From positions 3,378,001-3,442,000 of the forward strand of contig NZ_CP045422.1 in NCBI RefSeq assembly GCF_014926585.1: 64,000 nucleotides of DNA, written 5' to 3'. The position numbers and the translations under genes are program-made. This document shows, piece by piece, positions 1-64,000 of this stretch. How positions within the stretch are numbered: position 1 is the stretch's first letter; the number at the start of each line of letters is the position of its first letter. The notes below the pieces were generated by a model. It worked only from the letters and a program-made list of their open reading frames with translations, was not told the origin of the DNA and made no database searches. This DNA comes from Devosia beringensis (GTDB lineage Bacteria > Pseudomonadota > Alphaproteobacteria > Rhizobiales > Devosiaceae).

Positions 1-1850
1 GTGATGTTGACGCCGGAAATGCGGTTGCCCTCGCCCATCAGCGCCTGCAGGGCGGCCATGTCCATATAGGCGCCGAGGCCGAGATAGCTTTCCACAACGG
101 CCGCCACCTGCAGCTGGAATCGCTGCCGCTCGCCCTCGAGCAGGCGGATGTCGACGCTGTCGCCCGGGCCGACGCCCAGGATCCTGGCCAGGGACTGCGT
201 CAGCAGCACGCCCTGTGGCGGCATCGGCACCGGCTGCAGATCGGCATCGAGCATGCGGGTCATGGAACCGTTGGCGGGTCGCCCCATCAGGGCTATCTGG
301 CGCGTCACCTGGGCATGACCGATTTCGACGCCCACGGCACGGAAGGGCTCGGCTCCCAGCACACCGGGAAGGCGGGCGATCTCGGCCGTGGCGGCGAGGG
401 GCTTGCTGGTGGCAAAATTGACGATGGCGTCCTGCCGCTCGGTGCGGTTGAACGAATAGTCGATCATGAACTCGACGCCGCCCACCGACCAGAGCGAGCC
501 GACAAGCACGGCGACCGAGAGGGCAATGCCGACGATGCCACCGGCCGATCGCCAGGGTCGGTGCAGCAAGTGCCGCGTGACCATGACCCCGGTCTGGTGC
601 AGGGGCAGGGCGAAACGCCGCCGGCCGCTGTGCCGCCGATAGGTCGGCGGTGGCGGCGGCGACATTGCCACCGCGGGGGGAAGCACGGCGGCAGCCCGCA
701 CGGCGCGGATAGCGCCGGCCACCGCGGCTGCCAGCGTGATGCCGCCCGAAATGGCATAAAGGCTGGGTTCACGGCTGAAGACCAGGACGGGAAAGCTGTA
801 GAACCGCGTGTACATTTCGGTGAGGCCGTTGCCGGCCCAGATCCCGAAACCGGTGCCGATGATGATGCCGATAATGGCGATCAGCAGTACGAATTCCACA
901 TAGTGCCAGGCGATGGCCCGGCCGGAATAGCCAATGGCCTTGAGCAGGCCGATCTGCTCGCGCTCAAGCGCGATCAGGCGCGTCAGCGTCATGTTGACGA
1001 GAAAGGCCGCCACCAGCAGGAAAACCGGCGGCAATACCTCGCTCATCGAGCGCAACTGTTGCAGTTCGGCGTCCAGATAGGCATGGGAGGTCAGCTGGTC
1101 GCGGCCATGGGCGCCCTGCGCGCCATAGGGATCGAGCAGTTGATAGAGCCCGGTGATCACCGCCTCCTCGGAAGTGCCGGGCGCGAGCTGGACCGAGACG
1201 GCATTGAAGGCGCCGCCCAGGTCATAGGCCGCCGCCAGCGTCCGCTCGGGCACCCAGAGGATGCCGAAGCGCCCGCTATTGGGCGTCATCTCGCCGGGGG
1301 CGATGGCATAGAGATAGTCGGGTGCCAGGGCGATGCCGGTGATCGTCACCTCGCGCCGGGCGCCATTGACGACGACGCCAAACCGGGAGCCTTCGCGAAA
1401 GCCATGCGCCTGGGCAAAGATCTCGCTGACCACAGCCTCCATATGGTTGGCGGCTTCGGGCAGCCGCCCGCTGCGCAGATAGAGGCGGTTGAGCGTTCCT
1501 GCCTGTTGCGGGGGCAGCGAGATCAGGCGCACGGAGGCGGGTTGCTCCAGCCCCTCGATATCGGCCAGCGCCACCTTGGCGATGCGGCCGTCGACAGCCA
1601 GGACCCCGTCCATGGCACCGATCTTTGTCAGCATCGAGCGGGGCGCCCGGGTGACGGTGGCAAAGACATTGGCGAGGTGATGGCTCTGGTAATAGGCCTC
1701 GCGCGTGCGCTCCAGCGACTGATAGGTGCCGATGCCGATCAGCAGGGTTGCGACCCCGGCGGCCATGACCAGGGCGATGGCGAGCACCTGTGCCCACAGG
1801 CGCACGAGCTCGCGCAGCAGCTTGCGGTGCAGGGCATGCAGGCCGCTCAC
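1..1850 (-). CDS. FtsX-type ABC transporter permease, C-terminus cut by window edge
   Basis: This is the membrane subunit of a MacB/LolCDE-like exporter. The reading frame starts with GTG at 1850, inside the stop of the ATPase gene (GTGA overlap), which fixes the start by translational coupling. About 616 residues are visible. A hydrophobic segment at about residues 14-35 is followed by a large extracytoplasmic domain to about 265, then an FtsX-type membrane block containing the typical [15 protein letters not shown] stretch, more membrane segments to about 390, and the start of a second extracytoplasmic domain. Family members of this type are usually 780-850 residues, so the missing part is the last membrane block. 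Substrate cannot be told from the sequence. Confidence 0.85.
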
Positions 1851-2572
1851 CAGCGCACCGAGGCGGCTGGCTGGCGCTCGGCATTGGTGTCGATGGCGGC
1901 GATCCGGCCGTCGGCAAAACTGACGACGCGATGGGCAATGGTGCGGATGGCCGCGTTATGGGTAATCACCAGGGTAGTGGTCCCCAGCTCGGCATTAATC
2001 CGGGTGAGGGCTTCCAGCACGACAATGCCGGTCTTGGAATCCAGCGCGCCGGTCGGCTCGTCGCAGAGCAGGATGTCGGGTCGCTTGGCGATGGCGCGGG
2101 CAATGGCGACGCGCTGCTGTTCGCCCCCGGAGAGTTGAGCCGGAAAGTGGTCCATCCGGTCGGCCATGTCCACCATGGCCAGCGCTGCTTCGGGCGCCAT
2201 CGGATGGGCGGCGATTTCGGTGACCAGCTGCACGTTTTCCCGGGCCGTCAGGCTGGGCACCAGGTTGTAGAACTGGAACACGAAGCCGACATGGCGGCGG
2301 CGATAGCGGGTCAGACCGGTATCGTCGGCGCCGGTGATCTGCCAGTCGCGGAACCAGGCCTGGCCTGACGTGGCGGTGTCGAGACCGCCGATGAGATTGA
2401 GAAAGGTCGATTTGCCCGATCCCGAGGGCCCCAGGATGACGACGAATTCCCCGCTGGCGGCAACGAAATCGACCCCGTCCAAAGCGACGACCTGAGCGTC
2501 CCCGGCCGCATAGGCCTTGGTGAGCTGGCTGACCCGGAGTAGGTCCGAACGGGGGGGCGAGGCGCTGTCCAT
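1847..2572 (-). CDS. ABC transporter ATP-binding protein (MacB/LolD type)
   Basis: This 241-residue ATPase should power the FtsX-type permease encoded just downstream. Visible motifs are Walker [10 protein letters not shown] at about 48-56, the Q-loop region, signature [14 protein letters not shown] near 145, Walker [13 protein letters not shown] and the switch histidine in VITHN. The ALDS after Walker B is typical of the LolD/MacB clade. The ATG start at 2572 is the first start of the conserved domain. The gene is divergent from the phn operon, and an FNR-type box lies 34 bases upstream of the start, so oxygen-responsive expression is possible. Confidence 0.92.
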
Positions 2573-2605
2573 GACAAAAATCTAGCAGGATGCCATGGTC
2601 GCGCG

Positions 2606-2619
2606 TTGATTTCGGTCAA
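2606..2619. promoter_or_regulatory. FNR/FixK-type box
   Basis: TTGATTTCGGTCAA fits the FNR/FixK pattern TTGAY-N4-RTCAA exactly. It is 34 bases upstream of the ABC ATPase start (minus strand). It is one of six such sites in the window. Confidence 0.6.
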
Positions 2620-2735
2620 GTCGCGCAGTGCGTCGTGCTGGAGCCAACCGGACTATGTCTGTCGCAAGGCGGTTCCGAGAGGCAGGAAGGCCTTGTGCGC
2701 TCCACTCTGGCACAGGTCATGGCGACCAGGGCATC

Positions 2736-2753
2736 TCGTCATTGGCCTGTCAT
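2736..2753 (+). promoter_or_regulatory. PHO-box-like site upstream of phnF
   Basis: Two 7-mers, TCGTCAT and CTGTCAT, are separated by 4 bases. This is the geometry of the PhoB box (7-4-7, consensus CTGTCAT repeats); the second unit matches fully and the first 5 of 7. It lies about 50 bases before the phnF start, suggesting phosphate-starvation control of the phn operon. Confidence 0.6.
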
Positions 2754-2772
2754 CCACCGTCGCTAGGGTCCA

Positions 2773-2788
2773 ACTCATCCGAATGAGT
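2773..2788. promoter_or_regulatory. Palindromic operator candidate at phnF
   Basis: ACTCATCCGAATGAGT is an inverted repeat of 6-bp arms around a 4-bp centre. A near copy (14 of 16 positions) lies before phnC at 9270-9285. Sharing by the only two transcription-unit starts of the phn cluster points to a local regulator, most simply the GntR-type PhnF encoded directly downstream (inference). Confidence 0.5.
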
Positions 2789-2801
2789 GAAGCGGGCCTT
2801 T

Positions 2802-3560
2802 ATGCACAGTCGAGGGCAGACGTGGGAAACCACGCGGGACAAGATCAGCGAAGAAATCGCGGCGGGCCACCTGCCGCCGGACAGCCGGCTGCCGTCGGAG
2901 CCGGAGCTGTGCGTTCTTTATAACACCCGGCGGCATTCGCTGCGACGGGCGCTGGCGGCGCTGGTGGGGGAGGGCAAGCTGCGCGTCGAGCACGGCCGCG
3001 GCACCTTTGTCGAGCGGGCGTCGATGATCAACTACGTCATCGGGCCGCGCACCCGCTTCCGCGAGAACCTGCTGGCCCAGGGGCTAACCGCCTCCGGCCA
3101 GGCGATTTCGGAAATGCAGATTCCGGCGAGTGCCCGCGTTGCCGCTGCGCTGGGACTGGTCCCCGGGGCGCTGGTGACCGCCCGATCCTGGCGCGGCTTC
3201 GCCAACGACCTGCCGATCAGCCTGGGCTGGTCCTATCACGATGTTGCCCGCTTCCCCGATATTGCCGAGCGCCGCAAGGCAAACCCCTCGATCACCGCCA
3301 TCTACAAGACCTATGGCATCGAGGATTATCGTCGACAGAGCACGACGATCTTTACCCGCCTTGCCAACCCGCACGAGACTTCCCTGCTCATGATGCGGCC
3401 GGGCCAGTCGGTGCTGATCGTGCAGAAGGTCGACGTCGACCTCGCAGGCAACCCGATCGGCTTCTCCGAGGCGGCCTGGGCCGGCGATCGCGTGCAGTTC
3501 ACCTTCGAGAACGCCCCCACGGGCGAAGTGGTCAGCGAAAGGACCGATGATGTTCAATGA
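2802..3560 (+). CDS. phnF: GntR/HutC-family phosphonate operon regulator PhnF
   Basis: A 252-residue regulator with an N-terminal winged-helix GntR domain (LPSEPELCVLYNTRRHSL region, about residues 30-70) and a C-terminal UTRA ligand-binding domain (about 90-240). It should repress the phn genes and sense a phosphonate or pathway intermediate. ATG 2802 is preferred over an in-frame GTG at 2787, because the GTG lies inside the candidate operator palindrome. It is first in the phnFGHIJKLM operon and overlaps phnG by 14 bases. A PHO-box-like site and the palindrome lie upstream. Confidence 0.88.
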   Translation: MHSRGQTWETTRDKISEEIAAGHLPPDSRLPSEPELCVLYNTRRHSLRRALAALVGEGKLRVEHGRGTFVERASMINYVIGPRTRFRENLLAQGLTASGQAISEMQIPASARVAAALGLVPGALVTARSWRGFANDLPISLGWSYHDVARFPDIAERRKANPSITAIYKTYGIEDYRRQSTTIFTRLANPHETSLLMMRPGQSVLIVQKVDVDLAGNPIGFSEAAWAGDRVQFTFENAPTGEVVSERTDDVQ

Positions 3561-4002
3561 AGCCAGCGGCCCCGGGCCGGAACGGGCCGGCCATGCCGAG
3601 GCCCTGGGCGTTCTGGCGCGGGCGCGTCCCGCGCCGCTCAAGGCCCTGGCCGAAACCCTGCTGGAACCGATGGGCGATATCACCGTCATCGCCAACCGTA
3701 CCGGGCTGGTCATGGTGCCGATGCGCGACACCGTGGAAAATGTCGATTTTCACCTCGGCGAGGTGCTGGTGAGCGAGGCCCATATCGTCGATGCCGCCGG
3801 CCGCCTGGGCTACGGCATGATCACCGGCCGCGACCTCGAGCGCGCCATGGCCATGGCGGTGGTCGACCTAGCGCTCGCTGCGGATCCCGAGGCCGCCGCG
3901 ATCCGCCGCTTTATCGACAGCGAACACCAGCACCAGGCTGCGCTCGACGCGGCGCTGATGCGCCGGGTCGAGGCGACCCGCGTCGAGATGGAGACATTCT
4001 GA
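3547..4002 (+). CDS. phnG: C-P lyase complex subunit PhnG
   Basis: PhnG is a core subunit of the PhnGHIJ complex, which in E. coli takes part in coupling methylphosphonate to ATP-derived ribose triphosphate. The 151-residue length and conserved stretches such as LGEVLVSEAHI and GYGMITGRDLERA fit the family. It begins with two tandem ATG codons within the end of phnF and its stop overlaps the phnH start (TGATG), so translation is tightly coupled. Cytoplasmic, no signal peptide. Confidence 0.9.
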   Translation: MMFNEASGPGPERAGHAEALGVLARARPAPLKALAETLLEPMGDITVIANRTGLVMVPMRDTVENVDFHLGEVLVSEAHIVDAAGRLGYGMITGRDLERAMAMAVVDLALAADPEAAAIRRFIDSEHQHQAALDAALMRRVEATRVEMETF

Positions 4003-4538
4003 TGCTAACCGTAGCCCCGCCCGATGCCGTTGAGGCGCGCGACAATGCCACCTTCGAAGCGCTGATGTGGTCGATGGCCCGTCCCGGCGAGAGTCGCGAA
4101 CTGCCCGAGGCCGGCCTTGCCGGCATCGTCGATGCCCTGATCGATCGCGAATGCGTGGCCTATGCCGACAATGCAGCATTGACCCGGAAGATCGCCGCAA
4201 CCGGTGCCCTTGCCGGTGAGCTGCACCAGGCCGACCACGTGTTCCTCGACAGCCTTGATGCCGCCGCCGATGCCCTCGCTGCCATTCGCTGCGGCAACGC
4301 GCTCTATCCCGATGAAGGCGCGACGCTGGTGGCCCAGGTCAGCCATGGCCAAGGCCAGCGCCTGCGCCTGACAGGCCCTGGCATTGACGGCTCCCGTGAA
4401 CTTGCACTTGCCTTGCCTTCAGCCTTCTGGGCCCTGCGCCAGCAGCTTTGCGCCTATCCGGAGGGGTTTGAACTCCTTCTGGTCGATGGCCGTTCGGTCA
4501 TCGGCATTCCCCGCTCCACCCAGATCGAGGTGCTCTGA
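4002..4538 (+). CDS. phnH: C-P lyase complex subunit PhnH
   Basis: A 178-residue PhnH homolog, slightly shorter than the E. coli protein. Family-typical stretches are the N-terminal FEALMWSMARPGE, the central VFLDSLDAAADALAAIRCG and the C-terminal PEGFELLLVDGRSVIGIPRST. PhnH is a PLP-transferase-fold scaffold protein without a known catalytic residue in the core complex. The stop is immediately followed by the phnI start (no spacer). Confidence 0.9.
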   Translation: MLTVAPPDAVEARDNATFEALMWSMARPGESRELPEAGLAGIVDALIDRECVAYADNAALTRKIAATGALAGELHQADHVFLDSLDAAADALAAIRCGNALYPDEGATLVAQVSHGQGQRLRLTGPGIDGSRELALALPSAFWALRQQLCAYPEGFELLLVDGRSVIGIPRSTQIEVL

Positions 4539-5639
4539 ATGGCCTATGTCGCAACCCGCGGTGGCGAAAAGGCCATCGAACAGGCCGAACGCCTGTTCCG
4601 CCAGGACCTTGGTACCATCGACATCGCCCGCGTCGCGGCCATTCGCCAGTCCATGCCCTATCTCATTGATCGGGTCATGGGCGAAGCCTCGCTCTATGAC
4701 GAAGACATGGCGGCGCTGGCGCTGGCCCAGACCGGCGGCGAACTCTCCGAAGCCGTGCTGGTGCTGCGCGCCTGGCGCACGACGCAGCCGCGCCTGGCAG
4801 TCGCCGCCCCCCTGCGGCAGGAACATCTGCTGACGCAGCGCCGCATCTCGGCCGCGTTCAAGGATATTCCGGGCGGACAGATCCTCGGGCCGACGCTGGA
4901 CTATTCTCACCGCGTGCTGGCCACCGACGTCTTCGAAGGCATCCCCTACCACCCGCCAGCGGTTGACGCGGCAGCGCGGCCCGCGCCGATGCGGCAGCCG
5001 TCGCTGGCCGACTGGCAGCGCCAGCAGGGCCTGGTGGCGCCGGCCACCGAGCCGCAGGTGGCACGCGATGACATTCCTGACCTCACGCGGGAGCCGCTGC
5101 TGTTTCCCGCCTCGCGGGCGCATCGGCTGCAGAGCCTGGCCCGGGCCGAAACCGGGGGTGTGCTGGCGCTCGGCTATGCTGCCATGCGCGGCTATGGCAA
5201 TGCCCATCCCACGGTCAATGAGTTGCGGCTGGCCGAAGCCGAGGTGGTGGTGCGCCATCCCTGTGGCACGGAATTTTCGGCGGGCCGCGTGCGCGTCTGC
5301 CAGGCCGAGGTCACATCCAAGGAAAAGGGTGGTTTTCTCGAACTGGGTTTTGCCGCCAGCTTCGGCTGGAACGAGGTCAAGGTGATCGCCGCGGCGACAC
5401 TCGATCTCAACTCGGCTGAGGCGCCGTTGGGCTCGCCCATGCACGAGGAATTCTACCTCTACCATACCGAAAGCGTCGAAGCCTCGGGCTTCTGCATCCA
5501 CTTCAAGCTGCCCCATTACGTGACCTTCCAGTCGGTGCTGGATGCCATGCGTGACGCCAAGGCAAAGGCTGCCGCGGCTGACGCCCATGACGACGATGAC
5601 GCCTTGGCCCAAGCACGCCAGACGGAGCCCGCAGAATGA
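4539..5639 (+). CDS. phnI: C-P lyase complex subunit PhnI
   Basis: A 366-residue homolog of PhnI, the nucleosidase-type subunit that in E. coli displaces adenine from ATP with PhnGHL to make the ribose-phosphonate triphosphate. Conserved blocks include the N-terminal YVATRGGEKAIEQAE, the RRISAAFKDIPGGQILGPT block, and near the C-terminus HFKLPHYVTFQ, which keeps the H-x4-H histidines used for metal binding in the E. coli core complex. The C-terminal 25 residues are acidic and alanine-rich and look like an add-on. It overlaps phnJ by the ATGA junction. Confidence 0.92.
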   Translation: MAYVATRGGEKAIEQAERLFRQDLGTIDIARVAAIRQSMPYLIDRVMGEASLYDEDMAALALAQTGGELSEAVLVLRAWRTTQPRLAVAAPLRQEHLLTQRRISAAFKDIPGGQILGPTLDYSHRVLATDVFEGIPYHPPAVDAAARPAPMRQPSLADWQRQQGLVAPATEPQVARDDIPDLTREPLLFPASRAHRLQSLARAETGGVLALGYAAMRGYGNAHPTVNELRLAEAEVVVRHPCGTEFSAGRVRVCQAEVTSKEKGGFLELGFAASFGWNEVKVIAAATLDLNSAEAPLGSPMHEEFYLYHTESVEASGFCIHFKLPHYVTFQSVLDAMRDAKAKAAAADAHDDDDALAQARQTEPAE

Positions 5640-6550
5640 CCCTTGCTTCCCTCACCAAGCCCTGGGCCGCCACCAGCTATGGTTTTCTCGACGCCTCGGC
5701 CAAGCGCGAGCTGCGCCGCAAGATGCTCAAGGCCATCGCCGTGCCCGGCTGCCAGATGCCCTATGCCAGCCGCGAAGTGCCCATGGCGCGCGGCTGGGGC
5801 ACGGGGGGGCTGCAGGTCACGCTGACCCTGGTCAATCCGCAATCGACCATCAAAGTTATCGACCAGGGCGCCGATGACGGCGTCAATGCCGCCTCGATCC
5901 GCCGCTTCATCAGCCGTGTTTCGGGCGCGGCGGAAACCTGGGATACGCTGGAAGCCTCGATCATCCAGTCGCGTCACCGCGTGCCGGAAGAGACCCTGGC
6001 TGCCGATCAGATCCTGGTGCTGCAGGTGCCCAATCCCGAGCCGCTGCGCGGGGTAGAGCCCAATATGTCGATCGCCCGGCAGATGCATGCCGATGCCGAT
6101 TATGGCCGGCTCTGGCTGACGCTCTATGAGCAGATGGTGCGCAAGGGCCGTATCATGCAGGGCGCCGCCTATCCGAGCCTGGTCAATGGCCGCCACGTGA
6201 TGACGCCCTCGCCGATCCCGCGCTGGGACGTTCCCAAGCTCAATATGGCGCAGCACCTTACCTTCCTGTCGGCTGGCCGGGAAAAACGCCTGCATGCCGT
6301 GCCGCCCTTCACGCGAGTGGAGCCCCTAGTGTTTTCCGACCGGCCCTATCGCGTCGAGGATCACGCCGAGCTGGTGTGCCGCCGCTCGGGCGTCGCCGGC
6401 TATTTCATGAACGAGATCCCGCAGGACCAGGGCGGCTCGGTGTTCGAGATTTCCGACAGCAATCTGGGCATCAAGGCCATTCGCCAGGCAGAAGGCGAAG
6501 TGGTGGCGATCGGCACCACCTGGTACCGGAACGGGGAGTATTCGGCATGA
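5636..6550 (+). CDS. phnJ: PhnJ homolog lacking the radical-SAM cysteine cluster
   Basis: A 304-residue PhnJ homolog, unmistakable from the blocks GWGTGGLQVTLTLV, KVIDQGADDGVN, IIQSRHRVPEETL, PSPIPRWDVPKLNM and AGREKRLHAVPPFTRVE. In E. coli PhnJ, Cys241, Cys244 and Cys266 hold the 4Fe-4S cluster and Cys272 is catalytic. By hand alignment Cys241 is kept (C248 here), but Cys244 is S251, Cys266 is I272 and Cys272 is G278 (block VFEISDSNLG). The protein also carries about 25 extra C-terminal residues. The reading frame is clean, so this is substitution, not a frameshift. It may have a different chemistry or be inactive; all neighbours are intact. Confidence 0.9.
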   Translation: MTLASLTKPWAATSYGFLDASAKRELRRKMLKAIAVPGCQMPYASREVPMARGWGTGGLQVTLTLVNPQSTIKVIDQGADDGVNAASIRRFISRVSGAAETWDTLEASIIQSRHRVPEETLAADQILVLQVPNPEPLRGVEPNMSIARQMHADADYGRLWLTLYEQMVRKGRIMQGAAYPSLVNGRHVMTPSPIPRWDVPKLNMAQHLTFLSAGREKRLHAVPPFTRVEPLVFSDRPYRVEDHAELVCRRSGVAGYFMNEIPQDQGGSVFEISDSNLGIKAIRQAEGEVVAIGTTWYRNGEYSA

Positions 6551-7368
6551 GCATCGACATGACTTCGGCGCCGGCCGAACTGCTGCCGCCGCAGCTGATG
6601 CAGACAGAGGCGCTGCTGACCATGCGCGGCGTGTCCCGCCGCTATGGCGCGGTGCGCGCGCTGCGCCAGGTCGACGTCAATGTCTATCCGGGCGAGGTAC
6701 TTGGCATTGTCGGGGAAAGCGGTTCGGGCAAGTCGACCCTGCTGCGCATGATGAACCTCGAGGATACGCCCGATGCCGGCGATTACCGCCTGCGCCTGCC
6801 CGGGCGCGACGATGGCAACCTGTTTGCACTGGGGCGCTACGAGCGGCGCATGCTGTGTGCGCACCATATTGGCATCGTCTACCAGAACCCGCATCTGGGC
6901 CTGCTGATGCGGCACAGTTCGAGCGGCAATGTCGCCGAACGGTTGCTCATCGCCGGCGAGCGCAGCTTTGAGGTCTTGCGCGGCAAGGCACGGGACGCGC
7001 TCGACGCTTCCGAATTCCCGCTGTCGCGCATGGATGCGCGGCCGGCCGAACTGTCGGGCGGCATGCAGCAGCGCGTGCAGCTGGCCAAAGCCATTGCCCT
7101 CGAACCGGCGCTGCTGCTGCTGGACGAGCCGACCACGGGGCTCGACGTCAGCGTGCAGGCCCTGGTGCTCGATACGCTCAAGCGCCTGCAGCGCGACCGC
7201 CGCATTACCATGGTGCTGGTTAGCCACGATCTGGGTGTCATCCGCACCATGGCGGACCGCGTGCTGGTCATGCGGCATGGCGAGGTGGTGGAGCAGGGCT
7301 TGTGCGACCAGGTGTTCCAGGACCCACAGCACCCCTATACCCAGCAACTCGTCCACGCCAAGCTCTAG
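6547..7368 (+). CDS. phnK: C-P lyase-associated ABC-type ATPase PhnK
   Basis: PhnK is a soluble ABC-family ATPase that docks on the PhnGHIJ core and is not a transporter subunit. The ATG at 6547 overlaps the phnJ stop (ATGA) and gives 273 residues. Motifs: Walker A GESGSGKST at about 56-64, signature LSGGMQQRVQLAKA near 169, Walker B LLLLDEPTTGLD near 190, and the C-terminal VFQDPQHPYTQQLV that resembles oligopeptide-type ATPases. A longer upstream reading frame exists inside phnJ but the ATGA start is far more likely. Confidence 0.9.
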   Translation: MSIDMTSAPAELLPPQLMQTEALLTMRGVSRRYGAVRALRQVDVNVYPGEVLGIVGESGSGKSTLLRMMNLEDTPDAGDYRLRLPGRDDGNLFALGRYERRMLCAHHIGIVYQNPHLGLLMRHSSSGNVAERLLIAGERSFEVLRGKARDALDASEFPLSRMDARPAELSGGMQQRVQLAKAIALEPALLLLDEPTTGLDVSVQALVLDTLKRLQRDRRITMVLVSHDLGVIRTMADRVLVMRHGEVVEQGLCDQVFQDPQHPYTQQLVHAKL

Positions 7369-7376
7369 GGGCCGCC

Positions 7377-8114
7377 ATGACACACGACAACCATCTGCCC
7401 CTGCTGCGCGTCGACGGGTTGAGCAAGACCTTCCGCATGTATCATCTCGACAGCATGCTGCATGCCTTCGAGGGGATCAGCTTTGACCTGCATGCGGGCG
7501 AGTTCCTGCTGCTCAAGGGTCGCAACGGCGCCGGCAAGTCGACGCTGCTGCGTACGCTGTGGCGCAGCTATCTGCCCGTCGCCGGCCATATCTGGTACCA
7601 GTCCAGCCTGGGCACCATCGACCTGGCGCGCGCCGCCGATGTCGACATCGCGTTGTTGCGTCGCCAGGAAATCGGCTTTGTCACGCAGTTCCTCAATGCC
7701 CGTCCTCGCGTTGCCGCCCAGGACATTGTCGCCGAACCGCTGCGGCTGGCCGGCTATGCGCCCGATGAGGCCCTGGAGCAGGCGCGGCACTGGCTGGGCG
7801 AGTTCGGCGTCCGCCCCGAACTCTGGCGCGCCTATCCCAGCACGTTTTCCGGCGGCGAACAGCAGAAGGTCAACCTGGCCCGCGCGCTGATCCTGCCGCA
7901 GCGCCTGCTGCTGCTCGACGAGCCAACCGCTTCGCTCGATGTCGGTGCCCGGGCCGCGCTGGTGCGGCGTCTCGCCGACCTCAAGGCCGCCGGCGTGGCC
8001 ATTGTCGGGGTATTTCACCATCCGGGCGATGTCGCCGACCTCATCGATCGCGAGATCGATCTGGTCACCCATCCTGTTTCTTTTCCGCGCGAGTTGACCC
8101 ATGTGGCTGTCTGA
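7377..8114 (+). CDS. phnL: C-P lyase-associated ABC-type ATPase PhnL
   Basis: A 245-residue ABC ATPase, the second ATPase of the pathway. Walker A GRNGAGKST lies at about 48-56, signature FSGGEQQKVNLARA near 158, Walker B LLLLDEPTASLD, and the H-loop region VGVFHHPG has the family's HHPG in place of the usual SHD. ATG 7377 lies 8 bases after the phnK stop with GGGG as a weak ribosome site. It overlaps phnM by 14 bases. Confidence 0.9.
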   Translation: MTHDNHLPLLRVDGLSKTFRMYHLDSMLHAFEGISFDLHAGEFLLLKGRNGAGKSTLLRTLWRSYLPVAGHIWYQSSLGTIDLARAADVDIALLRRQEIGFVTQFLNARPRVAAQDIVAEPLRLAGYAPDEALEQARHWLGEFGVRPELWRAYPSTFSGGEQQKVNLARALILPQRLLLLDEPTASLDVGARAALVRRLADLKAAGVAIVGVFHHPGDVADLIDREIDLVTHPVSFPRELTHVAV

Positions 8115-9288
8115 TTTCCGCATTGTCCTGGCCGACCGCGTCATCGACCACGGCGCCTTGCGCGTCGAGGATGGCCTGATCGTCGAGGTCCGCCAGACCC
8201 CGGTCGAGCAGGCCGATATCGACGGGCAGGGCCTGCTGCTGATGCCCGGCATGATCGACATGCATGGCGACATGATCGAACGCGAGATCGAGCCGCGCCC
8301 CAATGTCCGGATGCCGATGGAAATGGGCCTGCGCGACCTTGACCGCAAGCTGGCCAATTCGGGCATCACCACCGCCTATGCGGCAGTATCGTTTAGCCCC
8401 GGATCGACCTATGGCCACATGCGCTCCTATGATTTCACCAGCGAAATGATCCGGGCGCTGCGCGCGCACCAGGCCGAGCTGCTGGTCGACCACCGCGTGC
8501 ATGCCCGCTTCGAGGTGACGTTTCCGGCAGCCCTGTCGGTGGTCAAGGAACTGATCGCCGAAGGCGCGGTGGATCTGATCTCGCTGTGCGACCATACGCC
8601 GGGGCAGGGCCAGTATCGCGATCTGGCGCTGCAGGCGGCCAATCTGGCCAAGTCCAAGGGCATTACCCTCGAGCAGGCGCGGGCAAATCTCGACCAGCGT
8701 ATCCGCGACCGGAAGGAAACAGCGGGCGACCTGAGCGCCACGCTGCGCGCCATTGCCCAATATTGCGCGCTCCATGGCGTGCCACTGGCCAGCCATGACG
8801 ACGACACGGTGGAAAAGGTGGTGCAGATGCAGGCGCTGGGTGCCCATATCAGCGAGTTCCCGGTGACGCTCGAGGCGGCACGCGAAGCCCATAGCCGCGG
8901 TATGCTCAATGCCATGGGCGCCCCCAATGCGCTGCGTGGCATCTCCTATTCGGGCAATCTGTCGGCCCGCGAGGCCCATGCCCATGGCCTGCTCGATTTG
9001 CTGGCTGCCGACTACCACCCGTCCGCCATGCTGCCTGCGGTACTGGTGCTGGGCAAGACCGATCCAGATGGCCTCGCCGGCGCCACCCGGCTGGCGACAC
9101 GCAATCCGGCGAGCGTCCTGGGGCTTGAGGATCGCGGCGAAATCGCCCTGGGCCTGCGCGCCGATCTCATCATCGCCGACGATACCGGGGTGGGGCATGT
9201 GCGCACCACCATCTGCAGGGGCGCCGTGGCCTATTCCGACGGCAGCATGGTCCCGATCCGTCACCGTGGTGTCATTCGAATGAGTTAA
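8101..9288 (+). CDS. phnM: PhnM-type amidohydrolase (ribose phosphonate triphosphate diphosphatase family)
   Basis: A 395-residue amidohydrolase at the place of phnM, which in E. coli removes diphosphate from the ribose phosphonate triphosphate. The metal-binding start is PGMIDMHGDMIEREIEPRPN, so H-G-D-M stands where the E. coli type has H-T-D-N. A later SLCDHTPGQGQY block, the ASHDDDT block and a late YHPSAML fit the amidohydrolase fold. It thus seems to be a diverged subgroup. Last gene of the first phn unit; no phnN kinase follows. Its last codons overlap the control region of phnC. Confidence 0.85.
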   Translation: MWLSDFRIVLADRVIDHGALRVEDGLIVEVRQTPVEQADIDGQGLLLMPGMIDMHGDMIEREIEPRPNVRMPMEMGLRDLDRKLANSGITTAYAAVSFSPGSTYGHMRSYDFTSEMIRALRAHQAELLVDHRVHARFEVTFPAALSVVKELIAEGAVDLISLCDHTPGQGQYRDLALQAANLAKSKGITLEQARANLDQRIRDRKETAGDLSATLRAIAQYCALHGVPLASHDDDTVEKVVQMQALGAHISEFPVTLEAAREAHSRGMLNAMGAPNALRGISYSGNLSAREAHAHGLLDLLAADYHPSAMLPAVLVLGKTDPDGLAGATRLATRNPASVLGLEDRGEIALGLRADLIIADDTGVGHVRTTICRGAVAYSDGSMVPIRHRGVIRMS

Positions 9289-9297
9289 CGGTGTCAT
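9269..9297 (+). promoter_or_regulatory. PHO-box-like repeat array plus palindrome upstream of phnC
   Basis: GTGTCAT occurs at 9269-9275 and again at 9291-9297, exactly 22 bases apart, with a weaker unit ATGAGTT between them, giving an 11-base period as in PHO boxes. Overlapping it, TCATTCGAATGAGT (9272-9285) repeats the palindrome found before phnF. The site covers the phnM stop and lies 62-90 bases before phnC. Confidence 0.5.
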
Positions 9298-9358
9298 GCA
9301 AGCCGGTTAGCTTCAACACAAGCCTGACGACCCGACGACCTCGAAAAAAGGTAGTGAC

Positions 9359-10186
9359 ATGCTTGAACTGAGGAAGATCACCAAGACATTCGGCCAGACC
9401 ATTGCGGTCAACAATGTCTCCCTGAGCTTTCCGGCTGGCCAGATGGTCGGCATCATTGGCCGGTCTGGGGCGGGCAAGTCCACGCTGCTCCGCCTGATCA
9501 ACCGCCTCGCCAGTACGGGCCAGGGCGATATCGTGTTCGACAACATCCATATCGGCAAGCTGACCGGCCGCGAATTGCGGGCCTGGCGTTCGCGCTGCAC
9601 CATGATTTTCCAGCAGTTCAACCTGGTGAACCGGCTCGACGTGCTCACCAATGTACTGATTGGCCGGATTGGTACCGCGGCCACGCTGCCGATCATGTTC
9701 AAGCATTTCTCGACCCAGGATCGCGCTGCCGCGGCCATGGCGCTCGATCGCCTCGATCTGCTGCCGCAGGCGCTGCAGCGCGCCGACACCCTGTCGGGTG
9801 GCCAGCAGCAGCGTGTGGCCATTGCCCGGGCACTGATCCAGAATCCCTCGATGATCCTGGCCGATGAGCCCATCGCCTCGCTCGACCCGCGCAATGCACG
9901 ACTGGTGATGGATGCGCTGCGCACCATCAACCAGCAGGACAAGATCACCGTCATCTGCAATCTGCATACGCTCGACGCCGCCCGGGCCTATTGCGACCGC
10001 ATTGTCGGCATGGCGCAGGGCAGGGTGGTGTTCGATGGTACACCCGCCCAGCTGACCTCTCGGGTGATCCAGGAAATCTATGGCGGCGACAACGAAGATA
10101 CCGTGGACGAGAACCTTACCTCGACCATGGCTGCCCACATGACGGCCAAGGCCGACATGCAACGACAAATGGCCGACGTCGAGTAG
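9359..10186 (+). CDS. phnC: Phosphonate-type ABC transporter ATP-binding protein
   Basis: A 275-residue ATPase energising uptake through the two PhnE subunits downstream. Walker [10 protein letters not shown] at about 34-42, signature [14 protein letters not shown] near 146, Walker [14 protein letters not shown] and the switch histidine in NLHTLD are all present. The [10 protein letters not shown] form is typical of PhnC. ATG 9359 is preceded by AAAGG. It starts the phnCDEE unit; a PHO-box-like array is upstream. Confidence 0.92.
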
Positions 10187-10222
10187 GCGTCGCCACTCAA
10201 ACCCTTCAACCGGAGCATTGCT

Positions 10223-11143
10223 ATGTTCACTTACCTGCGCCACGGCCTCGCGGCCGTGCTGATTTCGGCTGCCGTCATGTCGCCCGTCCTGGCTCAGGAC
10301 TGGCGCGAGCAATATCCCGAACTGACCATCGGCATTTCCTCGGGCGAGAACGAAACCGATGCCATCGCCCGCAACGAGCCCTATGCCGCGTATCTGAGCG
10401 AAGCGCTCGGCGTGCCGGTCAAGATCGTGCGCGGCACTGACTACGCGGCCATTGTGGAAGCGATGCGCTCGGAACATGTGCATATCGCCTCGGTCGGCCC
10501 GGCCGCCTATGCGCTGGCCCGCAAGATCATGGGTGAGGATGTCGCGCCGGTGGCCGTCACACTCGATAACGAGGGCAATCTTGGATACTATTCGGTGATC
10601 GCCGTACGCGCCGACAGCCCCTATCAGTCCCTAGAGGACATCAAGGGCAAGTCGTTTGCCTTCGCCGATCCGAATTCGACGTCCGGCTATGCCGTGCCCT
10701 CCTATTACCTGGCCACCGAACTCGATACCTCGGCTGACGAGTACTTCAGTGAAGTGGCCTTCTCGGGCGGGCACGAGCAGAGCGTGATGGCCCTGGTCAA
10801 CGGCACGTTCGAAGCCGTCGCCACGCACTGGCGCAATGAAGAGGCCGGCAATATCCAGACCATGGAAAGCAAGGGCCTGATCGAAGAGGGGTCGACCCGC
10901 ATCATCTGGACCTCGCCGGTTATCCCCAATACGCCCGTCATGATCCTGACGACCCTGCCGCAGGAACTGCAGGACGAATTCAAGGCGGCGCTGCTGGCCT
11001 TCCCCACCGCAGATCCAGAAGGCTTCGCTGCATACACCCGCGGCACCTCAAGCGGCTATGTCGAGGCCACCCACGAAGACTATCTCGATGTCGTGGCAAT
11101 TACCGAATTCAACGCCGCCGAACGTCGCCGCACCGCCAACTGA
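10223..11143 (+). CDS. phnD: Periplasmic phosphonate-type substrate-binding protein
   Basis: A 306-residue PhnD-family solute-binding protein. The first 26 residues are a Sec signal peptide (hydrophobic GLAAVLISAAVMSPVLA followed by QD, cleavage after ALA-type motif). The mature domain has the family pattern: LTIGISSGENE, then an SVGPAAY block and FADPNSTSGY that contact phosphonate or phosphate oxygens in relatives. It delivers substrate to PhnE1/PhnE2. The actual ligand could be a phosphonate, phosphite or another phosphorus compound and is not decided by sequence. Confidence 0.9.
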   Translation: MFTYLRHGLAAVLISAAVMSPVLAQDWREQYPELTIGISSGENETDAIARNEPYAAYLSEALGVPVKIVRGTDYAAIVEAMRSEHVHIASVGPAAYALARKIMGEDVAPVAVTLDNEGNLGYYSVIAVRADSPYQSLEDIKGKSFAFADPNSTSGYAVPSYYLATELDTSADEYFSEVAFSGGHEQSVMALVNGTFEAVATHWRNEEAGNIQTMESKGLIEEGSTRIIWTSPVIPNTPVMILTTLPQELQDEFKAALLAFPTADPEGFAAYTRGTSSGYVEATHEDYLDVVAITEFNAAERRRTAN

Positions 11144-11208
11144 CGTTGCCATGGCACGCGAGGATCACCCTCGCGTGCCAATCTGCCATCGCGACGAGGA
11201 ATGACCCG

Positions 11209-12120
11209 ATGATGTTGCCCGAACCGGCCACCGGCCCACGTCCCACCGACCACAGGCACGACCGCCTCGCCGCCTTTGAAACCCGCTATCACCAGGTCAG
11301 GGCTACCCGCCGGCTATGGACCGGTCTCTATGGCGCACTGTTCCTGGCGGCGCTCGTAGCCTCGGTCATGGTCAGCGATTTCAACCTGCCCGGACTGATG
11401 GACGGGCTGCCCAAGGCTTGGAACTACATTGCCGGCACCATGCCGACCCTGACGCTGGCCAATTTCGGTGCCGATATGGCCGAGTGGTACTGGGGCCTGC
11501 GTTTCTGGCTGCGCCTCTTGGTCGAAACCATTCTGATGGGCTTTGTCGGCACCGTTGCGGGTGGCGCAATTGCCCTGCTGCTGTGCTTTTCCGCCTCGCG
11601 CAACCTGGCTCCCAATACCGCCGTCTATATCCTCTCGCGCCGGGTGCTCGAATTCTGCCGCACCGTGCCCGAACTGGTCTTTGCCCTGATCTTTGTCTTT
11701 GCCTTCGGCCTCGGTCCCTTTGCCGGCGTGCTGGCGATCGCCGTGCATACCGCCGGCTCGCTGGGCAAGCTGTTTGCCGAGGTCAACGAGAATGTCGATG
11801 AGCGGCCGATCGATGGCGTGCGCTCGGCCGGCGGCAACTGGCCCATGGTGATGCGCCTGGCCGTAGTGCCACAGGCCCTGCCCAATTATGCCAGTTATCT
11901 GTTGCTGCGCTTCGAGATCAATGTGCGCGGTGCTTCCGCGCTCGGGATTGTCGGGGCAGGGGGCATCGGCCAGGAGCTCTATGTCGCCATCCGGCAGTTC
12001 GAATATACCGACATCTCCGCCATCATGCTGCTGCTCATCGCGACGGTGTCGATCATCGATATCGCCTGTGAGTCCATTCGCCACCGGATCATCGGCAACC
12101 ACTTCATGACGGGGCACTGA
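11209..12120 (+). CDS. phnE: Phosphonate-type ABC transporter permease 1
   Basis: A 303-residue inner-membrane permease. ATG 11209 is chosen because GACGAGGA ends 8 bases before it; a longer in-frame extension exists but lacks this site. There are about six membrane segments, and the cytoplasmic coupling loop EFCRTVPELVFALIF followed by ALGIVGAGGIGQEL is the PhnE signature. It pairs with the second permease two bases downstream. Confidence 0.9.
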   Translation: MMLPEPATGPRPTDHRHDRLAAFETRYHQVRATRRLWTGLYGALFLAALVASVMVSDFNLPGLMDGLPKAWNYIAGTMPTLTLANFGADMAEWYWGLRFWLRLLVETILMGFVGTVAGGAIALLLCFSASRNLAPNTAVYILSRRVLEFCRTVPELVFALIFVFAFGLGPFAGVLAIAVHTAGSLGKLFAEVNENVDERPIDGVRSAGGNWPMVMRLAVVPQALPNYASYLLLRFEINVRGASALGIVGAGGIGQELYVAIRQFEYTDISAIMLLLIATVSIIDIACESIRHRIIGNHFMTGH

Positions 12121-12122
12121 CC

Positions 12123-12971
12123 ATGCAGACCATTTCCGCTGCCGATATCGCGCGCATCAAGGCCATCAACCCGCAATTGCTGGCCCGTCCGCTGGCCCAG
12201 CGCCTGCGCGACTGGAGCCTGTGGCTCGGCATCCTGGCGCTGCTGGGCTATGGCCTGTGGTGGATCGATGCCTCGCCAATGCGGGTCGTCAACGGCCTGT
12301 CCAAGCTGGGCATGCTGGTCAGCCTGATGATCCCGCCCTGGCCGGGCGACGGCTTCTGGGACTTTTGCTACGCTATTGCCGAAACCCTCGCCATGGCCTT
12401 TCTGGGTACGCTGATCGCCGCCGTCGTGGCGCTGCCGCTCGGCTTTCTGGGCGCCAAGAACGTCGTGCCCAACTGGCTGTTCCACTTCAGCCTGCGCCGC
12501 TTCTTCGATGGCTTTCGCGGTATTGACGGCCTCGTCTGGGCGCTGATCTTCGTCTCGGCAGTCGGCCTTGGCCCCTTTGCCGGCGTGCTGGCCATTGCCG
12601 TGGGCGACGTCATGATCTTCGGCAAGCTCTTCGCCGAGGCCATCGAGAATGTGGATGACAAGCAGGTTGAGGGCGTGCGGGCCAGCGGCGGCAGCGACAG
12701 CCATGCCATGCGGCTGGGCGTCTTCCCGCAGGTCTTTCCGGTGATGCTGAGCCACGTGCTCTATTTCTTTGAATCCAATGTGCGCTCGGCCACCATTCTG
12801 GGTATTGTGGGCGCCGGCGGCATCGGGCTGCAGCTGTCGGACCGCATGCGCATCAACAAGTGGGACGAGGCCGCCTTCATCATCCTGATGATCCTGGTCA
12901 CGGTGGCCGTAATCGACAACATCTCCCGCCGCATCCGGATGAAACTGATCCAGGCGACGCCGCAGGGGTGA
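12123..12971 (+). CDS. phnE: Phosphonate-type ABC transporter permease 2
   Basis: A 282-residue permease, paralogous to the preceding one (shared LGPFAGVLAIAV, VEGVRASGG and ILGIVGAGGIGLQL blocks). It begins two bases after the stop of permease 1. Two-permease PhnE systems are common in Hyphomicrobiales. Together with PhnC and PhnD it forms a complete importer. Confidence 0.9.
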   Translation: MQTISAADIARIKAINPQLLARPLAQRLRDWSLWLGILALLGYGLWWIDASPMRVVNGLSKLGMLVSLMIPPWPGDGFWDFCYAIAETLAMAFLGTLIAAVVALPLGFLGAKNVVPNWLFHFSLRRFFDGFRGIDGLVWALIFVSAVGLGPFAGVLAIAVGDVMIFGKLFAEAIENVDDKQVEGVRASGGSDSHAMRLGVFPQVFPVMLSHVLYFFESNVRSATILGIVGAGGIGLQLSDRMRINKWDEAAFIILMILVTVAVIDNISRRIRMKLIQATPQG

Positions 12972-13352
12972 CCTGTCCTGGCCGAGGCCGGCGGACTGCG
13001 CAGGACGGGTGATATCGTATCCGCCACCGGCCGCTTTCGGATTTCCCATGCCGGGGGGCGATCACGCCGATCGCCGGTCTGCGCCGGATGCAGCTCTCGA
13101 CCCCGTTCCACCCGTTCGGTATGGTCGGGCGAATCCAGTACGCCGCCGCGTCATCGGTGCTAGTCTCGGCCGGTTGACCGCCGTTGAGTGGCGCATGACT
13201 CCACTATTTTCAGCACCGGGCAGTCACATTTGTGTCCGCATCTCGACTGAACCTGCGAGGAGGTGACATGCTGTGTCTCATCTCCTGCGCCGCTGGCAGC
13301 AGAACCAGCAAGCGATCCCTCGCCCAACGACAAACCCGGTAGAGCAGACATC
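12972..13352 (+). other. Intergenic region with possible 24-codon leader ORF
   Basis: Just after phnE a weak hairpin (GTCCTG and CAGGAC arms, about 12975-13006) may end the phn transcript. At 13257-13265 a near-perfect ribosome site GAGGAGGTG precedes ATG 13268, opening a 24-codon frame that stops with TAG at 13340-13342, eleven bases before the SDR start. It could be a leader peptide, a truncated gene start, or an alternative start region for the SDR (an in-frame GTG lies at 13263). Otherwise I see nothing coding here. Confidence 0.35.
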
Positions 13353-14135
13353 ATGGCCGATATTGAACTCGTTATCCCCGACCTGACCGGCAAGGCCGTG
13401 CTCATCACCGGTGCATCCACCGGGATTGGCGCCGCGCTGGCTGCGGCCTTTGCGGCGCAGGGCGCCAAGGTGGGCCTGCACTACAATTCCAGCGTCGACG
13501 CTGCGACTGAACTGGCTGCGAAGATTACGCAGGACGGCGGCACCGTTGTGCTGGTCCGGGCCGATGCCAACAAGGCCGCCGAAATGCGCCGGGCCGTCGA
13601 GGAATCCGTGGCCGCCTTTGGCCGTCTCGACGGGCTGATCAACAATGCCGGCGGCATGGTGGCCAGAGTGCCCTATGCCGAGATGACCGACGCGCATTAC
13701 GACGCCGTCATGGATCTCAATGCGCGCTCGGTCCTGGCCGCCAGCGCCGCCGCCATCCCGCATCTCAAAGCCGCCGGCGGTGGCTTCATCATCAACACGA
13801 CCTCGATCGCGGCCCGCAATGGCGCGAGCAATGGCGCGGGGATCTACGGCTCGTCCAAGGCCTTCGTCGCCAATGTCACGCGCGGCATGGCCAAGGAACT
13901 CATCGCTTTCGGCATTCGCGTCAATGCCGTCTCGCCCGGCGTGATCACCACGCCATTCCACGAACGCTATTCGACGCCGGCGCAGATGGATGCGGCTCTG
14001 GCCACTATCCCGCAGGGACGCCATGGCCGCCCCGAAGAGTGTGTCGGCGCCTACCTGTTCCTGGCGTCAAACGCCCTGTCGAGCTACATCATTGGCCAGG
14101 AGATCCAGGTCAATGGCGGCCAGCTGATGCCCTGA
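13353..14135 (+). CDS. Short-chain dehydrogenase/reductase
   Basis: A classical SDR of 260 residues from ATG 13353. It shows the cofactor motif GASTGIG at about 20-26, NNAG near 96, catalytic Tyr and Lys in YGSSK near 166-170, and the C-terminal QVNGGQLMP typical of the family. It likely oxidises or reduces a sugar or polyol hydroxyl group; the substrate is unknown. First of four same-strand genes that look like a carbohydrate-modifying operon without its own transporter. Confidence 0.88.
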   Translation: MADIELVIPDLTGKAVLITGASTGIGAALAAAFAAQGAKVGLHYNSSVDAATELAAKITQDGGTVVLVRADANKAAEMRRAVEESVAAFGRLDGLINNAGGMVARVPYAEMTDAHYDAVMDLNARSVLAASAAAIPHLKAAGGGFIINTTSIAARNGASNGAGIYGSSKAFVANVTRGMAKELIAFGIRVNAVSPGVITTPFHERYSTPAQMDAALATIPQGRHGRPEECVGAYLFLASNALSSYIIGQEIQVNGGQLMP

Positions 14136-14158
14136 AACGAGTCTTCAAAGGAATAGAA

Positions 14159-15055
14159 ATGAGCAAGCGCATCGTCTTTACCGGCGGCAGCGGCAAGGCC
14201 GGACGCCACGCAGTTGCCCATCTGCGCGCCCAGGGGCACGCCGTTCTCAATCTTGACCTCAAGCCGCTGGACATGGACGGGGTCAATACCCTGATCACCG
14301 ACCTCACCGATAGCGGCCAGGTCTTCAATGCGCTGTCGATGCATTTCGACTTTGACGGTTTCAACTCGGGCCAGGGCCCCGCGCCGGTGGATGCCGTGGT
14401 GCATTTCGCTGCCATTCCCCGGGTTCTGCTGCAGCCCGACAACGAGACCTTCAAGGCCAATGTGGTCTCCACCTACAATGTCATCGAGGCTGCCACCAAG
14501 CTGGGCATCAACAAGATCGTCATCGCCTCGAGCGAGACGACCTATGGCGTGTGCTTTGCCGAGGGCGACCAGGACTACCATTCCTTCCCGCTCGAGGAAG
14601 ATTACGACATCGATCCGATGGACAGCTATGGCCTGTCCAAACTGGTCAACGAGAAAACGGCCCGCGCCTTTGCCATGCGTACGGGCGCCGATATCTATGC
14701 CCTGCGCATCGGCAATGTCGTCTCGCCTGAAGACTATGCGCGCTTCCCGGCCTTCCTGGCCGATCCCCAGTCGCGCAAGCGCAATGCCTGGAGCTATATC
14801 GACGCGCGCGACCTCGGGCAGATCGTCGATCTGTGTGTCGCCAAAGACGGGCTAGGCTTCCAGGTCTTCAACGCGGTCAATGACGAGATAACGGCCAACG
14901 AGCCGACCGAGGCGTTCCTCAAGAAATGGGCGCCGAATTCGCCCATCACCCGACCTATGGGCGATCACGAAGCGCCGCTGTCAAACCGCAAGATCCGTGA
15001 GGTCCTCGGGTTCAAGCAGCAGCACAGCTGGCGTCAATACGTGCCGCAATCCTGA
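14159..15055 (+). CDS. NAD-dependent epimerase/dehydratase family protein
   Basis: A 298-residue extended SDR. The N-terminal motif GGSGKAGR, the block HFAAIPR, and the catalytic YGLSK near 162-166 support NAD(P)-dependent chemistry on a sugar or sugar derivative. It resembles the uronate-dehydrogenase/epimerase group. ATG 14159 follows a GAAATAG-like weak ribosome site 23 bases after the SDR. A strong hairpin follows its stop. Confidence 0.85.
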   Translation: MSKRIVFTGGSGKAGRHAVAHLRAQGHAVLNLDLKPLDMDGVNTLITDLTDSGQVFNALSMHFDFDGFNSGQGPAPVDAVVHFAAIPRVLLQPDNETFKANVVSTYNVIEAATKLGINKIVIASSETTYGVCFAEGDQDYHSFPLEEDYDIDPMDSYGLSKLVNEKTARAFAMRTGADIYALRIGNVVSPEDYARFPAFLADPQSRKRNAWSYIDARDLGQIVDLCVAKDGLGFQVFNAVNDEITANEPTEAFLKKWAPNSPITRPMGDHEAPLSNRKIREVLGFKQQHSWRQYVPQS

Positions 15056-15060
15056 TTGAC

Positions 15061-15110
15061 GGCTTGCCGGCGGGCAGAGGAGCCGCCGGCAAGCCGTACA
15101 GCTTTGGTTT
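15061..15110 (+). terminator. Intrinsic terminator-like hairpin
   Basis: A perfect 13-bp inverted repeat, GGCTTGCCGGCGG (15061-15073) and CCGCCGGCAAGCC (15083-15095) with a 9-base loop, lies 5 bases after the epimerase stop. The T-rich run after it (CTTTGGTTTTC) starts about 6 bases later, so termination or attenuation is plausible. Confidence 0.6.
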
Positions 15111-15113
15111 TCT

Positions 15114-15188
15114 GAGGAGGAAACGAAAATTCCAAGCGTAGAAATTACCGCTGCTCGCCTTGGGCAGTCCGCGGCGGACATCCGCGCA
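15114..15188 (+). other. Strong ribosome site before an ATT codon; possible 20-codon leader
   Basis: GAGGAGG at 15114-15120 sits 8 bases before ATT (15129), which opens a 20-codon frame ending TGA at 15189-15191 so that it overlaps the next gene's ATG 15188 (ATGA). The next gene has no good ribosome site of its own. Either a rare ATT-started leader is translationally coupled to it, or an ancestral ATG was lost. Confidence 0.3.
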
Positions 15189-16054
15189 TGAGCCTTCGAC
15201 TCGGCGGCTACGGCATCGACTATAGCGGCGACCCCGACGCCTATGCCCGGGCGCATGTCGCGTTCGGCTATAATGCGGCCTATATGCCCAATATCAGTGT
15301 GGACAACCGCGACGAGATCGCGGCCGTCATCAAGGCCATGGCGGCTGCCGATGTGGTGATTGCCGAGGGTGGCGCGTGGAAGAACCTCATCGCCCACGAT
15401 CCGCGGCAGCGGCAGGCCAATCTAGACTATGCGGTGCATCAGCTGGCCCTGGCCGATGAGCTGGGCGCCCGGGCCTGTGTGGCTTTTCACGGCACGGTGG
15501 GCCATGCGGGCGACCCCTGGCAGCTGAGCGACAATTACGACTACGGCCCGCATCCGGACAATCAAAGCGAGGCCGGGTTTCAGCGCGCGGTGGAGACGGC
15601 CCGCTATGTCATCGACGCGGTCAAGCCGAAGCGGGCCAAGTTCTCGCTGGAAATGGTGCCCTGGCTGGTGACCGATACGGCCGAGAACTATCTCAAGCTG
15701 CTCAAGGCCATCGATCGCCCGCAGTTTGGCGCCCATATCGATGCGGTCAACATGGTGATCACCCCGCGCCTCTATTTCAATTCCGGGAGCATGATCCGCG
15801 AGGCGTTTGCGCTGCTCGGACCCTGGATCGTCTCCTGTCACGCCAAGGATATTGTCATGCAAGGCGGGCCCGGGACGATCTCGTTCCACTTTGACGAAGT
15901 GCCGCCCGGCGAGGGCAATCTCGACTATGGCGCCTATCTTGCCGAGATCGAAAAGCTGGGGCGCGACGTGCCCCTGATGCTCGAGCACTTCGGTGCGCCC
16001 GAATACCGCCGTGGCCTTGCCCATATCAAGGCAGTAGCCGGCGCGCCAGGCTAG
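15188..16054 (+). CDS. Sugar phosphate isomerase/epimerase-type TIM-barrel protein
   Basis: A 288-residue protein of the xylose-isomerase-like TIM-barrel superfamily. Putative metal ligands are the Glu in FSLEMVPW, the Asp in GAHIDAVN, the His in VSCHAKD and the final Glu in LMLEHF, matching the E-D-H-E order of the family. It may isomerise or epimerise a keto-sugar made by the neighbouring dehydrogenases. The start ATG at 15188 overlaps a possible leader frame. Substrate is not assignable. Confidence 0.8.
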   Translation: MSLRLGGYGIDYSGDPDAYARAHVAFGYNAAYMPNISVDNRDEIAAVIKAMAAADVVIAEGGAWKNLIAHDPRQRQANLDYAVHQLALADELGARACVAFHGTVGHAGDPWQLSDNYDYGPHPDNQSEAGFQRAVETARYVIDAVKPKRAKFSLEMVPWLVTDTAENYLKLLKAIDRPQFGAHIDAVNMVITPRLYFNSGSMIREAFALLGPWIVSCHAKDIVMQGGPGTISFHFDEVPPGEGNLDYGAYLAEIEKLGRDVPLMLEHFGAPEYRRGLAHIKAVAGAPG

Positions 16055-16095
16055 CCGCATCCCATCATTTCCTTCCGATTTCGAGGTTTTTTCAA

Positions 16096-17076
16096 ATGGC
16101 TATGACTGTTCTTTTCATCGGCGGCACCGGGCAGATTTCCTATCCCTGCGTCGCCGATGCCGTCGCGCAGGGGCATGATGTAAGCGTCTATAACCGTGGC
16201 AAGCGGCTGGACGCGCTGCCCAAGGGCGTGACCTCGATCACCGGCGAACTGGCGGGGCCCGAATATGCCGATCTGGCCAAGGCGAAATACGACGTGGTCT
16301 GCCAGTTCATCGCTTTCACGCCCGACCAGGTCGCGCGCGACATCGAGGTGTTTTCCGGCCATTGCGGCCAGTACATCTTCATCTCGTCCGCCTCGGTCTA
16401 CGAAAAGCCGGCACGCCATTACGTGATCACGGAGGAGACGCCGGCGATCAACCCGTACTGGCGCTATAGCCAGGACAAGATTGCATGCGAAGAGCGGTTG
16501 ACCGGTTCAGAAGGCCTGGCCTGGACGATCGTGCGGCCCAGCCACACGGTGCGGACCGGCCTGCCCATCATGATCGGCGACAGCGATATCATGGCGCGAC
16601 GCATGCTCGAGGGTGAGCCCACCATCGTTGCCGGCGACGGCAATACGCCCTGGACCCTGACGCGGTCGGCCGATTTTGCCGTGCCCTTCGTCCGGCTGTT
16701 CGGCAAGGCGGCTGCGCTCAATGATACGTTCCACATCACCAATGACCGGGCCCATATCTGGGACGACATCCAGAAGGCCATTGCCCGGCTGCTGGGGGTC
16801 GAGGCCAAGATCGTGCATGTGCCCACCGATACCCTGGTGCGCTATAATCCCGAATGGGTCGGCCCGCTGCTTGGCGACAAGGCTTGGACGGCGATCTTTG
16901 ACAATTCCAAGATCAAGCGGGTGGTCGGCGACTTTACCTGTGCCGAAGACCTCGACACCATCCTGGCCGAGCCCATCGTCCATCTCAAGCAGCGTCTGGC
17001 AGCCAACCGCCCGCCCAAGGGCGACGTCGACGCCTTGGTCGACCGCATCTGTGCGGCGCAGGCGGCCCTGGGATAG
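16096..17076 (+). CDS. NAD-dependent epimerase/reductase (extended or atypical SDR)
   Basis: A 326-residue nucleotide-binding protein with N-terminal VLFIGGTGQIS (NAD(P)-binding) and a YRYSQDK-like region: the stretch YWRYSQDKIACE gives the Tyr-x3-Lys catalytic pair. The central TIVRPSHTVRTG and late WDDIQKAIARLLG are typical of epimerase-like proteins annotated as NAD-dependent epimerase or isoflavone-reductase-like. It completes the four-gene sugar cluster. ATG 16096 is used; a second ATG lies two codons later. Confidence 0.8.
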   Translation: MAMTVLFIGGTGQISYPCVADAVAQGHDVSVYNRGKRLDALPKGVTSITGELAGPEYADLAKAKYDVVCQFIAFTPDQVARDIEVFSGHCGQYIFISSASVYEKPARHYVITEETPAINPYWRYSQDKIACEERLTGSEGLAWTIVRPSHTVRTGLPIMIGDSDIMARRMLEGEPTIVAGDGNTPWTLTRSADFAVPFVRLFGKAAALNDTFHITNDRAHIWDDIQKAIARLLGVEAKIVHVPTDTLVRYNPEWVGPLLGDKAWTAIFDNSKIKRVVGDFTCAEDLDTILAEPIVHLKQRLAANRPPKGDVDALVDRICAAQAALG

Positions 17077-17099
17077 CACGACGATAATCGAATGGGCCG

Positions 17100-17305
17100 G
17101 TGTCCATTCGATTGCACTTTGTGTCAGCTTCCGGTTTGAGCCCGCATCCTTCGATGCGCTGGCAAGCCTCGACTGGACCCTGGACGAGGCGCAAGTGCTG
17201 CATGGCCGCATTCAGGCGGCGATGCGCGCCGAGGTCGAGCTGGTGTCCGGCATGGTTCCGGACAAGCTTGGAGCAGGCGCGGCGGTGCCGGCGCCACGCC
17301 GCTGA
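17100..17305 (+). pseudogene. Possible coding remnant without start
   Basis: After the epimerase stop, one frame reads like protein for about 60 residues (ASFDALASLDWTLDEAQVLH, then a Met-rich helical stretch and PDKLGAGAAVPAPRR) and ends at 17305. It has no ATG, GTG or TTG before the plausible part. It may be the tail of a deleted gene. No family was recognised. Confidence 0.25.
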
Positions 17306-17312
17306 TGCTACA

Positions 17313-17338
17313 GCGCCCGGGCCGGTCCGTCCGGGCGC
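17313..17338. terminator. Hairpin between convergent genes
   Basis: GCGCCCGG (17313-17320) and CCGGGCGC (17331-17338) form an 8-bp perfect stem in the gap before the stop of the convergent NmrA-type gene. No T-tract, so it would be a weak bidirectional terminator. Confidence 0.4.
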
Positions 17339-17342
17339 AGCA

Positions 17343-18257
17343 TCATGGCCTGGGCAGGGCACTGGCCAGGACATCCTCGGCTGAGGTCCAGTCCGTCTTG
17401 CCATAGCGGGCATTGTCGAGCGGCGTCAGCTTGCCGCGACCGCTGAGCATGTCGCGCATATACTGCATGCCCTGCCAGGCGGGGAAGGCATCGTCGCTTT
17501 TGGGCGTGAGGGCGCGGACCAGTGCGATGACCACGCCGAACAGGCCCAGGCCGCCCGGACGGAGCGGGGTATAGCGCTGCCCGGTCAACCGGGTCATGAT
17601 CTCGGCGAGTTGCCGCGTGCTGACCGATGAGCCGGCAATGCGCGAAAACCGCGGCGCCTCGGCATCCAGAGCCACATCGGCGGCATAATCGGCGACGTCG
17701 TCCTTGGTAGTCAGGTCGAGTTTTTGATCGACATCACCCCAATGCATCACGCGCCGCTGCTTGTGCATGATGATCGGCGCCTGGCCAGTGATGAGATCGG
17801 AAAACATGCCGTTCAGCACCGACTGCGCCTTTATCGGCGCCGCATCAATCCGCGCCTGGAATTCCCGGCGCAGGTCCATGTTGCGGTTGTCGCCCGGGCG
17901 CGTCCTGGTGAAATCGAGCGAGAAGTCGGACGGCATGAAGCGCGGCACGCCGGCGGCAATGGCTGCGTCCAGCAGGCGGGTCTGCAGGTCGATCATTATC
18001 GGCGCAAGGCCGTTGAGGACGGAGACGACGATACCGGCGCCCTCGCAGGCCCTGGCCAGCGCCGCGGCGTCGTTGAAATCGACCGTGACCGGCGTCGCCC
18101 CGGTAGCCCGGACCATAGCCAGCTTGGCTTCGGAACTGCCGGCGCGCAGCAATGCCCGCACGGTCGCGCCGCGCGCGGTCAATGCCGTAGCGATACGGCT
18201 GCCCAGGTCGCCGCTTGCGCCTGCCAGGACGACGATTTGTCCGATCCCATTGATCAC
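17343..18257 (-). CDS. NmrA-like/isoflavone-reductase-like NAD(P)-binding protein
   Basis: A 304-residue atypical SDR. The N-terminal VVLAGASGDLGSRIATAL is the nucleotide-binding motif and the block FMPSDFSLDF fits NmrA/isoflavone-reductase relatives. It is divergent from a TetR regulator with a 22-bp operator between them, so it is probably a target of that repressor, induced by a small molecule. The substrate is unknown. Confidence 0.82.
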   Translation of the reverse strand: MINGIGQIVVLAGASGDLGSRIATALTARGATVRALLRAGSSEAKLAMVRATGATPVTVDFNDAAALARACEGAGIVVSVLNGLAPIMIDLQTRLLDAAIAAGVPRFMPSDFSLDFTRTRPGDNRNMDLRREFQARIDAAPIKAQSVLNGMFSDLITGQAPIIMHKQRRVMHWGDVDQKLDLTTKDDVADYAADVALDAEAPRFSRIAGSSVSTRQLAEIMTRLTGQRYTPLRPGGLGLFGVVIALVRALTPKSDDAFPAWQGMQYMRDMLSGRGKLTPLDNARYGKTDWTSAEDVLASALPRP

Positions 18258-18278
18258 GATGGTAATTCCTCTGCCATT

Positions 18279-18300
18279 AACTGAACGACCTCGTTCAGTT
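18279..18300. promoter_or_regulatory. TetR-type operator
   Basis: A perfect 10-bp inverted repeat, AACTGAACGA and TCGTTCAGTT, with a 2-base centre lies between the divergent NmrA-type and TetR genes, 22 bases before the first and 36 before the second. Size, position and symmetry are typical of a TetR operator controlling both genes. Confidence 0.75.
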
Positions 18301-18335
18301 GCAATCCGGCAGGCAGTAGCCTAAGCCTTGGGGCC

Positions 18336-19016
18336 ATGCAAGGCGAAAGCAATACCAGGCGAAAGGCGCCCATCCCGGCCAGGGGACGCGGCGGCCGACC
18401 CAGCGCGGCGCAGGCCGGCGACGTGGATCGCCGCCTGCTCGACGCCGCCCAGCGTCTGTTCCTGGCGCAGGGATTCGACCTGACCAATTGCGAGCAGGTC
18501 GCTGCGGCAGCGGGGGCGGGCAAGGCCAGCCTTTATGCCCGTTATGCCAACAAGCAGGAACTGTTTGCCGCCGTGGTCCGGCGCAATGTCGATACCCTGG
18601 TGTCGCATGACGCTGATCCCGCACCGGCGGATATTGGCGTCCGCGAGAGGCTGCGCCTGGCGGGCAATCTCATCCTCGAGCATGCCTTGCGGGAGCAGGT
18701 CGTGGCGCTGATGCGGTTGGTGGTCAGCACGGCCACCCGGTTTCCCGACTTGGCCGGACTGACCAATTCCATCGGCCGCGAGCGGGGCGTGCAGATTGCC
18801 GCCGCTGCCCTTGCCGGCCGTGAGGCGGGCAGACCCGAAGCCATGGCGCGCGCCATGCCGGCGGCCGCCAAGTTCATCGATATGGCCTTTGTGCCGCTGC
18901 AGATGCAGGCCCTGCTGGGCGCTGACCTCGCCACGCTCCTGGTAGAGGCGCCCCAGGCCATCGATGAGGCCGTCGCGCTGCTGTCCGCTGGCGGCTGGCT
19001 GGCGGACTGGCACTAG
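18336..19016 (+). CDS. TetR/AcrR-family transcriptional regulator
   Basis: A 226-residue regulator. The basic N-terminus (GRGGRPSAAQAG) leads into the TetR helix-turn-helix (about residues 30-75; LLDAAQRLFLAQGFDLTNCE, then GAGKASLYARYANKQELF). The C-terminal half is a helical ligand domain with no recognisable subfamily. It should bind the palindrome in the divergent promoter and control itself and the NmrA-type reductase. Confidence 0.88.
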   Translation: MQGESNTRRKAPIPARGRGGRPSAAQAGDVDRRLLDAAQRLFLAQGFDLTNCEQVAAAAGAGKASLYARYANKQELFAAVVRRNVDTLVSHDADPAPADIGVRERLRLAGNLILEHALREQVVALMRLVVSTATRFPDLAGLTNSIGRERGVQIAAAALAGREAGRPEAMARAMPAAAKFIDMAFVPLQMQALLGADLATLLVEAPQAIDEAVALLSAGGWLADWH

Positions 19017-19163
19017 TCTTGCCCGGGCGCTGCGCGCTCCACACATCGCGGTAGTGCCTTGGCGGCAAAGCATTGCGAGATCTCTGCAAGTCGCGCGTGC
19101 AGCTGAACTGTGCATCGAGCCCAATATGCGCGGATTCCTGCGGCCTCAGGAAAAATACCGGAC

Positions 19164-19177
19164 TTGATCCAGAACAA
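19164..19177. promoter_or_regulatory. FNR/FixK-type box upstream of the stress protein
   Basis: TTGATCCAGAACAA departs from TTGAT-N4-ATCAA by one base. It is about 106 bases before the universal stress protein start. The identical 14-mer recurs at 38205-38218 before csbD-like. Confidence 0.45.
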
Positions 19178-19282
19178 GGATTGCCTGCCGCGCCTGGCTA
19201 GATTGTCGAGCAGCAGCAGGATCCTGGCGTCGATCATCGCCGGCTGGGCCTGTCCGCACAACAGGTCAGACGGGAGAAGAAA

Positions 19283-20095
19283 GTGATCAAGGACATCGTG
19301 GTTCATCTTACCGGATCGGCGGAAGACGAGGTTCGTCTTGCCTATGCCGAGGCCATCGGGGCGCGCTTCGACGCTCATCTGACCGGGCTTTACGCCCATA
19401 TCCTGCCCGAGGTGATCGGCGGCGACGGCGTCGCCCTGATCGCCATGGAGCCGCTGATCGAGCAGTCCAATGAGCAGGCCGATGCGACGCTGGACCGCCT
19501 GGTGCAGCGGTTTGATCGCCTGACCATGCCCCATGAGGTGCGCCGGATCGATGCGTTTTCCGGTATGGCCGGCGATGCCCTGGCCATGGAGGCGCGGACG
19601 GCCGACCTGTTCGTCGCCACGCGTCCCTATGGCGATCCGGCCGATGCCGTGAACATGGAGGTTGCGGTCCTGTTCAGCTCCGGCCGGGCCTGCCTGTTCG
19701 TGCCGCCCAAGGCGCAGACACCCTATTCGTTCGGCACGGTTGTGCTGGCCTGGAACGGCAGCCGCGAGTCGGCCCGCGCGGTGGCCGAGGCTATGCCCTT
19801 CCTCAAGCTGGCCGGGCAGGTCATCGTCGTCATGGTAGGCGAAGGAGAGGCGACCGCATCTGGCGGCGATATTGCGCGCCACCTGAGCCGGCATGGCATT
19901 TCGGCCGTGATCGGCATGGCGGAAGCTGGACCGGACGACGCCGGCGAGGCGCTGCTGGCGGAAGTCCGCCGGGTGGGCGCCGGCCTGCTGGTGATGGGTG
20001 GCTATGGTCATTCGCGGCTGCGCGAATGGATCCTGGGCGGCACCACCCGCCATATCCTCGCCAATGCCGACGTGCCGGTGCTGATGGCGCGCTGA
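19283..20095 (+). CDS. Universal stress protein, tandem UspA type
   Basis: A 270-residue cytoplasmic protein with two UspA-like halves; the second ends GLLVMGGYGHSRLREWILGG plus a VPVLMAR tail, which is the ATP-binding G-2x-G-9x-G(S/T) pattern. GTG 19283 is preceded by GGAGAAGAAA. Such proteins are common members of low-oxygen and stress regulons, in keeping with the FNR-type box upstream. Converges with the MgtC-type gene. Confidence 0.88.
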   Translation: MIKDIVVHLTGSAEDEVRLAYAEAIGARFDAHLTGLYAHILPEVIGGDGVALIAMEPLIEQSNEQADATLDRLVQRFDRLTMPHEVRRIDAFSGMAGDALAMEARTADLFVATRPYGDPADAVNMEVAVLFSSGRACLFVPPKAQTPYSFGTVVLAWNGSRESARAVAEAMPFLKLAGQVIVVMVGEGEATASGGDIARHLSRHGISAVIGMAEAGPDDAGEALLAEVRRVGAGLLVMGGYGHSRLREWILGGTTRHILANADVPVLMAR

Positions 20096-20135
20096 GGCGG
20101 CCCGAGGGGGCAGCTGCGGGGGTTCTCCGCCATGT

Positions 20136-21392
20136 TCACCAATAGGGAACGACAGCAGCCAGCAATCCGGCGGCGAGCGCCGCCAGGCTGGCGAGGGCGA
20201 CCGGCAGGGCGATCCGCGCCCCGCCGGCGGCCAGCGTGAGCACGGCCTTGGACACGGTATTGACGGCCACGCCGACAAGCACGGCCCAGCCTGCGGTCGG
20301 CAAAGCCAGCGCGCCGCCGCCCAATCGGGCCATGGAAATGGTGAGGGCATCGGCATCAACGAGGCCGGAGAGGGCGGCAATGGCCACCACCCCGGCCGAT
20401 CCGACCGCCTGCAGCAGATAGGCCGTGCCCAGCATGACGACGGCGATCAGGCCACCCATGCGCAAGGCCGTGGCAATGGCCAGAGGATTGTCGATGGACA
20501 GACTGGCCTGGCCGTCCTGGGTGCTCCGTGTGGTCAGCAGGCCTGCCGCCAGCAGTAGGACAGTCCCGGCGGCGGCGAGAGGGGGCGCGACGAGGCCAAA
20601 CAGGGGTGGGTTCAGCAAGAGGGTCACGGCGGCGACCCGGGCCAGCATGACCGTACCGGCCAGCAGAATGCCGGCGCTGAGCAGCCGGGTCGGACTGTGC
20701 TCGGCTCGAGCCATCCGGGCCAGCGCCAGGGTAGTCGCGGTGGACGAGGCTAGGCCGCCGGCCAGGGCCGCCAGAACAATGCCGAGCCGGTCGCCGAACA
20801 GCCGCACGGCGACATAGCCGGCGAAAGATACGGTGGCGATCAGGATGGTCAGCAGCCAGACCTCGTGCGGATTGAGGGCGTTCCAGGGATCGATGGTGCG
20901 GTCGGGGAGCACGGGCAGCAGCAGGAAGGTCATTGCCAGCAGGGTGAGGACGGAGCTGATCTCCTTCCAGGTCAGGGCGGCAACCCAGCGATGCAGCTGT
21001 TCGCGCAAAGCCAGCAGCACGGTCATGGCCACGGCGCTGGCAATGGCGAGATTGATGTCGCCGAGGATGGCGAGGGCGCCCAGCAGGAAGGTCAGCAGGC
21101 CGGCAATCACCGAGGTGACGCTGAGATCCTGGTCGGCGGTGGCCTCCAGCCAGTGGAACGCCGTGAAGGCTGCAGCATAAGCGAGGAAGCTCATGCCCAG
21201 GAAAATGCCGCCCGCATCGAGCGATACCAGGCCGGCAACGCCGCCCAGCAGTCCGCTCAGCGCGAAGGTGCGGAAGCCGGCAGCGCGCTGATGATCCTCC
21301 TCGGTGCGCTTGCTCCAGCCGCGCTCGAGGCCGACAAGCAGGCCGATCGCCAAGGCGACGCCGAGGCGGCTGAACAGGGCGGTCTGTTCCAA
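20136..21392 (-). CDS. MgtC/SapB plus DUF4010 membrane protein
   Basis: A polytopic inner-membrane protein of about 418 residues. It begins with the MgtC-like RLGVALAIGLLVGLERGW and continues into the DUF4010 part with many hydrophobic segments, for example ALAGGLASSTATTLALARMA. Function is unknown; relatives are linked to magnesium stress or transport. The frame is open far upstream, but the upstream part is a broken regulator, so the likely start is TTG 21392, eight bases after the stop of the small upstream gene and probably coupled to it. Confidence 0.8.
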   Translation of the reverse strand: MEQTALFSRLGVALAIGLLVGLERGWSKRTEEDHQRAAGFRTFALSGLLGGVAGLVSLDAGGIFLGMSFLAYAAAFTAFHWLEATADQDLSVTSVIAGLLTFLLGALAILGDINLAIASAVAMTVLLALREQLHRWVAALTWKEISSVLTLLAMTFLLLPVLPDRTIDPWNALNPHEVWLLTILIATVSFAGYVAVRLFGDRLGIVLAALAGGLASSTATTLALARMARAEHSPTRLLSAGILLAGTVMLARVAAVTLLLNPPLFGLVAPPLAAAGTVLLLAAGLLTTRSTQDGQASLSIDNPLAIATALRMGGLIAVVMLGTAYLLQAVGSAGVVAIAALSGLVDADALTISMARLGGGALALPTAGWAVLVGVAVNTVSKAVLTLAAGGARIALPVALASLAALAAGLLAAVVPYW

Positions 21393-21400
21393 GGGGCGGC

Positions 21401-21637
21401 CTAGTGCCGGACCGGCGGCGTGCCGGGCGGCCAGGTGGCGGCCGTCGGGCAGGTATCGGCCTGCAGCCGGCGCAATCGCGGCACGGGCAGGCCGCGGGCC
21501 TCGGCCTCGCGTCGGATGGCGAGCGGCATTTCCCGGCAATCGCAGTTGGCGGCGTGGTCGAGATGCCAGGCCAGGCGGTCGTCGAGGCTGGCATTGCGGC
21601 CCAGCTTGTGTGCGGCGTGCCATTCCCGGTTGATCAT
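21401..21637 (-). CDS. Small conserved-looking hypothetical protein (78 aa)
   Basis: ATG 21637 is preceded by AGAGGAG at a good distance, a strong reason to believe the gene. The 78-residue soluble product begins MINREWHAAHKLGRNASLDD and has a CDC motif in HAANCDCREMP plus a further Cys near the end; a metal or redox role is conceivable but not shown. An FNR-type box 59 bases upstream and the coupled MgtC-type gene downstream suggest a two-gene oxygen-responsive operon. I do not recognise the family. Confidence 0.7.
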   Translation of the reverse strand: MINREWHAAHKLGRNASLDDRLAWHLDHAANCDCREMPLAIRREAEARGLPVPRLRRLQADTCPTAATWPPGTPPVRH

Positions 21638-21695
21638 GCTGGTCTCCTCTTGCTGGCGCTGTCCGGCATGATGCCAGCAAATGCGGATGCTGCCC

Positions 21696-21709
21696 TTGAT
21701 CGACGTCAA
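21696..21709. promoter_or_regulatory. FNR/FixK-type box
   Basis: TTGATCGACGTCAA fits TTGAY-N4-RTCAA fully. It lies 59 bases upstream of the 78-residue gene (minus strand), a normal activator position. Confidence 0.6.
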
Positions 21710-21710
21710 T

Positions 21711-21962
21711 TCGGACGACCGCTACGGCCATAAGCTGCAGGGCCGCCAGGTCCAGCAATTCGACCTGGCTGACGCCCGGCAACCGGATCATGCCGGCCTC
21801 CTTGAGGATGCTGAGCGTGCACGAGACGGTCTCGATGGTCAGGCATAGATAGTCGGCGATGTCATGACGCTGCTTCGGCGGTCGATGGCGCTGCCCGCGC
21901 CGTGTCGATCATGCGGTCCAGCTGGAAGGCGGCCAGCCGTCCGGAGATGCTCACATGAGCGC
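21711..21962 (-). pseudogene. Remnant of a Crp/FNR-family (FixK/FnrN-like) regulator
   Basis: On the minus strand the helix-turn-helix end of an FNR-type regulator is readable: KQRHDIADYLCLTIETVSCT, then LSILKEAGMIRLPGVSQVELLDL. The segment before it (SGRLAAFQLDRMIDTARAA) is in another frame, so there is a frameshift around 21870, and the sensory N-terminal domain is absent because the WD40 gene begins there. The family's usual SR-type residues in the recognition helix are changed to SC. It is dead by any reading. Confidence 0.7.
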
Positions 21963-21969
21963 AAGGGCC

Positions 21970-23001
21970 TTAACTGGCGAGGTCGACGCGTCCGAGGCTG
22001 CCGATTTCGGTCAATGTGCCCAAGAAACGCCCGCCGGGATCAAAGCCGAGGGACTTGACCGGCTGGCCATCCGCAACCCGCATCGGCAGCATGTCGCCGT
22101 CTTCGGCGCGACAAAGCTGCACCGATCCATCGCGGTAGCCGAGAGCGAGCATGGGCGCGCTGGGATGCCAGGCCAGGGCGGTGACCTGCATACCCCGTTC
22201 TCCCAGACTCATGGCCGATGTGCCCATGGGGCCGTCCCGACCGGCAAACGACCAGACGATGGCGCCATCGGCACCCGACGAGGTCAGCAGCCGTCCATCG
22301 GCCGACCAGGACAGCGATCGCGGCTTGGTGGGATAGCCGGACATGGCCATATTGGCGGCGTCCTTGATGCGCCAGCCATGGAGTGCGTTCTCGCTCATCA
22401 CTGAAACGACGAACCGGCCATTGGGGTTGAAAGTTACCCCGATATGGGAGCCTTTCCAAGCCAGCAGCCGCGGGGCGCGTTTGGGATGGGTCACATCGAT
22501 GAGGCTGACGCCACCGTAATGGGCGGCGGCAAGGCTGGTGCCCCTTGCATCAAAGGCCAGGCCCGCAGCGGTCGATGGCATCTGCTTGCTGTGGAGATCG
22601 TCCTGCTGCCACAGCAAGACCTCCTTGCCCACGCCAGCGGCGATCATTCCCGTGCGGCCCACAGCGACAGCATCGATCCAGCGTCCGGGACGGTGGAGCA
22701 ATTGTTCGCTGCCTTCGGCTGTCGCGGCCATGACCCGGCCATCGTCACCGCCGGTAATGACCCGGCCAGTGGTCGGATCTGCTGCAAGGGCGAGGATGGC
22801 GCCTTGATGCAGCGCCGCGCTCAACAGCTCGCCACTCAAGACATCCGTGAAATGCAGCCGCCCGTCGCCACCTGATGCCACCAGCGTCTGGCCGAGCCAG
22901 ACCAGCCCGGTGCCCGGTGCGCCAAGTTGCCATTCCGCCACCCGAGCGCGGATCGCGGGCTCGGGAACGGCGACATCAGCCCCGGCCATCATGCCTGGCA
23001 C
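21970..23001 (-). CDS. WD40-repeat protein
   Basis: A 343-residue beta-propeller protein with about seven repeats showing GGDDGRV, WSADGRLL-type and SSGADGAIVWSF-type ends. Such genes commonly sit next to CobW/COG0523 metallochaperone genes in Hyphomicrobiales, and here it overlaps the 3' end of a CobW-type remnant by 13 bases. The upstream GTPase is broken by an insertion element, so expression may now depend on another promoter. The molecular role is unknown. Confidence 0.82.
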   Translation of the reverse strand: MPGMMAGADVAVPEPAIRARVAEWQLGAPGTGLVWLGQTLVASGGDGRLHFTDVLSGELLSAALHQGAILALAADPTTGRVITGGDDGRVMAATAEGSEQLLHRPGRWIDAVAVGRTGMIAAGVGKEVLLWQQDDLHSKQMPSTAAGLAFDARGTSLAAAHYGGVSLIDVTHPKRAPRLLAWKGSHIGVTFNPNGRFVVSVMSENALHGWRIKDAANMAMSGYPTKPRSLSWSADGRLLTSSGADGAIVWSFAGRDGPMGTSAMSLGERGMQVTALAWHPSAPMLALGYRDGSVQLCRAEDGDMLPMRVADGQPVKSLGFDPGGRFLGTLTEIGSLGRVDLAS

Positions 23002-23449
23002 TGCCGGAAGCCGTCGCGCAGCAGCTGCTCGGGCAGGTCGCGACCGATGAAGACCAGGCGGCTCTGGCGCGGTTCATCTTGTTTCCAGGGGCGCTGGTAG
23101 TCGCCCTCAAGCAGCATGTGCACGCCCTTCACCACAAAGCGCTCCGGGTCATCCTTGAAGGCGATGATGCCCTTCATGCGCAGAATGTCGGTACCGAAGG
23201 TCTGCGTCACCTGGCGGATCCAGGTGGAGAAAGCCTTTTCGTTGAGCGGGACCTCGCTCACCAGCGAGACGCTGCCGATTTCCTCGTCATGGTCGTGGGC
23301 ATGGTCTTCGGTCAGGAAGTTCGGCTCCACCTCGAGCACGTGCTGCAGATTGAAGGCGTCGCGCCCCAGGACAAGGTCGAGCGGCAGGTCGCAGCGCTCG
23401 GCATGTTCGATAGCGGCCAGCGGGTTGACCTTGCGGATGCGGGTGACGT
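22989..23449 (-). pseudogene. CobW/COG0523-type GTPase, 5' part lost at IS junction
   Basis: The remaining C-terminal part (about 150 residues) reads IRKVNPLAAIEHAERCDLPL, then VLGRDAFNL, the His/Asp-rich metal-binding TEDHAHDHDEE, and the CobW C-terminal domain ending GRDLPEQLLRDGFRQCQA. The GTPase domain is absent: the insertion element begins directly after, and the far flank of the element is unrelated. COG0523 proteins are zinc or other metal chaperones. An internal start could make only the C-terminal domain. Confidence 0.85.
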
Positions 23450-23461
23450 TGCCCCCAACTT

Positions 23462-24391
23462 CTATCCAGCGTGAAGTAGACTCGGGCGGTTAGTTTGGTC
23501 GATCTGGCCGGGGTGAGCGACGGGGGCTGGCGCGGAGCTGGTCATTGAGCGGAGCGGCAGATCCCGTCGCGGGTTGAAGGTGTCGGCGTATTCGGCAGGC
23601 GTCATCCAACCCAGCCGCGAGTGCGGCCGGTGCAGATTGTAATCGGCGCGCCAAGACGCCACGGTGGCCCGGACGTGAGCAAGCGATGGGAACAGGGTCT
23701 CGTTGAGCATTTCGTCCCGCAGCCGGCCGTTAAAGCTCTCGATGAAGGCATTCTGGATCGGCTTGCCAGGGGCAATGTAGTGCCAGTCGATCCCCATCCG
23801 GTCAGCGAAGCCCAGGATGGCATTGGACGTGAACTCAGTCCCATTGTCGCTGACGATCATCTTGGGGCGTCCTCGAGTAGCCATCAGCGTCTCCAGCTCT
23901 CTGGCAACGCGCAGACCAGACAGCGAGGTGTCGGCAACCAAGGTCAGGCATTCGCGTGTGCAGTCATCGACCACTGTCAGCACCCGGAAGCGCCGACCGT
24001 CGGTCATCTGGTCGGAGACGAAGTCCAGGGACCAGCGTTCGTTGGGCGCCATTGGGATCAGCATCGGCGCCCTGGTGCCCATGGCACGCTTGCGGCCGCC
24101 TCGACGGCGCACCATCAGCTTCTCCTCGCGATAGATCCGGAACAGGCGCTTGTGATTGACCTGATACCCTTCCCGCCGCAGCAGGACGTGCAGCCGCCGA
24201 TAGCCAAACCGTCGCCGCTCATGGGCAATGGCCTTCATCCGGTCGCGCAGCACGATGTCATCGGTTCGCAGCGCCTGGTAGCGCATCGTCATCCGGCAAC
24301 ATCCCAATACTCGGCACGCCCGCCGCTCGCTCATCCCATAGGCAGTCTGGAGATGGGCGACAGCATCCCGCTCGGCGGCGGGCGCTACCAT
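23462..24391 (-). CDS. IS3-family transposase OrfB (DDE integrase)
   Basis: A 309-residue catalytic part of the transposase, normally made as an OrfAB fusion. The DDE triad is visible as D in [10 protein letters not shown] in IVSDNGTEF and E in [13 protein letters not shown]; the helix-turn-helix-like N-terminus is [17 protein letters not shown]. Reading starts at the ATG overlapping the A7 run. It overlaps orfA by 7 bases. Confidence 0.93.
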
Positions 24392-24651
24392 TTTTTTCCA
24401 AGAAGATCTTTCAGCGCGGCATTATCGAGCATGCTGTCGGCCAGCAGCTTCTTGAGCCGGGCGTTCTCGTCCTCAAGCGCCTTCAGTCGTCGGGCCTCGC
24501 TGACGTCCATGCCGCCATACTTGGCCTTCCATTTGTAGATGCTGGCATTGCTGACGCCATGCTTGCGGCACAGGTCGGCAACTGGAACGCCGGCCTCCTG
24601 CTCCTTCAAGATCGCAATGATCTGCTCTTCGGTGAACCTGGTTCGCTTCAT
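24385..24651 (-). CDS. IS3-family transposase OrfA (HTH)
   Basis: An 88-residue DNA-binding subunit. It begins [20 protein letters not shown], has the [23 protein letters not shown] and a leucine-zipper-like tail [20 protein letters not shown] for multimerisation. It ends at the slippery run shared with orfB. Confidence 0.93.
24391..24397 (-). promoter_or_regulatory. A7 slippery site for programmed -1 frameshift
   Basis: Seven A residues (minus strand) lie in the overlap of orfA and orfB. This is the standard IS3-family site for a -1 shift producing the OrfAB transposase. Confidence 0.7.
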
Positions 24652-24709
24652 CTCTGGTCCTTCTGATGGGGCCAGAGCCTACTTCAAACTGGATTAGGCG
24701 CAGGGGGCA

Positions 24710-25181
24710 ACGTCACGCCATATCCGACAGAAATGGCCGCTTCCACTTTGGCTCCCTCATTCGCTGCACGGTCGAGAGATACGATCAAAAGTCGACTGAA
24801 TGGATGGGGACGGGCGGTGGCATGCTCGACAAGTTCACCAAAACGCCCTTCGGCCAGCAGGTGCTATCCAACTGCATAGGGGCGCACTTGACGGAGTTGT
24901 CTCCCAGGACAAAGCTCGTGGTCATGCTCGGGATGGGAGCAGGTGGAAACTATGTCGAGGAGTGTCGACGCGCATATGTAGCTTCGAGACCGCAAGCGAC
25001 ATGGCGCCAGATCAATGAGGTTGCCTATTCGGACGGGCGGCTGACAGTGGTTCACACCGAGCACTTCAAGTCTCAAGGGGCACTGCTGCCGAACTGGCTT
25101 TCAGGAGATGCTCATCCCAGGGGCAAGCTCGGGTTGATGGCACGCGAGGCCGTTAAGAACGCAGTTGGGACCTTGTTGTGA
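24710..25181 (+). pseudogene. Uracil-DNA-glycosylase-like protein, N-terminus removed by the IS
   Basis: About 155 residues remain, open to the IS edge. The stretch TKLVVMLGMGAGGNYVEECR resembles the core strand and helix of UDG-fold proteins, and TVVHTEHFKSQGALLPNWL could be the family's late His motif; the N-terminal motif with the water-activating residue is missing. The frame continues into the IS end and offers an ATG at 24666, so a hybrid product is possible. Its stop overlaps the GTG of the helicase gene (GTGA), showing that the two genes form an operon. Confidence 0.5.
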
Positions 25182-27211
25182 CCCTGCTTTATGCCGCCAC
25201 CTTCACCAAAGCGCTCGACCGGCTCACGGCCGCCGAACAGAAGCAGGTGAAGATCACCGCGTTCGACCTCGCACAGGATGAGAGCGGCAACGGCATGCAG
25301 TTGCATCGGGTGGAATCGGCCGCGGGGTTCTGGACTGCCCGCGTCAGCCAGGACATCCGCATCGTGCTGCACAAGGACCGCGAGCACACCCTGCTGGCCT
25401 GGGTGGGGCACCACGATGAAGCCTATCGCTGGGCCAAGCGGCGGAAGCTTGTGCCACACGAGCGCACCGGCGCCATGCAGCTGGTAGAAGTCGTCGAGCG
25501 GGTCGAGGAGCGGCCGGCGCCATTCGAAGCAACCGCCCAAGAAGTGCCGACACCGGTGGCCGTGGAACGGCCGTTCGCTGACCTCCCCGATGACGCGCTT
25601 CTCGATGTGGGTGTGCCACGCGAGTGGCTCGACGCCGTCCGAGATACAGATGTCGTCCGTGTGGACGATCTCTTTGCGTCCTTGCCCGACGAGGCGGCCG
25701 AAGCGCTGCTCAACTTCGCAACCGGGGGGCGCCTCTCCGATCATGTCGCCATAAAGGCTGCTCCGGGTACCGATCCCTTCACGCATCCAGATGCGCAGCG
25801 TCGCTTCCGTGCTGTCGAGGGGCTGGAAGAACTCAAGGCAGCGCTCGATGCGCCCTTTGCCCAATGGGCGGTGTTTCTCCATCCCGCGCAGCGGGCACCA
25901 GTGACCCGAGAGTGGAATGGGCCGGCCCGTGTCTCGGGCTCGGCTGGTACCGGCAAGACGATCGTGGGGCTGCATCGCGCCGTCCATCTGGCATCACGTC
26001 AATATGCCAGAGTGCTTCTCACCACCTTCTCAAAGACTTTGGCCAAGAGCCTTTCGGGGAAGGTCGAATTGATGACCGAGGCTTTGCCGGATGCACGTCA
26101 GCGCCTCTCGGTGCGTGCCATCGATCAGGCGGTGCATGAACTCTACACTGGCGCTTTCGGACAGCCGAACCTGGCAACGACTGCGCAGATCCGTGCGGCC
26201 ATCAAGGCAGCAGCAGACACTGGACTGGGTGCTGGCCATTCGCCCGAATTCCTGTTCGAGGAATGGGAAGAGCTGGTCGACGCCTGGGGGCTGCATGACC
26301 TTGAATCCTATGCCCGGGTGCCCCGAATTGGGCGGCGAACACGCCTTGGACCGAAGCAGCGAGAAGGCGCCTGGGAAGTCTTCGCCTTCGTTCGCAAGCG
26401 TCTTGCGGAACGGAACGTGATGACGTCGGCAGACATCTATGGACGGCTGTCCGCGTGGGTCAATGCCGGTGGCCAACTGCCGTTCACCCACATCGTTGTT
26501 GATGAGGCCCAGGATCTGTCCGTTGCCCAAGCTCGATTTCTAGCAGCTGCGGGCAGGGCAGGTGGGCCGGACTCGCTCTTCTTCACTGGCGACCTGGGCC
26601 AACGCATCTTTCATCTGCCATTTTCCTGGGCCCGGCTAGGCCTCGACGTCCGAGGCCGGGCACAAGTGCTCAAGGTCTGCTATCGCACTTCGCACCAGAT
26701 CCGCAGTACGGCCGATCGCTTGCTCGAGCCGGAGATTGTCGATCTCGATGGCAATCAAGAGAGCAGGCGCGGCACCGTATCAGTATTCGATGGGCCCGCG
26801 CCACTTGTGCGCTTGTTTCCCAACGAAGATGCGGAAACGGCCGGCGTGTCAGAGTGGCTACGTGCAAGACTCGATGAGGGGATGAATGATCAGGAGCTTG
26901 CGGTGCTCGTGCGCGGTCAGGAGCAGCTTGGCCGCGCCCGTGCTGCCTTGAAGACGGCTGGCGTCGATATCCCGGTCATCACCATGCACGACGCGAAAGG
27001 GCTAGAGTTTCGAGCGGTGGTCGTGATGGCACTGGATGACGACGTTCTGCCCGACCCTGAACGCCTTGCCGGAGTCGGAGATGTCGCCGACATTGCCGCC
27101 ATCCAGGATACCGAACGCCACCTGCTCTATGTGGCGGCGACCCGCGCGCGTGATCGGCTGATGCTTTCAGGTGTAGTGCCGGGTTCCGAATTCCTTGATG
27201 ACATCCGGTAG
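25178..27211 (+). CDS. UvrD/Rep-type helicase with RelE-like N-terminal domain
   Basis: A 677-residue fusion. Residues 1-95 look like a RelE/ParE-fold domain: TFTKALDRLTAAEQKQVKI, HRVESAAGFWTARVSQDIRI, and VGHHDEAYRWAKRR. From about 240 on it is a superfamily 1 helicase: GSAGTGKT near 254 (motif I), VVDEAQD near 441 (II), FTGDLGQRI (III), CYRTSHQIRS (IV), TMHDAKGLEF (V) and LYVAATRARDRL near 650 (VI). The GTG start is coupled to the glycosylase-like gene. A repair or phage-defence role is likely, but no known system was recognised with certainty. Confidence 0.85.
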   Translation: MTLLYAATFTKALDRLTAAEQKQVKITAFDLAQDESGNGMQLHRVESAAGFWTARVSQDIRIVLHKDREHTLLAWVGHHDEAYRWAKRRKLVPHERTGAMQLVEVVERVEERPAPFEATAQEVPTPVAVERPFADLPDDALLDVGVPREWLDAVRDTDVVRVDDLFASLPDEAAEALLNFATGGRLSDHVAIKAAPGTDPFTHPDAQRRFRAVEGLEELKAALDAPFAQWAVFLHPAQRAPVTREWNGPARVSGSAGTGKTIVGLHRAVHLASRQYARVLLTTFSKTLAKSLSGKVELMTEALPDARQRLSVRAIDQAVHELYTGAFGQPNLATTAQIRAAIKAAADTGLGAGHSPEFLFEEWEELVDAWGLHDLESYARVPRIGRRTRLGPKQREGAWEVFAFVRKRLAERNVMTSADIYGRLSAWVNAGGQLPFTHIVVDEAQDLSVAQARFLAAAGRAGGPDSLFFTGDLGQRIFHLPFSWARLGLDVRGRAQVLKVCYRTSHQIRSTADRLLEPEIVDLDGNQESRRGTVSVFDGPAPLVRLFPNEDAETAGVSEWLRARLDEGMNDQELAVLVRGQEQLGRARAALKTAGVDIPVITMHDAKGLEFRAVVVMALDDDVLPDPERLAGVGDVADIAAIQDTERHLLYVAATRARDRLMLSGVVPGSEFLDDIR

Positions 27212-27576
27212 GACATTTGGGGCAGATCTGCTGCACAAGGTCAGATGCGGGCTATTGCTTCACGGCAGTCTTACTTCAACAGCTGAAGGGTAGGAACCAA
27301 CCCGAGCTCCAATCCAAGCGGCCCCGCTGCCCGGTGCCAATCAACCGTGTTGTTGCCTTTATATGGTAGGCGTTCTAGCTGGCTCGTTTGCCCGCACGTT
27401 CAATGTTGAGGCTGTCCGTCCGTGGATGGAAGTGCTCCCTCCAATGATGGAAATTCTATGGGCGGCGTCACGACAGGCGCGCCTCCCAATGTACAGCAAG
27501 GGAGTGGTGGTGTCATTATACCCGCACTCTGAACACGAACCGGTCGCGGCCCTGTCCCAATCCAACCCAAAATGAG

Positions 27577-27600
27577 AAAGCCCCGGTTTCCCGGGGCTTT
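27577..27600. terminator. Bidirectional intrinsic terminator
   Basis: AAAGCCCCGG (27577-27586) and CCGGGGCTTT (27591-27600) with loop TTTC form a 10-bp perfect stem flanked by A on one side and T on the other. It may end the helicase transcript 366 bases upstream. Confidence 0.7.
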
Positions 27601-27799
27601 CGCCTTCAATCGAAAGTTGAGGCCAACTGACGTGAACATTGAGTGCGCACAAATCGGACTTTTGACCATCCTTGTGGGGCGCTCACACACACAAGCGCCC
27701 CGTCAGAGAGACGCATTGGCAGTCGTCGTCCCTCACCTGTAGCACTCCGAGCACGTCCCGATTTTGCCCAGTGCCCCCTGGTCGTCCCTAAACCTATTG

Positions 27800-27824
27800 A
27801 GGTGAGGCAAACTTTGCCTCACCT
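27800..27824. repeat. 25-bp palindrome
   Basis: AGGTGAGGCAAA and TTTGCCTCACCT flank a single C: 12-bp perfect arms. The one-base centre fits a dimeric repressor site better than a terminator; no T-tract follows. No adjacent regulator gene is visible. Confidence 0.5.
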
Positions 27825-28123
27825 TTCGGCGTCTGTTGCCAGGAATCTGGTCAAACCTTGTGGGCAGCGACAACAATGAGCTGCAGCTCCCGCCCATGAG
27901 CACCCGGTTGTAGTTCCGCGAATGTCGCACTTTGGACAGGTGCCAATGCACACAATCGCCCTCGGCCGAACCCAAAGCAGCGACATCTACGGCATTTGGT
28001 CTGGAAGGTCCGAATTCAACACAGATAACCAAAAGGGACCTAAGCCTCTGAAATTGTGAAGGTGTATGTTGCAGACGGGCATGACTTTGGAAAATCCGTA
28101 TCGCTCGCAACAGCACCGGCGTC

Positions 28124-28567
28124 CTAGTCTTCCTCGTCGTCCTCGACGTCGGTGAGATAGACCGAGACCTCGATATCGATGCCGAAGCCGGCAATGGCGG
28201 CGACGACATGGGCGGGCAGGCGGGTCGACATGGCTTCGCCATGCTCGGGATAATCAAAGGCCAGGTCGAGCACGGCCTTGCCGATGCGGCGATCGTCCAG
28301 CATGGCGGCAATGGCCGGGCCAGACCGTTCGGCCAGCTCGAGCAGCGCGCGCACCGGATTGGCCACTGGCACGTCGACCTGGGCGTAGAAACTGCCCTCG
28401 GCGTCTTCGGGTTCGAAGCGGCTGGTCAGCTGCTTGAGGGCGCCATCAAGTTCGAGCTGCAGCTTGTCGCTGTCGGTCAGCGGGCTCAGCACGCCCGCCT
28501 GCGGCAGCGGCCGCAGCGTCACGCCCGACAGGCGCAGGGCAATGGCGAAGGGCGCGAACTGGGTCAT
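28124..28567 (-). CDS. Hypothetical protein downstream of rlmB
   Basis: A 147-residue protein without recognised domain. It starts MTQFAPFAIALRLSGVTLRP and ends in an acidic tail (TDVEDDEED). ATG 28567 overlaps the rlmB stop by one base (TGATG), so it is co-translated with rlmB. The regular codon pattern and coupling make it a real gene; function unknown. Confidence 0.75.
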   Translation of the reverse strand: MTQFAPFAIALRLSGVTLRPLPQAGVLSPLTDSDKLQLELDGALKQLTSRFEPEDAEGSFYAQVDVPVANPVRALLELAERSGPAIAAMLDDRRIGKAVLDLAFDYPEHGEAMSTRLPAHVVAAIAGFGIDIEVSVYLTDVEDDEED

Positions 28568-29319
28568 CAGGAACGTCCGGCAGTGGCCGCAAACAGAGCG
28601 ATGGCGGCGGCGTTTGAAACATTGAGCGACTTGATCGGGCCGGGCATGTCGAGCTTGACCACTTCGTCGCAGAGCTCGCGAGTGCGCTGGCGCAGGCCCT
28701 TGCCCTCGGCGCCCATGACGATGGCCATGGGCTGGCTGTCGGTGCGCGGCTTGAGCTGCAGTTCTGATTCAGAATCAAAGCCGAGCACCAACATGCCGCG
28801 GCTCTTGAGCTTTTCGAGCGCGTCGCCCAGGTTGCGCACCTCGATCATCGGCACCAGGTCGAGCGCGCCGGAGGCCGATTTGGCCATCACGCCGGTCTCG
28901 CGCGGCGAGTGGCGGGCCGTGGTGATGACGGCATCAGCGCCAAAGGCGCAGGCAGTGCGCAGGATGGCGCCCACATTATGCGGGTCGGTGATGTGATCGA
29001 GCACCACCACCAGCTGCAGCGGATGGATGTCATCGAGCCCGAAGCGGGTCACCGGATCGACTTCAAGCGCAGCGCCCTGGTGCACGGCGTCGTCGCCGAG
29101 CAGCCGGTCGAGCTCCTTGGGCGTGGTTTCCTTGACCGGAACCTTGCCGATTTCGCCGGATTCCCTGAGGCGGTTCAGCGCATTGGGCGTCGCCAGCAGC
29201 ACCTTCTTGATGCGGTTGGGATTGTCCAATGCGGCGCGCACGGTGTGCATGCCGTAAAGATAGACCGGACCCTCATCGGGATTGTAGCGCGCCTTGGGCG
29301 GAAATTTGTTGAAGCTCAT
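28567..29319 (-). CDS. rlmB: 23S rRNA (guanosine-2'-O)-methyltransferase RlmB
   Basis: A 250-residue SPOUT methyltransferase that methylates a P-site guanosine (G2251 in E. coli) of 23S rRNA. The N-terminal substrate-binding part includes YLYGMHTVRAAL; the knotted catalytic domain shows NVGAILRTACAFGAD, AIVMGAEGKGL and SLNVSNAAAIALF, the three SPOUT motifs. Length and motifs are complete. The tRNA-Tyr 3' end lying upstream matches the usual chromosomal neighbour, here separated by an integrated element. Confidence 0.95.
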   Translation of the reverse strand: MSFNKFPPKARYNPDEGPVYLYGMHTVRAALDNPNRIKKVLLATPNALNRLRESGEIGKVPVKETTPKELDRLLGDDAVHQGAALEVDPVTRFGLDDIHPLQLVVVLDHITDPHNVGAILRTACAFGADAVITTARHSPRETGVMAKSASGALDLVPMIEVRNLGDALEKLKSRGMLVLGFDSESELQLKPRTDSQPMAIVMGAEGKGLRQRTRELCDEVVKLDMPGPIKSLNVSNAAAIALFAATAGRS

Positions 29320-29416
29320 GAGCTTTGCCTAGCGCCTTTGCGCGATGCCAGCAAGCGGCTCGCCCGCGCGGTGGCGGCGGGGGGGCAGCAATTGGCCATT
29401 CTGAGGGAAGGGCGGT

Positions 29417-29437
29417 TGGTGGAGGGGACTGGATTCG
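29417..29437 (-). repeat. Attachment-site core: 21 bp of a tRNA-Tyr 3' end
   Basis: On the minus strand the sequence ends CCAGTCCCCTCCACCA and begins CGAAT: this is the T-loop/T-arm end, acceptor stem and CCA of a bacterial tRNA-Tyr. The match breaks abruptly before the T-loop, and no tRNA body is present. With a tyrosine recombinase 57 bases away this is the att copy left next to rlmB after integration of a mobile element into tRNA-Tyr. The whole tRNA should stand at the far end of the element; I did not find it in the window. Confidence 0.75.
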
Positions 29438-29493
29438 GTTTTAGTGATGAAAATGCCCATGATGCCTGCGTTCCTTGACTTTCTGACCCGAAT

Positions 29494-30891
29494 ATGGGCC
29501 TTTGGCTGTCCAACAAACTGTCCAACATTGAGGTTCCGCGCATGAGGCGCACGACCGAAGCGAAGCCGCATAAAAGAGCGGGGATATGGTACCTCGTCCG
29601 CCGCATCCCCGCAGAGTTCGCCCACCTCGATCGACGATCCTCCCCGCTTAAACTGTCCACCAATATTGCGGTAGCTGATGATCCCAAGGCCATCCGCGCC
29701 CGCCAGGTGGTGGCCCAGCTCAACCAGAACCTTGAGGCCTATTGGCGCGGCCTGCGCGATGGTCAGTCGGCCGAGGCCCGCATCCGCTTCGAGGCTGCCC
29801 AGAAGCGCGCCAAGGCGCTGGGGGTCAATTACCAGACCGTCGAGGAGCTCCACGCCGGCCACGCCATTGCCGACACCCTGGCCCGCGTCGAGCTGCTGCT
29901 CAACCGCCAGGCCATCGACAGCGAGAACGACGTCGCGGCCGTGCTGGGCGGCGAGGATAGGCCCAGACTGCGCGTGTCTGACCTGGTCGCCGAGTTTGAA
30001 ACCATCCACTCGGCCAAGCTCACGGCGTTCTCTGAGGCGCAGCGCAAGCGGTGGCGCAGCCCCAAGCTCAAGGCCGCCACCAACTTCATCGAGGCGATCG
30101 ACGACAAGTACCTCGAAGAGCTCACCCGCGCCGATGCCGTGACCTTCCGCGAATGGTGGCAGGTCAAGCTGGTCAGGGATCGCCTTGAGATAGGGACGGC
30201 CAACAAGGACTTTGGCCACATGAACAAGATGCACCGCGATATCGACATGGCGCACCAGCTGGGCCTGAAACCGGTATTCAGCCGGCTGCGCCTGGAAGGG
30301 GAGACGACGGGCAGCCGCGCGGCCTTCACGCCCGAGCAGGCGGTGGCCATCGTACTGTCGCCCGACCTGGACAGACTCAACGCCGAGGCCCGCGATATCC
30401 TGCTGATCGTCGCCGAGCTGGGCATGCGGCCGTCCGAGGTGTGCGGGCTGCTGGAGCAGAACATTCAATTGGCGGCGCCGATTCCGCTCGTGCAGATCCG
30501 GCCGGAGGGCAGGCAGCTCAAGAACCCGCAATCCGAGCGAGACTTGCCGCTGACAGGCAATGCCCTGGCGGCGCTGCAACGGCACCCGAAAGGCTTCCCC
30601 ACATACCGAGACAAGGCCGATACGTTGTCCGCCACCTTGGCCAAGGCCCTAAAAAAGGCGAACCTTATTCAGAGCAAGCACCAGTCGCTATACAGCTTCC
30701 GGCACTCTTTTGAAGATCGGCTGATCGAGGAAGAAACCCCCGACAAGGTCATCGCCTCGATGATGGGGCATAAGTTCCAGCGCCCGAAATACGGCAAGGG
30801 CCCCAGCCTCGAGCTCAAGTTGCGATGGTTGCAAAGGGTGGAGCTGCCGCTCAGACCGAATGCAGACCTCACTCCCACATCTAGTGGGTGA
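29494..30891 (+). CDS. int: Tyrosine recombinase (phage/ICE integrase)
   Basis: A site-specific recombinase of up to 465 residues (449 if the ATG at 29542 is used, which starts MRRTTEAKPHKRAG and resembles other integrase starts). Catalytic-domain landmarks: Arg in ELGMRPSEVCG near 311, the YSFRHSFEDRL box near 400, MMGHKFQ near 425 and the nucleophilic Tyr in RPKYGKG near 432. It lies just inside the tRNA-Tyr att copy, the usual place for the integrase of a genomic island. Confidence 0.9.
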   Translation: MGLWLSNKLSNIEVPRMRRTTEAKPHKRAGIWYLVRRIPAEFAHLDRRSSPLKLSTNIAVADDPKAIRARQVVAQLNQNLEAYWRGLRDGQSAEARIRFEAAQKRAKALGVNYQTVEELHAGHAIADTLARVELLLNRQAIDSENDVAAVLGGEDRPRLRVSDLVAEFETIHSAKLTAFSEAQRKRWRSPKLKAATNFIEAIDDKYLEELTRADAVTFREWWQVKLVRDRLEIGTANKDFGHMNKMHRDIDMAHQLGLKPVFSRLRLEGETTGSRAAFTPEQAVAIVLSPDLDRLNAEARDILLIVAELGMRPSEVCGLLEQNIQLAAPIPLVQIRPEGRQLKNPQSERDLPLTGNALAALQRHPKGFPTYRDKADTLSATLAKALKKANLIQSKHQSLYSFRHSFEDRLIEEETPDKVIASMMGHKFQRPKYGKGPSLELKLRWLQRVELPLRPNADLTPTSSG

Positions 30892-30950
30892 GGATGCGCT
30901 GAGCAAAATAATCTCCAACGGCATGCTCGACATCACCGCCGATTCCAGGC

Positions 30951-31440
30951 GTGCGCCCCATTTCCAACCTGGGCGAGCTGACGACATCAATTGCCCACGA
31001 GATCAAGCAGCCGCTCTCGGCCATCCCGACCAATGCCCGGACCAGGCTGCGCTTGCTGGACAAGGCCGAACCCAATCTCGACAAGCTCGTGAAGCTGACC
31101 ACCTGGATCGTCGAAAGCGCCCAGCGCGCCAGCGACATTATCGGTCCCATCCAGGACATGGCCGGCAAGCGGCCGTCGCAACACAGCCTGATCGGCCTCA
31201 ATGCCATGATCCACGACGGCCCCGTCTTCCTGCGCCACGAATGCGCCGACAAGGGCGTCCGCGTCCAGCTCGAACCGGGTGCGGACTTGCCTTCCGTGCA
31301 GGCGATCGGGTGCAGCTGCAGCAGGTGGTGGTTAATCTGGCCGTCAATGCCATCCAGGCCATGTAAGTGGCTGGCGGAACGCGGCGCACGATCAATGTCA
31401 GCACCGCTTCCGGCGCCGAGGGCAGGGTCCAAGCTATCTG
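30951..31440 (+). pseudogene. Sensor histidine kinase fragment
   Basis: The dimerisation/H-box LGELTTSIAHEIKQPLSAI opens the fragment and the helices that follow fit PAS-linked histidine kinases. Around 31300 the frame shifts: the N-box RVQLQQVVVNLAVNAIQAM is readable only in another frame. The sensor part and most of the ATPase domain are missing. It is debris, with no start or end of its own. Confidence 0.75.
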
Positions 31441-31451
31441 ATCGGCGTTGA

Positions 31452-32220
31452 ATCCGCCGCAGCGGCCACCTGATTATCCGTCTCCAGCAGCTTTAAGGTT
31501 CTGCCTCGCCAGGAAAGAGGTCCTCGCGGGGACGAAGGTGGCGTGAGATCGTAATGGCCGCGGCCCTGCCAGTTGGCAAGGACGCCCAAAAGATTGATTT
31601 ACCCCGCCTTTCTTACCCCATCATGGGGCGGCCCAGCGCTGACCCATAAGAGGAGCGCGAGCCCCGCGTGGCACGACCTCATGCCAAGCAGCAAAGGCCG
31701 ACTCTGTACGCACGCCGCTCGACGGCGCCCTTTTTGCGATCGGCAATGCCGCCTCGCTGCGGCAGATGACGCGGCGCGACCCTTGACACCAACCGCGATA
31801 TAGAAACTGCCGTTCAAATATGCCCGACTAAACGTCGAAAAGGGGTTGGCAAGCCGCCTGGCCGCTTTCAATTGGCCTTCGGGGAAAGCGGACGTTGTTG
31901 GTCTGGCAAAGTCGGGCCGGTACGAGACTGGCCGCCTTCGGTGGTTTGCTGTTGACTGCGGCCGTTTAGCCACGGGAAGGACGATTGATTGGCTGGAGGC
32001 TGTGAGGTCCGTCGAGACAACGTCGTGGCGAACACTTCTTTAACTTGCTGAAAATTGGAGAGCGTTGAGCGCCGGCCCTTGGGTACGGAAGGAGGCCGCT
32101 AGGATCTGCGCGCATGTACCGCTAGAAGAATCCAGCGGTAACCAAGGCGAATGCGCAACTAAAATCAATCATAGCGCAGCTGAGCCAACATATCTGATAG
32201 GGTTGGTCCGAGGTACGGCG
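31452..32220. other. Stretch without recognisable gene
   Basis: About 770 bases between the kinase remnant and the DUF309 gene. Short frames on both strands (up to 124 codons) lack ribosome sites and domain-like sequence. I see no strong repeat or hairpin. Confidence 0.4.
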
Positions 32221-32766
32221 ATGGCCATTTCAACGCGACCAAGATTCTTACCTGACCGGATGCTTCCCGCTTACGCCTATTTGCCGGGCAGCACTCAACC
32301 CCATCCGGTCCGAGATCCTAAGGGACATAGCTACGAGCAAGGCGAGTTACAGCCGGCGCAAGGCGTGGACACTGTCGCTCTTTTGTGGGGCATCGATCTT
32401 TTCAATCTTGGATATTATTGGGAGGCCCATGAGGCTTGGGAACCACTCTGGATAGCTACCAAGGGTGCCGTTTGGGATCGAACTCTCTACAAGGGCCTTA
32501 TCATGCTGGCCGCAACGGGTGTAAAGATCCGTGAGCGAAAGTGGGTTCCCGCTATGCGGCATGCGGATAGGGCTGGCAAAGCCCTGCGTCTGTTGTCTTC
32601 CGGCAGGGGAGGTCGTTTAATCGACCAAATTGGGATTGCGCCACCCCATCTGGCGACCTTGGTGGAGGCGGCTGCGGCAGAGGCCTCGTTCCATAAGCCG
32701 ATCAGCGACCGAAGTCGGCCGGAGTGCGTTTTTGCATTTTTCCTTGGCCAGAAATCTGGTGGCTAA
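32221..32766 (+). CDS. DUF309-family protein
   Basis: A 181-residue protein with the DUF309 core LFNLGYYWEAHEAWEPLW near residues 62-79 and a helix with GLIMLAATGVKIRERK, the helical-bundle pattern of this family of unknown function. The frame is open further upstream, but ATG 32221 starts where family-like sequence begins (PDRMLPAYAYLPG). It is the first intact gene of the island after the integrase, on the same strand as the polyketide genes downstream. Confidence 0.75.
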   Translation: MAISTRPRFLPDRMLPAYAYLPGSTQPHPVRDPKGHSYEQGELQPAQGVDTVALLWGIDLFNLGYYWEAHEAWEPLWIATKGAVWDRTLYKGLIMLAATGVKIRERKWVPAMRHADRAGKALRLLSSGRGGRLIDQIGIAPPHLATLVEAAAAEASFHKPISDRSRPECVFAFFLGQKSGG

Positions 32767-33047
32767 CCCATATTGTAGGTCAGCGGGCGCCTCCGTTGTG
32801 ACACCCTGTAGCGAGGGAAAATTAGCAGACATCAGAGTCTGCTGGTTCCAACACGGCCGCACGTGCTCACTGCACCAGGGGCCGTCACTGATGCCAGCGC
32901 TCGCGCGCAAATCCCAGCAGTGCCCCCATTTGGTTCGCGCTTTCACTGAAACGGCGCCCCGGCATTCTTATTGTCTTCTTTGCGGAGGCTCAACGACGTT
33001 ACTTAGCCAAGAATGTACCGGTGGGTCAGCCCAGAGGGAAACCGCCG

Positions 33048-33158
33048 ATGAAATTCGATCCAATCACCCCCCAATCCACAGTCTGCCTTTTGCATGAGGA
33101 TGGCAGTGCCACACTGCTCGATCCGTTGACTGCCAGTCTTGTGGTGGCCATCAAAGCC
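33048..33158 (+). pseudogene. Small ORF interrupted by an IS3 derivative
   Basis: ATG 33048 follows AGAGGGA at good spacing and opens MKFDPITPQSTVCLLHEDGS, then 17 more residues up to the element. The first IS bases supply an immediate TGA stop. Removing the IS and one copy of its GCC duplication extends the frame by MDITAT to a 43-residue protein ending at 33742. Family not recognised. Confidence 0.5.
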
Positions 33159-33718
33159 TGAACCGCGCCGGGAATTCCGGAGGCTGTTTGGTTTAAGTTA
33201 TGCGGCCATGGCCGGTTGTTCCAGTGCTGCGTAGAAGTTTGCCTCAGCTTCTGCTGGCGGGATATTGCCAATGGGCTCGAGCAGCCGGCGGTGATTGAAC
33301 CAGTCGACCCATTCGAGGGTGGCGAACTCGACGACTTCAATGCTTCGCCATGGGCCCCGCCGGTGGATTACCTCAGCCTTGTAGAGGCCGTTGATGCTTT
33401 CGGCCAAGGCGTTGTCATAGCTGTCCCCGACGCTGCCGACTGAGGGCTCGATGGCGGCTTCGGCCAGTCGCTCGGAGTAGCGGATACCGCCATCGACCTC
33501 GGCCTTCTTGAGCCACTCATTGAGCGTATGGGCCGAGCAGCCAATCTTGCCGGCAACCGACACCACTGCCGCCCAGCGGGATGGATATTCCCCGCCATGC
33601 TCCTGCACCATCCGCACCGCTCGGGTCCGGACCTCAACTGAAAACTTGTTCGTCGTCTTGCCGGTCATGCTCCATCCTACTCAGGGGTTGGAGCCTCCGG
33701 CAAACCCGGTGCGGTTCA
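33159..33718 (-). mobile_element. 560-bp internally deleted IS3-family element
   Basis: Ends are TGAACCGCGCCGGG (33159 on) and, inverted, TGAACCGCACCGGG (ending 33718), with the identity continuing to CCGGAGGCT. Both sides carry GCC (33156-33158 and 33719-33721), a 3-bp target duplication typical of IS3. Inside, orfA and orfB have been fused in frame by a deletion. With both ends intact it could be moved by a full-length relative. Confidence 0.9.
33198..33668 (-). pseudogene. Fused OrfA-OrfB transposase remnant
   Basis: A 156-residue in-frame fusion: residues 1-62 are an OrfA HTH protein ([20 protein letters not shown] and [19 protein letters not shown]), the rest is the C-terminal end of OrfB with [20 protein letters not shown], which keeps the Glu of the DDE triad. 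The region with both catalytic Asp residues is deleted, so it cannot transpose, but it could bind the ends as an inhibitor. Confidence 0.88.
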
Positions 33719-33749
33719 GCCATGGACATTACGGCAACGTGACCATCAT

Positions 33750-34046
33750 GTGTCCGCCGGGTACTGGACCGCCGTATCCGTCGCTTTGCGCGAACTGCTG
33801 GTCTTGCCCTACGACCATCAAGGGCTTTCTCCACTCGCAAAAAATCTTGCTACCATGCTCGACAGGCAAGGACCGGCGAACTTGCGTCCGTTTCGCAGAT
33901 GGTTGCTCGATCAAGTAGAGCACCAGACCACGAACTTCTATCGCCGCAGCCTTGAACGCCGTATCGACGTGATCTTGGATAAACTCCGCAGCGTGGACTT
34001 TGAGTTTCGGAAGACCGCGCTACGTATTTTGGCCGAAGCCCGCTAA
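33750..34046 (+). CDS. Hypothetical protein (98 aa)
   Basis: GTG 33750 opens a frame of 98 residues, [20 protein letters not shown] followed by a helical, Arg-rich second half ([20 protein letters not shown]). It begins 8 bases after the natural end of the IS-interrupted small ORF, so the two were probably one operon. No domain recognised; ribosome site weak. Confidence 0.45.
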
Positions 34047-34209
34047 CTTCTGCGGACGCTGTCTGGTGCTTCGGAGCTCGGCTGTCTTTTGGCGCAAACG
34101 GGATCCAGCAATGGACTCGCCTTCAGCTTGGCGTCAGGTTGGGCCACTAAAGCTTCGGCGGGCCGACAAATTGTGGATGATTTGTCTAGCATCCCAGAGG
34201 TCATGTTCC

Positions 34210-34722
34210 ATGAACGACAAACAGACCGTCGGATATTCCAGGCTTCAGATCACATTGCATTGGCTGATCGCCGCGCTCGTCATCTTCCAGCTGATCTTCG
34301 GCGAGGGCATGACCAATGTGCGCGACGCGATCGAGGAAGGTGGAACATCGTCCAACATCGATTTTGTCGTCAGCATCGGCCACTACTGGTTAGGGATAGC
34401 GATCCTTGCTCTTGTTGTCGTCCGGCTTGGGCTGCGAATTACCCGAGGCGTCCAGCAACGGCCGGTTGCCACCCACACCTGGATGGACTGGGCCGCCAAG
34501 GTAGTGCACTTTGCATTCTGACTGATGCTATTCGCCATGCCCGTGCTAGGCTTGCTGACGATTTACGTCTCTGAATCGTTTGGCGATATTCACACGCTGG
34601 GCAAGCCGGTTTTCATCGTCCTTATCACCGTCCATGTGGTGGCAGCCCTGTTTCACCAGTTCGTCAAGCGAGACGGCACGCTGGGCCGGATGCTGGTCCT
34701 CGCCCGCACCGCGAACTCGTGA
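34210..34722 (+). pseudogene. Cytochrome b561 with in-frame stop
   Basis: A di-haem b-type membrane cytochrome. ATG 34210 opens MNDKQTVGYSRLQITLHWLI and the frame shows candidate haem histidines in ITLHW, SIGHYW, VVHFAF and ITVHVVAALFHQF across four membrane segments. A TGA at 34519-34521, right after VVHFAF, splits it; the same frame resumes with CTG ATG and runs to 34722. Either a recent nonsense mutation, read-through, or reinitiation at ATG 34525 making two half-proteins. Total length of about 170 codons is normal. Confidence 0.8.
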
Positions 34723-34768
34723 TCGCGGAACGCCAAGACAATCTGTGTCGTTAGGCGCTGGCCAACTC

Positions 34769-34788
34769 AGGATACCTTAAGGATACCT
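34769..34788 (+). repeat. 11-bp-period direct repeat over the PKS ribosome site
   Basis: AGGATACCT occurs at 34769-34777 and again, preceded by A, at 34780-34788, immediately before ATG 34790. The second copy contains the AAGGA ribosome site, so a protein bound here would block translation or transcription of the polyketide synthase gene. Confidence 0.4.
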
Positions 34789-34789
34789 C

Positions 34790-35857
34790 ATGAACGCTCA
34801 AATTACCTTACCTGAAGCCCACCTGCTAGGGCTCGGGACTTATGTGCCGCCTTATGAACTTCGCCAAGACATGGTCAAAGTGGTGGCCAAGCGCGTGCTG
34901 GGCGAGCGCTATCCCGACTTCGAGCGCTTGACCAAATCCTTCGAAAACGCGGGCATCAACACTCGGTATTCGGCAGTGCCTTTCGAATGGTTCGAAAAAC
35001 CACAGGATTGGCCAAGTCGCACTGACGCCTTTCTCTGCGGTGCGACCGATATGTTCATCGGGGCGGCGAGTAAGGCGCTGGCGGCCGCTGGTTGGGCGGC
35101 CGCGGAAGTTGATTGTATCGTCACGGTTACCTCGACGGGCATTGCCACGCCGACCCTTGATGCGCGCGCCATGATGGCCATGCCGTTCCGAGCTGATGTG
35201 CAAAGGGTTCCGGTGTTTGGTCTCGGCTGCGCTGGCGGCGTTTCCGGTTTGTCGATCGCGGCGCGGCTGGCCGCGGCGTCGCCGGGTAGCAAGGTGCTGT
35301 TTGTCTGTGTCGAAGCGTGCACGTTGTCGTTTCGCGATGACCGGCTGCAGAAGGCCGACATCATCGCCACCGTGCTATTTGGCGATGGCGCCGCAGCTGC
35401 GTGTCTCTGTACCGAGGGTGTCAGCTTGGGTCAGTTCGGCCGGGGTGAGGAACATACCTGGCCCAATACGCTCTCGATCATGGGGTGGGATGTCGACAAG
35501 GATGGTTTCGGCGTCGTGTTCGATCGCTCGATACCTGAGTTCGTCAAACAGAACTTCGCCGAAGCCGTAGCCAACGGCCTTAGTCGCATGGGACTGGAAC
35601 AGGCCGATTTGAGCCGTATGGTCTGCCATCCGGGCGGCGCCAAGGTTGTCGACGCCATTGAGGGTGCACTGCATCTTGAGGAAGGTTTACTCGATCACGA
35701 ACGTGGGATTTTGCTCGACTACGGCAATATGTCGGCACCGACAGTATTGTTCGTGCTGGAGCGGGTGCTGCGCGATGCGCCGTGTGGGCAAATGATGTTG
35801 GCAGCGCTGGGACCGGGGTTCACCGCCTCGCTGCTGCCCATACGTTTCCCCGCCTAA
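34790..35857 (+). CDS. Type III polyketide synthase (chalcone/stilbene synthase family)
   Basis: A 355-residue thiolase-fold enzyme making alkylpyrones or alkylresorcinols from an acyl-CoA and malonyl-CoA. The catalytic triad is visible: Cys147 in FGLGCAGGVSGLS, His280 in MVCHPGGAKVVDAIE and Asn313 in LDYGNMSAPTVLFVLER. The last codon overlaps the methyltransferase start. The pair matches known phenolic-lipid clusters (synthase plus O-methyltransferase). Product not predictable by sequence. Confidence 0.92.
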   Translation: MNAQITLPEAHLLGLGTYVPPYELRQDMVKVVAKRVLGERYPDFERLTKSFENAGINTRYSAVPFEWFEKPQDWPSRTDAFLCGATDMFIGAASKALAAAGWAAAEVDCIVTVTSTGIATPTLDARAMMAMPFRADVQRVPVFGLGCAGGVSGLSIAARLAAASPGSKVLFVCVEACTLSFRDDRLQKADIIATVLFGDGAAAACLCTEGVSLGQFGRGEEHTWPNTLSIMGWDVDKDGFGVVFDRSIPEFVKQNFAEAVANGLSRMGLEQADLSRMVCHPGGAKVVDAIEGALHLEEGLLDHERGILLDYGNMSAPTVLFVLERVLRDAPCGQMMLAALGPGFTASLLPIRFPA

Positions 35858-36390
35858 TGGGACCGGCCTCAGTTCCAGCACTTATGTTCATCACCTTCGT
35901 GGTGCTGCAACGCCTGGGCGAGCTGGTGTTAGCGCGGCGCAATACAGCGGCGCTGTTGGCGCGAGGAGCTCGTGAGATCGGGGCAAACCACTATCCGTTG
36001 ATGGTGGGTATGCACGCGACATTTTTGGCGGCAGTCGCGTGGTTTGGCTGGCAGGCACCGGTTGCGCTGCCTTGGTTGGCAGCTTATGCAGTGTTGCAGG
36101 GTTTGCGCGGCTGGATCCTGGCGAGTCTGGGGTCCCGGTGGACCACCCGTATCATTATCCTCGACGAGCCCCTCGTCGTGAGTGGGCCTTACCGATTTTT
36201 TTCACACCCTAATTACGTGCTTGTCGTGGCCGAACTGATTGTCGTCCCCATGGTTCTGGGACTTGTATGGGTGGCGCTCATTTTCACTGTACTCAACGCG
36301 GCGATGTTGGCACTGCGCATCTCAGTAGAGCAGCAGGGACTGGATCAAATAGCGGTCGGGCGGATTGATGATATCTCCCGGTTGGGCTGA
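35857..36390 (+). CDS. Isoprenylcysteine-carboxyl-methyltransferase-family membrane methyltransferase
   Basis: A 177-residue integral membrane protein. ATG 35857 shares a base with the polyketide synthase stop (TAATG). The ICMT signature is at the C-terminal half: EPLVVSGPYRFFSHPNYVLV, then hydrophobic segments and ALRISVEQQ. In related bacterial clusters this family methylates the phenolic lipid made by the type III synthase; that is the most likely role here. Confidence 0.88.
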   Translation: MGPASVPALMFITFVVLQRLGELVLARRNTAALLARGAREIGANHYPLMVGMHATFLAAVAWFGWQAPVALPWLAAYAVLQGLRGWILASLGSRWTTRIIILDEPLVVSGPYRFFSHPNYVLVVAELIVVPMVLGLVWVALIFTVLNAAMLALRISVEQQGLDQIAVGRIDDISRLG

Positions 36391-36449
36391 CCTGGGACAA
36401 AGATTATTGGGTAGGTCCGCTTTATAGAAAAGTCGTACGGCCGTGAACG

Positions 36450-36911
36450 GTGGCAATGGGGTCGGCCCATAAGGCTGCTGAACTGTTCGCCCTAGTCAAT
36501 CCGATCAACCATGCGCGCACGCCCGAAGAGGTCGAACGCTACAAGGTAGAGCCGTATGTGGTTGCCGCCGACGTCTACTCGGTCACGCCGCATGTCGGGC
36601 GTGGCGGCTGGACCTGGTACACCGGGTCCGCAGGATGGATGTATCGGGCAGGTGTCGAGGGCATTCTGGGCATCCGCAAGGAGGGTGCCTTTCTCGTCGT
36701 CGCCCCCTGCATTCCGCTAGGTTGGCCCGGATTTGAGGCCACGGTGAAGATGGCATCAACCCACTATGCAATCCGCGTGCACACTTCGCTGGACGGACCG
36801 GACAGCATCTCGGGAGCTATCCTTGATGGCTCACACATCGAATCCGCTAACAGCAGGGTCCGTCTTCCCCTCGACGGTGGCAATCACCGCCTGTCCCTGA
36901 ACCTCGCATAG
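36450..36911 (+). pseudogene. C-terminal fragment of a GH94/cyclic glucan synthase-type gene
   Basis: About 153 residues match the far C-terminus of NdvB/GH94 proteins: LFALVNPINHA, VEPYVVAADVYSVTPHVGRG, GWTWYTGSAGWMYRAGVEGI. The rest of the roughly 2800-residue protein is missing and upstream bases are non-coding. It is similar to but clearly diverged from the intact C-terminus at the right end of this window, so it is not a recent duplicate of that gene. Confidence 0.85.
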
Positions 36912-37280
36912 TCATCCGGGAGTGGCGCTCGCACCGGCCTCGACCGGTCACGAACCCGCCCACTTCGTATCGCCGGCAAGCTGATGGACCTCCGGCACTG
37001 GGCCTCGACAAGAAGGCCCCGATCTCTTGGCCGGGGCTCTCGTGCATTTTGCGCCAGTTTGCACGACTAGCGCGGGAGCGAGTTCCAACTAGAGATGAAA
37101 ATGGCGTCAGGAACTGTGTTTTGGCGCCCAATATTGACTCTGACTCAGTTTTGATGAAGTTGGCGAGCTGACTGGCGGCGTTTCCCATCATCCAGGATCC
37201 ACAACATGCAAAGGCCGCTCCGCCTATCGTCTCTGGTTCCGCCAGGCTGCCGGTGAAGCGGCGCGGCGCGGCGGCCACCG
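36912..37280. other. Stretch without recognisable gene
   Basis: About 370 bases between the GH94 fragment and the cupin gene. A GCCCCG/CGGGGC hairpin lies around 37015-37037. Nothing coding was recognised. Confidence 0.35.
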
Positions 37281-37673
37281 TCACTCAGTCGTCTTGCCGT
37301 CGAAGTGCTCCGTGTCGGCCTCCGCCTCGGCCCGGGTGTGGTGGACAATGCCGTCCCGATGATTGGGCGGAGAATAGAGCGTATAGAGCTTGAGCGGAAC
37401 ATCGCCGGTATTGATGATGTTGTGTTTGGCCCCAGCCGGCACGACTACCGCGAAGCCCGCTGTGATCGCGGTCCGAACCCCATCGAGAACCGCCTCACCG
37501 CTGCCTTCCTCGACGCGAAAGAACTGGTCGAGTTTGTGGACCTCTGCCCCGATCTCCTCTTTGGGCTTCAACGACATGACGACGAGTTGGCAGTTTCTTG
37601 CCGTGTAGAGGACGCGTCGGAAATCGTCATTGTATACCGCGAGACGTTCGATGTTTTGTACAAAGCCTTTCAT
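37281..37673 (-). CDS. Cupin-domain protein
   Basis: A 130-residue single-domain cupin. Motif 1 residues appear in EIGAEVHKLDQFFRVEEGSG and motif 2 in VVVPAGAKHNIINTG, giving His, Glu and His metal ligands. It could bind a metal and act as a sugar isomerase-like or regulatory protein; no pathway is evident. It lies 12 bases downstream of the end of a broken small membrane protein gene, on the same strand as csbD. Confidence 0.85.
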   Translation of the reverse strand: MKGFVQNIERLAVYNDDFRRVLYTARNCQLVVMSLKPKEEIGAEVHKLDQFFRVEEGSGEAVLDGVRTAITAGFAVVVPAGAKHNIINTGDVPLKLYTLYSPPNHRDGIVHHTRAEAEADTEHFDGKTTE

Positions 37674-37684
37674 AGCGACTCCTC

Positions 37685-37826
37685 TTAGCTCACCGTTATG
37701 CCCTGCTCATCGACCTTGATCTCGGGGCTGGGTTTCTGTGTTTCCTGATTAAAGAATTTAGCGAGCGGAGGCCGCCACGACGACCGCCGCAAGCCCAATG
37801 ACAAGATAGCGTGCGTTTCTGCTCAT
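37685..37826 (-). pseudogene. Frameshifted small single-span membrane protein
   Basis: ATG 37826 opens MSRNARYLVIGLAAVVVAAS, a membrane anchor, but runs into TAA after 22 codons. One base further the frame reads AKFFNQETQKPSPEIKVDEQ and GITVS, stop at 37685. Together they match small Hyphomicrobiales proteins that are anchors with a short charged tail. The 142-base span is not a multiple of 3, consistent with a 1-base indel or sequencing error. Confidence 0.5.
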
Positions 37827-37835
37827 GCAGGGCGC

Positions 37836-38012
37836 CTACTTGCCCTTCAGAGTGTCTTTGAGTCCGCCGACCGCGTTTTGCAGCTTGCCCTCGGCCTTGT
37901 CGGCAGTGCCTTCAGCTTCAAGCTTGGCGTCGCCGATGACCTTGCCAATTACCTGCTTGACGGTGCCCTTGGCCTCCTTGACTGATCCTACAATCCGGTC
38001 CTTGTCTACCAC
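37836..38012 (-). CDS. CsbD-family stress-response protein
   Basis: A 58-residue CsbD-like protein, small, charged and helical: DRIVGSVKEAKGTVKQVIGK and ADKAEGKLQNAVGGLKDTLK. CsbD proteins are general-stress proteins of unknown mechanism. GTG 38012 is chosen because AGGAGGG stands 6 bases before it. An FNR-type box lies about 190 bases upstream. Confidence 0.9.
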   Translation of the reverse strand: MVDKDRIVGSVKEAKGTVKQVIGKVIGDAKLEAEGTADKAEGKLQNAVGGLKDTLKGK

Positions 38013-38204
38013 TTGGTCCCTCCTGGGTATGTGTTGCCGATCTTCCTTAAACTGCACGATCAAACGACTGGGCCGCCTCTGCTTCTGCGGCGATTGGCGC
38101 AAGTGCACCGTGACCGAAGAAGTCCGCTGTTGCCGCGCCAGCCGAGGTCGCGGGCACTGCTTATTTGGCCAAGCTATGGCTAGCAGGCGCAATCGTCCGA
38201 CGAA

Positions 38205-38218
38205 TTGATCCAGAACAA
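38205..38218. promoter_or_regulatory. FNR/FixK-type box (one mismatch)
   Basis: TTGATCCAGAACAA, the same 14-mer as at 19164-19177, lies upstream of the CsbD gene and 71 bases beyond the end of the HWE kinase gene. Confidence 0.4.
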
Positions 38219-38288
38219 ATCCCGGCCGAGACATGCGTCGGTGGAGATCAGGGAGACAACGACTACCTGGGGGTTTAAAGACCATTTA

Positions 38289-39380
38289 TCAGGTCGATAC
38301 GAGAACCAGGGAAGGCAAAGGAATGCTGAGCCTTGTCGTCCAGCCATGGGGAGTTACCTCGCGATCGATTCTTCCGCCGAACTCCGCCTCGATCAAGCGT
38401 AACATAAGCGTAGTGCCGAAACCCCTTGGAGCAGAGTCACCGGTCTGCAATTGCAGCGCCTCCTCCCGCCAGCACAGCCCCAACCTTCCGTCAGCCTGAC
38501 GCCAGTCCACAAAAATCCGGCCATCCATGTGCCGCAGCGCACCATATTTCAGGGCGTTCGTCGTCAGTTCGTGAAAGACCAGGGCAAGCACTTCCGAAGG
38601 ACGTTGTCCCACCACAAGCTGGGGTCCGGACAGCGAAACCCGATCGTTCTCAGCATCCGTCCACATGAACGGCGCGAGGACGGCATGTAGAATATCCTTG
38701 ATGGACAAGGCGCCGTGGATGGACCCGGCCTGCGGCGCCTTGAACGCCAAATCGATGACGGAGGACAGAGCGAGAATTCGCCCCCTGAGGCTCTCTTCCA
38801 TCTCCTTGGGCGATTGGGCGCCACGGGCGCTGAGCGAGATCAGCGCGTTGACAGTCGCCATCAGATTTTTGACGCGGTGGCCCATCTCGTGCGCCACGAC
38901 CTCCTGATGCGCCAGTTCCAGGCCAAGGGCCTTCTCATGAGCCTCCGACTCCTGGACCCGGAACTGGTCGGAGCGGTCGTACACCACCGCGAGGACGAAC
39001 TGTGACCCCCCAGTGCGTATCGTGCGAAGACCTACTTCGATCGGGAAGACCGAGCCATCCTTGCGCTGCCCCCTAAGGGAACGCCCTGGTCCCATTGCGC
39101 GCATTTGGTCCGACCCCAATGCCTGGGACCGGACTGCGGCGTGACCGTCGCGCAGCCCGGCAGGGACCAGAATATCAACGCTCCTGCCGAGCAGGCCATC
39201 CGCCTCGTAGCAGAACTGGCGGCCCACTTCGGCGTTCACAGCCAGCATGACCCCTCGCGTATCGACGACAATGGCGCCGGCCGGGATGGTGTCTAGGACA
39301 TCCTGAATCGAGAGGGTCATCCCCGCCAAGTCGGCGCTGGCTGCCACCCGGGTGTGAGCCCTACCAGTGATATCGTCCAT
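38289..39380 (-). CDS. PAS-domain HWE-type sensor histidine kinase
   Basis: A 363-residue soluble kinase. A PAS domain (about residues 25-150, with VFPIEVGLRTIR) senses a signal; the HWE/HisKA2 dimerisation motif is HEMGHRVKNLMATVNAL, and the ATPase part has FHELTTNALKYGAL and GFGTTLMLRL. HWE kinases in alphaproteobacteria often control general stress. No response regulator is adjacent. A full-match FNR-type box is 62 bases upstream. Confidence 0.9.
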   Translation of the reverse strand: MDDITGRAHTRVAASADLAGMTLSIQDVLDTIPAGAIVVDTRGVMLAVNAEVGRQFCYEADGLLGRSVDILVPAGLRDGHAAVRSQALGSDQMRAMGPGRSLRGQRKDGSVFPIEVGLRTIRTGGSQFVLAVVYDRSDQFRVQESEAHEKALGLELAHQEVVAHEMGHRVKNLMATVNALISLSARGAQSPKEMEESLRGRILALSSVIDLAFKAPQAGSIHGALSIKDILHAVLAPFMWTDAENDRVSLSGPQLVVGQRPSEVLALVFHELTTNALKYGALRHMDGRIFVDWRQADGRLGLCWREEALQLQTGDSAPRGFGTTLMLRLIEAEFGGRIDREVTPHGWTTRLSIPLPSLVLVST

Positions 39381-40180
39381 ATTTTAGCCCCACCGCTTGT
39401 ACGTTGTCTGAAGCAGTCTATCTCCGCGGTCTCACGCAGTCTTGACCAAAATCAAACCTGCTGAATGGGCGCTCCCGGCCTGAATGGCCCCCCTATGGCG
39501 AGTGTGCAGCGACGGCCGCAAGCACCTTCACCGCCACTCAGCAGCCCGAGTCCTGCATCGCTCCTAGATCGGGCATGTCCCTCAACGTGTCGAGACCAGT
39601 GGCGCAGTTGTGGGCGGTTTGCGCTGTCGGACCCGTTGGTTCCACGTAGCGGCAGGTGCGCCAAGGCGGGGGCACGCAGGACTGTGGCCTCTTTGCTTAT
39701 CGATGGGTTATTACATCAATATATGTACTTCGTCGGCGCCATATCGCTGCAATGTCTGACGCGCCTCTTTCACACACTACGCACCTTCGATGTCCAGAAA
39801 GGACCAAGAGAGACCCTAAGCCTCTGAGATGCATGAGCTTGCTCCAACCATTTCCTTTGAAATCCTCAGCATAGGAATTTGGGCGATCGGCGCGGAAATC
39901 GTCTGTCCAAATCCCATCTCAGCTCTATCGGGCGCTGCCCTGGTGTGCCCGGCTATACTCTCGATAACACTTCATTATCGACAGTTATAATCACTTCGTG
40001 GTCGCCAGAGCGTAACCGGCGGTGATGAGCTTCGGGTCCTTCTGTCCGGCATGGGGTGGACAGGGGACTGTCTGCTCTTGATACCAAACCGACAAAAGCC
40101 TCCGCTTGCGGCGGAGCATCAACTGCATTTGAAGCGCACCGCCATCGACGAAGAGTTCGGCGCCGATTGCATCGACCCGC
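39381..40180. other. Long intergenic stretch
   Basis: About 800 bases between the kinase start and the end of the SMP-30 gene. Apart from the FNR-type box at 39442-39455 I see no gene, RNA or repeat that can be supported. Confidence 0.4.
39442..39455. promoter_or_regulatory. FNR/FixK-type box
   Basis: TTGACCAAAATCAA fits TTGAY-N4-RTCAA fully and lies 62 bases upstream of the HWE kinase start (minus strand). Confidence 0.6.
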
Positions 40181-41110
40181 TCAGATCAGGTGCGTAGAAC
40201 GGTACGAACAGATCGCAGCTTCGGTGTTGACGTGGATCGCATAAAGGCTGGTGGTGGCGGTGATGAACAGATGGGTGTTCCGGGGCCCGCCAAAGGCCAG
40301 GTTGGAGACAACCTCGGGTACCAGAATTCTTCCCAACAACATGCCCTGTGGATTGAAACACTGGACGCTGTCTGCTGAGGACGTCCACAGATTGCCATGG
40401 AAATCGACACGGATACCGTCGGGCACGCCAGGTTCAATTGTGGCAAATACCCGTGAATTGGTCAGCGCGACGCCACCGACCACATCAAAGGCGCGGATCG
40501 TGGCGGGTGCTGTTCCATCCGTATGGGTGCCCGAATCTGCGACATAGAGAATGGATTCGTCGGGCGAAAAGGCCAGCCCATTAGGCTGCAAAAAATCACC
40601 AACAACGCTGGTCAGCGTGCCGGTTTCGACGTCGAGCCGGAAAACGTTGCGTGCTTCCTGCTCAGGGACGGAGCGATAGCCTTCGTAGTTGCCCATGATG
40701 CCGTAGGTCGGGTCGGTGAACCAAATGGCGCCATCGCTTTTGACGACAACGTCGTTGGGGGAATTGAGCCGCTTGCCCTCATAGTGGTCGGCCAACGTCT
40801 TGATCGATCCGTCTGTCTGGGTGCGAACGACCGTTCGGGTGCCATGCTGGCAACTGACCAGTCGCCCCTGGCGGTCCAGCGTGTTGCCATTGGTGAAATT
40901 GGAATTCCGGCGCAGCGCGGTCACAGCGCCGTCGGGTGTCCAGCGCAAGATGGACTGATTGGGAATGTCGGAAAAATATAGGCACTGGTGCGCTGGAACC
41001 CAGACCGGACCCTCAGTCCACATATGGCCGGACGACAATTGCTTGAGGCCCACGTTATGCTGGATGAGTGCATGGAACGCGGGGTGCCGTATGTCATACA
41101 ACGGGGTCAT
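40181..41110 (-). CDS. SMP-30/gluconolactonase-family lactonase
   Basis: A 309-residue six-bladed propeller enzyme of the SMP-30/LRE family. Metal-site residues fit: Glu in HMWTEGPVWVP, Asn in RLNSPNDVVVK, and Asp in LAFSPDESILYVADSG. It likely opens a sugar lactone made from the sugar imported by the transporter. It is the last gene of the ABC operon and overlaps the permease by 4 bases. Confidence 0.9.
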   Translation of the reverse strand: MTPLYDIRHPAFHALIQHNVGLKQLSSGHMWTEGPVWVPAHQCLYFSDIPNQSILRWTPDGAVTALRRNSNFTNGNTLDRQGRLVSCQHGTRTVVRTQTDGSIKTLADHYEGKRLNSPNDVVVKSDGAIWFTDPTYGIMGNYEGYRSVPEQEARNVFRLDVETGTLTSVVGDFLQPNGLAFSPDESILYVADSGTHTDGTAPATIRAFDVVGGVALTNSRVFATIEPGVPDGIRVDFHGNLWTSSADSVQCFNPQGMLLGRILVPEVVSNLAFGGPRNTHLFITATTSLYAIHVNTEAAICSYRSTHLI

Positions 41111-42081
41111 GCCGAATAGATCCTCTTGCTGGCAAATATCACCACAGCGACGATAATGCCCCCGGTCAGAAGCAGCCTGATGCCGGCGCCCAGGCCAAGG
41201 CTATTGAGCATGGAGACCAACAGGAACATGAACAAAGCTGCGCCCCAGATGCCCGGGACATTGCTGTTTCCACCGGCAATCGAGCTGCCGCCGATAACGA
41301 CCACCGCAATCGACATAAGCATGTATTCGGTACCCATGTTCAGATTGGCGCCGCCCGAAAAGCTCGCGAGCAGAAATCCGGCAAAGGCGGCAAGCGTTGC
41401 CGAGCCCACATAGACGCAGATGCGCACCAGATTGATCGGCACGGCGCTCAACTGGGCGGCACGCAAATTCTGGCCGACCGCCAGGATCCAGCGTCCGAAA
41501 ATGGTGCGTTCCAGCACGAACCAAGCCAGCAGCGCAAGCACCACCACGACAATCGCCACATTGGGGATAGCCAGGGTGCTGCCGGTGGTGAAGTCAGCCA
41601 GAGGCTGAGGCGGCTTGATGCGCAGGCCTCGATTGGACCAAATGGCGATCGACTGGAAGATGAACGAAGACGACAGCGTGGCGATAATCGGCGGAATGCG
41701 CAGCGCCAGGATCAGGCCATAGTTGAAGATGCCGCAGGCCACGCCCACGGCCAGCGCGATCAGCAGGCCCGGCACTATGAGGCCGGTATCGGAATCCATG
41801 AATTTGAGCGAAAGCGTTGCGGCCAGTGTCATGCTTGCGGGAACCGACAGATCGACGTTGCCAGGCCCCAGCGTGATGACGAACATCTGTCCAACGCCAA
41901 CAATGACGGAAAATGCCGCAAAGGTAAGAGCCGCGTTGAGCAGTGAGTACGAGCCCTGACCACCCGAAACGACCATCGTTCCACCGAATGCCAATGCGGC
42001 AGCGAGGAAGGACCAAATCCAGGGCGCTTGCCTCAATCGGGCAAACAGGTTTGGGCCAGCGGCCTGCGCGTGCGCTGTCAT
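41107..42081 (-). CDS. Ribose/sugar-type ABC transporter permease 2
   Basis: A 324-residue BPD_transp_2 permease with about ten hydrophobic segments; the loop AVGQNLRAAQLSAVPINLVR matches the conserved EAA-like region of RbsC relatives. ATG 42081 overlaps the first permease's stop (ATGA), preferred over an upstream in-frame extension. Confidence 0.88.
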   Translation of the reverse strand: MTAHAQAAGPNLFARLRQAPWIWSFLAAALAFGGTMVVSGGQGSYSLLNAALTFAAFSVIVGVGQMFVITLGPGNVDLSVPASMTLAATLSLKFMDSDTGLIVPGLLIALAVGVACGIFNYGLILALRIPPIIATLSSSFIFQSIAIWSNRGLRIKPPQPLADFTTGSTLAIPNVAIVVVVLALLAWFVLERTIFGRWILAVGQNLRAAQLSAVPINLVRICVYVGSATLAAFAGFLLASFSGGANLNMGTEYMLMSIAVVVIGGSSIAGGNSNVPGIWGAALFMFLLVSMLNSLGLGAGIRLLLTGGIIVAVVIFASKRIYSA

Positions 42082-43004
42082 CACGCGGTCCTCCGATAGG
42101 AAATAAGCAAGCGGGCGGCTAGCACCAGGATCAGGATCGCGCCTTGGGCGCCAATTTGCCAATCCGGCGAGAGCCGCAGAAAGGACAGGAAACTTGCCGC
42201 CAGCGTCAGCGTGAGTGCGCCAATCACTGCGCCAATGGGGGACACGCGCCCCCCGGTAAATTCGCCTCCGCCCAGGATCACTCCGGCAATTGAGAGCAGT
42301 GTGTAGCGCAGGGCGATATTGGCATCGGCAGCCGTGGTCAGGCCCACCAGCGCCATGCCCGCCAGCACGCCGAATAGACCGGCCAAACCATAGGCGAGTG
42401 CCTTGAGCCCGATGATGGACCAGCCGGAACGATCCAGCGCCCGTTCATTGCCACCCACGCCCTGGAGCACAACACCGATCGAGGAGCGCTTGATAAAGAG
42501 GTGCATGACCAGCCCGATCACGATCGGGGCGAGGACCGCCAGGGGCACAAATATGGGTTTAAGACTCATCAAGTCGCGCACCCAGCCGGGCGCTGCGCCG
42601 CCGGGCGACGGCAGGATCAGCACCGCAAGACCGGACCACACGAAGGATGCCCCCAGGGTCACCACGATGGCCGGCAAACCGCGCGCGTGAATGATTGCGC
42701 CCATGGCAGCATAAGCCAGCACAGAGGCGGCGAGGACCGCATAGCCGAGCAAGGGCGTGTCATTGACAAGCGTGGCCGTGACGCAGGCGCAGAAGGTGAC
42801 AAACGTGCCGATGGACAGGTCGATGTCGTTGACCATGATGATCAGCATCTGGGCAATAGTGGCCAGCGCCAACGGAATTGCCAGATTGAACAGCAGGTTG
42901 ACCCCAAAATAACTCATGGCGCGCGGCTGCAGCCAGAAGACGGCGGCGAGCAAGACGCTGAGGGACACGACCGGCAGCAATGTCCGGATCTGGTCGCGAG
43001 TCAT
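42081..43004 (-). CDS. Ribose/sugar-type ABC transporter permease 1
   Basis: A 307-residue RbsC-type permease. Polytopic throughout; conserved cytoplasmic block VGGNERALDRSGWSIIGLKA. It forms a heterodimer with the second permease. It overlaps the ATPase gene by 4 bases and so belongs to the same tightly coupled operon. Confidence 0.88.
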   Translation of the reverse strand: MTRDQIRTLLPVVSLSVLLAAVFWLQPRAMSYFGVNLLFNLAIPLALATIAQMLIIMVNDIDLSIGTFVTFCACVTATLVNDTPLLGYAVLAASVLAYAAMGAIIHARGLPAIVVTLGASFVWSGLAVLILPSPGGAAPGWVRDLMSLKPIFVPLAVLAPIVIGLVMHLFIKRSSIGVVLQGVGGNERALDRSGWSIIGLKALAYGLAGLFGVLAGMALVGLTTAADANIALRYTLLSIAGVILGGGEFTGGRVSPIGAVIGALTLTLAASFLSFLRLSPDWQIGAQGAILILVLAARLLISYRRTA

Positions 43005-44479
43005 TCTGCGGCCTCCTGCATCTCAAAGGACGCGCGCAAGATGTTCTCCTCGCTGATTTGCGGTCCCGTCAACTCGGCCGAAATGGCGCTGTCGCGGAAC
43101 ACGAAAACGCGGTCGCATTCGAGGATTTCGTCGGTTTCTGTCGAATACCAAAGAAAGGTTCGGCCTGCCTCGGCTTCAGCTCGGATCATGCGATAGACTT
43201 CTTTTTTGGTGCCGACGTCGACACCGCGCATGGGGTCATCCATGATCACAATTAGCGCACTGGAAGCCAGCGCTTTGGCGAACAGTACTTTTTGCTGGTT
43301 TCCACCGGACAGCGACAGGATCGGATTGCCCAGATCGGGTGTTTTGATCTGAATTTTTTGCTTCCAGGTCGCGCCGAGTTCGCCTTCCTTGCGTCGATCA
43401 ACCAGACCGCGACGGCCAAACTCGGCTAGTGTGGCGAGGCTGAGATTTTTCAGGATCGACCAGATCGGCATGATGCCATCACGGCCCCGGTCCCCGGCCA
43501 CAAACACAACGTCGGGTTGCTGGCGGGCCCGCCATGTAGAGGTCTTGTCAAAATAGAACCGGGCCAGTGCCTCGGCTTGCCCGTGTCCCGCCAAACCCGC
43601 CAGACCAACAATTTCACCTTGACGCGCCGATAGTCCGTTCGGAAGGCGTAGCACGATATCGCCCGGCACACGCTCTGTGTGTGCTTCGGCAAAATTGCCG
43701 CCATCTGCTGCAACATGACCCATTGTATCGACCAGTGTCTGGCGCGTGAACGTGCCGGTCGGACGATCCTCGACAATTTGTCCGTCTTTCATGACGACGA
43801 TGCGGTCTGCGACCTGAAAAATCTCGCCCATCATATGGGTGATAAAGATCACCGCCCCACCGGCAGCACAGAATTTGCGGACATGATCCAACAGCTGATG
43901 CGAAATACCAGCGTCAAGTGAGGACGTTGGCTCGTCCAAAATGACCAGACGTGGGGCAATGTCGCGCGCGGAAAAAGCGATAGCAATTTCCACCATTTGC
44001 CGCTCTGCAATGCTCAGATCGGCCACGACCGAGTCCGGCCCGATGCCGTGGCCGGGGAATACTTCGTCCAAAGCAGCCATAACGGCGACAAGGGCGGCCT
44101 TGCGCCAGCCCCAACGAGGCATGTTGCGAAAGGGAATGCGATAATTCTCGAGCACCGACAGGTTCGGGCACAACGATAATTCCTGGAACACACTGCGAAT
44201 GCCGTTGGCTGCGGCCAGATCGGCATTGCGCCCTCCACCGTCTGCGGCGTGCGCACCATATTGGACCTGACCGGCTGTCGGCGTCAGTCGTCCATTGATG
44301 ATATTGACGAAAGTTGATTTTCCGGCGCCGTTATGGCCGACGAGGCCGATACATTCACCGGCCCTGACGACCATTGACGCGCCTGCCAAAGCGCGGACAG
44401 GTCCAAAGGACTTGTCCACGCTCTGCAGGGAAACAACCAGCGTTGAGCCAACGCCAGAGGTATCAGTATTTGGGATCAT
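43001..44479 (-). CDS. Sugar ABC transporter ATP-binding protein (RbsA type, two domains)
   Basis: A 492-residue duplicated ATPase. The first domain has Walker A GHNGAGKST near 49-57, signature-like LSIAERQMVEIA and Walker B LVILDEPTSSLD; the second has the degenerate P-loop GLAGLAGHGQ, signature LSGGNQQKVLFAKA and IMDDPMRGVDVG, as in RbsA/MglA. It is encoded between the binding protein and the permeases. Confidence 0.92.
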   Translation of the reverse strand: MIPNTDTSGVGSTLVVSLQSVDKSFGPVRALAGASMVVRAGECIGLVGHNGAGKSTFVNIINGRLTPTAGQVQYGAHAADGGGRNADLAAANGIRSVFQELSLCPNLSVLENYRIPFRNMPRWGWRKAALVAVMAALDEVFPGHGIGPDSVVADLSIAERQMVEIAIAFSARDIAPRLVILDEPTSSLDAGISHQLLDHVRKFCAAGGAVIFITHMMGEIFQVADRIVVMKDGQIVEDRPTGTFTRQTLVDTMGHVAADGGNFAEAHTERVPGDIVLRLPNGLSARQGEIVGLAGLAGHGQAEALARFYFDKTSTWRARQQPDVVFVAGDRGRDGIMPIWSILKNLSLATLAEFGRRGLVDRRKEGELGATWKQKIQIKTPDLGNPILSLSGGNQQKVLFAKALASSALIVIMDDPMRGVDVGTKKEVYRMIRAEAEAGRTFLWYSTETDEILECDRVFVFRDSAISAELTGPQISEENILRASFEMQEAAE

Positions 44480-44488
44480 GCCCTGGAG

Positions 44489-45502
44489 TTACCGAGCAGC
44501 TTCGATGACGGCGATGGAGTCGTCGAGCGAATACTCGACATTGGCAACTGAGCCTTCAGGCGTTGTTTCAAGCGCGGCATCCAGACCAGCCTGATCGATG
44601 GCAAGGAATGGAACCGTCAGGTCCTTCGGTACTTCCTGGCCATCCAGAATCTGCTGGGCAACCCAGAAGGCAAGGGTGCTGACGCCGGGTGCGATCGACA
44701 ACGAGGTGGTCTCGTAGCCATTGGCTGCCTTCTGCTCAGCCCACCAGGCGAGCTCGTCCTGACGATTGCCCATGACGATGATCGGCATGGGGCGATCAGT
44801 GGCCGCAATAGCCTGTGCTGCGCCGTAGCCGTCGCCGCCCTGGGTCACGACAGCGACCAGTTCAGGCAAGCTCGGCAGGATGCCAGCAACGGCCTTCTGG
44901 GCAACGTCCTGGGCCCAATCGCCATTGACCGAACCAACAATGTTGAACTTGGTCTTGGCCACTTCTTCATGGATGCCGGCGCTGATTTCATCGTCAACGA
45001 ACACGCCAGCAAGGCCGCGGATTTCGAGCAGGTTGCCGCCCTCGGGGAAGCGCGCTGCCAGGTAGCTCACCTGATCACGGCCCATCTGGCGGAAGTCCAC
45101 GGCAATGCGCCAGGCGCAGGGCTCGGTGACGATGCCGTCAAAAGAAACGACAATGATGCCGGCGTCGCAGGCTTCCTTGATGGCGCCATTGAGCGAGGTG
45201 GGCGATGCCGCATTGACGACGATAGCGTCGTAGCCCTGCAGGATCATGTTCTGTATCTGGGCAGCCTGCTCGGTTGCCTGATTTTCGGCGGTAGTGAAAG
45301 CGTCTGCTGCTGCCACGACGCCGGTGCCCACGGCTGGCCCGGTGACCTTGTTCCAGCTTTCCAGCATTGCCTGACGCCAGCTATTGCCCGCGTAATTGTT
45401 GGACAGCGCAATGCGCTTGCCTGCGGTTTCAGCCAGTACTGGCGTTGCGGCGACAAGCGCCAGAACGGCAGCGGCCGAAAGAAACTTCACACGATAGGTC
45501 AT
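44489..45502 (-). CDS. Sugar ABC transporter substrate-binding protein
   Basis: A 337-residue periplasmic binding protein (type I fold, RbsB-like). A signal peptide occupies the first 24 residues (FLSAAAVLALVAATPVLAE). Typical fold stretches are LQGYDAIVVNAASPTSLNGA and IPIIVMGN-like blocks. ATG 45502 has GGAGGA at 6 bases, ruling out the longer upstream frame. The ligand is a sugar or related compound, unknown. It is divergent from the two-component genes that probably control it. Confidence 0.88.
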   Translation of the reverse strand: MTYRVKFLSAAAVLALVAATPVLAETAGKRIALSNNYAGNSWRQAMLESWNKVTGPAVGTGVVAAADAFTTAENQATEQAAQIQNMILQGYDAIVVNAASPTSLNGAIKEACDAGIIVVSFDGIVTEPCAWRIAVDFRQMGRDQVSYLAARFPEGGNLLEIRGLAGVFVDDEISAGIHEEVAKTKFNIVGSVNGDWAQDVAQKAVAGILPSLPELVAVVTQGGDGYGAAQAIAATDRPMPIIVMGNRQDELAWWAEQKAANGYETTSLSIAPGVSTLAFWVAQQILDGQEVPKDLTVPFLAIDQAGLDAALETTPEGSVANVEYSLDDSIAVIEAAR

Positions 45503-45620
45503 TAGATGTCCTCCCTGGGTGCGACTGTGATCGCGTCTTTTTTGTAGATGCGCCTCCACGCGCTGTTCAAAAGTAAACCGTATTGCGCCCCGCTTCTACA
45601 GAGTATGAAGTGCAGAACAA

Positions 45621-45657
45621 TTGCGGGAACCCGCAACGGATCAACACCGACCCGCAA
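45621..45657. promoter_or_regulatory. Operator candidate in the divergent ABC/two-component promoter
   Basis: TTGCGGG-AA-CCCGCAA (45621-45636) is a perfect palindrome. The half site CCCGCAA recurs at 45651-45657, exactly 21 bases (two helical turns) after the first CCCGCAA. This suggests cooperative binding, probably by the response regulator encoded downstream. Confidence 0.5.
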
Positions 45658-45700
45658 GACGGCAGGTCGGTTAGGCGCTAGATTGGGGGGAGGGGACAAG

Positions 45701-46885
45701 GTGGCCGGTGTGGACAATTACGTCAAGATTTCTAACCATCTGGCGGGTGAGCTCGATATTCGTTCGGCTCTAAGGGCGGTGAGTGGCGAAATCGAGAAGA
45801 TTATCGCTTACGATCATCTCGACGTTTGCCTGATCGACCAGGATGGGCTGTGGAACACCTCCTATGAGGTTGGTCTGCGCACCAGTTGGAGCAGTTCGCG
45901 CTCGCTGGTCGCGGCATCGCCGGTTCGCAGTATCTTGAACGGCGAAACCGACACCATGTTGACCGGGGATGCGCTTATCGACCCGCGCTATGTCTTTCCC
46001 GGCTCGGTCTCGGAGCCGATGGTCAAACACGGCCTGCGCAGCCGGATCAATGTGGCGATGAAGGTGTTTGGCCGCACCGCGGGCGCCTTGAATTTCTCGC
46101 TACGGCAGCCCGACCATTACAACGAGAGCCATGTTCCTACGGTGCAGAACCTGGCAGATATCCTGGCGCCCTACTTCTTTGCATTGCGCGCCAACGAGAA
46201 TGCCAAAAAAGAAGCGGTTGAGCGCACCAAGATCGCGGCTCAGCAGGAAGGGCTGCGCTTGGGTGCTCTGCGTCTGACAGATGCGCTTGAACGCGAGCGC
46301 CAGCGGATCGGGATGGATTTGCACGATCAAACCCTGGCCGATCTGACGCGCATCTCGCGCGCACTGCGGCCCGGCCTGACCTTAGATGAAACCGCCCAAT
46401 TGCAGGGCGAATTCCAGGGCTGCATCCAGCAGTTGCGGCGCATCATTGAAACGTCGGTGCCATCAATTCTCGAACTGTTCGGCTTTGAAGAGGCTGTCCG
46501 ATCCCACTTCGAATCCGTGCGAGGTCCTGATCAGAAGACCACCCTGTCTTTCGTGGACAGCACTCATGGTAGCATGAGCGACCTAGGGGAAACCGAGCGC
46601 ATAGCTTTGTTTCGCATTTGCCAGGAAGCCATCAATAACAGTCTCAAACATGCCGAGGCGTCCCAGCTCAATGTCACTATCGATGAAAGTGATGATAAAC
46701 GCGTCCGCGTCCGCATCGCCGACAATGGCCAGTTTGACGATGCGGGCCGCACGCGTCAAAGCGGGCTGCAGCATATGCGCACCCGGGCCAAACTGATTGG
46801 CGCCAGCTTCAAGATCGAAAAATCATCGGGCTCTACTATTACCGTTCTCATGTCCCGCTCAAACCAAGAAGAAACAGTGCTTTGA
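45701..46885 (+). CDS. GAF-domain sensor histidine kinase (NarX/DegS-type)
   Basis: A 394-residue cytoplasmic kinase. A GAF domain (about 15-165) is followed by the HisKA_3 motif ERQRIGMDLHDQTLADLTRI (His near 207) and a HATPase domain with CQEAINNSLKHAEAS and RVRIADNGQ. GTG 45701 follows a GGGGAGGGG ribosome site; the frame is open further up to 45548. It shares TTGA with the next gene. Divergence from the sugar operon suggests it senses that sugar or its metabolic state. Confidence 0.88.
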   Translation: MAGVDNYVKISNHLAGELDIRSALRAVSGEIEKIIAYDHLDVCLIDQDGLWNTSYEVGLRTSWSSSRSLVAASPVRSILNGETDTMLTGDALIDPRYVFPGSVSEPMVKHGLRSRINVAMKVFGRTAGALNFSLRQPDHYNESHVPTVQNLADILAPYFFALRANENAKKEAVERTKIAAQQEGLRLGALRLTDALERERQRIGMDLHDQTLADLTRISRALRPGLTLDETAQLQGEFQGCIQQLRRIIETSVPSILELFGFEEAVRSHFESVRGPDQKTTLSFVDSTHGSMSDLGETERIALFRICQEAINNSLKHAEASQLNVTIDESDDKRVRVRIADNGQFDDAGRTRQSGLQHMRTRAKLIGASFKIEKSSGSTITVLMSRSNQEETVL

Positions 46886-47616
46886 GGATTTTGCTCGTCG
46901 AGGATGACAAGTTGCACCTGAGCTATCTCAAGGAGCAGGTCACGAGTACTTTTGACAGTGTGCGACAATTGGTCTGCGCTTCCACAGGCTCGGAGGCGGA
47001 GGCGTTGGCACGGTCGGAAAACATTAGCGCCATCGTGATGGATCTGCGGATGAAGGAGCGCAACGGGGTGGACGCAGCCCGCGTCATCTGGCGCGAACGT
47101 CCGCATACGCGCATTCTGTTCTGGTCCAACTATGCCGATGAAGCTTACCTCCGCGGCATCTCTCGCATCGTTCCCGATCAGTCGGCATATGGCTATGTGC
47201 TCAAGACGGCTTCACCAGAACGTCTGGCACTGGCCATGCGCGCTGTGCTTGGCGAAGGGCAAATCCTGATCGACCGCGAGGTGCATTCGCTCAATTCCTT
47301 CGGCCAACGCCGCAAGGATGCGCTGACTGAGGTGGAACTGGCGATTCTGAACGACATCGCACTGGGTCTGCCGGACAAGTTCGTGGCCCTGCGTCATGGG
47401 CTATCGCTCAGAACGGTTCAGAACCGGTTGATGGACCTTTACGACAAGCTCTCCCAACAGGACGATCTGTTCGATCGTCTCGGAACAGAACCGAACAAAC
47501 GCAACCGTGCGGTGGCCACGGCGGTCAAACTGGGCTTCATCACCTCGGAAACTCTCGAGACAACAGAAAAAGACCTGGCAGCCTGGGCCGATCAAAGGAC
47601 AATAGAGAACTCGTAA
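46882..47616 (+). CDS. Response regulator with LuxR-like output domain
   Basis: A 244-residue partner of the kinase. Receiver domain with acidic pocket LVEDD, phospho-acceptor Asp in IVMDLRMKE (near 53) and Lys in GYVLKTAS; output helix-turn-helix near 150-190 (FVALRHGLSLRTVQNRLMDL). The tail of about 50 residues is unusual. TTG 46882 overlaps the kinase stop. Confidence 0.85.
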   Translation: MRILLVEDDKLHLSYLKEQVTSTFDSVRQLVCASTGSEAEALARSENISAIVMDLRMKERNGVDAARVIWRERPHTRILFWSNYADEAYLRGISRIVPDQSAYGYVLKTASPERLALAMRAVLGEGQILIDREVHSLNSFGQRRKDALTEVELAILNDIALGLPDKFVALRHGLSLRTVQNRLMDLYDKLSQQDDLFDRLGTEPNKRNRAVATAVKLGFITSETLETTEKDLAAWADQRTIENS

Positions 47617-48082
47617 TTTTTTGATTGCAGTTCGGATCTGACCAGCTTCGCCGATGGCCATGCTAGCGCTGTCGGCGAAGCGCCCCATATCGGCCGTTCA
47701 GAGCGTTTGCGACGGCCACCAGAGCGAACGTCAGGATATCTGGCTGCCGCGGCGATGAAGGCGGGATAGGCCCAGGCGCGGTTCGCCAGCACCGCCGCGA
47801 CCAGCACTAGCTTTATCAGCCCGTGGATGAACAGCTACCAGGCCATGAAGGACTGGGCATCGGTGGTGAAGCCATCGTCCGCCCGGCGCAGAGCATTGGC
47901 GACCAGGTCGCGCGAATCCTCCAGCAGTTCGGCTGCAGTCAGTGTAGAGACGACCTGGAGGATAAGGTCATGGCTGAGAAGGCCAGTGCGAGGCCGCCAA
48001 GGACCTCAGCCAAGCTGTGCGCGCCTTTTAGCCAGAGGCTGGCCTGAAAGACGCGCCGGAGGTCGCTTTCGGACACATGCAT
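47600..48082 (-). pseudogene. DUF2127 membrane protein, broken
   Basis: ATG 48082 overlaps the mgtA stop (TGATG) and opens MHVSESDLRRVFQASLWLKG, then HSLAEVLGGLALAFSAMTL, the DUF2127 start. Near 47965 the frame shifts; the continuation TAAELLEDSRDLVANALRRA is readable in another frame, followed by an in-frame TAG after FMAW and then LFIHGLIKLVLVAAVLANRA. The C-terminus past AYPAFIAAAARY no longer looks like the family. Formerly in operon with the magnesium ATPase. Confidence 0.75.
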
Positions 48083-50670
48083 CAGGTCTGCCTGCCCGGA
48101 TCGTTTGCCGCTGCGAGTGGGCCGCCATTCTCATGCCGGAAGAACCAGGCCTTGGCGATCTCCGTGGCTACGACGTAACCGCCGACAATAGCTACCACTG
48201 CGGCCAGTTCCGTGGCCGACAGCGGGACGAAGCCGAAGAGCGCACTGACCCCGCCCAGGAACGGGATCGCGAAGGTGGCAGACGCGACTGCAAGGGTCGA
48301 CCACAGCAGCAATCGGCTTGGACTGCTGTGGAAGGCCGGCTTGCGGGTGCGCAGGACCAGAACTACCCCGAGCTCGGTCAAGAGCGAGATCATGAACCAC
48401 GAGGTCTGGAATACCGCCTGGCCCGCGTGGAAGATGTAGAGCAGCACGGCGAAGGTCAGCATGTCGAAGACCGAGCTGATCAGGCCGAAGACGATCATGA
48501 ATCGCTGGATGTCCTTGACGCTCCAGCGCTGCGGGCTGGACAGTCGCTCGGGGTCCACAGTATCGCTGGCGATAGCCAGCGAGGGCAGGTCCGAGAGGAA
48601 GTTGTTGAGCAGGATCTGCTTGGCCACCAGCGGCAGGAAGGGCAAAAGCGGCGTGGCCAGTGCCATGCTGATCATGTTGCCGAAGTTGGCGCTGGTAGTG
48701 ATCGAGATATATTTCAGCGTGTTGGCAAAGGTTCGCCTGCCGTCCTCGACACCCTGACGCAGCACGTCCAGATCGCGGCTGAGGAGGATGATGTCGGCGC
48801 TCTCGCGGGCAACGTCCACGGCTTCGGCGACCGAGATGCCGACATCAGCGGCATGCAGCGCGGGTGCATCGTTGATCCCGTCGCCCAAATAGCCGACCGA
48901 ATGGCCAGTCTGCTGCAGGGCGCGGACAATGCGTTCCTTCTGCTGCGGGTCGATCTCGACGAAGAGGTCGGTTCGCGGCGCGAGGTTCCATAGCGCCTCG
49001 TCCTTCATCCCGGACAGTTCCTCGCCGGTCAGCATCGACGCGGCGTTCAGTCCGACCGCCTCGGCCATGTGTGCGGTGACATGGCGGTTGTCGCCGCTGA
49101 TGACCTTGATGGCGATGCCGAGCCGGGCGAGATTGCCGATCGTATCCCGCGCTTCGGGCTTCGGCGGATCGAGGAATACGAGGAAGCCGCGGAACACCAT
49201 GTCCCGCTCGTCGTCGTGGTCATAGTCGGGCTTGACGGCAACCCGGCGTGTGGCCAGCGCGAGGACGCGGAAACCCTCTTGGCCCTTTCCCTTGAACACC
49301 GTGTCAAGGTTCTCGCGCGCACCCTGGTCCAGCGGCACTTCAGCGCCCTCGCGCTCGAATGCAGTGCAACTATCCAGAACGGTTGAGAACGCACCCTTGG
49401 TGACGATCAGATGATTCCCGGGGTCGGCGCTGTCGGCGACCACGATGGTCAGCCGCCGACGCACGAAATCGTAGGGAATTTCGTCGATCTTGGTCAGCCC
49501 CGGGATCGTCAGTCCGGCCGATGCGCCGGCAGCTACGATGGCGGCATCGAGCGGGTTCCCGATCCCTGTCTCGAGCGCGGAATTGACATAGGCGAGCTGC
49601 TTAACCTCGTCTGACGGTCGGGCTTCCGCATCCAGCACCTCGCTCAGCACGATGGTGCCCTCGGTCAGCGTGCCGGTCTTGTCGGTGCACAGCACGGTCA
49701 TGCTGCCGAGGTTCTCGATGGCATCCAGCCGCCGCACGATCACGCCGCGCCTGCTCATGGCCCGTGCGCCGGCGGAGAGTGTCACGCTGATGATCGCAGG
49801 AAGGAGTTCGGGCGACAGGCCCACCGCCAATGCCACGGCGAACAGCAACGACTCGATCACAGGGCGCGCCAGCAGCAGGTTCATCGTCAGGACGAACAGG
49901 ACGATGACTACCATAACGCGGATCAGCAGATAGCCAAACTGACGGACCCCGCGTGCGAAGTCGGTTTCAGGCTGGCGCGCCTGCAGTCTCGCGGCAATGG
50001 CGCCGAACTCCGTCCGCCGCCCGGTCCTAACCACCATGACCTTCGCCGTGCCGCTGCGCACCGACGCGCCCAGGAATACGGCGTTAGTCCTTTCGGCAAG
50101 CGGGGCATCGGGGGCTACGACGCCCGGCCGCTTCTCGACCGGAAAGGACTCGCCCGTCATGCTGGCCTCGGACACGAGAAAATCCTGCGCCTCGAGGATG
50201 ATGCCATCGGCGGGGATCAGGTTTCCCGCCGACAGAAGGATCACATCGCCAGGCACGAGCTGCATTACCGGCAGTACCTGTTCCTGACCATCGCGCAGCA
50301 CGCGGGCCGTCAGCGCGAGGCGCTTCTTCAGTTCCTCGACCGCCGTCGAAGCCCGATATTCCTGATAGAAACTGAGCAGGGAGCTGCCCAGCACGATGGC
50401 CAGGATAATCCCGGAATCGACCCATTGCTGCAGCACCAGCGAGATTGCGGCGGCAAAGGCCAGGATCAGGACCAGCGGGCTTTCGAACTGGCGTAGCAGA
50501 AGCCGCAGCGCGCTCAGGCGCGGCGCATCCTGGACGCTGTTGGGGCCGACGGCTGCAAACTGCGAAGCCGCCCTTTCCGACGTGAGCCCCCCAAGTCCCG
50601 CACCCAGAGATGCCGCCAGGGCGGTAGGGTCCTCGTTCCAGTAGCTCGCGTCACGCGCTGTGTCTGCCAT
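48082..50670 (-). CDS. mgtA: Magnesium-translocating P-type ATPase (MgtA type)
   Basis: An 862-residue P3B-type ATPase importing magnesium. Visible are the actuator motif MTGESFPVEK (usual TGES), the M4 motif VGLSPELLPAIISV, the phosphorylation site LCTDKTGTLTEG, the nucleotide-domain KGAFSTVLDSC, and the hinge YLGDGINDAPALHAADVGIS. It is close to the usual length of about 900. Likely cotranscribed with the VIT gene 48 bases upstream and followed by a broken DUF2127 gene. Confidence 0.93.
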   Translation of the reverse strand: MADTARDASYWNEDPTALAASLGAGLGGLTSERAASQFAAVGPNSVQDAPRLSALRLLLRQFESPLVLILAFAAAISLVLQQWVDSGIILAIVLGSSLLSFYQEYRASTAVEELKKRLALTARVLRDGQEQVLPVMQLVPGDVILLSAGNLIPADGIILEAQDFLVSEASMTGESFPVEKRPGVVAPDAPLAERTNAVFLGASVRSGTAKVMVVRTGRRTEFGAIAARLQARQPETDFARGVRQFGYLLIRVMVVIVLFVLTMNLLLARPVIESLLFAVALAVGLSPELLPAIISVTLSAGARAMSRRGVIVRRLDAIENLGSMTVLCTDKTGTLTEGTIVLSEVLDAEARPSDEVKQLAYVNSALETGIGNPLDAAIVAAGASAGLTIPGLTKIDEIPYDFVRRRLTIVVADSADPGNHLIVTKGAFSTVLDSCTAFEREGAEVPLDQGARENLDTVFKGKGQEGFRVLALATRRVAVKPDYDHDDERDMVFRGFLVFLDPPKPEARDTIGNLARLGIAIKVISGDNRHVTAHMAEAVGLNAASMLTGEELSGMKDEALWNLAPRTDLFVEIDPQQKERIVRALQQTGHSVGYLGDGINDAPALHAADVGISVAEAVDVARESADIILLSRDLDVLRQGVEDGRRTFANTLKYISITTSANFGNMISMALATPLLPFLPLVAKQILLNNFLSDLPSLAIASDTVDPERLSSPQRWSVKDIQRFMIVFGLISSVFDMLTFAVLLYIFHAGQAVFQTSWFMISLLTELGVVLVLRTRKPAFHSSPSRLLLWSTLAVASATFAIPFLGGVSALFGFVPLSATELAAVVAIVGGYVVATEIAKAWFFRHENGGPLAAANDPGRQT

Positions 50671-50718
50671 GGGCTGCCCCCAGCATCAGTGATGGGCCGC
50701 CGCTATGCGCAGACGCGA

Positions 50719-51426
50719 TCATACCACGGTTCCGAACAGCGCACCGATTCCGGCGGTCAGCGCCATGGCAAGCGCGCCCCAAAAGGTCACGCGCAGCGTC
50801 GCCTTCATCACGTTCGCACCGCCCGTCCGGGCGCCGATCGCGCCGAGGAGCGAAAGAAACAGAAGAGAGGCGGCTGAGACTCCGACCACCAGAGCGGCGC
50901 GGGGCATCAGCATCAGCAGCACCATCGCCAGCGGCATCGCGGCGCCCACCGCGAAGGTCGCTGCCGAGGTGAGCGCCGCCTGGATGGGGCGTGCCGTCGT
51001 TACCTCGGAGATCCCGAGCTCGTCGCGCGCATGCGCCGCCAGCGCGTCCTTCGCCATCAGCTGATCGGCCACCTGATGCGCGAGATCGGGCGACACGCCA
51101 CGGTCGATGTAGATACGCGCCAGCTCCTCGCGTTCGCAGTCGGGCTGGGTGGAGAGTTCAGCGCGCTTGCGTGCAAGATCGGCCTCTTCGCTGTCGGACT
51201 GCGAGCTGACAGAGACATACTGGCCGGCTGCCACGGACGTCGCGCCAGCCACAAGCCCGGCAACGCCGGCCACCAGCACCTCTGAGGTCGCGGCCGACGC
51301 CGCCGCAACGCGGACGATCAGACTTGCGGTTGAGACGATGCCATCATTCGCGCCCAGCACGGCTGCCCGCAGCCAGCCGATGCGTGAGACGAGATGGGAT
51401 TCGGGATGCGAATGAAGGCGCGACAT
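50719..51426 (-). CDS. VIT1/CCC1-family iron/manganese transporter
   Basis: A 235-residue membrane protein. It starts with the family's HLVSRIGWLRAAVLGANDGI, has the GAxSMAxG-like ATSVAAGQYVSVSSQSDSEE, an acidic cytoplasmic metal-binding insert, and three final hydrophobic segments. It should move Fe2+ or Mn2+ out of the cytoplasm. It is divergent from the arc operon across a region with an FNR-type box. Confidence 0.9.
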   Translation of the reverse strand: MSRLHSHPESHLVSRIGWLRAAVLGANDGIVSTASLIVRVAAASAATSEVLVAGVAGLVAGATSVAAGQYVSVSSQSDSEEADLARKRAELSTQPDCEREELARIYIDRGVSPDLAHQVADQLMAKDALAAHARDELGISEVTTARPIQAALTSAATFAVGAAMPLAMVLLMLMPRAALVVGVSAASLLFLSLLGAIGARTGGANVMKATLRVTFWGALAMALTAGIGALFGTVV

Positions 51427-51768
51427 GGCAGATCCCGGGGATTGCTTTTCAATTCTACGTCTCGAGCTTCTACTTTGATAGTTTGAACAGCGGTGTTGGA
51501 AATGAGAAGGCGATCGCGGGACCGTATCTATCGGTCGGGGATGAACACTTAAAGCAACTTCTCACATATCCTACGGTTAAGTATTTCAAGCGCCTTGACC
51601 TGGATCAATAAGCCGCGGACCAGGGGGGGTGATAATACGTCTAGTCCAGTCAAGTGCCATTGAACACCTAATATCCTCGCGGAATTGATCAGGCACTTCG
51701 GCGATAGCCGCTTCTGGAGGAGTGGCGACCGACGCCGATACAAACCCTGGGTTTGGGAGAGAGAAAGC
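51427..51768. other. Divergent promoter region VIT/arcD
   Basis: A 342-base region with no gene of its own. It contains the FNR-type box at 51595-51608 and an AT-richer stretch around 51450-51600 that could hold promoters in both directions. Confidence 0.45.
51595..51608. promoter_or_regulatory. FNR/ANR-type box upstream of arcD
   Basis: TTGACCTGGATCAA fits TTGAY-N4-RTCAA fully. It lies 160 bases upstream of arcD and 169 from the divergent VIT gene. Arginine deiminase operons are anaerobically activated by FNR-type proteins (ANR) in Pseudomonas. Confidence 0.65.
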
Positions 51769-53238
51769 ATGGCTATCACGGGTCTCGAAGGGGCGCCGAA
51801 GGCCGATAGCAGGTCATCCGGCAAGCTCGGATTGGTCTCGCTTGTCGCCCTCGTCGTAGGTTCAATGATTGGCGGCGGCGTTTTCAGCCTGCCGCAGAAC
51901 ATGGCCAAGGGTGCATCTCCGGGTGCCGTCGTCATCGGCTGGCTGATCACCGGCATCGGCATGCTGGCGCTGGCCTTCGTCTATCAGGGACTGTCGACCC
52001 GAAAGCCTGCGCTCGACGCCGGTCCCTATGCCTATGCTCGGGCCGGCTTCGGCGATTTCGTCGGCTTCAACAGTGCCTGGGGCTACTGGCTCAGCGCCTG
52101 GCTCGGCAACGTCTCGTATGTCGTGCTGATCTTCGGCGCCCTGAGCTATTTCTATCCGGCCTTCGGCGCCGAGGGGAACACGGTGCAGGCGATCATCGGC
52201 GCCTCGGTCGTTCTGTGGATCACCCATGCGCTGGTCCTTATGGGTATCCGGCAGGCCGCCATCATCAATGTCGTTACCACGATCGCGAAACTGCTACCTA
52301 TCCTGCTGTTCATCCTGCTGGTGGCGTTGGCGTTCAACCCGCCGAAGATCAGCATTGATTTCTGGGGGACGCAGACACCCGACCTTGGCAGCATCATGGA
52401 CCAGGTCAAAAGCACGATGCTTGTCACGCTCTGGGTCTTCATCGGGATCGAAGGCGCAAGCGTTGTCTCTGGCCGCGCCGCCAGACGGGAGGACATTGGT
52501 CGCGCCACGATCATCGGATTCGTCATCGCGCTCGGCGTCTATTTGTGCGTATCGTTGCTATCCTTCGGCGTCATGAACCAGGCTGAACTCGCCGGCCTGC
52601 CTTCGTCGGCGTCGATGGCCAACGTGCTGGAACAGGTCGTTGGTCCCTGGGGTTCGGTTCTCGTGCGGATCGGGCTTGTCATCTCGGTGGCTGGCGCGTT
52701 CCTGAGCTGGACTTTGTTTGCCGCCGAAATTCCGTATCGTGCAGCGAAGGAGGGCATGCTGCCGAAAATCTTTGCGGCCGAAAACGCGAACGGATCTCCC
52801 GCCGGGGCGCTTTGGATCACCAACATTTTCGTGCAGATTTCCCTCATCGTCACGCTTTTCTCGAACTCGACCTATCTTGCTCTGTTCTACATCGCCTCGA
52901 CGGCGATCCTGGTGCCCTATGTCCTCTCCGGCGCTTATGCGCTCAAGCTTGCGCTGAGCGGCGAAGGCTACGGCGCGGGCGAGCGGCGTGGGCGCGACAT
53001 GTTCGCCGGCGCGCTGGCCACGGTTTATGGCGCGTGGCTGATCTATGCCGCAGGGCCAAATTACCTGCTGATGTGCGCCATCCTCTATGCCATCGGGGTT
53101 CCGGTCTACTGGTTCGCCCGTTCCGCGAGGGGCGAAAAGGCCTTTTCCGGTATTGAGGCGGTGATCGGCATGGGGATCGTGATCGCTGCAGGCATCGCCG
53201 CCTACCTGATGTGGACCGGCGCCATCAGCGCGCTTTGA
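51769..53238 (+). CDS. arcD: Arginine/ornithine antiporter (APC family)
   Basis: A 489-residue APC-superfamily transporter with about twelve to thirteen membrane segments. The first carries the substrate-binding [16 protein letters not shown]. In the arc operon it exchanges external arginine for ornithine. ATG 51769 is preceded by GAGAGAGAAAG. First gene of arcDABC; an FNR-type box is upstream. Confidence 0.92.
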
Positions 53239-53263
53239 CCCCCTTGAATTGAGGAACCCTGTG

Positions 53264-54496
53264 ATGAAGGCGGAAATGAAACTCGGGGTCCATTCGGAGA
53301 CCGGAAAGCTGCACCAGGTCATCGTCTGCCGCCCGGGCCTTGCCCATCGGCGCCTGACGCCGGCCAATTGTCAGGAATTGCTGTTCGACGATGTGTTCTG
53401 GGTCAAGCAGGCACAAAAGGACCATGACGTCTTTGCCGCAACCATGCGCGGCGAAGGCGTCGAGGTGCTGGATGTCAACGTGCTTCTGGCCGAGACATTG
53501 GAAACGGAGGAAGGCCGCGCCTACGTGCTGGACCACAGGATCAGCGCCGATCAGGTCGGCGTTGGTATGATCAGCGAATTGCGCGGCTGGATGGATGAGC
53601 TGCCGGGCGCCGACCTGGCCGAATACCTTCTGGGCGGACTGGCCGCAGACGATCTGCCATTCAGCCCTACTGGTCTGTTCGGCGGCTACCTCGGCCATCA
53701 CGGTTTCATCCTGCCGCCTCTGCCGAATGCGCTGTTCACCCGCGACAACTCTGCCTGGATTTATGGTGGCGTTGTCGTGAACCCGATGTACTGGGCCGCA
53801 CGCCGCCCGGAAACCTTACTGAACACGGCAATCTACCGGTTTCACCCTGCGTTCGCCGGCAAGGCCGAAATCCATTGGGGCGATCCGACCAAGGAGCACG
53901 GGCTGGCCACGCTCGAGGGCGGCGACATCATGCCGGTCGGCAACCGCACGGTTCTGGTCGGCATGGGCGAGCGGTCGTCGCCACAAGGCATCGGGCAGCT
54001 GGCACAAGCGCTTTTCGCCAAGGGTCTTGTGGACCGCGTTCTGGCCTTTCGCATCCCGAAATCGCGCGCAGCGATGCACCTCGACACCGTGTTCACGCTG
54101 TGCGGCGGGGATGTGGTGACGACCTTCAAGGAAGTTGCCGACGAACTGACTTGCTACGACATCCGTCCCGGCGAGGGAACGGCGCCGCTGGCGTTCCGCC
54201 TCGACCCGCGCCCGATCTTCGAAATCGTGGCCGAAGTTCTTGGCTACAAGAAACTGCAGATCGTGCCGACCGGCGGCAACACCCAGGAAGAGCGGGCCCG
54301 TGAGCAGTGGAATGACGGCAACAACGTGCTGGCACTGCGCCCCGGGGTCGTAGTCGGCTATGACCGTAACGACGATACCAATGCAGCTCTCAAGGCCGTC
54401 GGCGTCGAGGTGTTGGCAATTCCTGGTGCGGAGCTTGGGCGTGGCCGCGGTGGCGCACATTGCATGAGCTGCCCGACCATCCGCGACCCAATCTGA
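53264..54496 (+). CDS. arcA: Arginine deiminase
   Basis: A 410-residue guanidino-group hydrolase converting arginine to citrulline and ammonia. The catalytic Cys near 400 is in [10 protein letters not shown], and family blocks include [21 protein letters not shown] and [14 protein letters not shown] (with the His-x-Asp). ATG 53264 with GAGGA upstream is preferred to TTG 53249. Second gene of the energy-yielding arginine fermentation pathway. Confidence 0.95.
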
Positions 54497-54514
54497 CCAA
54501 AAGGAGCCGAGACA

Positions 54515-55516
54515 ATGGCCTTTAACCTGAAAAACCGCAGCCTTCTGACGCTGCGCGATTATACTCCACGAGAGATCGGTTTCCTGATAAAGCTCGCGGC
54601 CGATCTCAAGACCGCAAAATATGCCGGCACCGAAGTTCCCAGGCTTCAGGGCAAGGATATAGCCTTGATCTTCGAAAAGGATTCGACCCGGACCCGCGTC
54701 GGCTTCGAGGTCGCCGCCTATGATCAGGGGGCTCGTGTCACCTATCTGGGACCAACTGGCAGCCACATCGGTCACAAGGAATCGGTCAAGGACACCGCCC
54801 GGGTTCTGGGGCGCATCTATGATGCGATCGAATATCGCGGATTTGCTCAGGAGATCGTCGAGCAACTGGCCAAGTATTCCGGTGTTCCAGTCTACAACGG
54901 ATTGACCAAGGAATTCCACCCGACCCAAATCCTGGCCGATTTCCTTACCATGCAGGAGCATGTTGAAAAGCCGCTGCGCCAGGTTTCCTATGCCTTCATC
55001 GGAGACGCGGCAAATAACATGGGCGACAGCTTGCTGATCGGCGGCGCCAAGATGGGTATGGACGTGAGGCTTTGCGCGCCCAAGGCATGCTGGCCGTCAG
55101 CGGACATCAAGGAAGAGGCCCGGGCCATTGCCACTGAAACAGACGCACGGATCATGATCACCGACGACGTCGATGCCGCTGTGAAGGGTGTCGATTTCGT
55201 CTACACCGACGTCTGGGTCTCGATGGGGGAACCCCAAGAGAAATGGGCCGAGCGGATCGAGCTGCTGATGCCCTATCAGGTCAATGCGGCGCTGATGGCG
55301 AGAACCGGCAATCCGCGAACCCGCTTCATGCATTGCCTGCCCGCCTTCCACAACACTGAGACATCCGTGGGTGCCGACATCGAGGCTAAATTCGGCATCA
55401 GCGCGATGGAAGTGACCGATGACGTGTTCGAGAGCCCGGCCTCGATCGTCTTCGACCAGGCCGAGAACCGGCTGCATACGATCAAGGCGGTGCTTGTCGC
55501 CACGTTGGGTGCTTGA
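54515..55516 (+). CDS. arcB: Ornithine carbamoyltransferase, catabolic
   Basis: A 333-residue enzyme splitting citrulline with phosphate into ornithine and carbamoyl phosphate. Carbamoyl-phosphate site [13 protein letters not shown] near 50-62, [13 protein letters not shown], ornithine site [15 protein letters not shown] and HCLPAFH near 273 are present. Its operon position with arcA and arcC marks it as the catabolic form. GGAGCC ribosome site at 8 bases. Confidence 0.95.
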
Positions 55517-55517
55517 G

Positions 55518-56462
55518 GTGCTGGTGGTCGCCGCCCTTGGTGGAAACGCGTTGTTGAAACGCGGTGAGCCGCTGACGGCTGAGGCGCAGCGCGCCAATGT
55601 GAAACAGGCGGCCAAAGCGCTGGCCGCGATCGTACGGGCGGGACACCCTCTGGTCGTCACCCACGGCAACGGGCCGCAGGTCGGTCTTCTGGCACTGCAG
55701 GGTGCCTCCTACAAGCCAGACGAGGCCTATCCCCTCGACGTGTTGGGCGCCGAGACAGAGGGCATGATCGGCTACATGATCGAACAGGAACTCGAGAACG
55801 CGCTCGGCCATGACCGGCCGGTGGCGACCCTGCTGACGCAGATCATCGTGGATGGTCGCGATCCGGCCTTTGCAAAGCCGACGAAATTCGTGGGCCCTGT
55901 CTACGAGAGAGAAGAAGCCGAAACCCGGGCGAAGGCCGCGGGTTGGGCGATTGCCGCAGATGGCCCAAAGTGGCGGCGCGTCGTGGCCTCGCCCAGGCCG
56001 TTGGAAATCCCGGATCTGCGCGTTCTCAAGCTGTTGCTGGAACAAGGGGTGATCGTCATCTGCGCCGGCGGTGGCGGTATCCCTGTCGTCCGGCGCGGCG
56101 ATGGCAGCCTGATCGGCATCGAGGCGGTCATCGACAAGGATGCAGCCAGCGCACTGCTTGCCCGGCAGCTTGGGGCCGATGCGCTCCTGCTTCTGACCGA
56201 TGTCGATGGCGTCTATCGCGACTTCGGCACGGAACGCGCGGCGCGGATCGCCGAACTGACAGTGGTCGAAGCGCGTGCCTTCGATGCGCCCGCCGGTTCC
56301 ATGGGGCCAAAGCTGCGCGCCGGATCTGATTTCGCCACGGCCGGCCGCTTCACCGGCATCGGTCGGCTGGAGGACGCCATCGCAATTCTGGACGGCCGCA
56401 CCGGCACGCGCATCGTCACACCGGACGAGGCTCAGGAAGAACCTGGTGGGGCGCTCGTCTGA
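55518..56462 (+). CDS. arcC: Carbamate kinase
   Basis: A 314-residue kinase making ATP and carbamate-derived ammonia plus CO2 from carbamoyl phosphate. GTG 55518 gives the standard N-terminus LVVAALGGNALLKRGEP; other blocks are VVTHGNGPQVG, VICAGGGGIPVV and LLLTDVDGVYRDFG. It starts one base after the arcB stop. With arcDAB this is a full arginine deiminase pathway, yielding ATP under anoxia and raising pH under acid stress. Confidence 0.94.
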   Translation: MLVVAALGGNALLKRGEPLTAEAQRANVKQAAKALAAIVRAGHPLVVTHGNGPQVGLLALQGASYKPDEAYPLDVLGAETEGMIGYMIEQELENALGHDRPVATLLTQIIVDGRDPAFAKPTKFVGPVYEREEAETRAKAAGWAIAADGPKWRRVVASPRPLEIPDLRVLKLLLEQGVIVICAGGGGIPVVRRGDGSLIGIEAVIDKDAASALLARQLGADALLLLTDVDGVYRDFGTERAARIAELTVVEARAFDAPAGSMGPKLRAGSDFATAGRFTGIGRLEDAIAILDGRTGTRIVTPDEAQEEPGGALV

Positions 56463-56637
56463 CACATTCGGCGACTTTCCGGACGGCAAAGGGGGCAAGG
56501 TTCGGCATTCTCGTCAAATAGGTCTCCGCCAGTGATTTGCCCAAGGCGAATATGCTCCGGAACGAAGTGCATGGTGTTCACGACGCTGCCCGTCAGGCTC
56601 ATCACAGGTTTGTTTCCATCCAGGAGAGGTCTGCAGT

Positions 56638-59208
56638 TTGACATTGTCCATTACGAAACCGCAGGGGTCAGCACCGTCACATCAAGGCCTCACCAAGGCC
56701 GAGGCCGAGGCCCGGCTTGCTGCCGAGGGCTACAACGAACTGCCGCGTGCGCGTCGTCGCACACCCTTTCGGATCGTGCTGGAGGTCCTGCGCGAACCGA
56801 TGCTGGCGCTGCTGATCGTAGGGGGTGTGGTCTATCTGTTGCTTGGCAGCCTGGAAGAGGCGCTGGTTCTGCTGGCCTTCGCCTGCCTGTCGGTGGGTAT
56901 CACCGTGGTGCAGGAGGCGCGGACCGAACGGGTGCTGGAGGCGCTGCGCGACCTGACCAGTCCGCGCGCACTGGTGATCCGGGGCGGCGATCGGCTGCGG
57001 ATCGCCGGGCGCGAGGTGGCACGTGGCGACCTGATCGTGCTGTCCGAAGGCGACAGGGTGCCCGCCGACGCTGTGCTTCTGGAGGCAACGGGCCTTTCGG
57101 CCGATGAATCCCTCCTGACGGGCGAGGCCGTTCCTGTCCGCAAGCGGGTGGGAACGCCCGATCCCGACACCCGTCCGGGCGGTGAGGATCTGCCCGTGGT
57201 CTTCTCGGGCAGCCTTATCGTCGGCGGATCGGCCATCGCCGAGGTGACGGCGACCGGGCCCGCCAGCGAGATCGGCAAAATCGGCGCCTCGCTCGCCACG
57301 CTGGAAACCGAGACTCCGCATCTGCAGCGCCAGATGCGCAGGCTGGTCATCTGGTTCGCCGCGCTGGGGGGCGCGGTCAGCGTGGCGGTAGTGGTCCTCT
57401 ATGGACTGTTGCGCGGCGGCTGGCTGGAGGGGGTTCTTGCGGGCATCGCCGTGGGCATGTCGATGCTGCCCGAGGAATTCCCGATGGTGCTGGCCGTCTT
57501 CATGGCGATGGGGGCGTGGCGGATCTCCAAGGTCAGAGTGCTGACGCGGCGTGCCTCGGCGATTGAGACGCTGGGCGCGGCCTCGGTGCTGTGCACCGAC
57601 AAGACCGGCACCCTGACCGAGAACCGCATGACGATTGCCGAATTGCGCCTGTCCGACGGAACGCCGGCCACAATCGGCGAAACGGCCTTGCCAGAGGCCT
57701 TTCGCGAGCTTTCGGCAGCGGGGGTCTTGGCTTCGGCCCCCGAACCGTTTGACCCGATGGAGAAGGCGTTTCATGCGCTGGCCACAGCGGACCTGCGCGC
57801 CGGGGAAACCCTGCCCGGGGCGGGCCGGAGGCTGGTGCGCACCTATGGGCTGTCACCCGATCTGCTTGCCATGTCGCAGGTCTGGGCAACTGATGGCGCG
57901 GGCTGGCAGATCGCCGCCAAGGGCGCACCCGAGGCGATCGCCGACCTATGCGCGCTGGACACGGCCGCCCGCGCCACGGTTACTGCGCAGGTGAACGACA
58001 TGGCGCAGGCGGGCCTGCGGGTGCTGGGGGTGGCCGATGCCGCGTTTTCCAGCGCCGGCCTGCCAGACAGCCAGCGCGCGTTCGCCTTTCGCTTTCTGGG
58101 CCTCGTCGGTCTCGCCGATCCTCTGCGCACCTCGGTGCCCGAGGCGGTGGCGCTGTGCCGCAGCGCAGGGATCCGGATCATCATGATCACCGGCGACTAT
58201 CCGGCCACGGCGCAGGCCATCGCGGCGCTGGCAGGATTGCAGGGCGGCCGGGTGATCGCCGGGGCCGACCTTCAGGCGATGCCGGACGCTGATCTGGTTG
58301 CCGCTGTGCAGGATGTCAGCATCTTCGCCCGCATCATGCCGGAACAGAAGCTGCGCATCGTCAACGCGCTGAAGGCCTCGGGCGCCGTTGTGGCCATGAC
58401 AGGCGACGGCGTGAACGACGCGCCGTCGCTCAAGGCGGCAGATATCGGCGTGGCGATGGGCGGGCGCGGGACTGATGTGGCGCGCGAGGCGGCCAGCATC
58501 GTGCTGCTGGATGACGATTTCGGCTCCATCGTCACCACCGTGCGATTGGGGCGGCGGATCTACGACAACCTGCGCAAGGCTATGAGTTTCATCCTGGCAG
58601 TGCATGTGCCGATCGCAGGGCTGGCACTGATGCCGCTTCTGTTCGGGATGCCGATCCTTTTCGGCCCTATGCACATCGCCTTTCTGGAAATGGTGATCGA
58701 CCCGGTCTGTTCTCTGGTCTTCGAGGCCGAGACTGAGGAGGAAGGCGTGATGGACCGTCCGCCGCGCTCGCCTGCCGAGCCCCTGTTCTCTGTCCCCACC
58801 ATCCTCTGGAGCCTGGTCCAGGGTGCGATGGTTCTAGCGGCGACCGCCACGATCTTCGCGCTTGCCCCCGGTTACGGGCTGGAGGCCGATCAGGTTCGCG
58901 GGCTGACCTTCGCTTCGCTGGTCTTTGGGATCGTTGCGCTGATCTTGGTGGACCGCTCGCTGTCGTCCTCCGTCATCACTGCAATCCGGCGGCCCAACCG
59001 GGCGCTGGCGGTTGTGCTTCCGATCGTCGCCGTCCTTCTGGCAGTCACCCTGTTCTGGCAGGCCGCCCGCGACCTGTTTGGTTTCGCGGCACTGGACCCG
59101 GTATTCCTGGCCGTTCCGGCGCTGGCCGGTCTGGCCGTACTGCTGGTGCTCGAGGCGCTCAAGCCGATCTGGCGGCGCACCGTCCGCGTTGGCGCAACAT
59201 CGCAATAG
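56638..59208 (+). CDS. Cation-translocating P-type ATPase
   Basis: An 856-residue P2-like ATPase. It has the N-terminal cation-ATPase domain (GLTKAEAEARLAAEGYNELP), actuator LTGEAVPV, M4 motif SMLPEEFPMVLAVF, phosphorylation site LCTDKTGTLTENRM and hinge MTGDGVNDAPSLKAADIGVA. The PEEFP form of M4 differs from PEGLP calcium pumps; the ion is unknown. TTG 56638 follows GGAGAGG. It could be cotranscribed with the arc operon (175-base gap). Confidence 0.9.
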   Translation: MTLSITKPQGSAPSHQGLTKAEAEARLAAEGYNELPRARRRTPFRIVLEVLREPMLALLIVGGVVYLLLGSLEEALVLLAFACLSVGITVVQEARTERVLEALRDLTSPRALVIRGGDRLRIAGREVARGDLIVLSEGDRVPADAVLLEATGLSADESLLTGEAVPVRKRVGTPDPDTRPGGEDLPVVFSGSLIVGGSAIAEVTATGPASEIGKIGASLATLETETPHLQRQMRRLVIWFAALGGAVSVAVVVLYGLLRGGWLEGVLAGIAVGMSMLPEEFPMVLAVFMAMGAWRISKVRVLTRRASAIETLGAASVLCTDKTGTLTENRMTIAELRLSDGTPATIGETALPEAFRELSAAGVLASAPEPFDPMEKAFHALATADLRAGETLPGAGRRLVRTYGLSPDLLAMSQVWATDGAGWQIAAKGAPEAIADLCALDTAARATVTAQVNDMAQAGLRVLGVADAAFSSAGLPDSQRAFAFRFLGLVGLADPLRTSVPEAVALCRSAGIRIIMITGDYPATAQAIAALAGLQGGRVIAGADLQAMPDADLVAAVQDVSIFARIMPEQKLRIVNALKASGAVVAMTGDGVNDAPSLKAADIGVAMGGRGTDVAREAASIVLLDDDFGSIVTTVRLGRRIYDNLRKAMSFILAVHVPIAGLALMPLLFGMPILFGPMHIAFLEMVIDPVCSLVFEAETEEEGVMDRPPRSPAEPLFSVPTILWSLVQGAMVLAATATIFALAPGYGLEADQVRGLTFASLVFGIVALILVDRSLSSSVITAIRRPNRALAVVLPIVAVLLAVTLFWQAARDLFGFAALDPVFLAVPALAGLAVLLVLEALKPIWRRTVRVGATSQ

Positions 59209-59346
59209 CGAATCTGTGGATATCTGCGGAATAGATCCGGAGCTGCCATGGACTGCGGAATAGCCTGCTGCGAGCCGAACACCGGCCTTTGCCGAAGGTC
59301 TTGGCGGCACGGAAATCAACGTGAATCTCGCCAGGCGGGCAAGCTG

Positions 59347-62300
59347 CTATCTTGTAGGCTTGCGCACGGGCGTAGCGGCCGAGTACAGGAGCACCCTGAC
59401 TTTTCGGGTCTTGCCGGACCCCGGGAACGCGATGGGGGCCAGCGTCTTGCGCGGCCGACCATCAACGAAGAGCTGCATTTCCCCATGCCCAAGCCTGTCC
59501 GGGTCCTCGATGACCACTTCGATGCTGCCGCTTTCGGTTCGGACCGTCGCAGTAAACCCGCCCCAGTCGCGCGGCAGGCAGGGAGCTATCGCCAGACGCC
59601 CCTTCTTGAGCTGCAGACCGAGGATCGCCTCGACGCCAAGCTGCCAGGTCCAGCCAGCGGCGCCCGTATACCAGGACCATCCACCAAGCCCGATATTTTG
59701 TCCCGGCCCATAGACATCGCCGGGCAACACGTAGGGCTCGCGCACGTAATGCCGAGCTCCGCTGTTACTTTGGGTGCGCCGGATGGGGTTGATGATGTCG
59801 AACACCTGCCAGGCCCCGTTGCCGTCACCCAGCCCGGCGAGTGCATGCCCAAACCACGCCGCCGAATGGGTATATTGTCCACCGTTCTCGCGGATGCCGG
59901 GCGGATAGGCCCGGATATAGCCGGGATCGCGCGGCGTCTGCTGGAAGGGCGGATCAAGCAGTTGCACAAGCCGCCTGTCCGGATGAACCAGCCGGGATCG
60001 GGCGGATGACATTGCTGTTCGCATCCGCTTCCGGGGTGCCACGCCCGCAATGACGGCCCAGGATTGCGCGATGGAGTCGATCTGGCATTCGTCGTTTTGA
60101 TGCGAGCCCCACGGCTTGCCCTCATCGTCGAAGGCCCGGATGTACCACCTGCCGTCCCAGGCGCTGGTTTCAATTGCCGCCGCAAGACTTCCGGCATAGG
60201 CCCTCAGGGCAGCCGCATGTCGCTTGTCACCGTGCTTTTCCAGCAGCGGTGCGAAACGCTTGATTGTTGCGATCTGGAACCAGGCCAGCCAGACGCTTTC
60301 GCCACGCCCCTCATCGCCGACCCGGTCCATGCCATCGTTCCAGTCACCGGTGCCGATGAGCGGCAGTCCATGCAGGCCGGTGCTCATCATCCTGTTGAGT
60401 GCACGGGTGCAATGTTCGAGTAATGTCGCCGTAGCTCCGGCCTCGAATAGTGCATAGCGGTCCTGTTCTTGAGCCTTGAGTGGCTCCGCTTTGAGAAACG
60501 ACACAGCATCGGCAAGGATCGAGTCGTCGCCTGTTGCCTCGACATAGCGGGCGGTGACATGGGCCAGCCAAATGAAGTCGTCCGAACAATGCGTGCGCAC
60601 ACCGCGTCCCGATGGTGGATGCCACCAGTGCAGGGCGTCCCCGTCTTCAAACTGATGCGCGGCGGCGAGGAGGATCTGCGCGCGGGCGCGTTCCGGTTCA
60701 CTTGTCAGCACGGCCAGAACATCCTGAAGCTGGTCGCGATAGCCAAAGGCGCCGCCTGCCTGATAAAAGCCAGCGCGCGCCATCAACCGCGAGGCGATTG
60801 TCTGGTAGAGAAGCCAGCGGTTCACCATCAGATCGAATGCGGGATCGGGCGTCTTGACCTGCACGGCACTGAGCCGCTTCTTCCAGGACGCTTCCACCGA
60901 GGCGAGCGCTTGGACCGCCTGCGCCGGTTCGCGCCATTTCCTGACCAATCCGAGCGTCTCGGCGTGGCTCGCCCCCTGCCCGAGAACGAACGTCACTTCC
61001 TTGGTCGCGCCGGGTTCGATATCAAGATGCACCTGATAGGCAGCGCAAGTATCGCCGCCCGGCGCAAAGCTTCCGCCGAGATCCCAGTGCCGCAGAGCGG
61101 CTGGATTGACGACATTCCCCTCGCTGCCGAGAAAATCATAGCGACTGCCGGTGACGCTATGGGCTGGCAGGGTCGCCGTCAGAAATGCCACGCGCCCGGC
61201 GAATTCCGGGTTCCACCCGTTTTCAGCCAGGATGGCATGGCTTTCCGCGTCATATACGCAGCTCGTGAAGGGTTTGGCCCGGCTCGCCATCGCCCCCAGA
61301 AGCCATTCGGCGTAGTAAGTCGCCGTGATACGCCGGGCCGCGTCGGTGCGATTGATCAACTTCAGGGTGACAATCTTGACCGGGTCATCGGGGGGTACAA
61401 AAGCCCGCAAGGTCTGTTCAAGACCCCGGCTATTGCGCCGCCACTCCGTCAAACCCATCCCGTGCCGAACCTGACAGGCCTGCTCTGCACCCAAAGGCGC
61501 AGGCGTGGGCGTCCACACCGCGCCATCCTGCTCGTCGCGCAGATAGAGGACTTCACCAGGCGTTTCGCTGACCGGATCATTCGACCATGGCGTTAGCCGG
61601 TTTTCGCCGCTGTTGAGGGCCCAGGAGAAGCCGAGGCCGGCCTCGCTGACAATGGTGCCGAAGCCGTCATTGGCAATCACATTGCACCAGGGCGCGGGCG
61701 TTTTCTCGCCCGCCCCAAGATGAATGAGATAGTCGCCGTTCTTCGGATCAAAGCCGCCGATCCCGTTGTCGAATTGTAGACCATCGGGTCGGGAAAGCTC
61801 AGGCATTTCGTGATATGGGGTCGCGCCCGATGGCATGAACTGCGTCGGCACCGCACGCCGTTCCAGAACGCCATCGAGCTTAGTGGACAGCGAGGCGTCA
61901 TCATCATTGAGGATAACAGTCGCAGCAGCCGTCAGACGCTGCAGGCTTTCAGGTGTCATTGCTGCGCTGCTGAGCAGATGGATGCCGCCCGCCGTCCCCA
62001 GACTGGCGTAGGCGCCGGTTTCGCGCAGAATTGCCAGTATTCGTTCACGCAGCGGCGCTTCATAGCCCGCCGGTTCGCTTCGTAGCACCACCAGATCGCA
62101 GCGCATGGCGCCGAGGAGCCAGAGGTTTTGTGCTTTGACAAGGAGTTCGAGCAGTTGGGAGGGTATCTCCTGGGCCATCCGCAACAGCAGGATCGGAAGA
62201 TCGCCCGAAATGCCGAACTGCCAAAGATCGGGTTGCCGCGCATTGTTGGCGCCAATTCCAACGGGCGTCTCGCGGAAATTGGCGTGCGGCATCTGCAGCA

Positions 62301-64000
62301 GCGAAGCGAGCACCTGAAGTTCTGGCAGGCGTCCTGGTTCAATGCCGAGACGGTCGACCTGGCGTGCCGCCGCCCGGCCCGCATCACGCCTGATCGGTTC
62401 TAGACCCTGCAGCGCATGGCGCTGGGCGATTTCAAGCACTTCTCCGCGCGAGGTTCCCGCGACCGTGACGAATGCGAAGCGCCTGGTTTCACCCGGCTCA
62501 AGGGCGATCATTGTTTGCAGACTCATGATGGGATCGAGCGTGGACCCTACCGTTCCGCTCAATCCCTCGGCAAGCGCCGCTGGCCGGCGCTGATTGCCGA
62601 GACGGCCGATAAAGCGCGCCCGGTCGGTCTCGTGGTAGGTGACCGTGATCTCCGGATCGTCGGCTACCAGCGTGTGCAGCAGGACCGGAGGCTTCATTTC
62701 CGGCCGCCGCGGCCGGCGGGTAAACAGTAGGCCCTGCAGCGGCCCCAGATAATCGCTCTCTACGAACAGCTTGCTGAAAGCGGGATGGCGTTCGTCCTCG
62801 AGAGGCGGGGCCAGCACGACCTCCGCATAGCTGGTGAATTCGATCCGGCGCGGCCTGTTGCTCTCATTGGTCACCGAGATCTCGCGGATATCGCTGTCAT
62901 CGGCCGGTGAAACGCAAACCTCCATGCGCACCGCAATACCGTTTGTGCGCTGGAAGAATTCGGCCATGTGCTGGTGAAAGATGACAGTCGAATCCGGACT
63001 TACCACGCCTGTGGGCAGCCGCCCCGGCGTCCACAGATCGCCGGTCTCGGCATCGCGTATATATATCCAGTACCCACAGCCGTCACTGGAGGCATCGGGT
63101 CGCCACCGCGTCAGACTGGTATCGCGCAGCATCATGCCGCCCGCTCCTGACTCCGATATCCACGAGGCCATCCGCCCGTTGCCCAGCATCTGCATCTGCG
63201 GCACCATGGCCTGGCGAGAGGGCACCCAGGATGGCAGCGCCTGGACGGCACGTTCCTTGCGCGCCGCGAGGCTTTCCTCATCAAGACGTCCCTTTTCCAC
63301 CGGTGCGTCCCATGGCACGCGTTCTAGCAGCAATTGCTCGACTGTCTGCATCCGCCGCCCGGACAGCGCCCGGCGCACAAAAACGTCGTTGTCCAGCGCA
63401 TTGGCGATCGCGGCCATGGTCATGCCGTGGTGATGAGCCATGTAGTTACGGACGAGGTTGAACGCTCTCCCCTCAGCGACCCGGCTCGGCGTGTAATCGA
63501 TAGCGTCGTGAAAGCCATAGATGCCGACGGCGCCAAGGTCCTGCATATCCCGCATGTTGCGCACGGCTGCGCCAGGCCAGCAACACAAGGCCAGCGCACT
63601 CGCGTAGGGTGCGACAACCAAGTCCTCGGTCAGGCCGCGCCGCAAGCCGAGCCCCGGAACGCCAAATGCGCGATACTGGTAGTTGCCGTCAGAATCGGTC
63701 GCGGCGAAGGCCGATTCCGAAATACCCCAGGGCACACCGCGCTCTCGTGCATAGACACGCTGGAAATCAACCGCGGCCATCTCGCTTTCGCCCAACAGCG
63801 TGTCACGCTGACCGGGCAGGAAAATCGGCGGCATCAGATACTCGAACATCGAGCCGTTCCAGGACAACACCGCCGGGCGGTTCTTCAACCGCGTGACCGG
63901 CCGCCCGAGCGAGAACCAGTGTTCGATCGGCACGTCATGCTTGGCAATGGCGAAGAAACTCGCAATGCGCGCTTCGGTCGCCAGAAGATCATAGTGATTG
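59347..64000 (-). CDS. ndvB: Cyclic beta-1,2-glucan synthase-type protein, C-terminal half (5' end beyond window)
   Basis: About 1550 residues of an NdvB/ChvB-like protein are visible, open to the right edge (NHYDLLATEARIASFFAIAK continues upstream of an internal GTG at 63933, so 63933 is not the start). Seen are the glucoamylase-like region, two GH94-type beta-sandwich segments and the GH94 catalytic barrel with the acid Asp in GTGDWNDGMDRVGDEG and the late GLGGWSWYTGAAGW. NdvB initiates, elongates, length-controls and cyclises osmoregulated glucans; the glycosyltransferase half would lie outside the window. Usual length is about 2800. Confidence 0.88.
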   Translation of the reverse strand, partial: NHYDLLATEARIASFFAIAKHDVPIEHWFSLGRPVTRLKNRPAVLSWNGSMFEYLMPPIFLPGQRDTLLGESEMAAVDFQRVYARERGVPWGISESAFAATDSDGNYQYRAFGVPGLGLRRGLTEDLVVAPYASALALCCWPGAAVRNMRDMQDLGAVGIYGFHDAIDYTPSRVAEGRAFNLVRNYMAHHHGMTMAAIANALDNDVFVRRALSGRRMQTVEQLLLERVPWDAPVEKGRLDEESLAARKERAVQALPSWVPSRQAMVPQMQMLGNGRMASWISESGAGGMMLRDTSLTRWRPDASSDGCGYWIYIRDAETGDLWTPGRLPTGVVSPDSTVIFHQHMAEFFQRTNGIAVRMEVCVSPADDSDIREISVTNESNRPRRIEFTSYAEVVLAPPLEDERHPAFSKLFVESDYLGPLQGLLFTRRPRRPEMKPPVLLHTLVADDPEITVTYHETDRARFIGRLGNQRRPAALAEGLSGTVGSTLDPIMSLQTMIALEPGETRRFAFVTVAGTSRGEVLEIAQRHALQGLEPIRRDAGRAAARQVDRLGIEPGRLPELQVLASLLQMPHANFRETPVGIGANNARQPDLWQFGISGDLPILLLRMAQEIPSQLLELLVKAQNLWLLGAMRCDLVVLRSEPAGYEAPLRERILAILRETGAYASLGTAGGIHLLSSAAMTPESLQRLTAAATVILNDDDASLSTKLDGVLERRAVPTQFMPSGATPYHEMPELSRPDGLQFDNGIGGFDPKNGDYLIHLGAGEKTPAPWCNVIANDGFGTIVSEAGLGFSWALNSGENRLTPWSNDPVSETPGEVLYLRDEQDGAVWTPTPAPLGAEQACQVRHGMGLTEWRRNSRGLEQTLRAFVPPDDPVKIVTLKLINRTDAARRITATYYAEWLLGAMASRAKPFTSCVYDAESHAILAENGWNPEFAGRVAFLTATLPAHSVTGSRYDFLGSEGNVVNPAALRHWDLGGSFAPGGDTCAAYQVHLDIEPGATKEVTFVLGQGASHAETLGLVRKWREPAQAVQALASVEASWKKRLSAVQVKTPDPAFDLMVNRWLLYQTIASRLMARAGFYQAGGAFGYRDQLQDVLAVLTSEPERARAQILLAAAHQFEDGDALHWWHPPSGRGVRTHCSDDFIWLAHVTARYVEATGDDSILADAVSFLKAEPLKAQEQDRYALFEAGATATLLEHCTRALNRMMSTGLHGLPLIGTGDWNDGMDRVGDEGRGESVWLAWFQIATIKRFAPLLEKHGDKRHAAALRAYAGSLAAAIETSAWDGRWYIRAFDDEGKPWGSHQNDECQIDSIAQSWAVIAGVAPRKRMRTAMSSARSRLVHPDRRLVQLLDPPFQQTPRDPGYIRAYPPGIRENGGQYTHSAAWFGHALAGLGDGNGAWQVFDIINPIRRTQSNSGARHYVREPYVLPGDVYGPGQNIGLGGWSWYTGAAGWTWQLGVEAILGLQLKKGRLAIAPCLPRDWGGFTATVRTESGSIEVVIEDPDRLGHGEMQLFVDGRPRKTLAPIAFPGSGKTRKVRVLLYSAATPVRKPTR

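Follow-up and report, generated by a model that had tools for sequence, protein, structure and literature searches.

The phn locus of Devosia beringensis

The window, a stretch of 64,000 nucleotides from the genome of Devosia beringensis, contains an operon of the C-P lyase pathway in which phnG, phnH, phnI, phnJ, phnK, phnL and phnM are present together with the genes of a phosphonate importer (Table 1). An earlier note, made from the sequence alone, had described a full phn cluster, and profiles, annotation and synteny establish that phnFGHIJKLM-CDEE is complete. The phnJ gene of this operon encodes a protein without the cysteines of the iron-sulfur cluster; such genes, their products and their operons are called Cys-less here, and those with all four cysteines (CCCC) canonical. 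Directly 3′ of phnE2 is a gene for an SDR oxidoreductase (13263-14135), which is not conserved beside other Cys-less operons.

Table 1. Features of the Cys-less phn locus (window coordinates)
Feature	Coordinates	Strand	Evidence or remark
Pho-box-like direct repeat CGTCATTGGCCTGTCAT, 5′ of phnF	2737..2753	+	pattern match
Palindrome CTCATCCGAATGAG, likely PhnF operator	2774..2787	.	uniqueness and conservation
phnF, GntR/UTRA repressor	2787..3560	+	Pfam GntR and UTRA; true start probably ATG at 2802
phnG	3547..4002	+	Pfam PhnG 2.2e-22
phnH	4002..4538	+	Pfam PhnH 2.4e-30
phnI, metal-site His (E. coli H219, H328, H333) kept	4539..5639	+	Pfam PhnI 6e-104; alignment to 7z15_C
PhnI Cys319 codon (E. 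coli position 326), two residues ahead of metal ligand His328	5493..5495	+	
phnJ without cluster cysteines	5636..6550	+	304 aa; ORF, Pfam PhnJ, alignment, model
C-terminal cluster region of phnJ, codons C248/S251/I272/G278 (E. coli C241/C244/C266/C272)	6377..6469	+	
phnK, ABC ATPase	6547..7368	+	profile search; annotation and synteny
phnL, ABC ATPase	7377..8114	+	profile search; synteny
phnM, ribose 1-phosphonate 5-triphosphate diphosphatase	8101..9288	+	NCBIfam NF011988 1e-150, above cut-off
Second Pho-box-like site CGTCACCGTGGTGTCAT, 3′ end of phnM, ahead of phnC	9259..9275	+	pattern match
phnC	9359..10186	+	synteny
phnD	10223..11143	+	Pfam Phosphonate-bd 1e-62
phnE1	11146..12120	+	Pfam BPD_transp_1; true start probably about 11212
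phnE2	12123..12971	+	synteny

Sites upstream of phnF and phnC

The pattern CGTCAYN5TGTCAY has two matches in the window against 0.02 expected (at least two in 0 of 100 shuffles), of which the phnC site alone is independent because the pattern was derived from phnF-upstream regions. The site 5′ of phnF recurs at the equivalent place in Devosia-type Cys-less loci, and the one ahead of phnC has an equivalent relative place in most of them. The palindrome has no second exact match in the 4.05 Mb genome and is conserved 5′ of phnF in Devosia-type Cys-less operons; it is predicted to be the likely PhnF operator. Together the Pho-box-like sites and the palindrome suggest that the Cys-less operon is under phosphate-starvation control.

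PhnJ without cluster cysteines

The earlier note described phnJ as a clean homolog of 304 codons, and this description stands: the open reading frame matches the PhnJ profile (PF06007) with E=2.7e-113 and 378 bits, against a gathering cut-off of 25. Residues 14-276 of the protein align with residues 8-270 of E. coli PhnJ (4xb6_D), and the superposition of an AlphaFold2 model on the same structure spans residues 10-284 (Z 28.7, rmsd 2.8), from which it follows that the cluster region is truly aligned. Sequence alignment and superposition both place C248, S251, I272 and G278 at E. coli C241, C244, C266 and C272, the same correspondence as in the earlier hand alignment, so that C, S, I and G occupy the positions of the four cysteines of a radical-SAM C-P lyase. 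The proposed radical site Gly32 of E. coli is G38 in the window PhnJ. The PhnJ fold is matched, C-terminal domain included, with a central insertion (about 134-177) modelled at low confidence. In the model the C-terminal domain consists of a hairpin and a helix with pLDDT about 84-91, which indicates that it folds in silico without the metal knuckle. The C-terminus, previously estimated to be longer by about 25 residues, has an extension of ~20-25 residues that is conserved across most of the Cys-less clade.

Phylogeny and distribution of Cys-less PhnJ

PhnJ genes were gathered by scanning a single genome of each species, by genome searches and from plasmids. Typing of 195 genes, some of them the same gene obtained twice by different routes, gave 113 with the full set of cysteines, 82 with no more than the first, and no intermediates; at 90% non-redundancy there are 90 canonical and 35 Cys-less sequences. 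When the C-terminal columns were omitted from the tree, a single branch separated the Cys-less sequences from the others (SH-aLRT 99; 95 with Thermus), and the PhnI proteins linked to them form one clade in a separate tree (SH-aLRT 100). Four-cysteine forms surround the Cys-less clade, in a tree whose root is not fixed with respect to loss or primitive absence of the cysteines. The earlier note had proposed looking for such a clade with conserved operon context, and for a second, canonical phnJ in the genome; the clade is there with its operon context, and a gene with all four cysteines is located at C1:581013-581849.

The clade extends over three phyla. In Alphaproteobacteria it includes Devosia and relatives, Nitratireductor, Paracoccus, Haematobacter, Roseobacter-type genera, Phyllobacterium, Mesorhizobium, Neorhizobium and Microvirga, and it is also found in Chloroflexota and on two plasmids of Thermus thermophilus, one of them pVV8 of strain HB8. 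Cys-less PhnJ is scarce among 385 sampled Alphaproteobacteria (the window genome and one other), and it accounts for 12 of the 37 genomes with PhnJ in a sample of 400 Chloroflexota, all 12 of which lack any other PhnJ. It is likewise the sole PhnJ of Haematobacter; both forms are present in the window genome and in many Rhodobacterales. A loss common to 82 of 195 PhnJ in three phyla without intermediates can be attributed neither to chance nor to error, and on the evidence of the sequences Cys-less PhnJ is an old, conserved clade of Alphaproteobacteria, Chloroflexota and Thermus.

Several individual records are of interest. A Rhodobacteraceae genome (UBA6796, L042) has tandem phn operons within positions 1-12761, the Cys-less one at 1877 and the canonical one at about 11207. 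Microvirga sp. VF16 (NZ_CP069355.1) has tblastn matches to PhnJ at nine places on one plasmid record. The phn genes of a metagenome-assembled genome labelled Bacteroidetes (L029) are Anaerolineae-like, and the label may be a mis-assignment.

Conserved and altered residues

In cryo-EM structures (PMC9947105), the ribosyl ligand bound at the PhnI/PhnJ metal site is held by loop 47-50, R107, H108 and Q124 of PhnJ. These residues and Gly32 are invariant in both classes, with one exception: 5 of 90 canonical sequences have F in place of W48. The metal-site histidines of PhnI (H219, H328 and H333) are present without exception (81/81 Cys-less operons, 111/111 canonical ones). The proposal that the other subunits keep their motifs holds, for a full operon in which the substrate-site residues of PhnJ are conserved as well.

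To judge from the alignments, the clearest compensating change would be the cysteine of PhnI beside His328. Position 326, a valine in E. coli, is Cys in 79 of 81 Cys-less operons versus 1 of 111 canonical ones (that of the tandem operons of L042), and D318E and S/E/Q327I accompany it in the Cys-less operons. Since both Thermus have Ala at this position, Cys326 is not obligatory for the Cys-less state. The AlphaFold model of PhnI (pLDDT 42) has too low a confidence for placing Cys319 relative to the metal.

Changes specific to the clade in PhnJ include A201H, Q203T and G206S; C248 is near-invariant, with Asp in two Chloroflexota. No replacement cysteine is conserved among the 35 Cys-less PhnJ of the non-redundant alignment. 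The candidate C39, which follows Gly32, was rejected, being found in 15 of the 35 and also in 2 of 90 canonical sequences. Single clade-enriched cysteine columns occur in PhnH, PhnK and PhnM as in PhnI (Cys319), but a cluster-like set of new conserved cysteines was found in no phn subunit. Because the cysteines required for the proposed 4Fe-4S/thiyl chemistry are lost, PhnJ has no substitutes for them and the other motifs are kept, the radical-SAM mechanism in its published form cannot operate, in agreement with the earlier conclusion that the known chemistry is precluded.

Apparent replacement of the canonical core in Devosia-type genomes

In six Devosia-type genomes, one of them a single contig, the Cys-less form is the sole PhnJ. 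Five of these (L114-L118) have Cys-less phnFGHIJKLM-CDEE back to back with the remainder of a canonical operon, which consists of a second phnM (only a short match in L115), phnN, the TIGR03308 acetyltransferase gene and, at four of the five loci, phnCDE; canonical phnF-L is absent, and no remnant of the canonical phnG-L core was found at the Cys-less-only loci. The sixth genome (L006) has phnN and the TIGR03308 gene at its Cys-less locus. The interval between phnN and the TIGR03308 gene is about 10 bases in the three loci that were read (L114, L116 and L117). All six genomes have intact phnN, with dN/dS of 0.093, compared with 0.053 for PhnJ and 0.052 for PhnI, values that reflect strong purifying selection; the second phnM is shortened or missing in two of them, and its dN/dS was set aside because orthologues were mixed.

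In five genomes it looks like the Cys-less core was substituted for the canonical core inside the same pathway, and the six Cys-less-only genomes may represent one event. The position of the Cys-less core beside phnN and accessory genes suggests that the pathway is unchanged (ribosyl-phosphonate to ribose bisphosphate to PRPP) and that only its cleavage step differs; an unrelated substrate is the less likely reading. A phnN gene is present in the window genome, and phnN adjoins the Cys-less operon in the Cys-less-only relatives; by itself it is no proof of the product, because another phnN paralogue occurs in Devosia-type genomes even without phnJ. Three genomes of the same genus (G002, G004 and G007) have phnN-family kinases above the cut-off and no phnJ at all, so PhnN must have another role there. 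In Chloroflexota phnN is absent regardless of PhnJ type, and PhnP was not found above the cut-off in either class of Devosia or of Chloroflexota; PhnP and PhnN were thus rejected as discriminators between the classes in Chloroflexota.

Cys-less operons encode no conserved extra enzyme beyond the TIGR03308 acetyltransferase, itself common in canonical operons. In two metagenome-assembled genomes labelled Anaerolineae and Bacteroidetes (L024 and L029), the operon is followed immediately by the TIGR03308 gene and genes for phosphonatase PhnX and HpnW FAD oxidoreductase. At three other loci (L008, L009 and L011), the Cys-less operon is adjoined by opposite-strand genes of a second phosphonate system. 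Each of these loci encodes a PhnM-like hydrolase; L008 and L011 also have genes for a PhnDCE-type transporter and a SAM-methyltransferase-like protein, and a TIM-barrel (CbiR-like) gene is present in L009 and L011.

Proposed function and alternatives

The locus is a complete, constrained and probably regulated operon of the C-P lyase type that lacks the PhnJ cluster. The preferred reading, held with somewhat less than even confidence, is that its products form a working, cluster-free complex, regulated by phosphate starvation, in which the PhnI/PhnJ metal site has taken over cleavage. The more tentative proposal is that this site, remodelled with two histidines and, in most cases, the new cysteine, might break the C-P bond of the ribosyl phosphonate without SAM or a 4Fe-4S cluster, and so could replace the radical enzyme.

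The known pathway consists of ribose coupling by PhnI with PhnG, PhnH and PhnL, trimming by PhnM and opening driven by PhnK and PhnL (PMC9947105, PMC10574752). By analogy, the Cys-less PhnI with PhnG, PhnH and PhnL would couple the phosphonate to the ribose of ATP, PhnM would trim the coupled product to a 5-phosphate, and hydrolysis of ATP by PhnK and PhnL would open and close the core. The P-C (or P-X) bond would then be broken at the PhnI/PhnJ metal site itself to yield a cyclic or bis-phosphate usable by PhnN. In the likeliest polar form, a metal-activated ribose 2′-OH would attack phosphorus and expel a stabilized carbanion, a route appropriate to activated phosphonates. Methylphosphonate would not be handled easily in this way, because alkyl C-P bonds that are not activated are resistant to hydrolysis. 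Alternatively, the metal of the site might be redox-active, with PhnI Cys319 as its ligand or as a thiol donor.

Cleavage at the metal site is favoured by the existence of one clade without intermediates, the retention of the PhnJ substrate-site residues and PhnI histidines, the PhnI cysteine beside His328, the dN/dS of about 0.05, the replacement of the core beside phnN, the status of sole PhnJ in several genomes, and the Pho-box-like sites; it is also favoured by published structures, in which the PhnI/PhnJ interface has a ligand-bound metal site and the cluster is 30 A from the radical glycine (PMC9947105). It is weakened by Ala at position 326 in Thermus, by the phnN paralogues of genomes without phnJ, by the Chloroflexota that lack phnN, and by the possibility that replacement occurred only once.

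It is unlikely that the complex ribosylates a phosphorus compound without cleaving it, the 5-phosphoribosyl ester made by PhnI and PhnM being passed on, stored or exported. Such a role would account for the loss of cleavage residues with retention of the coupling steps (PhnI, PhnM and the ABC pair), and the PhnX and HpnW encoded 3′ of the operon in L024 and L029 could cleave; however, these enzymes are missing at most Cys-less loci, no conserved extra enzyme is encoded in the operons, and the idea is weakened further by the retention of phnN beside the replaced core and by a constraint on PhnJ equal to that on PhnI.

The persistence of radical chemistry, either through activation of Gly32 by a separate Fe-S protein or through a cluster on non-Cys ligands, is improbable despite the invariance of Gly32 in the Cys-less clade, a glycine that may be structural: the one cluster position that comes close to invariance is C248, itself replaced by Asp in two Chloroflexota, new conserved cysteines are single ones such as PhnI Cys319 rather than a set, and the operons contain no activase gene. 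Where both types coexist, as in the window genome, many Rhodobacterales and the tandem operons of L042, the Cys-less complex could be imagined to borrow the cell's canonical PhnJ for the cleavage step, but the absence of any other PhnJ from six Devosia-type genomes, Haematobacter and all 12 sampled Cys-less Chloroflexota makes this very improbable. Equally little weight is given to the idea that the four cysteines are a structural metal site, non-catalytic even in canonical enzymes, and that a clade without the knuckle works like E. coli. They are said to coordinate zinc as well (PMC11978286), and the distance of the cluster from Gly32 and a metal site unreconciled with the mechanism (PMC9947105) would fit; yet all four are present in 90/90 non-redundant canonical PhnJ, and the published biochemistry, to the extent quoted in PMC9947105, shows a SAM-dependent glycyl-radical reaction. 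Finally, a decaying, mis-sequenced or lone pseudogene copy, suggested by the missing catalytic motif and by the canonical copy elsewhere in the genome, is barely conceivable and is refuted by 82 sequences in three phyla, dN/dS of about 0.05 and an intact operon.

Significance

The structural biologists of C-P lyase describe the way in which it cleaves the C-P bond as an unresolved conundrum, in that their structures do not reconcile the cluster, the radical glycine and the metal site with one another (PMC9947105). The Cys-less clade has dropped the cluster and kept the metal site, glycine and ATPases; evolution has separated the parts and made the question testable. This widespread, unrecognized branch implies that the C-P bond may be broken another way in nature. 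In surveys, four cysteines have served to confirm functional PhnJ (PMC11978286) and sequences without essential residues have been removed (PMC9381506), whereas the Cys-less genes carry the ordinary C-P lyase name at NCBI; therefore, the potential for phosphonate-to-methane conversion has probably been mis-scored, in one direction or the other. No description of Cys-less PhnJ was found in the literature searched, which took in few subscription papers, and this absence is no proof of novelty.

Comparison with known systems

The window operon shares with E. coli C-P lyase all of the subunits, the PhnJ fold, Gly32, the phosphoribose-binding residues and the PhnI metal-site histidines. It differs in that its PhnJ, about 47% identical to that of E. 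coli, lacks equivalents of C244, C266 and C272 and has a conserved C-terminal extension, and in the PhnI cysteine at position 326. The canonical operon of the same genome (L112, C1:581013 region) has the same gene content plus phnN and a TIGR03308 acetyltransferase gene; its CCCC PhnJ is 48% identical to the Cys-less PhnJ, and it is this type of operon that has lost its core in the Cys-less-only relatives. The phn cluster on pVV8 of T. thermophilus HB8 also encodes a Cys-less PhnJ, which bears the plain annotation C-P lyase PhnJ. In contrast to the window, pVV8 has Ala at position 326 of PhnI, a single phnE, no phnF and a LacI regulator nearby, and its PhnJ is the deepest sampled branch of the Cys-less clade.

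Follow-up and report, generated by a model that had tools for sequence, protein, structure and literature searches.

A RelE domain fused to a UvrD-type helicase is encoded in the window, the whole 64,000-nucleotide stretch of the Devosia beringensis genome analysed here, and the explanation that best accounts for this gene and its surroundings, at a probability of roughly 0.6 for the complete reading including its mechanism, is that it was the last gene of a type III-like defence cassette and has been orphaned. That the locus is a relic affiliated with a type III-like restriction cassette is the firmer part of this reading, and we consider it very probable. The features on which the argument draws are listed here with their window coordinates and, where assigned, their strand.

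22989-23443, minus strand: 3' remnant of cobW, 5' part missing, reading frame open up to the IS end
23444-24715: IS3-family element, 1272 bp, ends TGACGTTGCCCCC / GGGGGCAACGTCA, delimited by flank comparison of seven copies
24385-24651 and 23462-24391, minus strand: transposase frames of the IS3-family element
24717-25181, plus strand: 3' remnant of a probable UDG-fold gene, 154 aa, matching residues 110-257 of a 259-aa relative
25178-27211, plus strand: RelE-UvrD fusion helicase, 677 aa, uninterrupted ORF with a GTG start
25178-25450, plus strand: predicted RelE/YoeB/YafQ-fold domain, residues 1-91 (model, fold search, alignment, phrog_1213)
25814-27202, plus strand: SF1/UvrD helicase region, approximately residues 213-675 (Pfam and conserved motif columns)
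29494-30891: phage-type integrase gene (phage-integrase family)

The original prediction had proposed a RelE/ParE-like fold for residues 1-95 of the protein, followed by SF1 helicase motifs, and both proposals hold. In the 677-aa protein Pfam recognizes UvrD_C (E 4.5e-17) and UvrD-helicase (E 2.1e-12), with the SF1 motifs at conserved positions, namely the segments that we take to be Walker A (residues 254-261, with K260), DEAQD (442-446), and the C-terminal motifs (603-610 and 651-658). Pfam alone gives no match in the first 100 residues, and PHROG 1213, a 'RelE-like toxin' family, covers residues 2-84 with an E-value of 4e-4. A structure model of residues 1-115, built with 52 sequences (pLDDT 88.9, pTM 0.81), retrieves RelE, YoeB, and YafQ in Foldseek, with nine matches at E <= 0.001, the best being 3bpq at E 9e-5, and VIA-align superimposes it on YafQ over 84 residues with a Z score of 12.2 and an rmsd of 2.0. 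By this model the N-terminal domain has the RelE fold, over residues 1-91. Compared with RelE, YoeB, YafQ, and Cami1, the last being a RelE-fold protein seen on the 70S ribosome, the domain aligns at Z scores of approximately 8.6-12 with the catalytic candidates in register, although it is tethered to a helicase rather than held by an antitoxin.

Residues R61, H78, H79, A82, Y83, and W85 are invariant in all 52 homologues of the alignment, which come from many phyla. Profile (HMM) alignment to solved toxins places R61 opposite an Arg and H78 opposite a His of a YoeB, and matches R61, H78, and Y83 with the R, H, and Y of Thermus RelE; the general-base position, E46 in YoeB, is His in the window protein when the alignment is read by eye. 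In the available text of PMC12620021, E46, R65, H83, and Y84 of YoeB and K52, R61, R81, and Y87 of RelE are given as catalytic or essential. The domain therefore combines the RelE fold with the candidate catalytic Arg, His (or Arg), and Tyr of the RelE/ParE toxin superfamily, and, given the invariant residues and the fold, we regard the RelE observation as right and RNase competence, as judged from these residues, as plausible.

The fusion as such is already known: Bell et al. (2025, PMC12458937) described it as ArmD, a component of ARMADA type II. ArmD resembles the window protein in its N-terminal RelE-like domain and GajB-like UvrD helicase, and in that its gene closes a defence operon with a methyltransferase; its RelE part is called a predicted RNase, defence in E. 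coli requires each of the four ARMADA II genes and the Walker A lysine of ArmD, and the defence is non-abortive, infected cells staying intact (PMC12458937). The partners of ArmD, however, are a BrxHII-like helicase, a PglX-like methyltransferase, and a YprA-like helicase, whereas those of the window clade are a type III-like Res and Mod. In the neighbourhood test a YprA-like helicase (ArmC) directly upstream was absent from the window and from all 44 rows of its clade, and the window protein, which shares the RelE and UvrD fusion, falls outside the ArmD clade. Membership in ARMADA II was rejected on both clade and partners.

The phylogenetic separation comes from relatives gathered from 69 genome-contig loci, 64 plasmid records (11 plasmid regions around helicase matches were inspected), viral contigs, and 385 genomes of the class. 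A quick, midpoint-rooted tree of 87 RelE-UvrD proteins, which omits duplicate loci, proteins below 500 aa, and matches below 140 bits, shows two main groups, one linked to a YprA-type helicase and including ArmD, the other linked to type III-like restriction genes and including the window protein. A 44-row clade (SH-aLRT 100) holds all 34 loci with a same-strand Mod upstream, two loci in which the pair is inverted, and eight others, the window among them; 32 of the 33 YprA-linked rows, including that of an E. coli plasmid (L106), lie in a separate 38-row clade. The exception, a YprA-linked Thermus plasmid (L107), branches on the restriction side, though not within the 44-row clade, and counts against the preferred reading.

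Direct tblastn searches for Mod and Res covered 46 loci. Mod was found in 37 of the 44 clade members, comprising the 34 same-strand loci with L041, L159, and L169, and the seven without it are the window, a Qipengyuania plasmid (L101), and five loci whose contigs leave at most 613 bp before the gene. Wherever at least 2 kb of upstream sequence was available, Mod was present in every clade member but the window and that one plasmid. Res was detected in 28 of the 34 same-strand loci (30 of the 46 tested); of the other six, five reach the contig end close to Mod, and L151 has no Res despite ample sequence. A cluster of two antisense ORFs (c12) was considered as another family and rejected, since tblastn identified it as Res on the opposite strand. 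The Rhizobium Res scores 1178 bits against NF046055 (cut-off 800) and the Rhizobium Mod 1213 bits against PADLOC MTase_III (PDLC03632); in L104, Mod carries DPPY and Res carries GSGKT and DEAH. The genes upstream of the relatives' helicases thus match those of type III restriction-modification systems (BPTD_3080 family), but the clade adds a RelE-helicase and a variable slot, and the window has neither Res nor Mod. We know of no classic type III system with a RelE-helicase as third gene or with such a slot.

What appears to be new here is the type III-linked clade, of which the window shows only a relic. No description of the clade, of a Res-Mod-RelE-UvrD operon, or of the slot was found in the literature searched, which covers few subscription papers, and the name BPTD_3080 was likewise absent from it; the words 'helicase' and 'UvrD' do not occur in the main text of a review of RelE/ParE multidomain toxins (PMC11980606). 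With a separate restriction-linked clade in existence, the fusion would seem to be a portable second-stage module recruited by different DNA-recognition systems.

The slot lies between Mod and the helicase. In 15 of 34 loci this gap contains no ORF of at least 60 aa, and in the other 19 it contains at least one, some of these ORFs being short or antisense and perhaps not genes. Above the Pfam cut-off, slot genes encode HIRAN and GIY-YIG domains (L045), SNF2 helicases (L146 and L148), and an AAA domain with a subtilase (L154); GIY-YIG appears below the cut-off in L032, an intact cassette from Sphingomonas sp. IBVSS2, and in L108, and HNH-like (L036) and PD-(D/E)xK-like (L041) slot genes were read by eye without support from profiles. 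In L154 the AAA ATPase and subtilase (S8) occupy positions 6039-9332 on the minus strand, between Mod and the RelE-helicase. New nucleases and glycosylases might be sought in this slot. In six related loci the slot gene stop and the helicase start overlap by four bases, as they do in the window, and on this ground we read the UDG-fold remnant as a slot gene; the glycosylase-like gene of the window seems once to have held the slot.

That upstream ORF (24666-25181) shares GTGA with the helicase start at 25178-25181, as had been noted, and had been taken for a whole gene with UDG-like stretches. It is not whole: its first 17 codons lie inside the IS3-family element, and by comparison with the 259-aa relative the N-terminal 42% is absent. 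A family model built on six sequences (pLDDT 67, pTM 0.73) gave, in a second look with VIA-align, human TDG as its best match (Z 8.5, 164 aligned, rmsd 4.0), and 48 of the 50 VIA-align matches shown are UDG, TDG, MUG, SMUG, or UdgX entries. Foldseek alone returned nothing at E <= 0.001 with this model, and hhalign of the family against UDGs gave probabilities of 1.5-3.9% against 0.2-1.0% for reversed controls, which is not significant; the modelled UDG fold is for these reasons likely rather than proven. The UDG likeness thus stands for the fold of the family and fails at the level of sequence profiles, none of which recognizes the family as UDG. The segment VLGFSKG, kept in the relatives, is deleted from the window copy; HPS occurs in L164 and L210 and HxxHF in other relatives, and the remnant does not show the UDG motif A region with the HPS motif, as we presume these motifs to be named.

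Members of the UDG-fold family were found in eight plasmid records, in 3 of 385 class genomes and 10 of 397 order genomes (the genome studied being counted in both), and at five loci in viral contigs, three of these contigs being common to both viral searches. In two of the viral contigs (L200:4865-6774 and L201:4865-6813) the gene follows an integrase-like ORF at a distance of 27 bp, which points to mobile-element cargo. In a Cereibacter plasmid a UDG-like gene (L165:6347-7261) adjoins a broken copy of the family; its annotation as 'uracil-DNA glycosylase' was rejected as support, the annotated gene being a separate neighbour.

It had been proposed that the glycosylase and the RelE-helicase together make a two-gene system of sensing and processing, and the GTGA overlap and the UDG-superfamily fold of the upstream family speak for this, as does the fact that DNA glycosylases can be anti-phage. 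Brig1 is an example (PMC11078745) and shares with this family the UDG-superfamily fold and an occurrence in defence islands, though the likeness is one of fold alone and the window copy is without its N-terminal 42%. Against such a system, the upstream gene is truncated, tblastn found a RelE-UvrD gene near none of the UDG-fold relatives (0 of 17 loci), and the slot in the helicase relatives holds other genes or none, the conserved partners of the helicase being the type III-like Res and Mod. We have rejected the pair on its truncated gene and on relatives without a helicase link, and consider it very unlikely. The same 0 of 17 means that the former full cassette rests on the clade and on the GTGA overlap.

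We return to the preferred reading, the orphan of a type III-like cassette, and to the way in which the orphan may have arisen. The IS3-family element has seven copies of approximately 100% identity in the genome and four more at 71%; all seven share 28-30 bases beyond 23472-24686 on each side, so that the element runs from 23444 to 24715 and has the inverted ends TGACGTTGCCCCC. One end lies in cobW and the other in the UDG-fold gene. The accessory junction of the original prediction is borne out by the adjoining IS, by the phage-type integrase at 29494-30891, and by the sparse distribution of full-length helicase homologues (2 of 101 genomes). A search of the whole genome for Mod gave a single weak match spanning 75 residues, and with no clear Mod in the genome the window copy looks like the orphan of an IS-linked deletion. 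The lost half of the UDG-fold gene has no other copy in the genome (one match per search), and, with positions read by eye, none of the four CobW-domain matches lies beside a listed IS copy where the detached 5' part of cobW might be sought. A search of 12 genomes for the neighbouring WD40 gene, as a guide to the empty site in relatives, returned nothing.

We infer an ancestral cassette of Res (~1000 aa), Mod (~930 aa), a slot gene, here with the UDG fold, and the RelE-UvrD helicase as last gene. The IS3-family element would have inserted in or beside cobW, and an adjacent deletion or rearrangement would then have taken out Res and Mod together with the 5' part of the slot gene, leaving the helicase intact without its partners; this IS-linked deletion would probably have been recent. 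The helicase itself shows no decay: the window protein differs at 2 of 164 near-invariant columns, within the range of the other 43 clade rows (0-14), and the loss of partners on this measure looks recent. The window IS copy has no target duplication, which speaks for the preferred reading but is weak evidence, as at most three of the seven copies have one when the flanks are read by eye.

Full-length helicase homologues occur in 2 of 101 genomes, the present one included, 61 of the 101 being of the same genus, and a class-wide search found a homologue at E <= 1e-60 in 18 of 385 genomes, again counting its own; viral contigs gave two relatives. The gene is accessory and linked to defence rather than to housekeeping, as the defence link first proposed had implied, with a sparse distribution, plasmid and defence contexts, and Res/Mod partners. 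For a housekeeping helicase of UvrD/Rep/HelD type there are the NCBIfam hits to PcrA, DNA helicase IV, and HelR, which are weak and each far short of its cut-off, but no conserved core locus across the genus was seen and the relatives lie in plasmid and defence contexts; with homologues in so few genomes, we have rejected this reading on distribution and give it almost no weight. Gabija offers another UvrD-like defence helicase, with a best GajB match at E 6.9e-18, though here a RelE domain is added, no GajA-like match was found among the window ORFs scanned, and the relatives' neighbourhoods contain Res/Mod or YprA.

The intact ORF with its conserved motifs and a pN/pS of approximately 0.2 against relatives, at synonymous sites near saturation, would also suit a window gene that still acts by itself, with no restriction partners, as a helicase for sensing DNA ends or for repair. 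The Qipengyuania plasmid relative without Mod, which has a RecB-like nuclease and a DUF4011 protein among its neighbours, fits this as well. On the other side, the window protein has a longer end branch (0.28) than the other rows of its six-row group (0.03-0.18), full-length copies were found in 2 of 101 genomes, and a crude scan of 24300-28200 found no promoter-like site on the helicase strand, and we think this an improbable account of the gene.

In the preferred reading the intact system would have begun with Mod and Res marking and cutting unmethylated incoming DNA. The SF1 helicase would then load at DNA ends, at gaps, or on single-stranded DNA, and its ATP-driven movement would release the RelE domain fused to it for RNA cleavage close to the genome of the invader. 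The slot gene would supply a second DNA-attacking activity. If this were true, restriction would hit the DNA and the transcripts of the invader together. Helicase-gated cleavage of RNA, which we base on analogy, is a tentative step of this scheme to which we give less than an even chance. For the clade as a whole we suggest, with similar reserve, that the RelE-helicase may be a third core subunit beside an interchangeable effector slot, recognition by Mod and Res being relayed to RNA cleavage. Whether restriction that senses foreign DNA extends to cutting RNA is now a testable question.

It is also possible, if somewhat less probable than gating, that the RelE domain is a docking module through which the helicase attaches to the ribosome, RNA, or Res/Mod, defence being purely DNA cleavage. 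Cells protected by ARMADA show no sign of death or of a metabolic shutdown, and a RelE mutant is not among the mutations described in the available text (PMC12458937); no antitoxin was recognized among the adjacent ORFs scanned with profiles. Docking is harder to reconcile with the invariance of R61, H78, and Y83 in 52 of 52 homologues from many phyla, and with a RelE part that is 86-88% conserved across the five closest relatives against 77-78% for the helicase part, more than a dock seems to need. The non-abortive character of ARMADA (PMC12458937) nevertheless argues against toxin-driven shutdown, and GajB, the nearest characterized helicase, neither unwound nor bound DNA in the experiments given in PMC10681800; by analogy the two together would favour a local or structural role, which weighs against the mechanism of the preferred reading.

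Further observations concern the surroundings and other relatives. Only some of the seven near-identical IS copies have a target duplication, which hints at IS-linked rearrangements in this genome. The integrase gene at 29494-30891 adjoins an rRNA methyltransferase-like gene (28567-29319), and no tRNA was found in the window. In L101 (NZ_CP098496.1) a close relative of the helicase has a TM0106-type RecB-like nuclease and a hypothetical gene on one side and a DUF4011 protein on the other; Res and Mod are both absent, and this is perhaps another host system for the fusion. In three Thermoactinomycetaceae loci (L063, L065, and L093) the RelE-helicase follows a family of 1082-1327-aa proteins, two of the loci sharing three more genes, and these loci possibly represent a third operon type.
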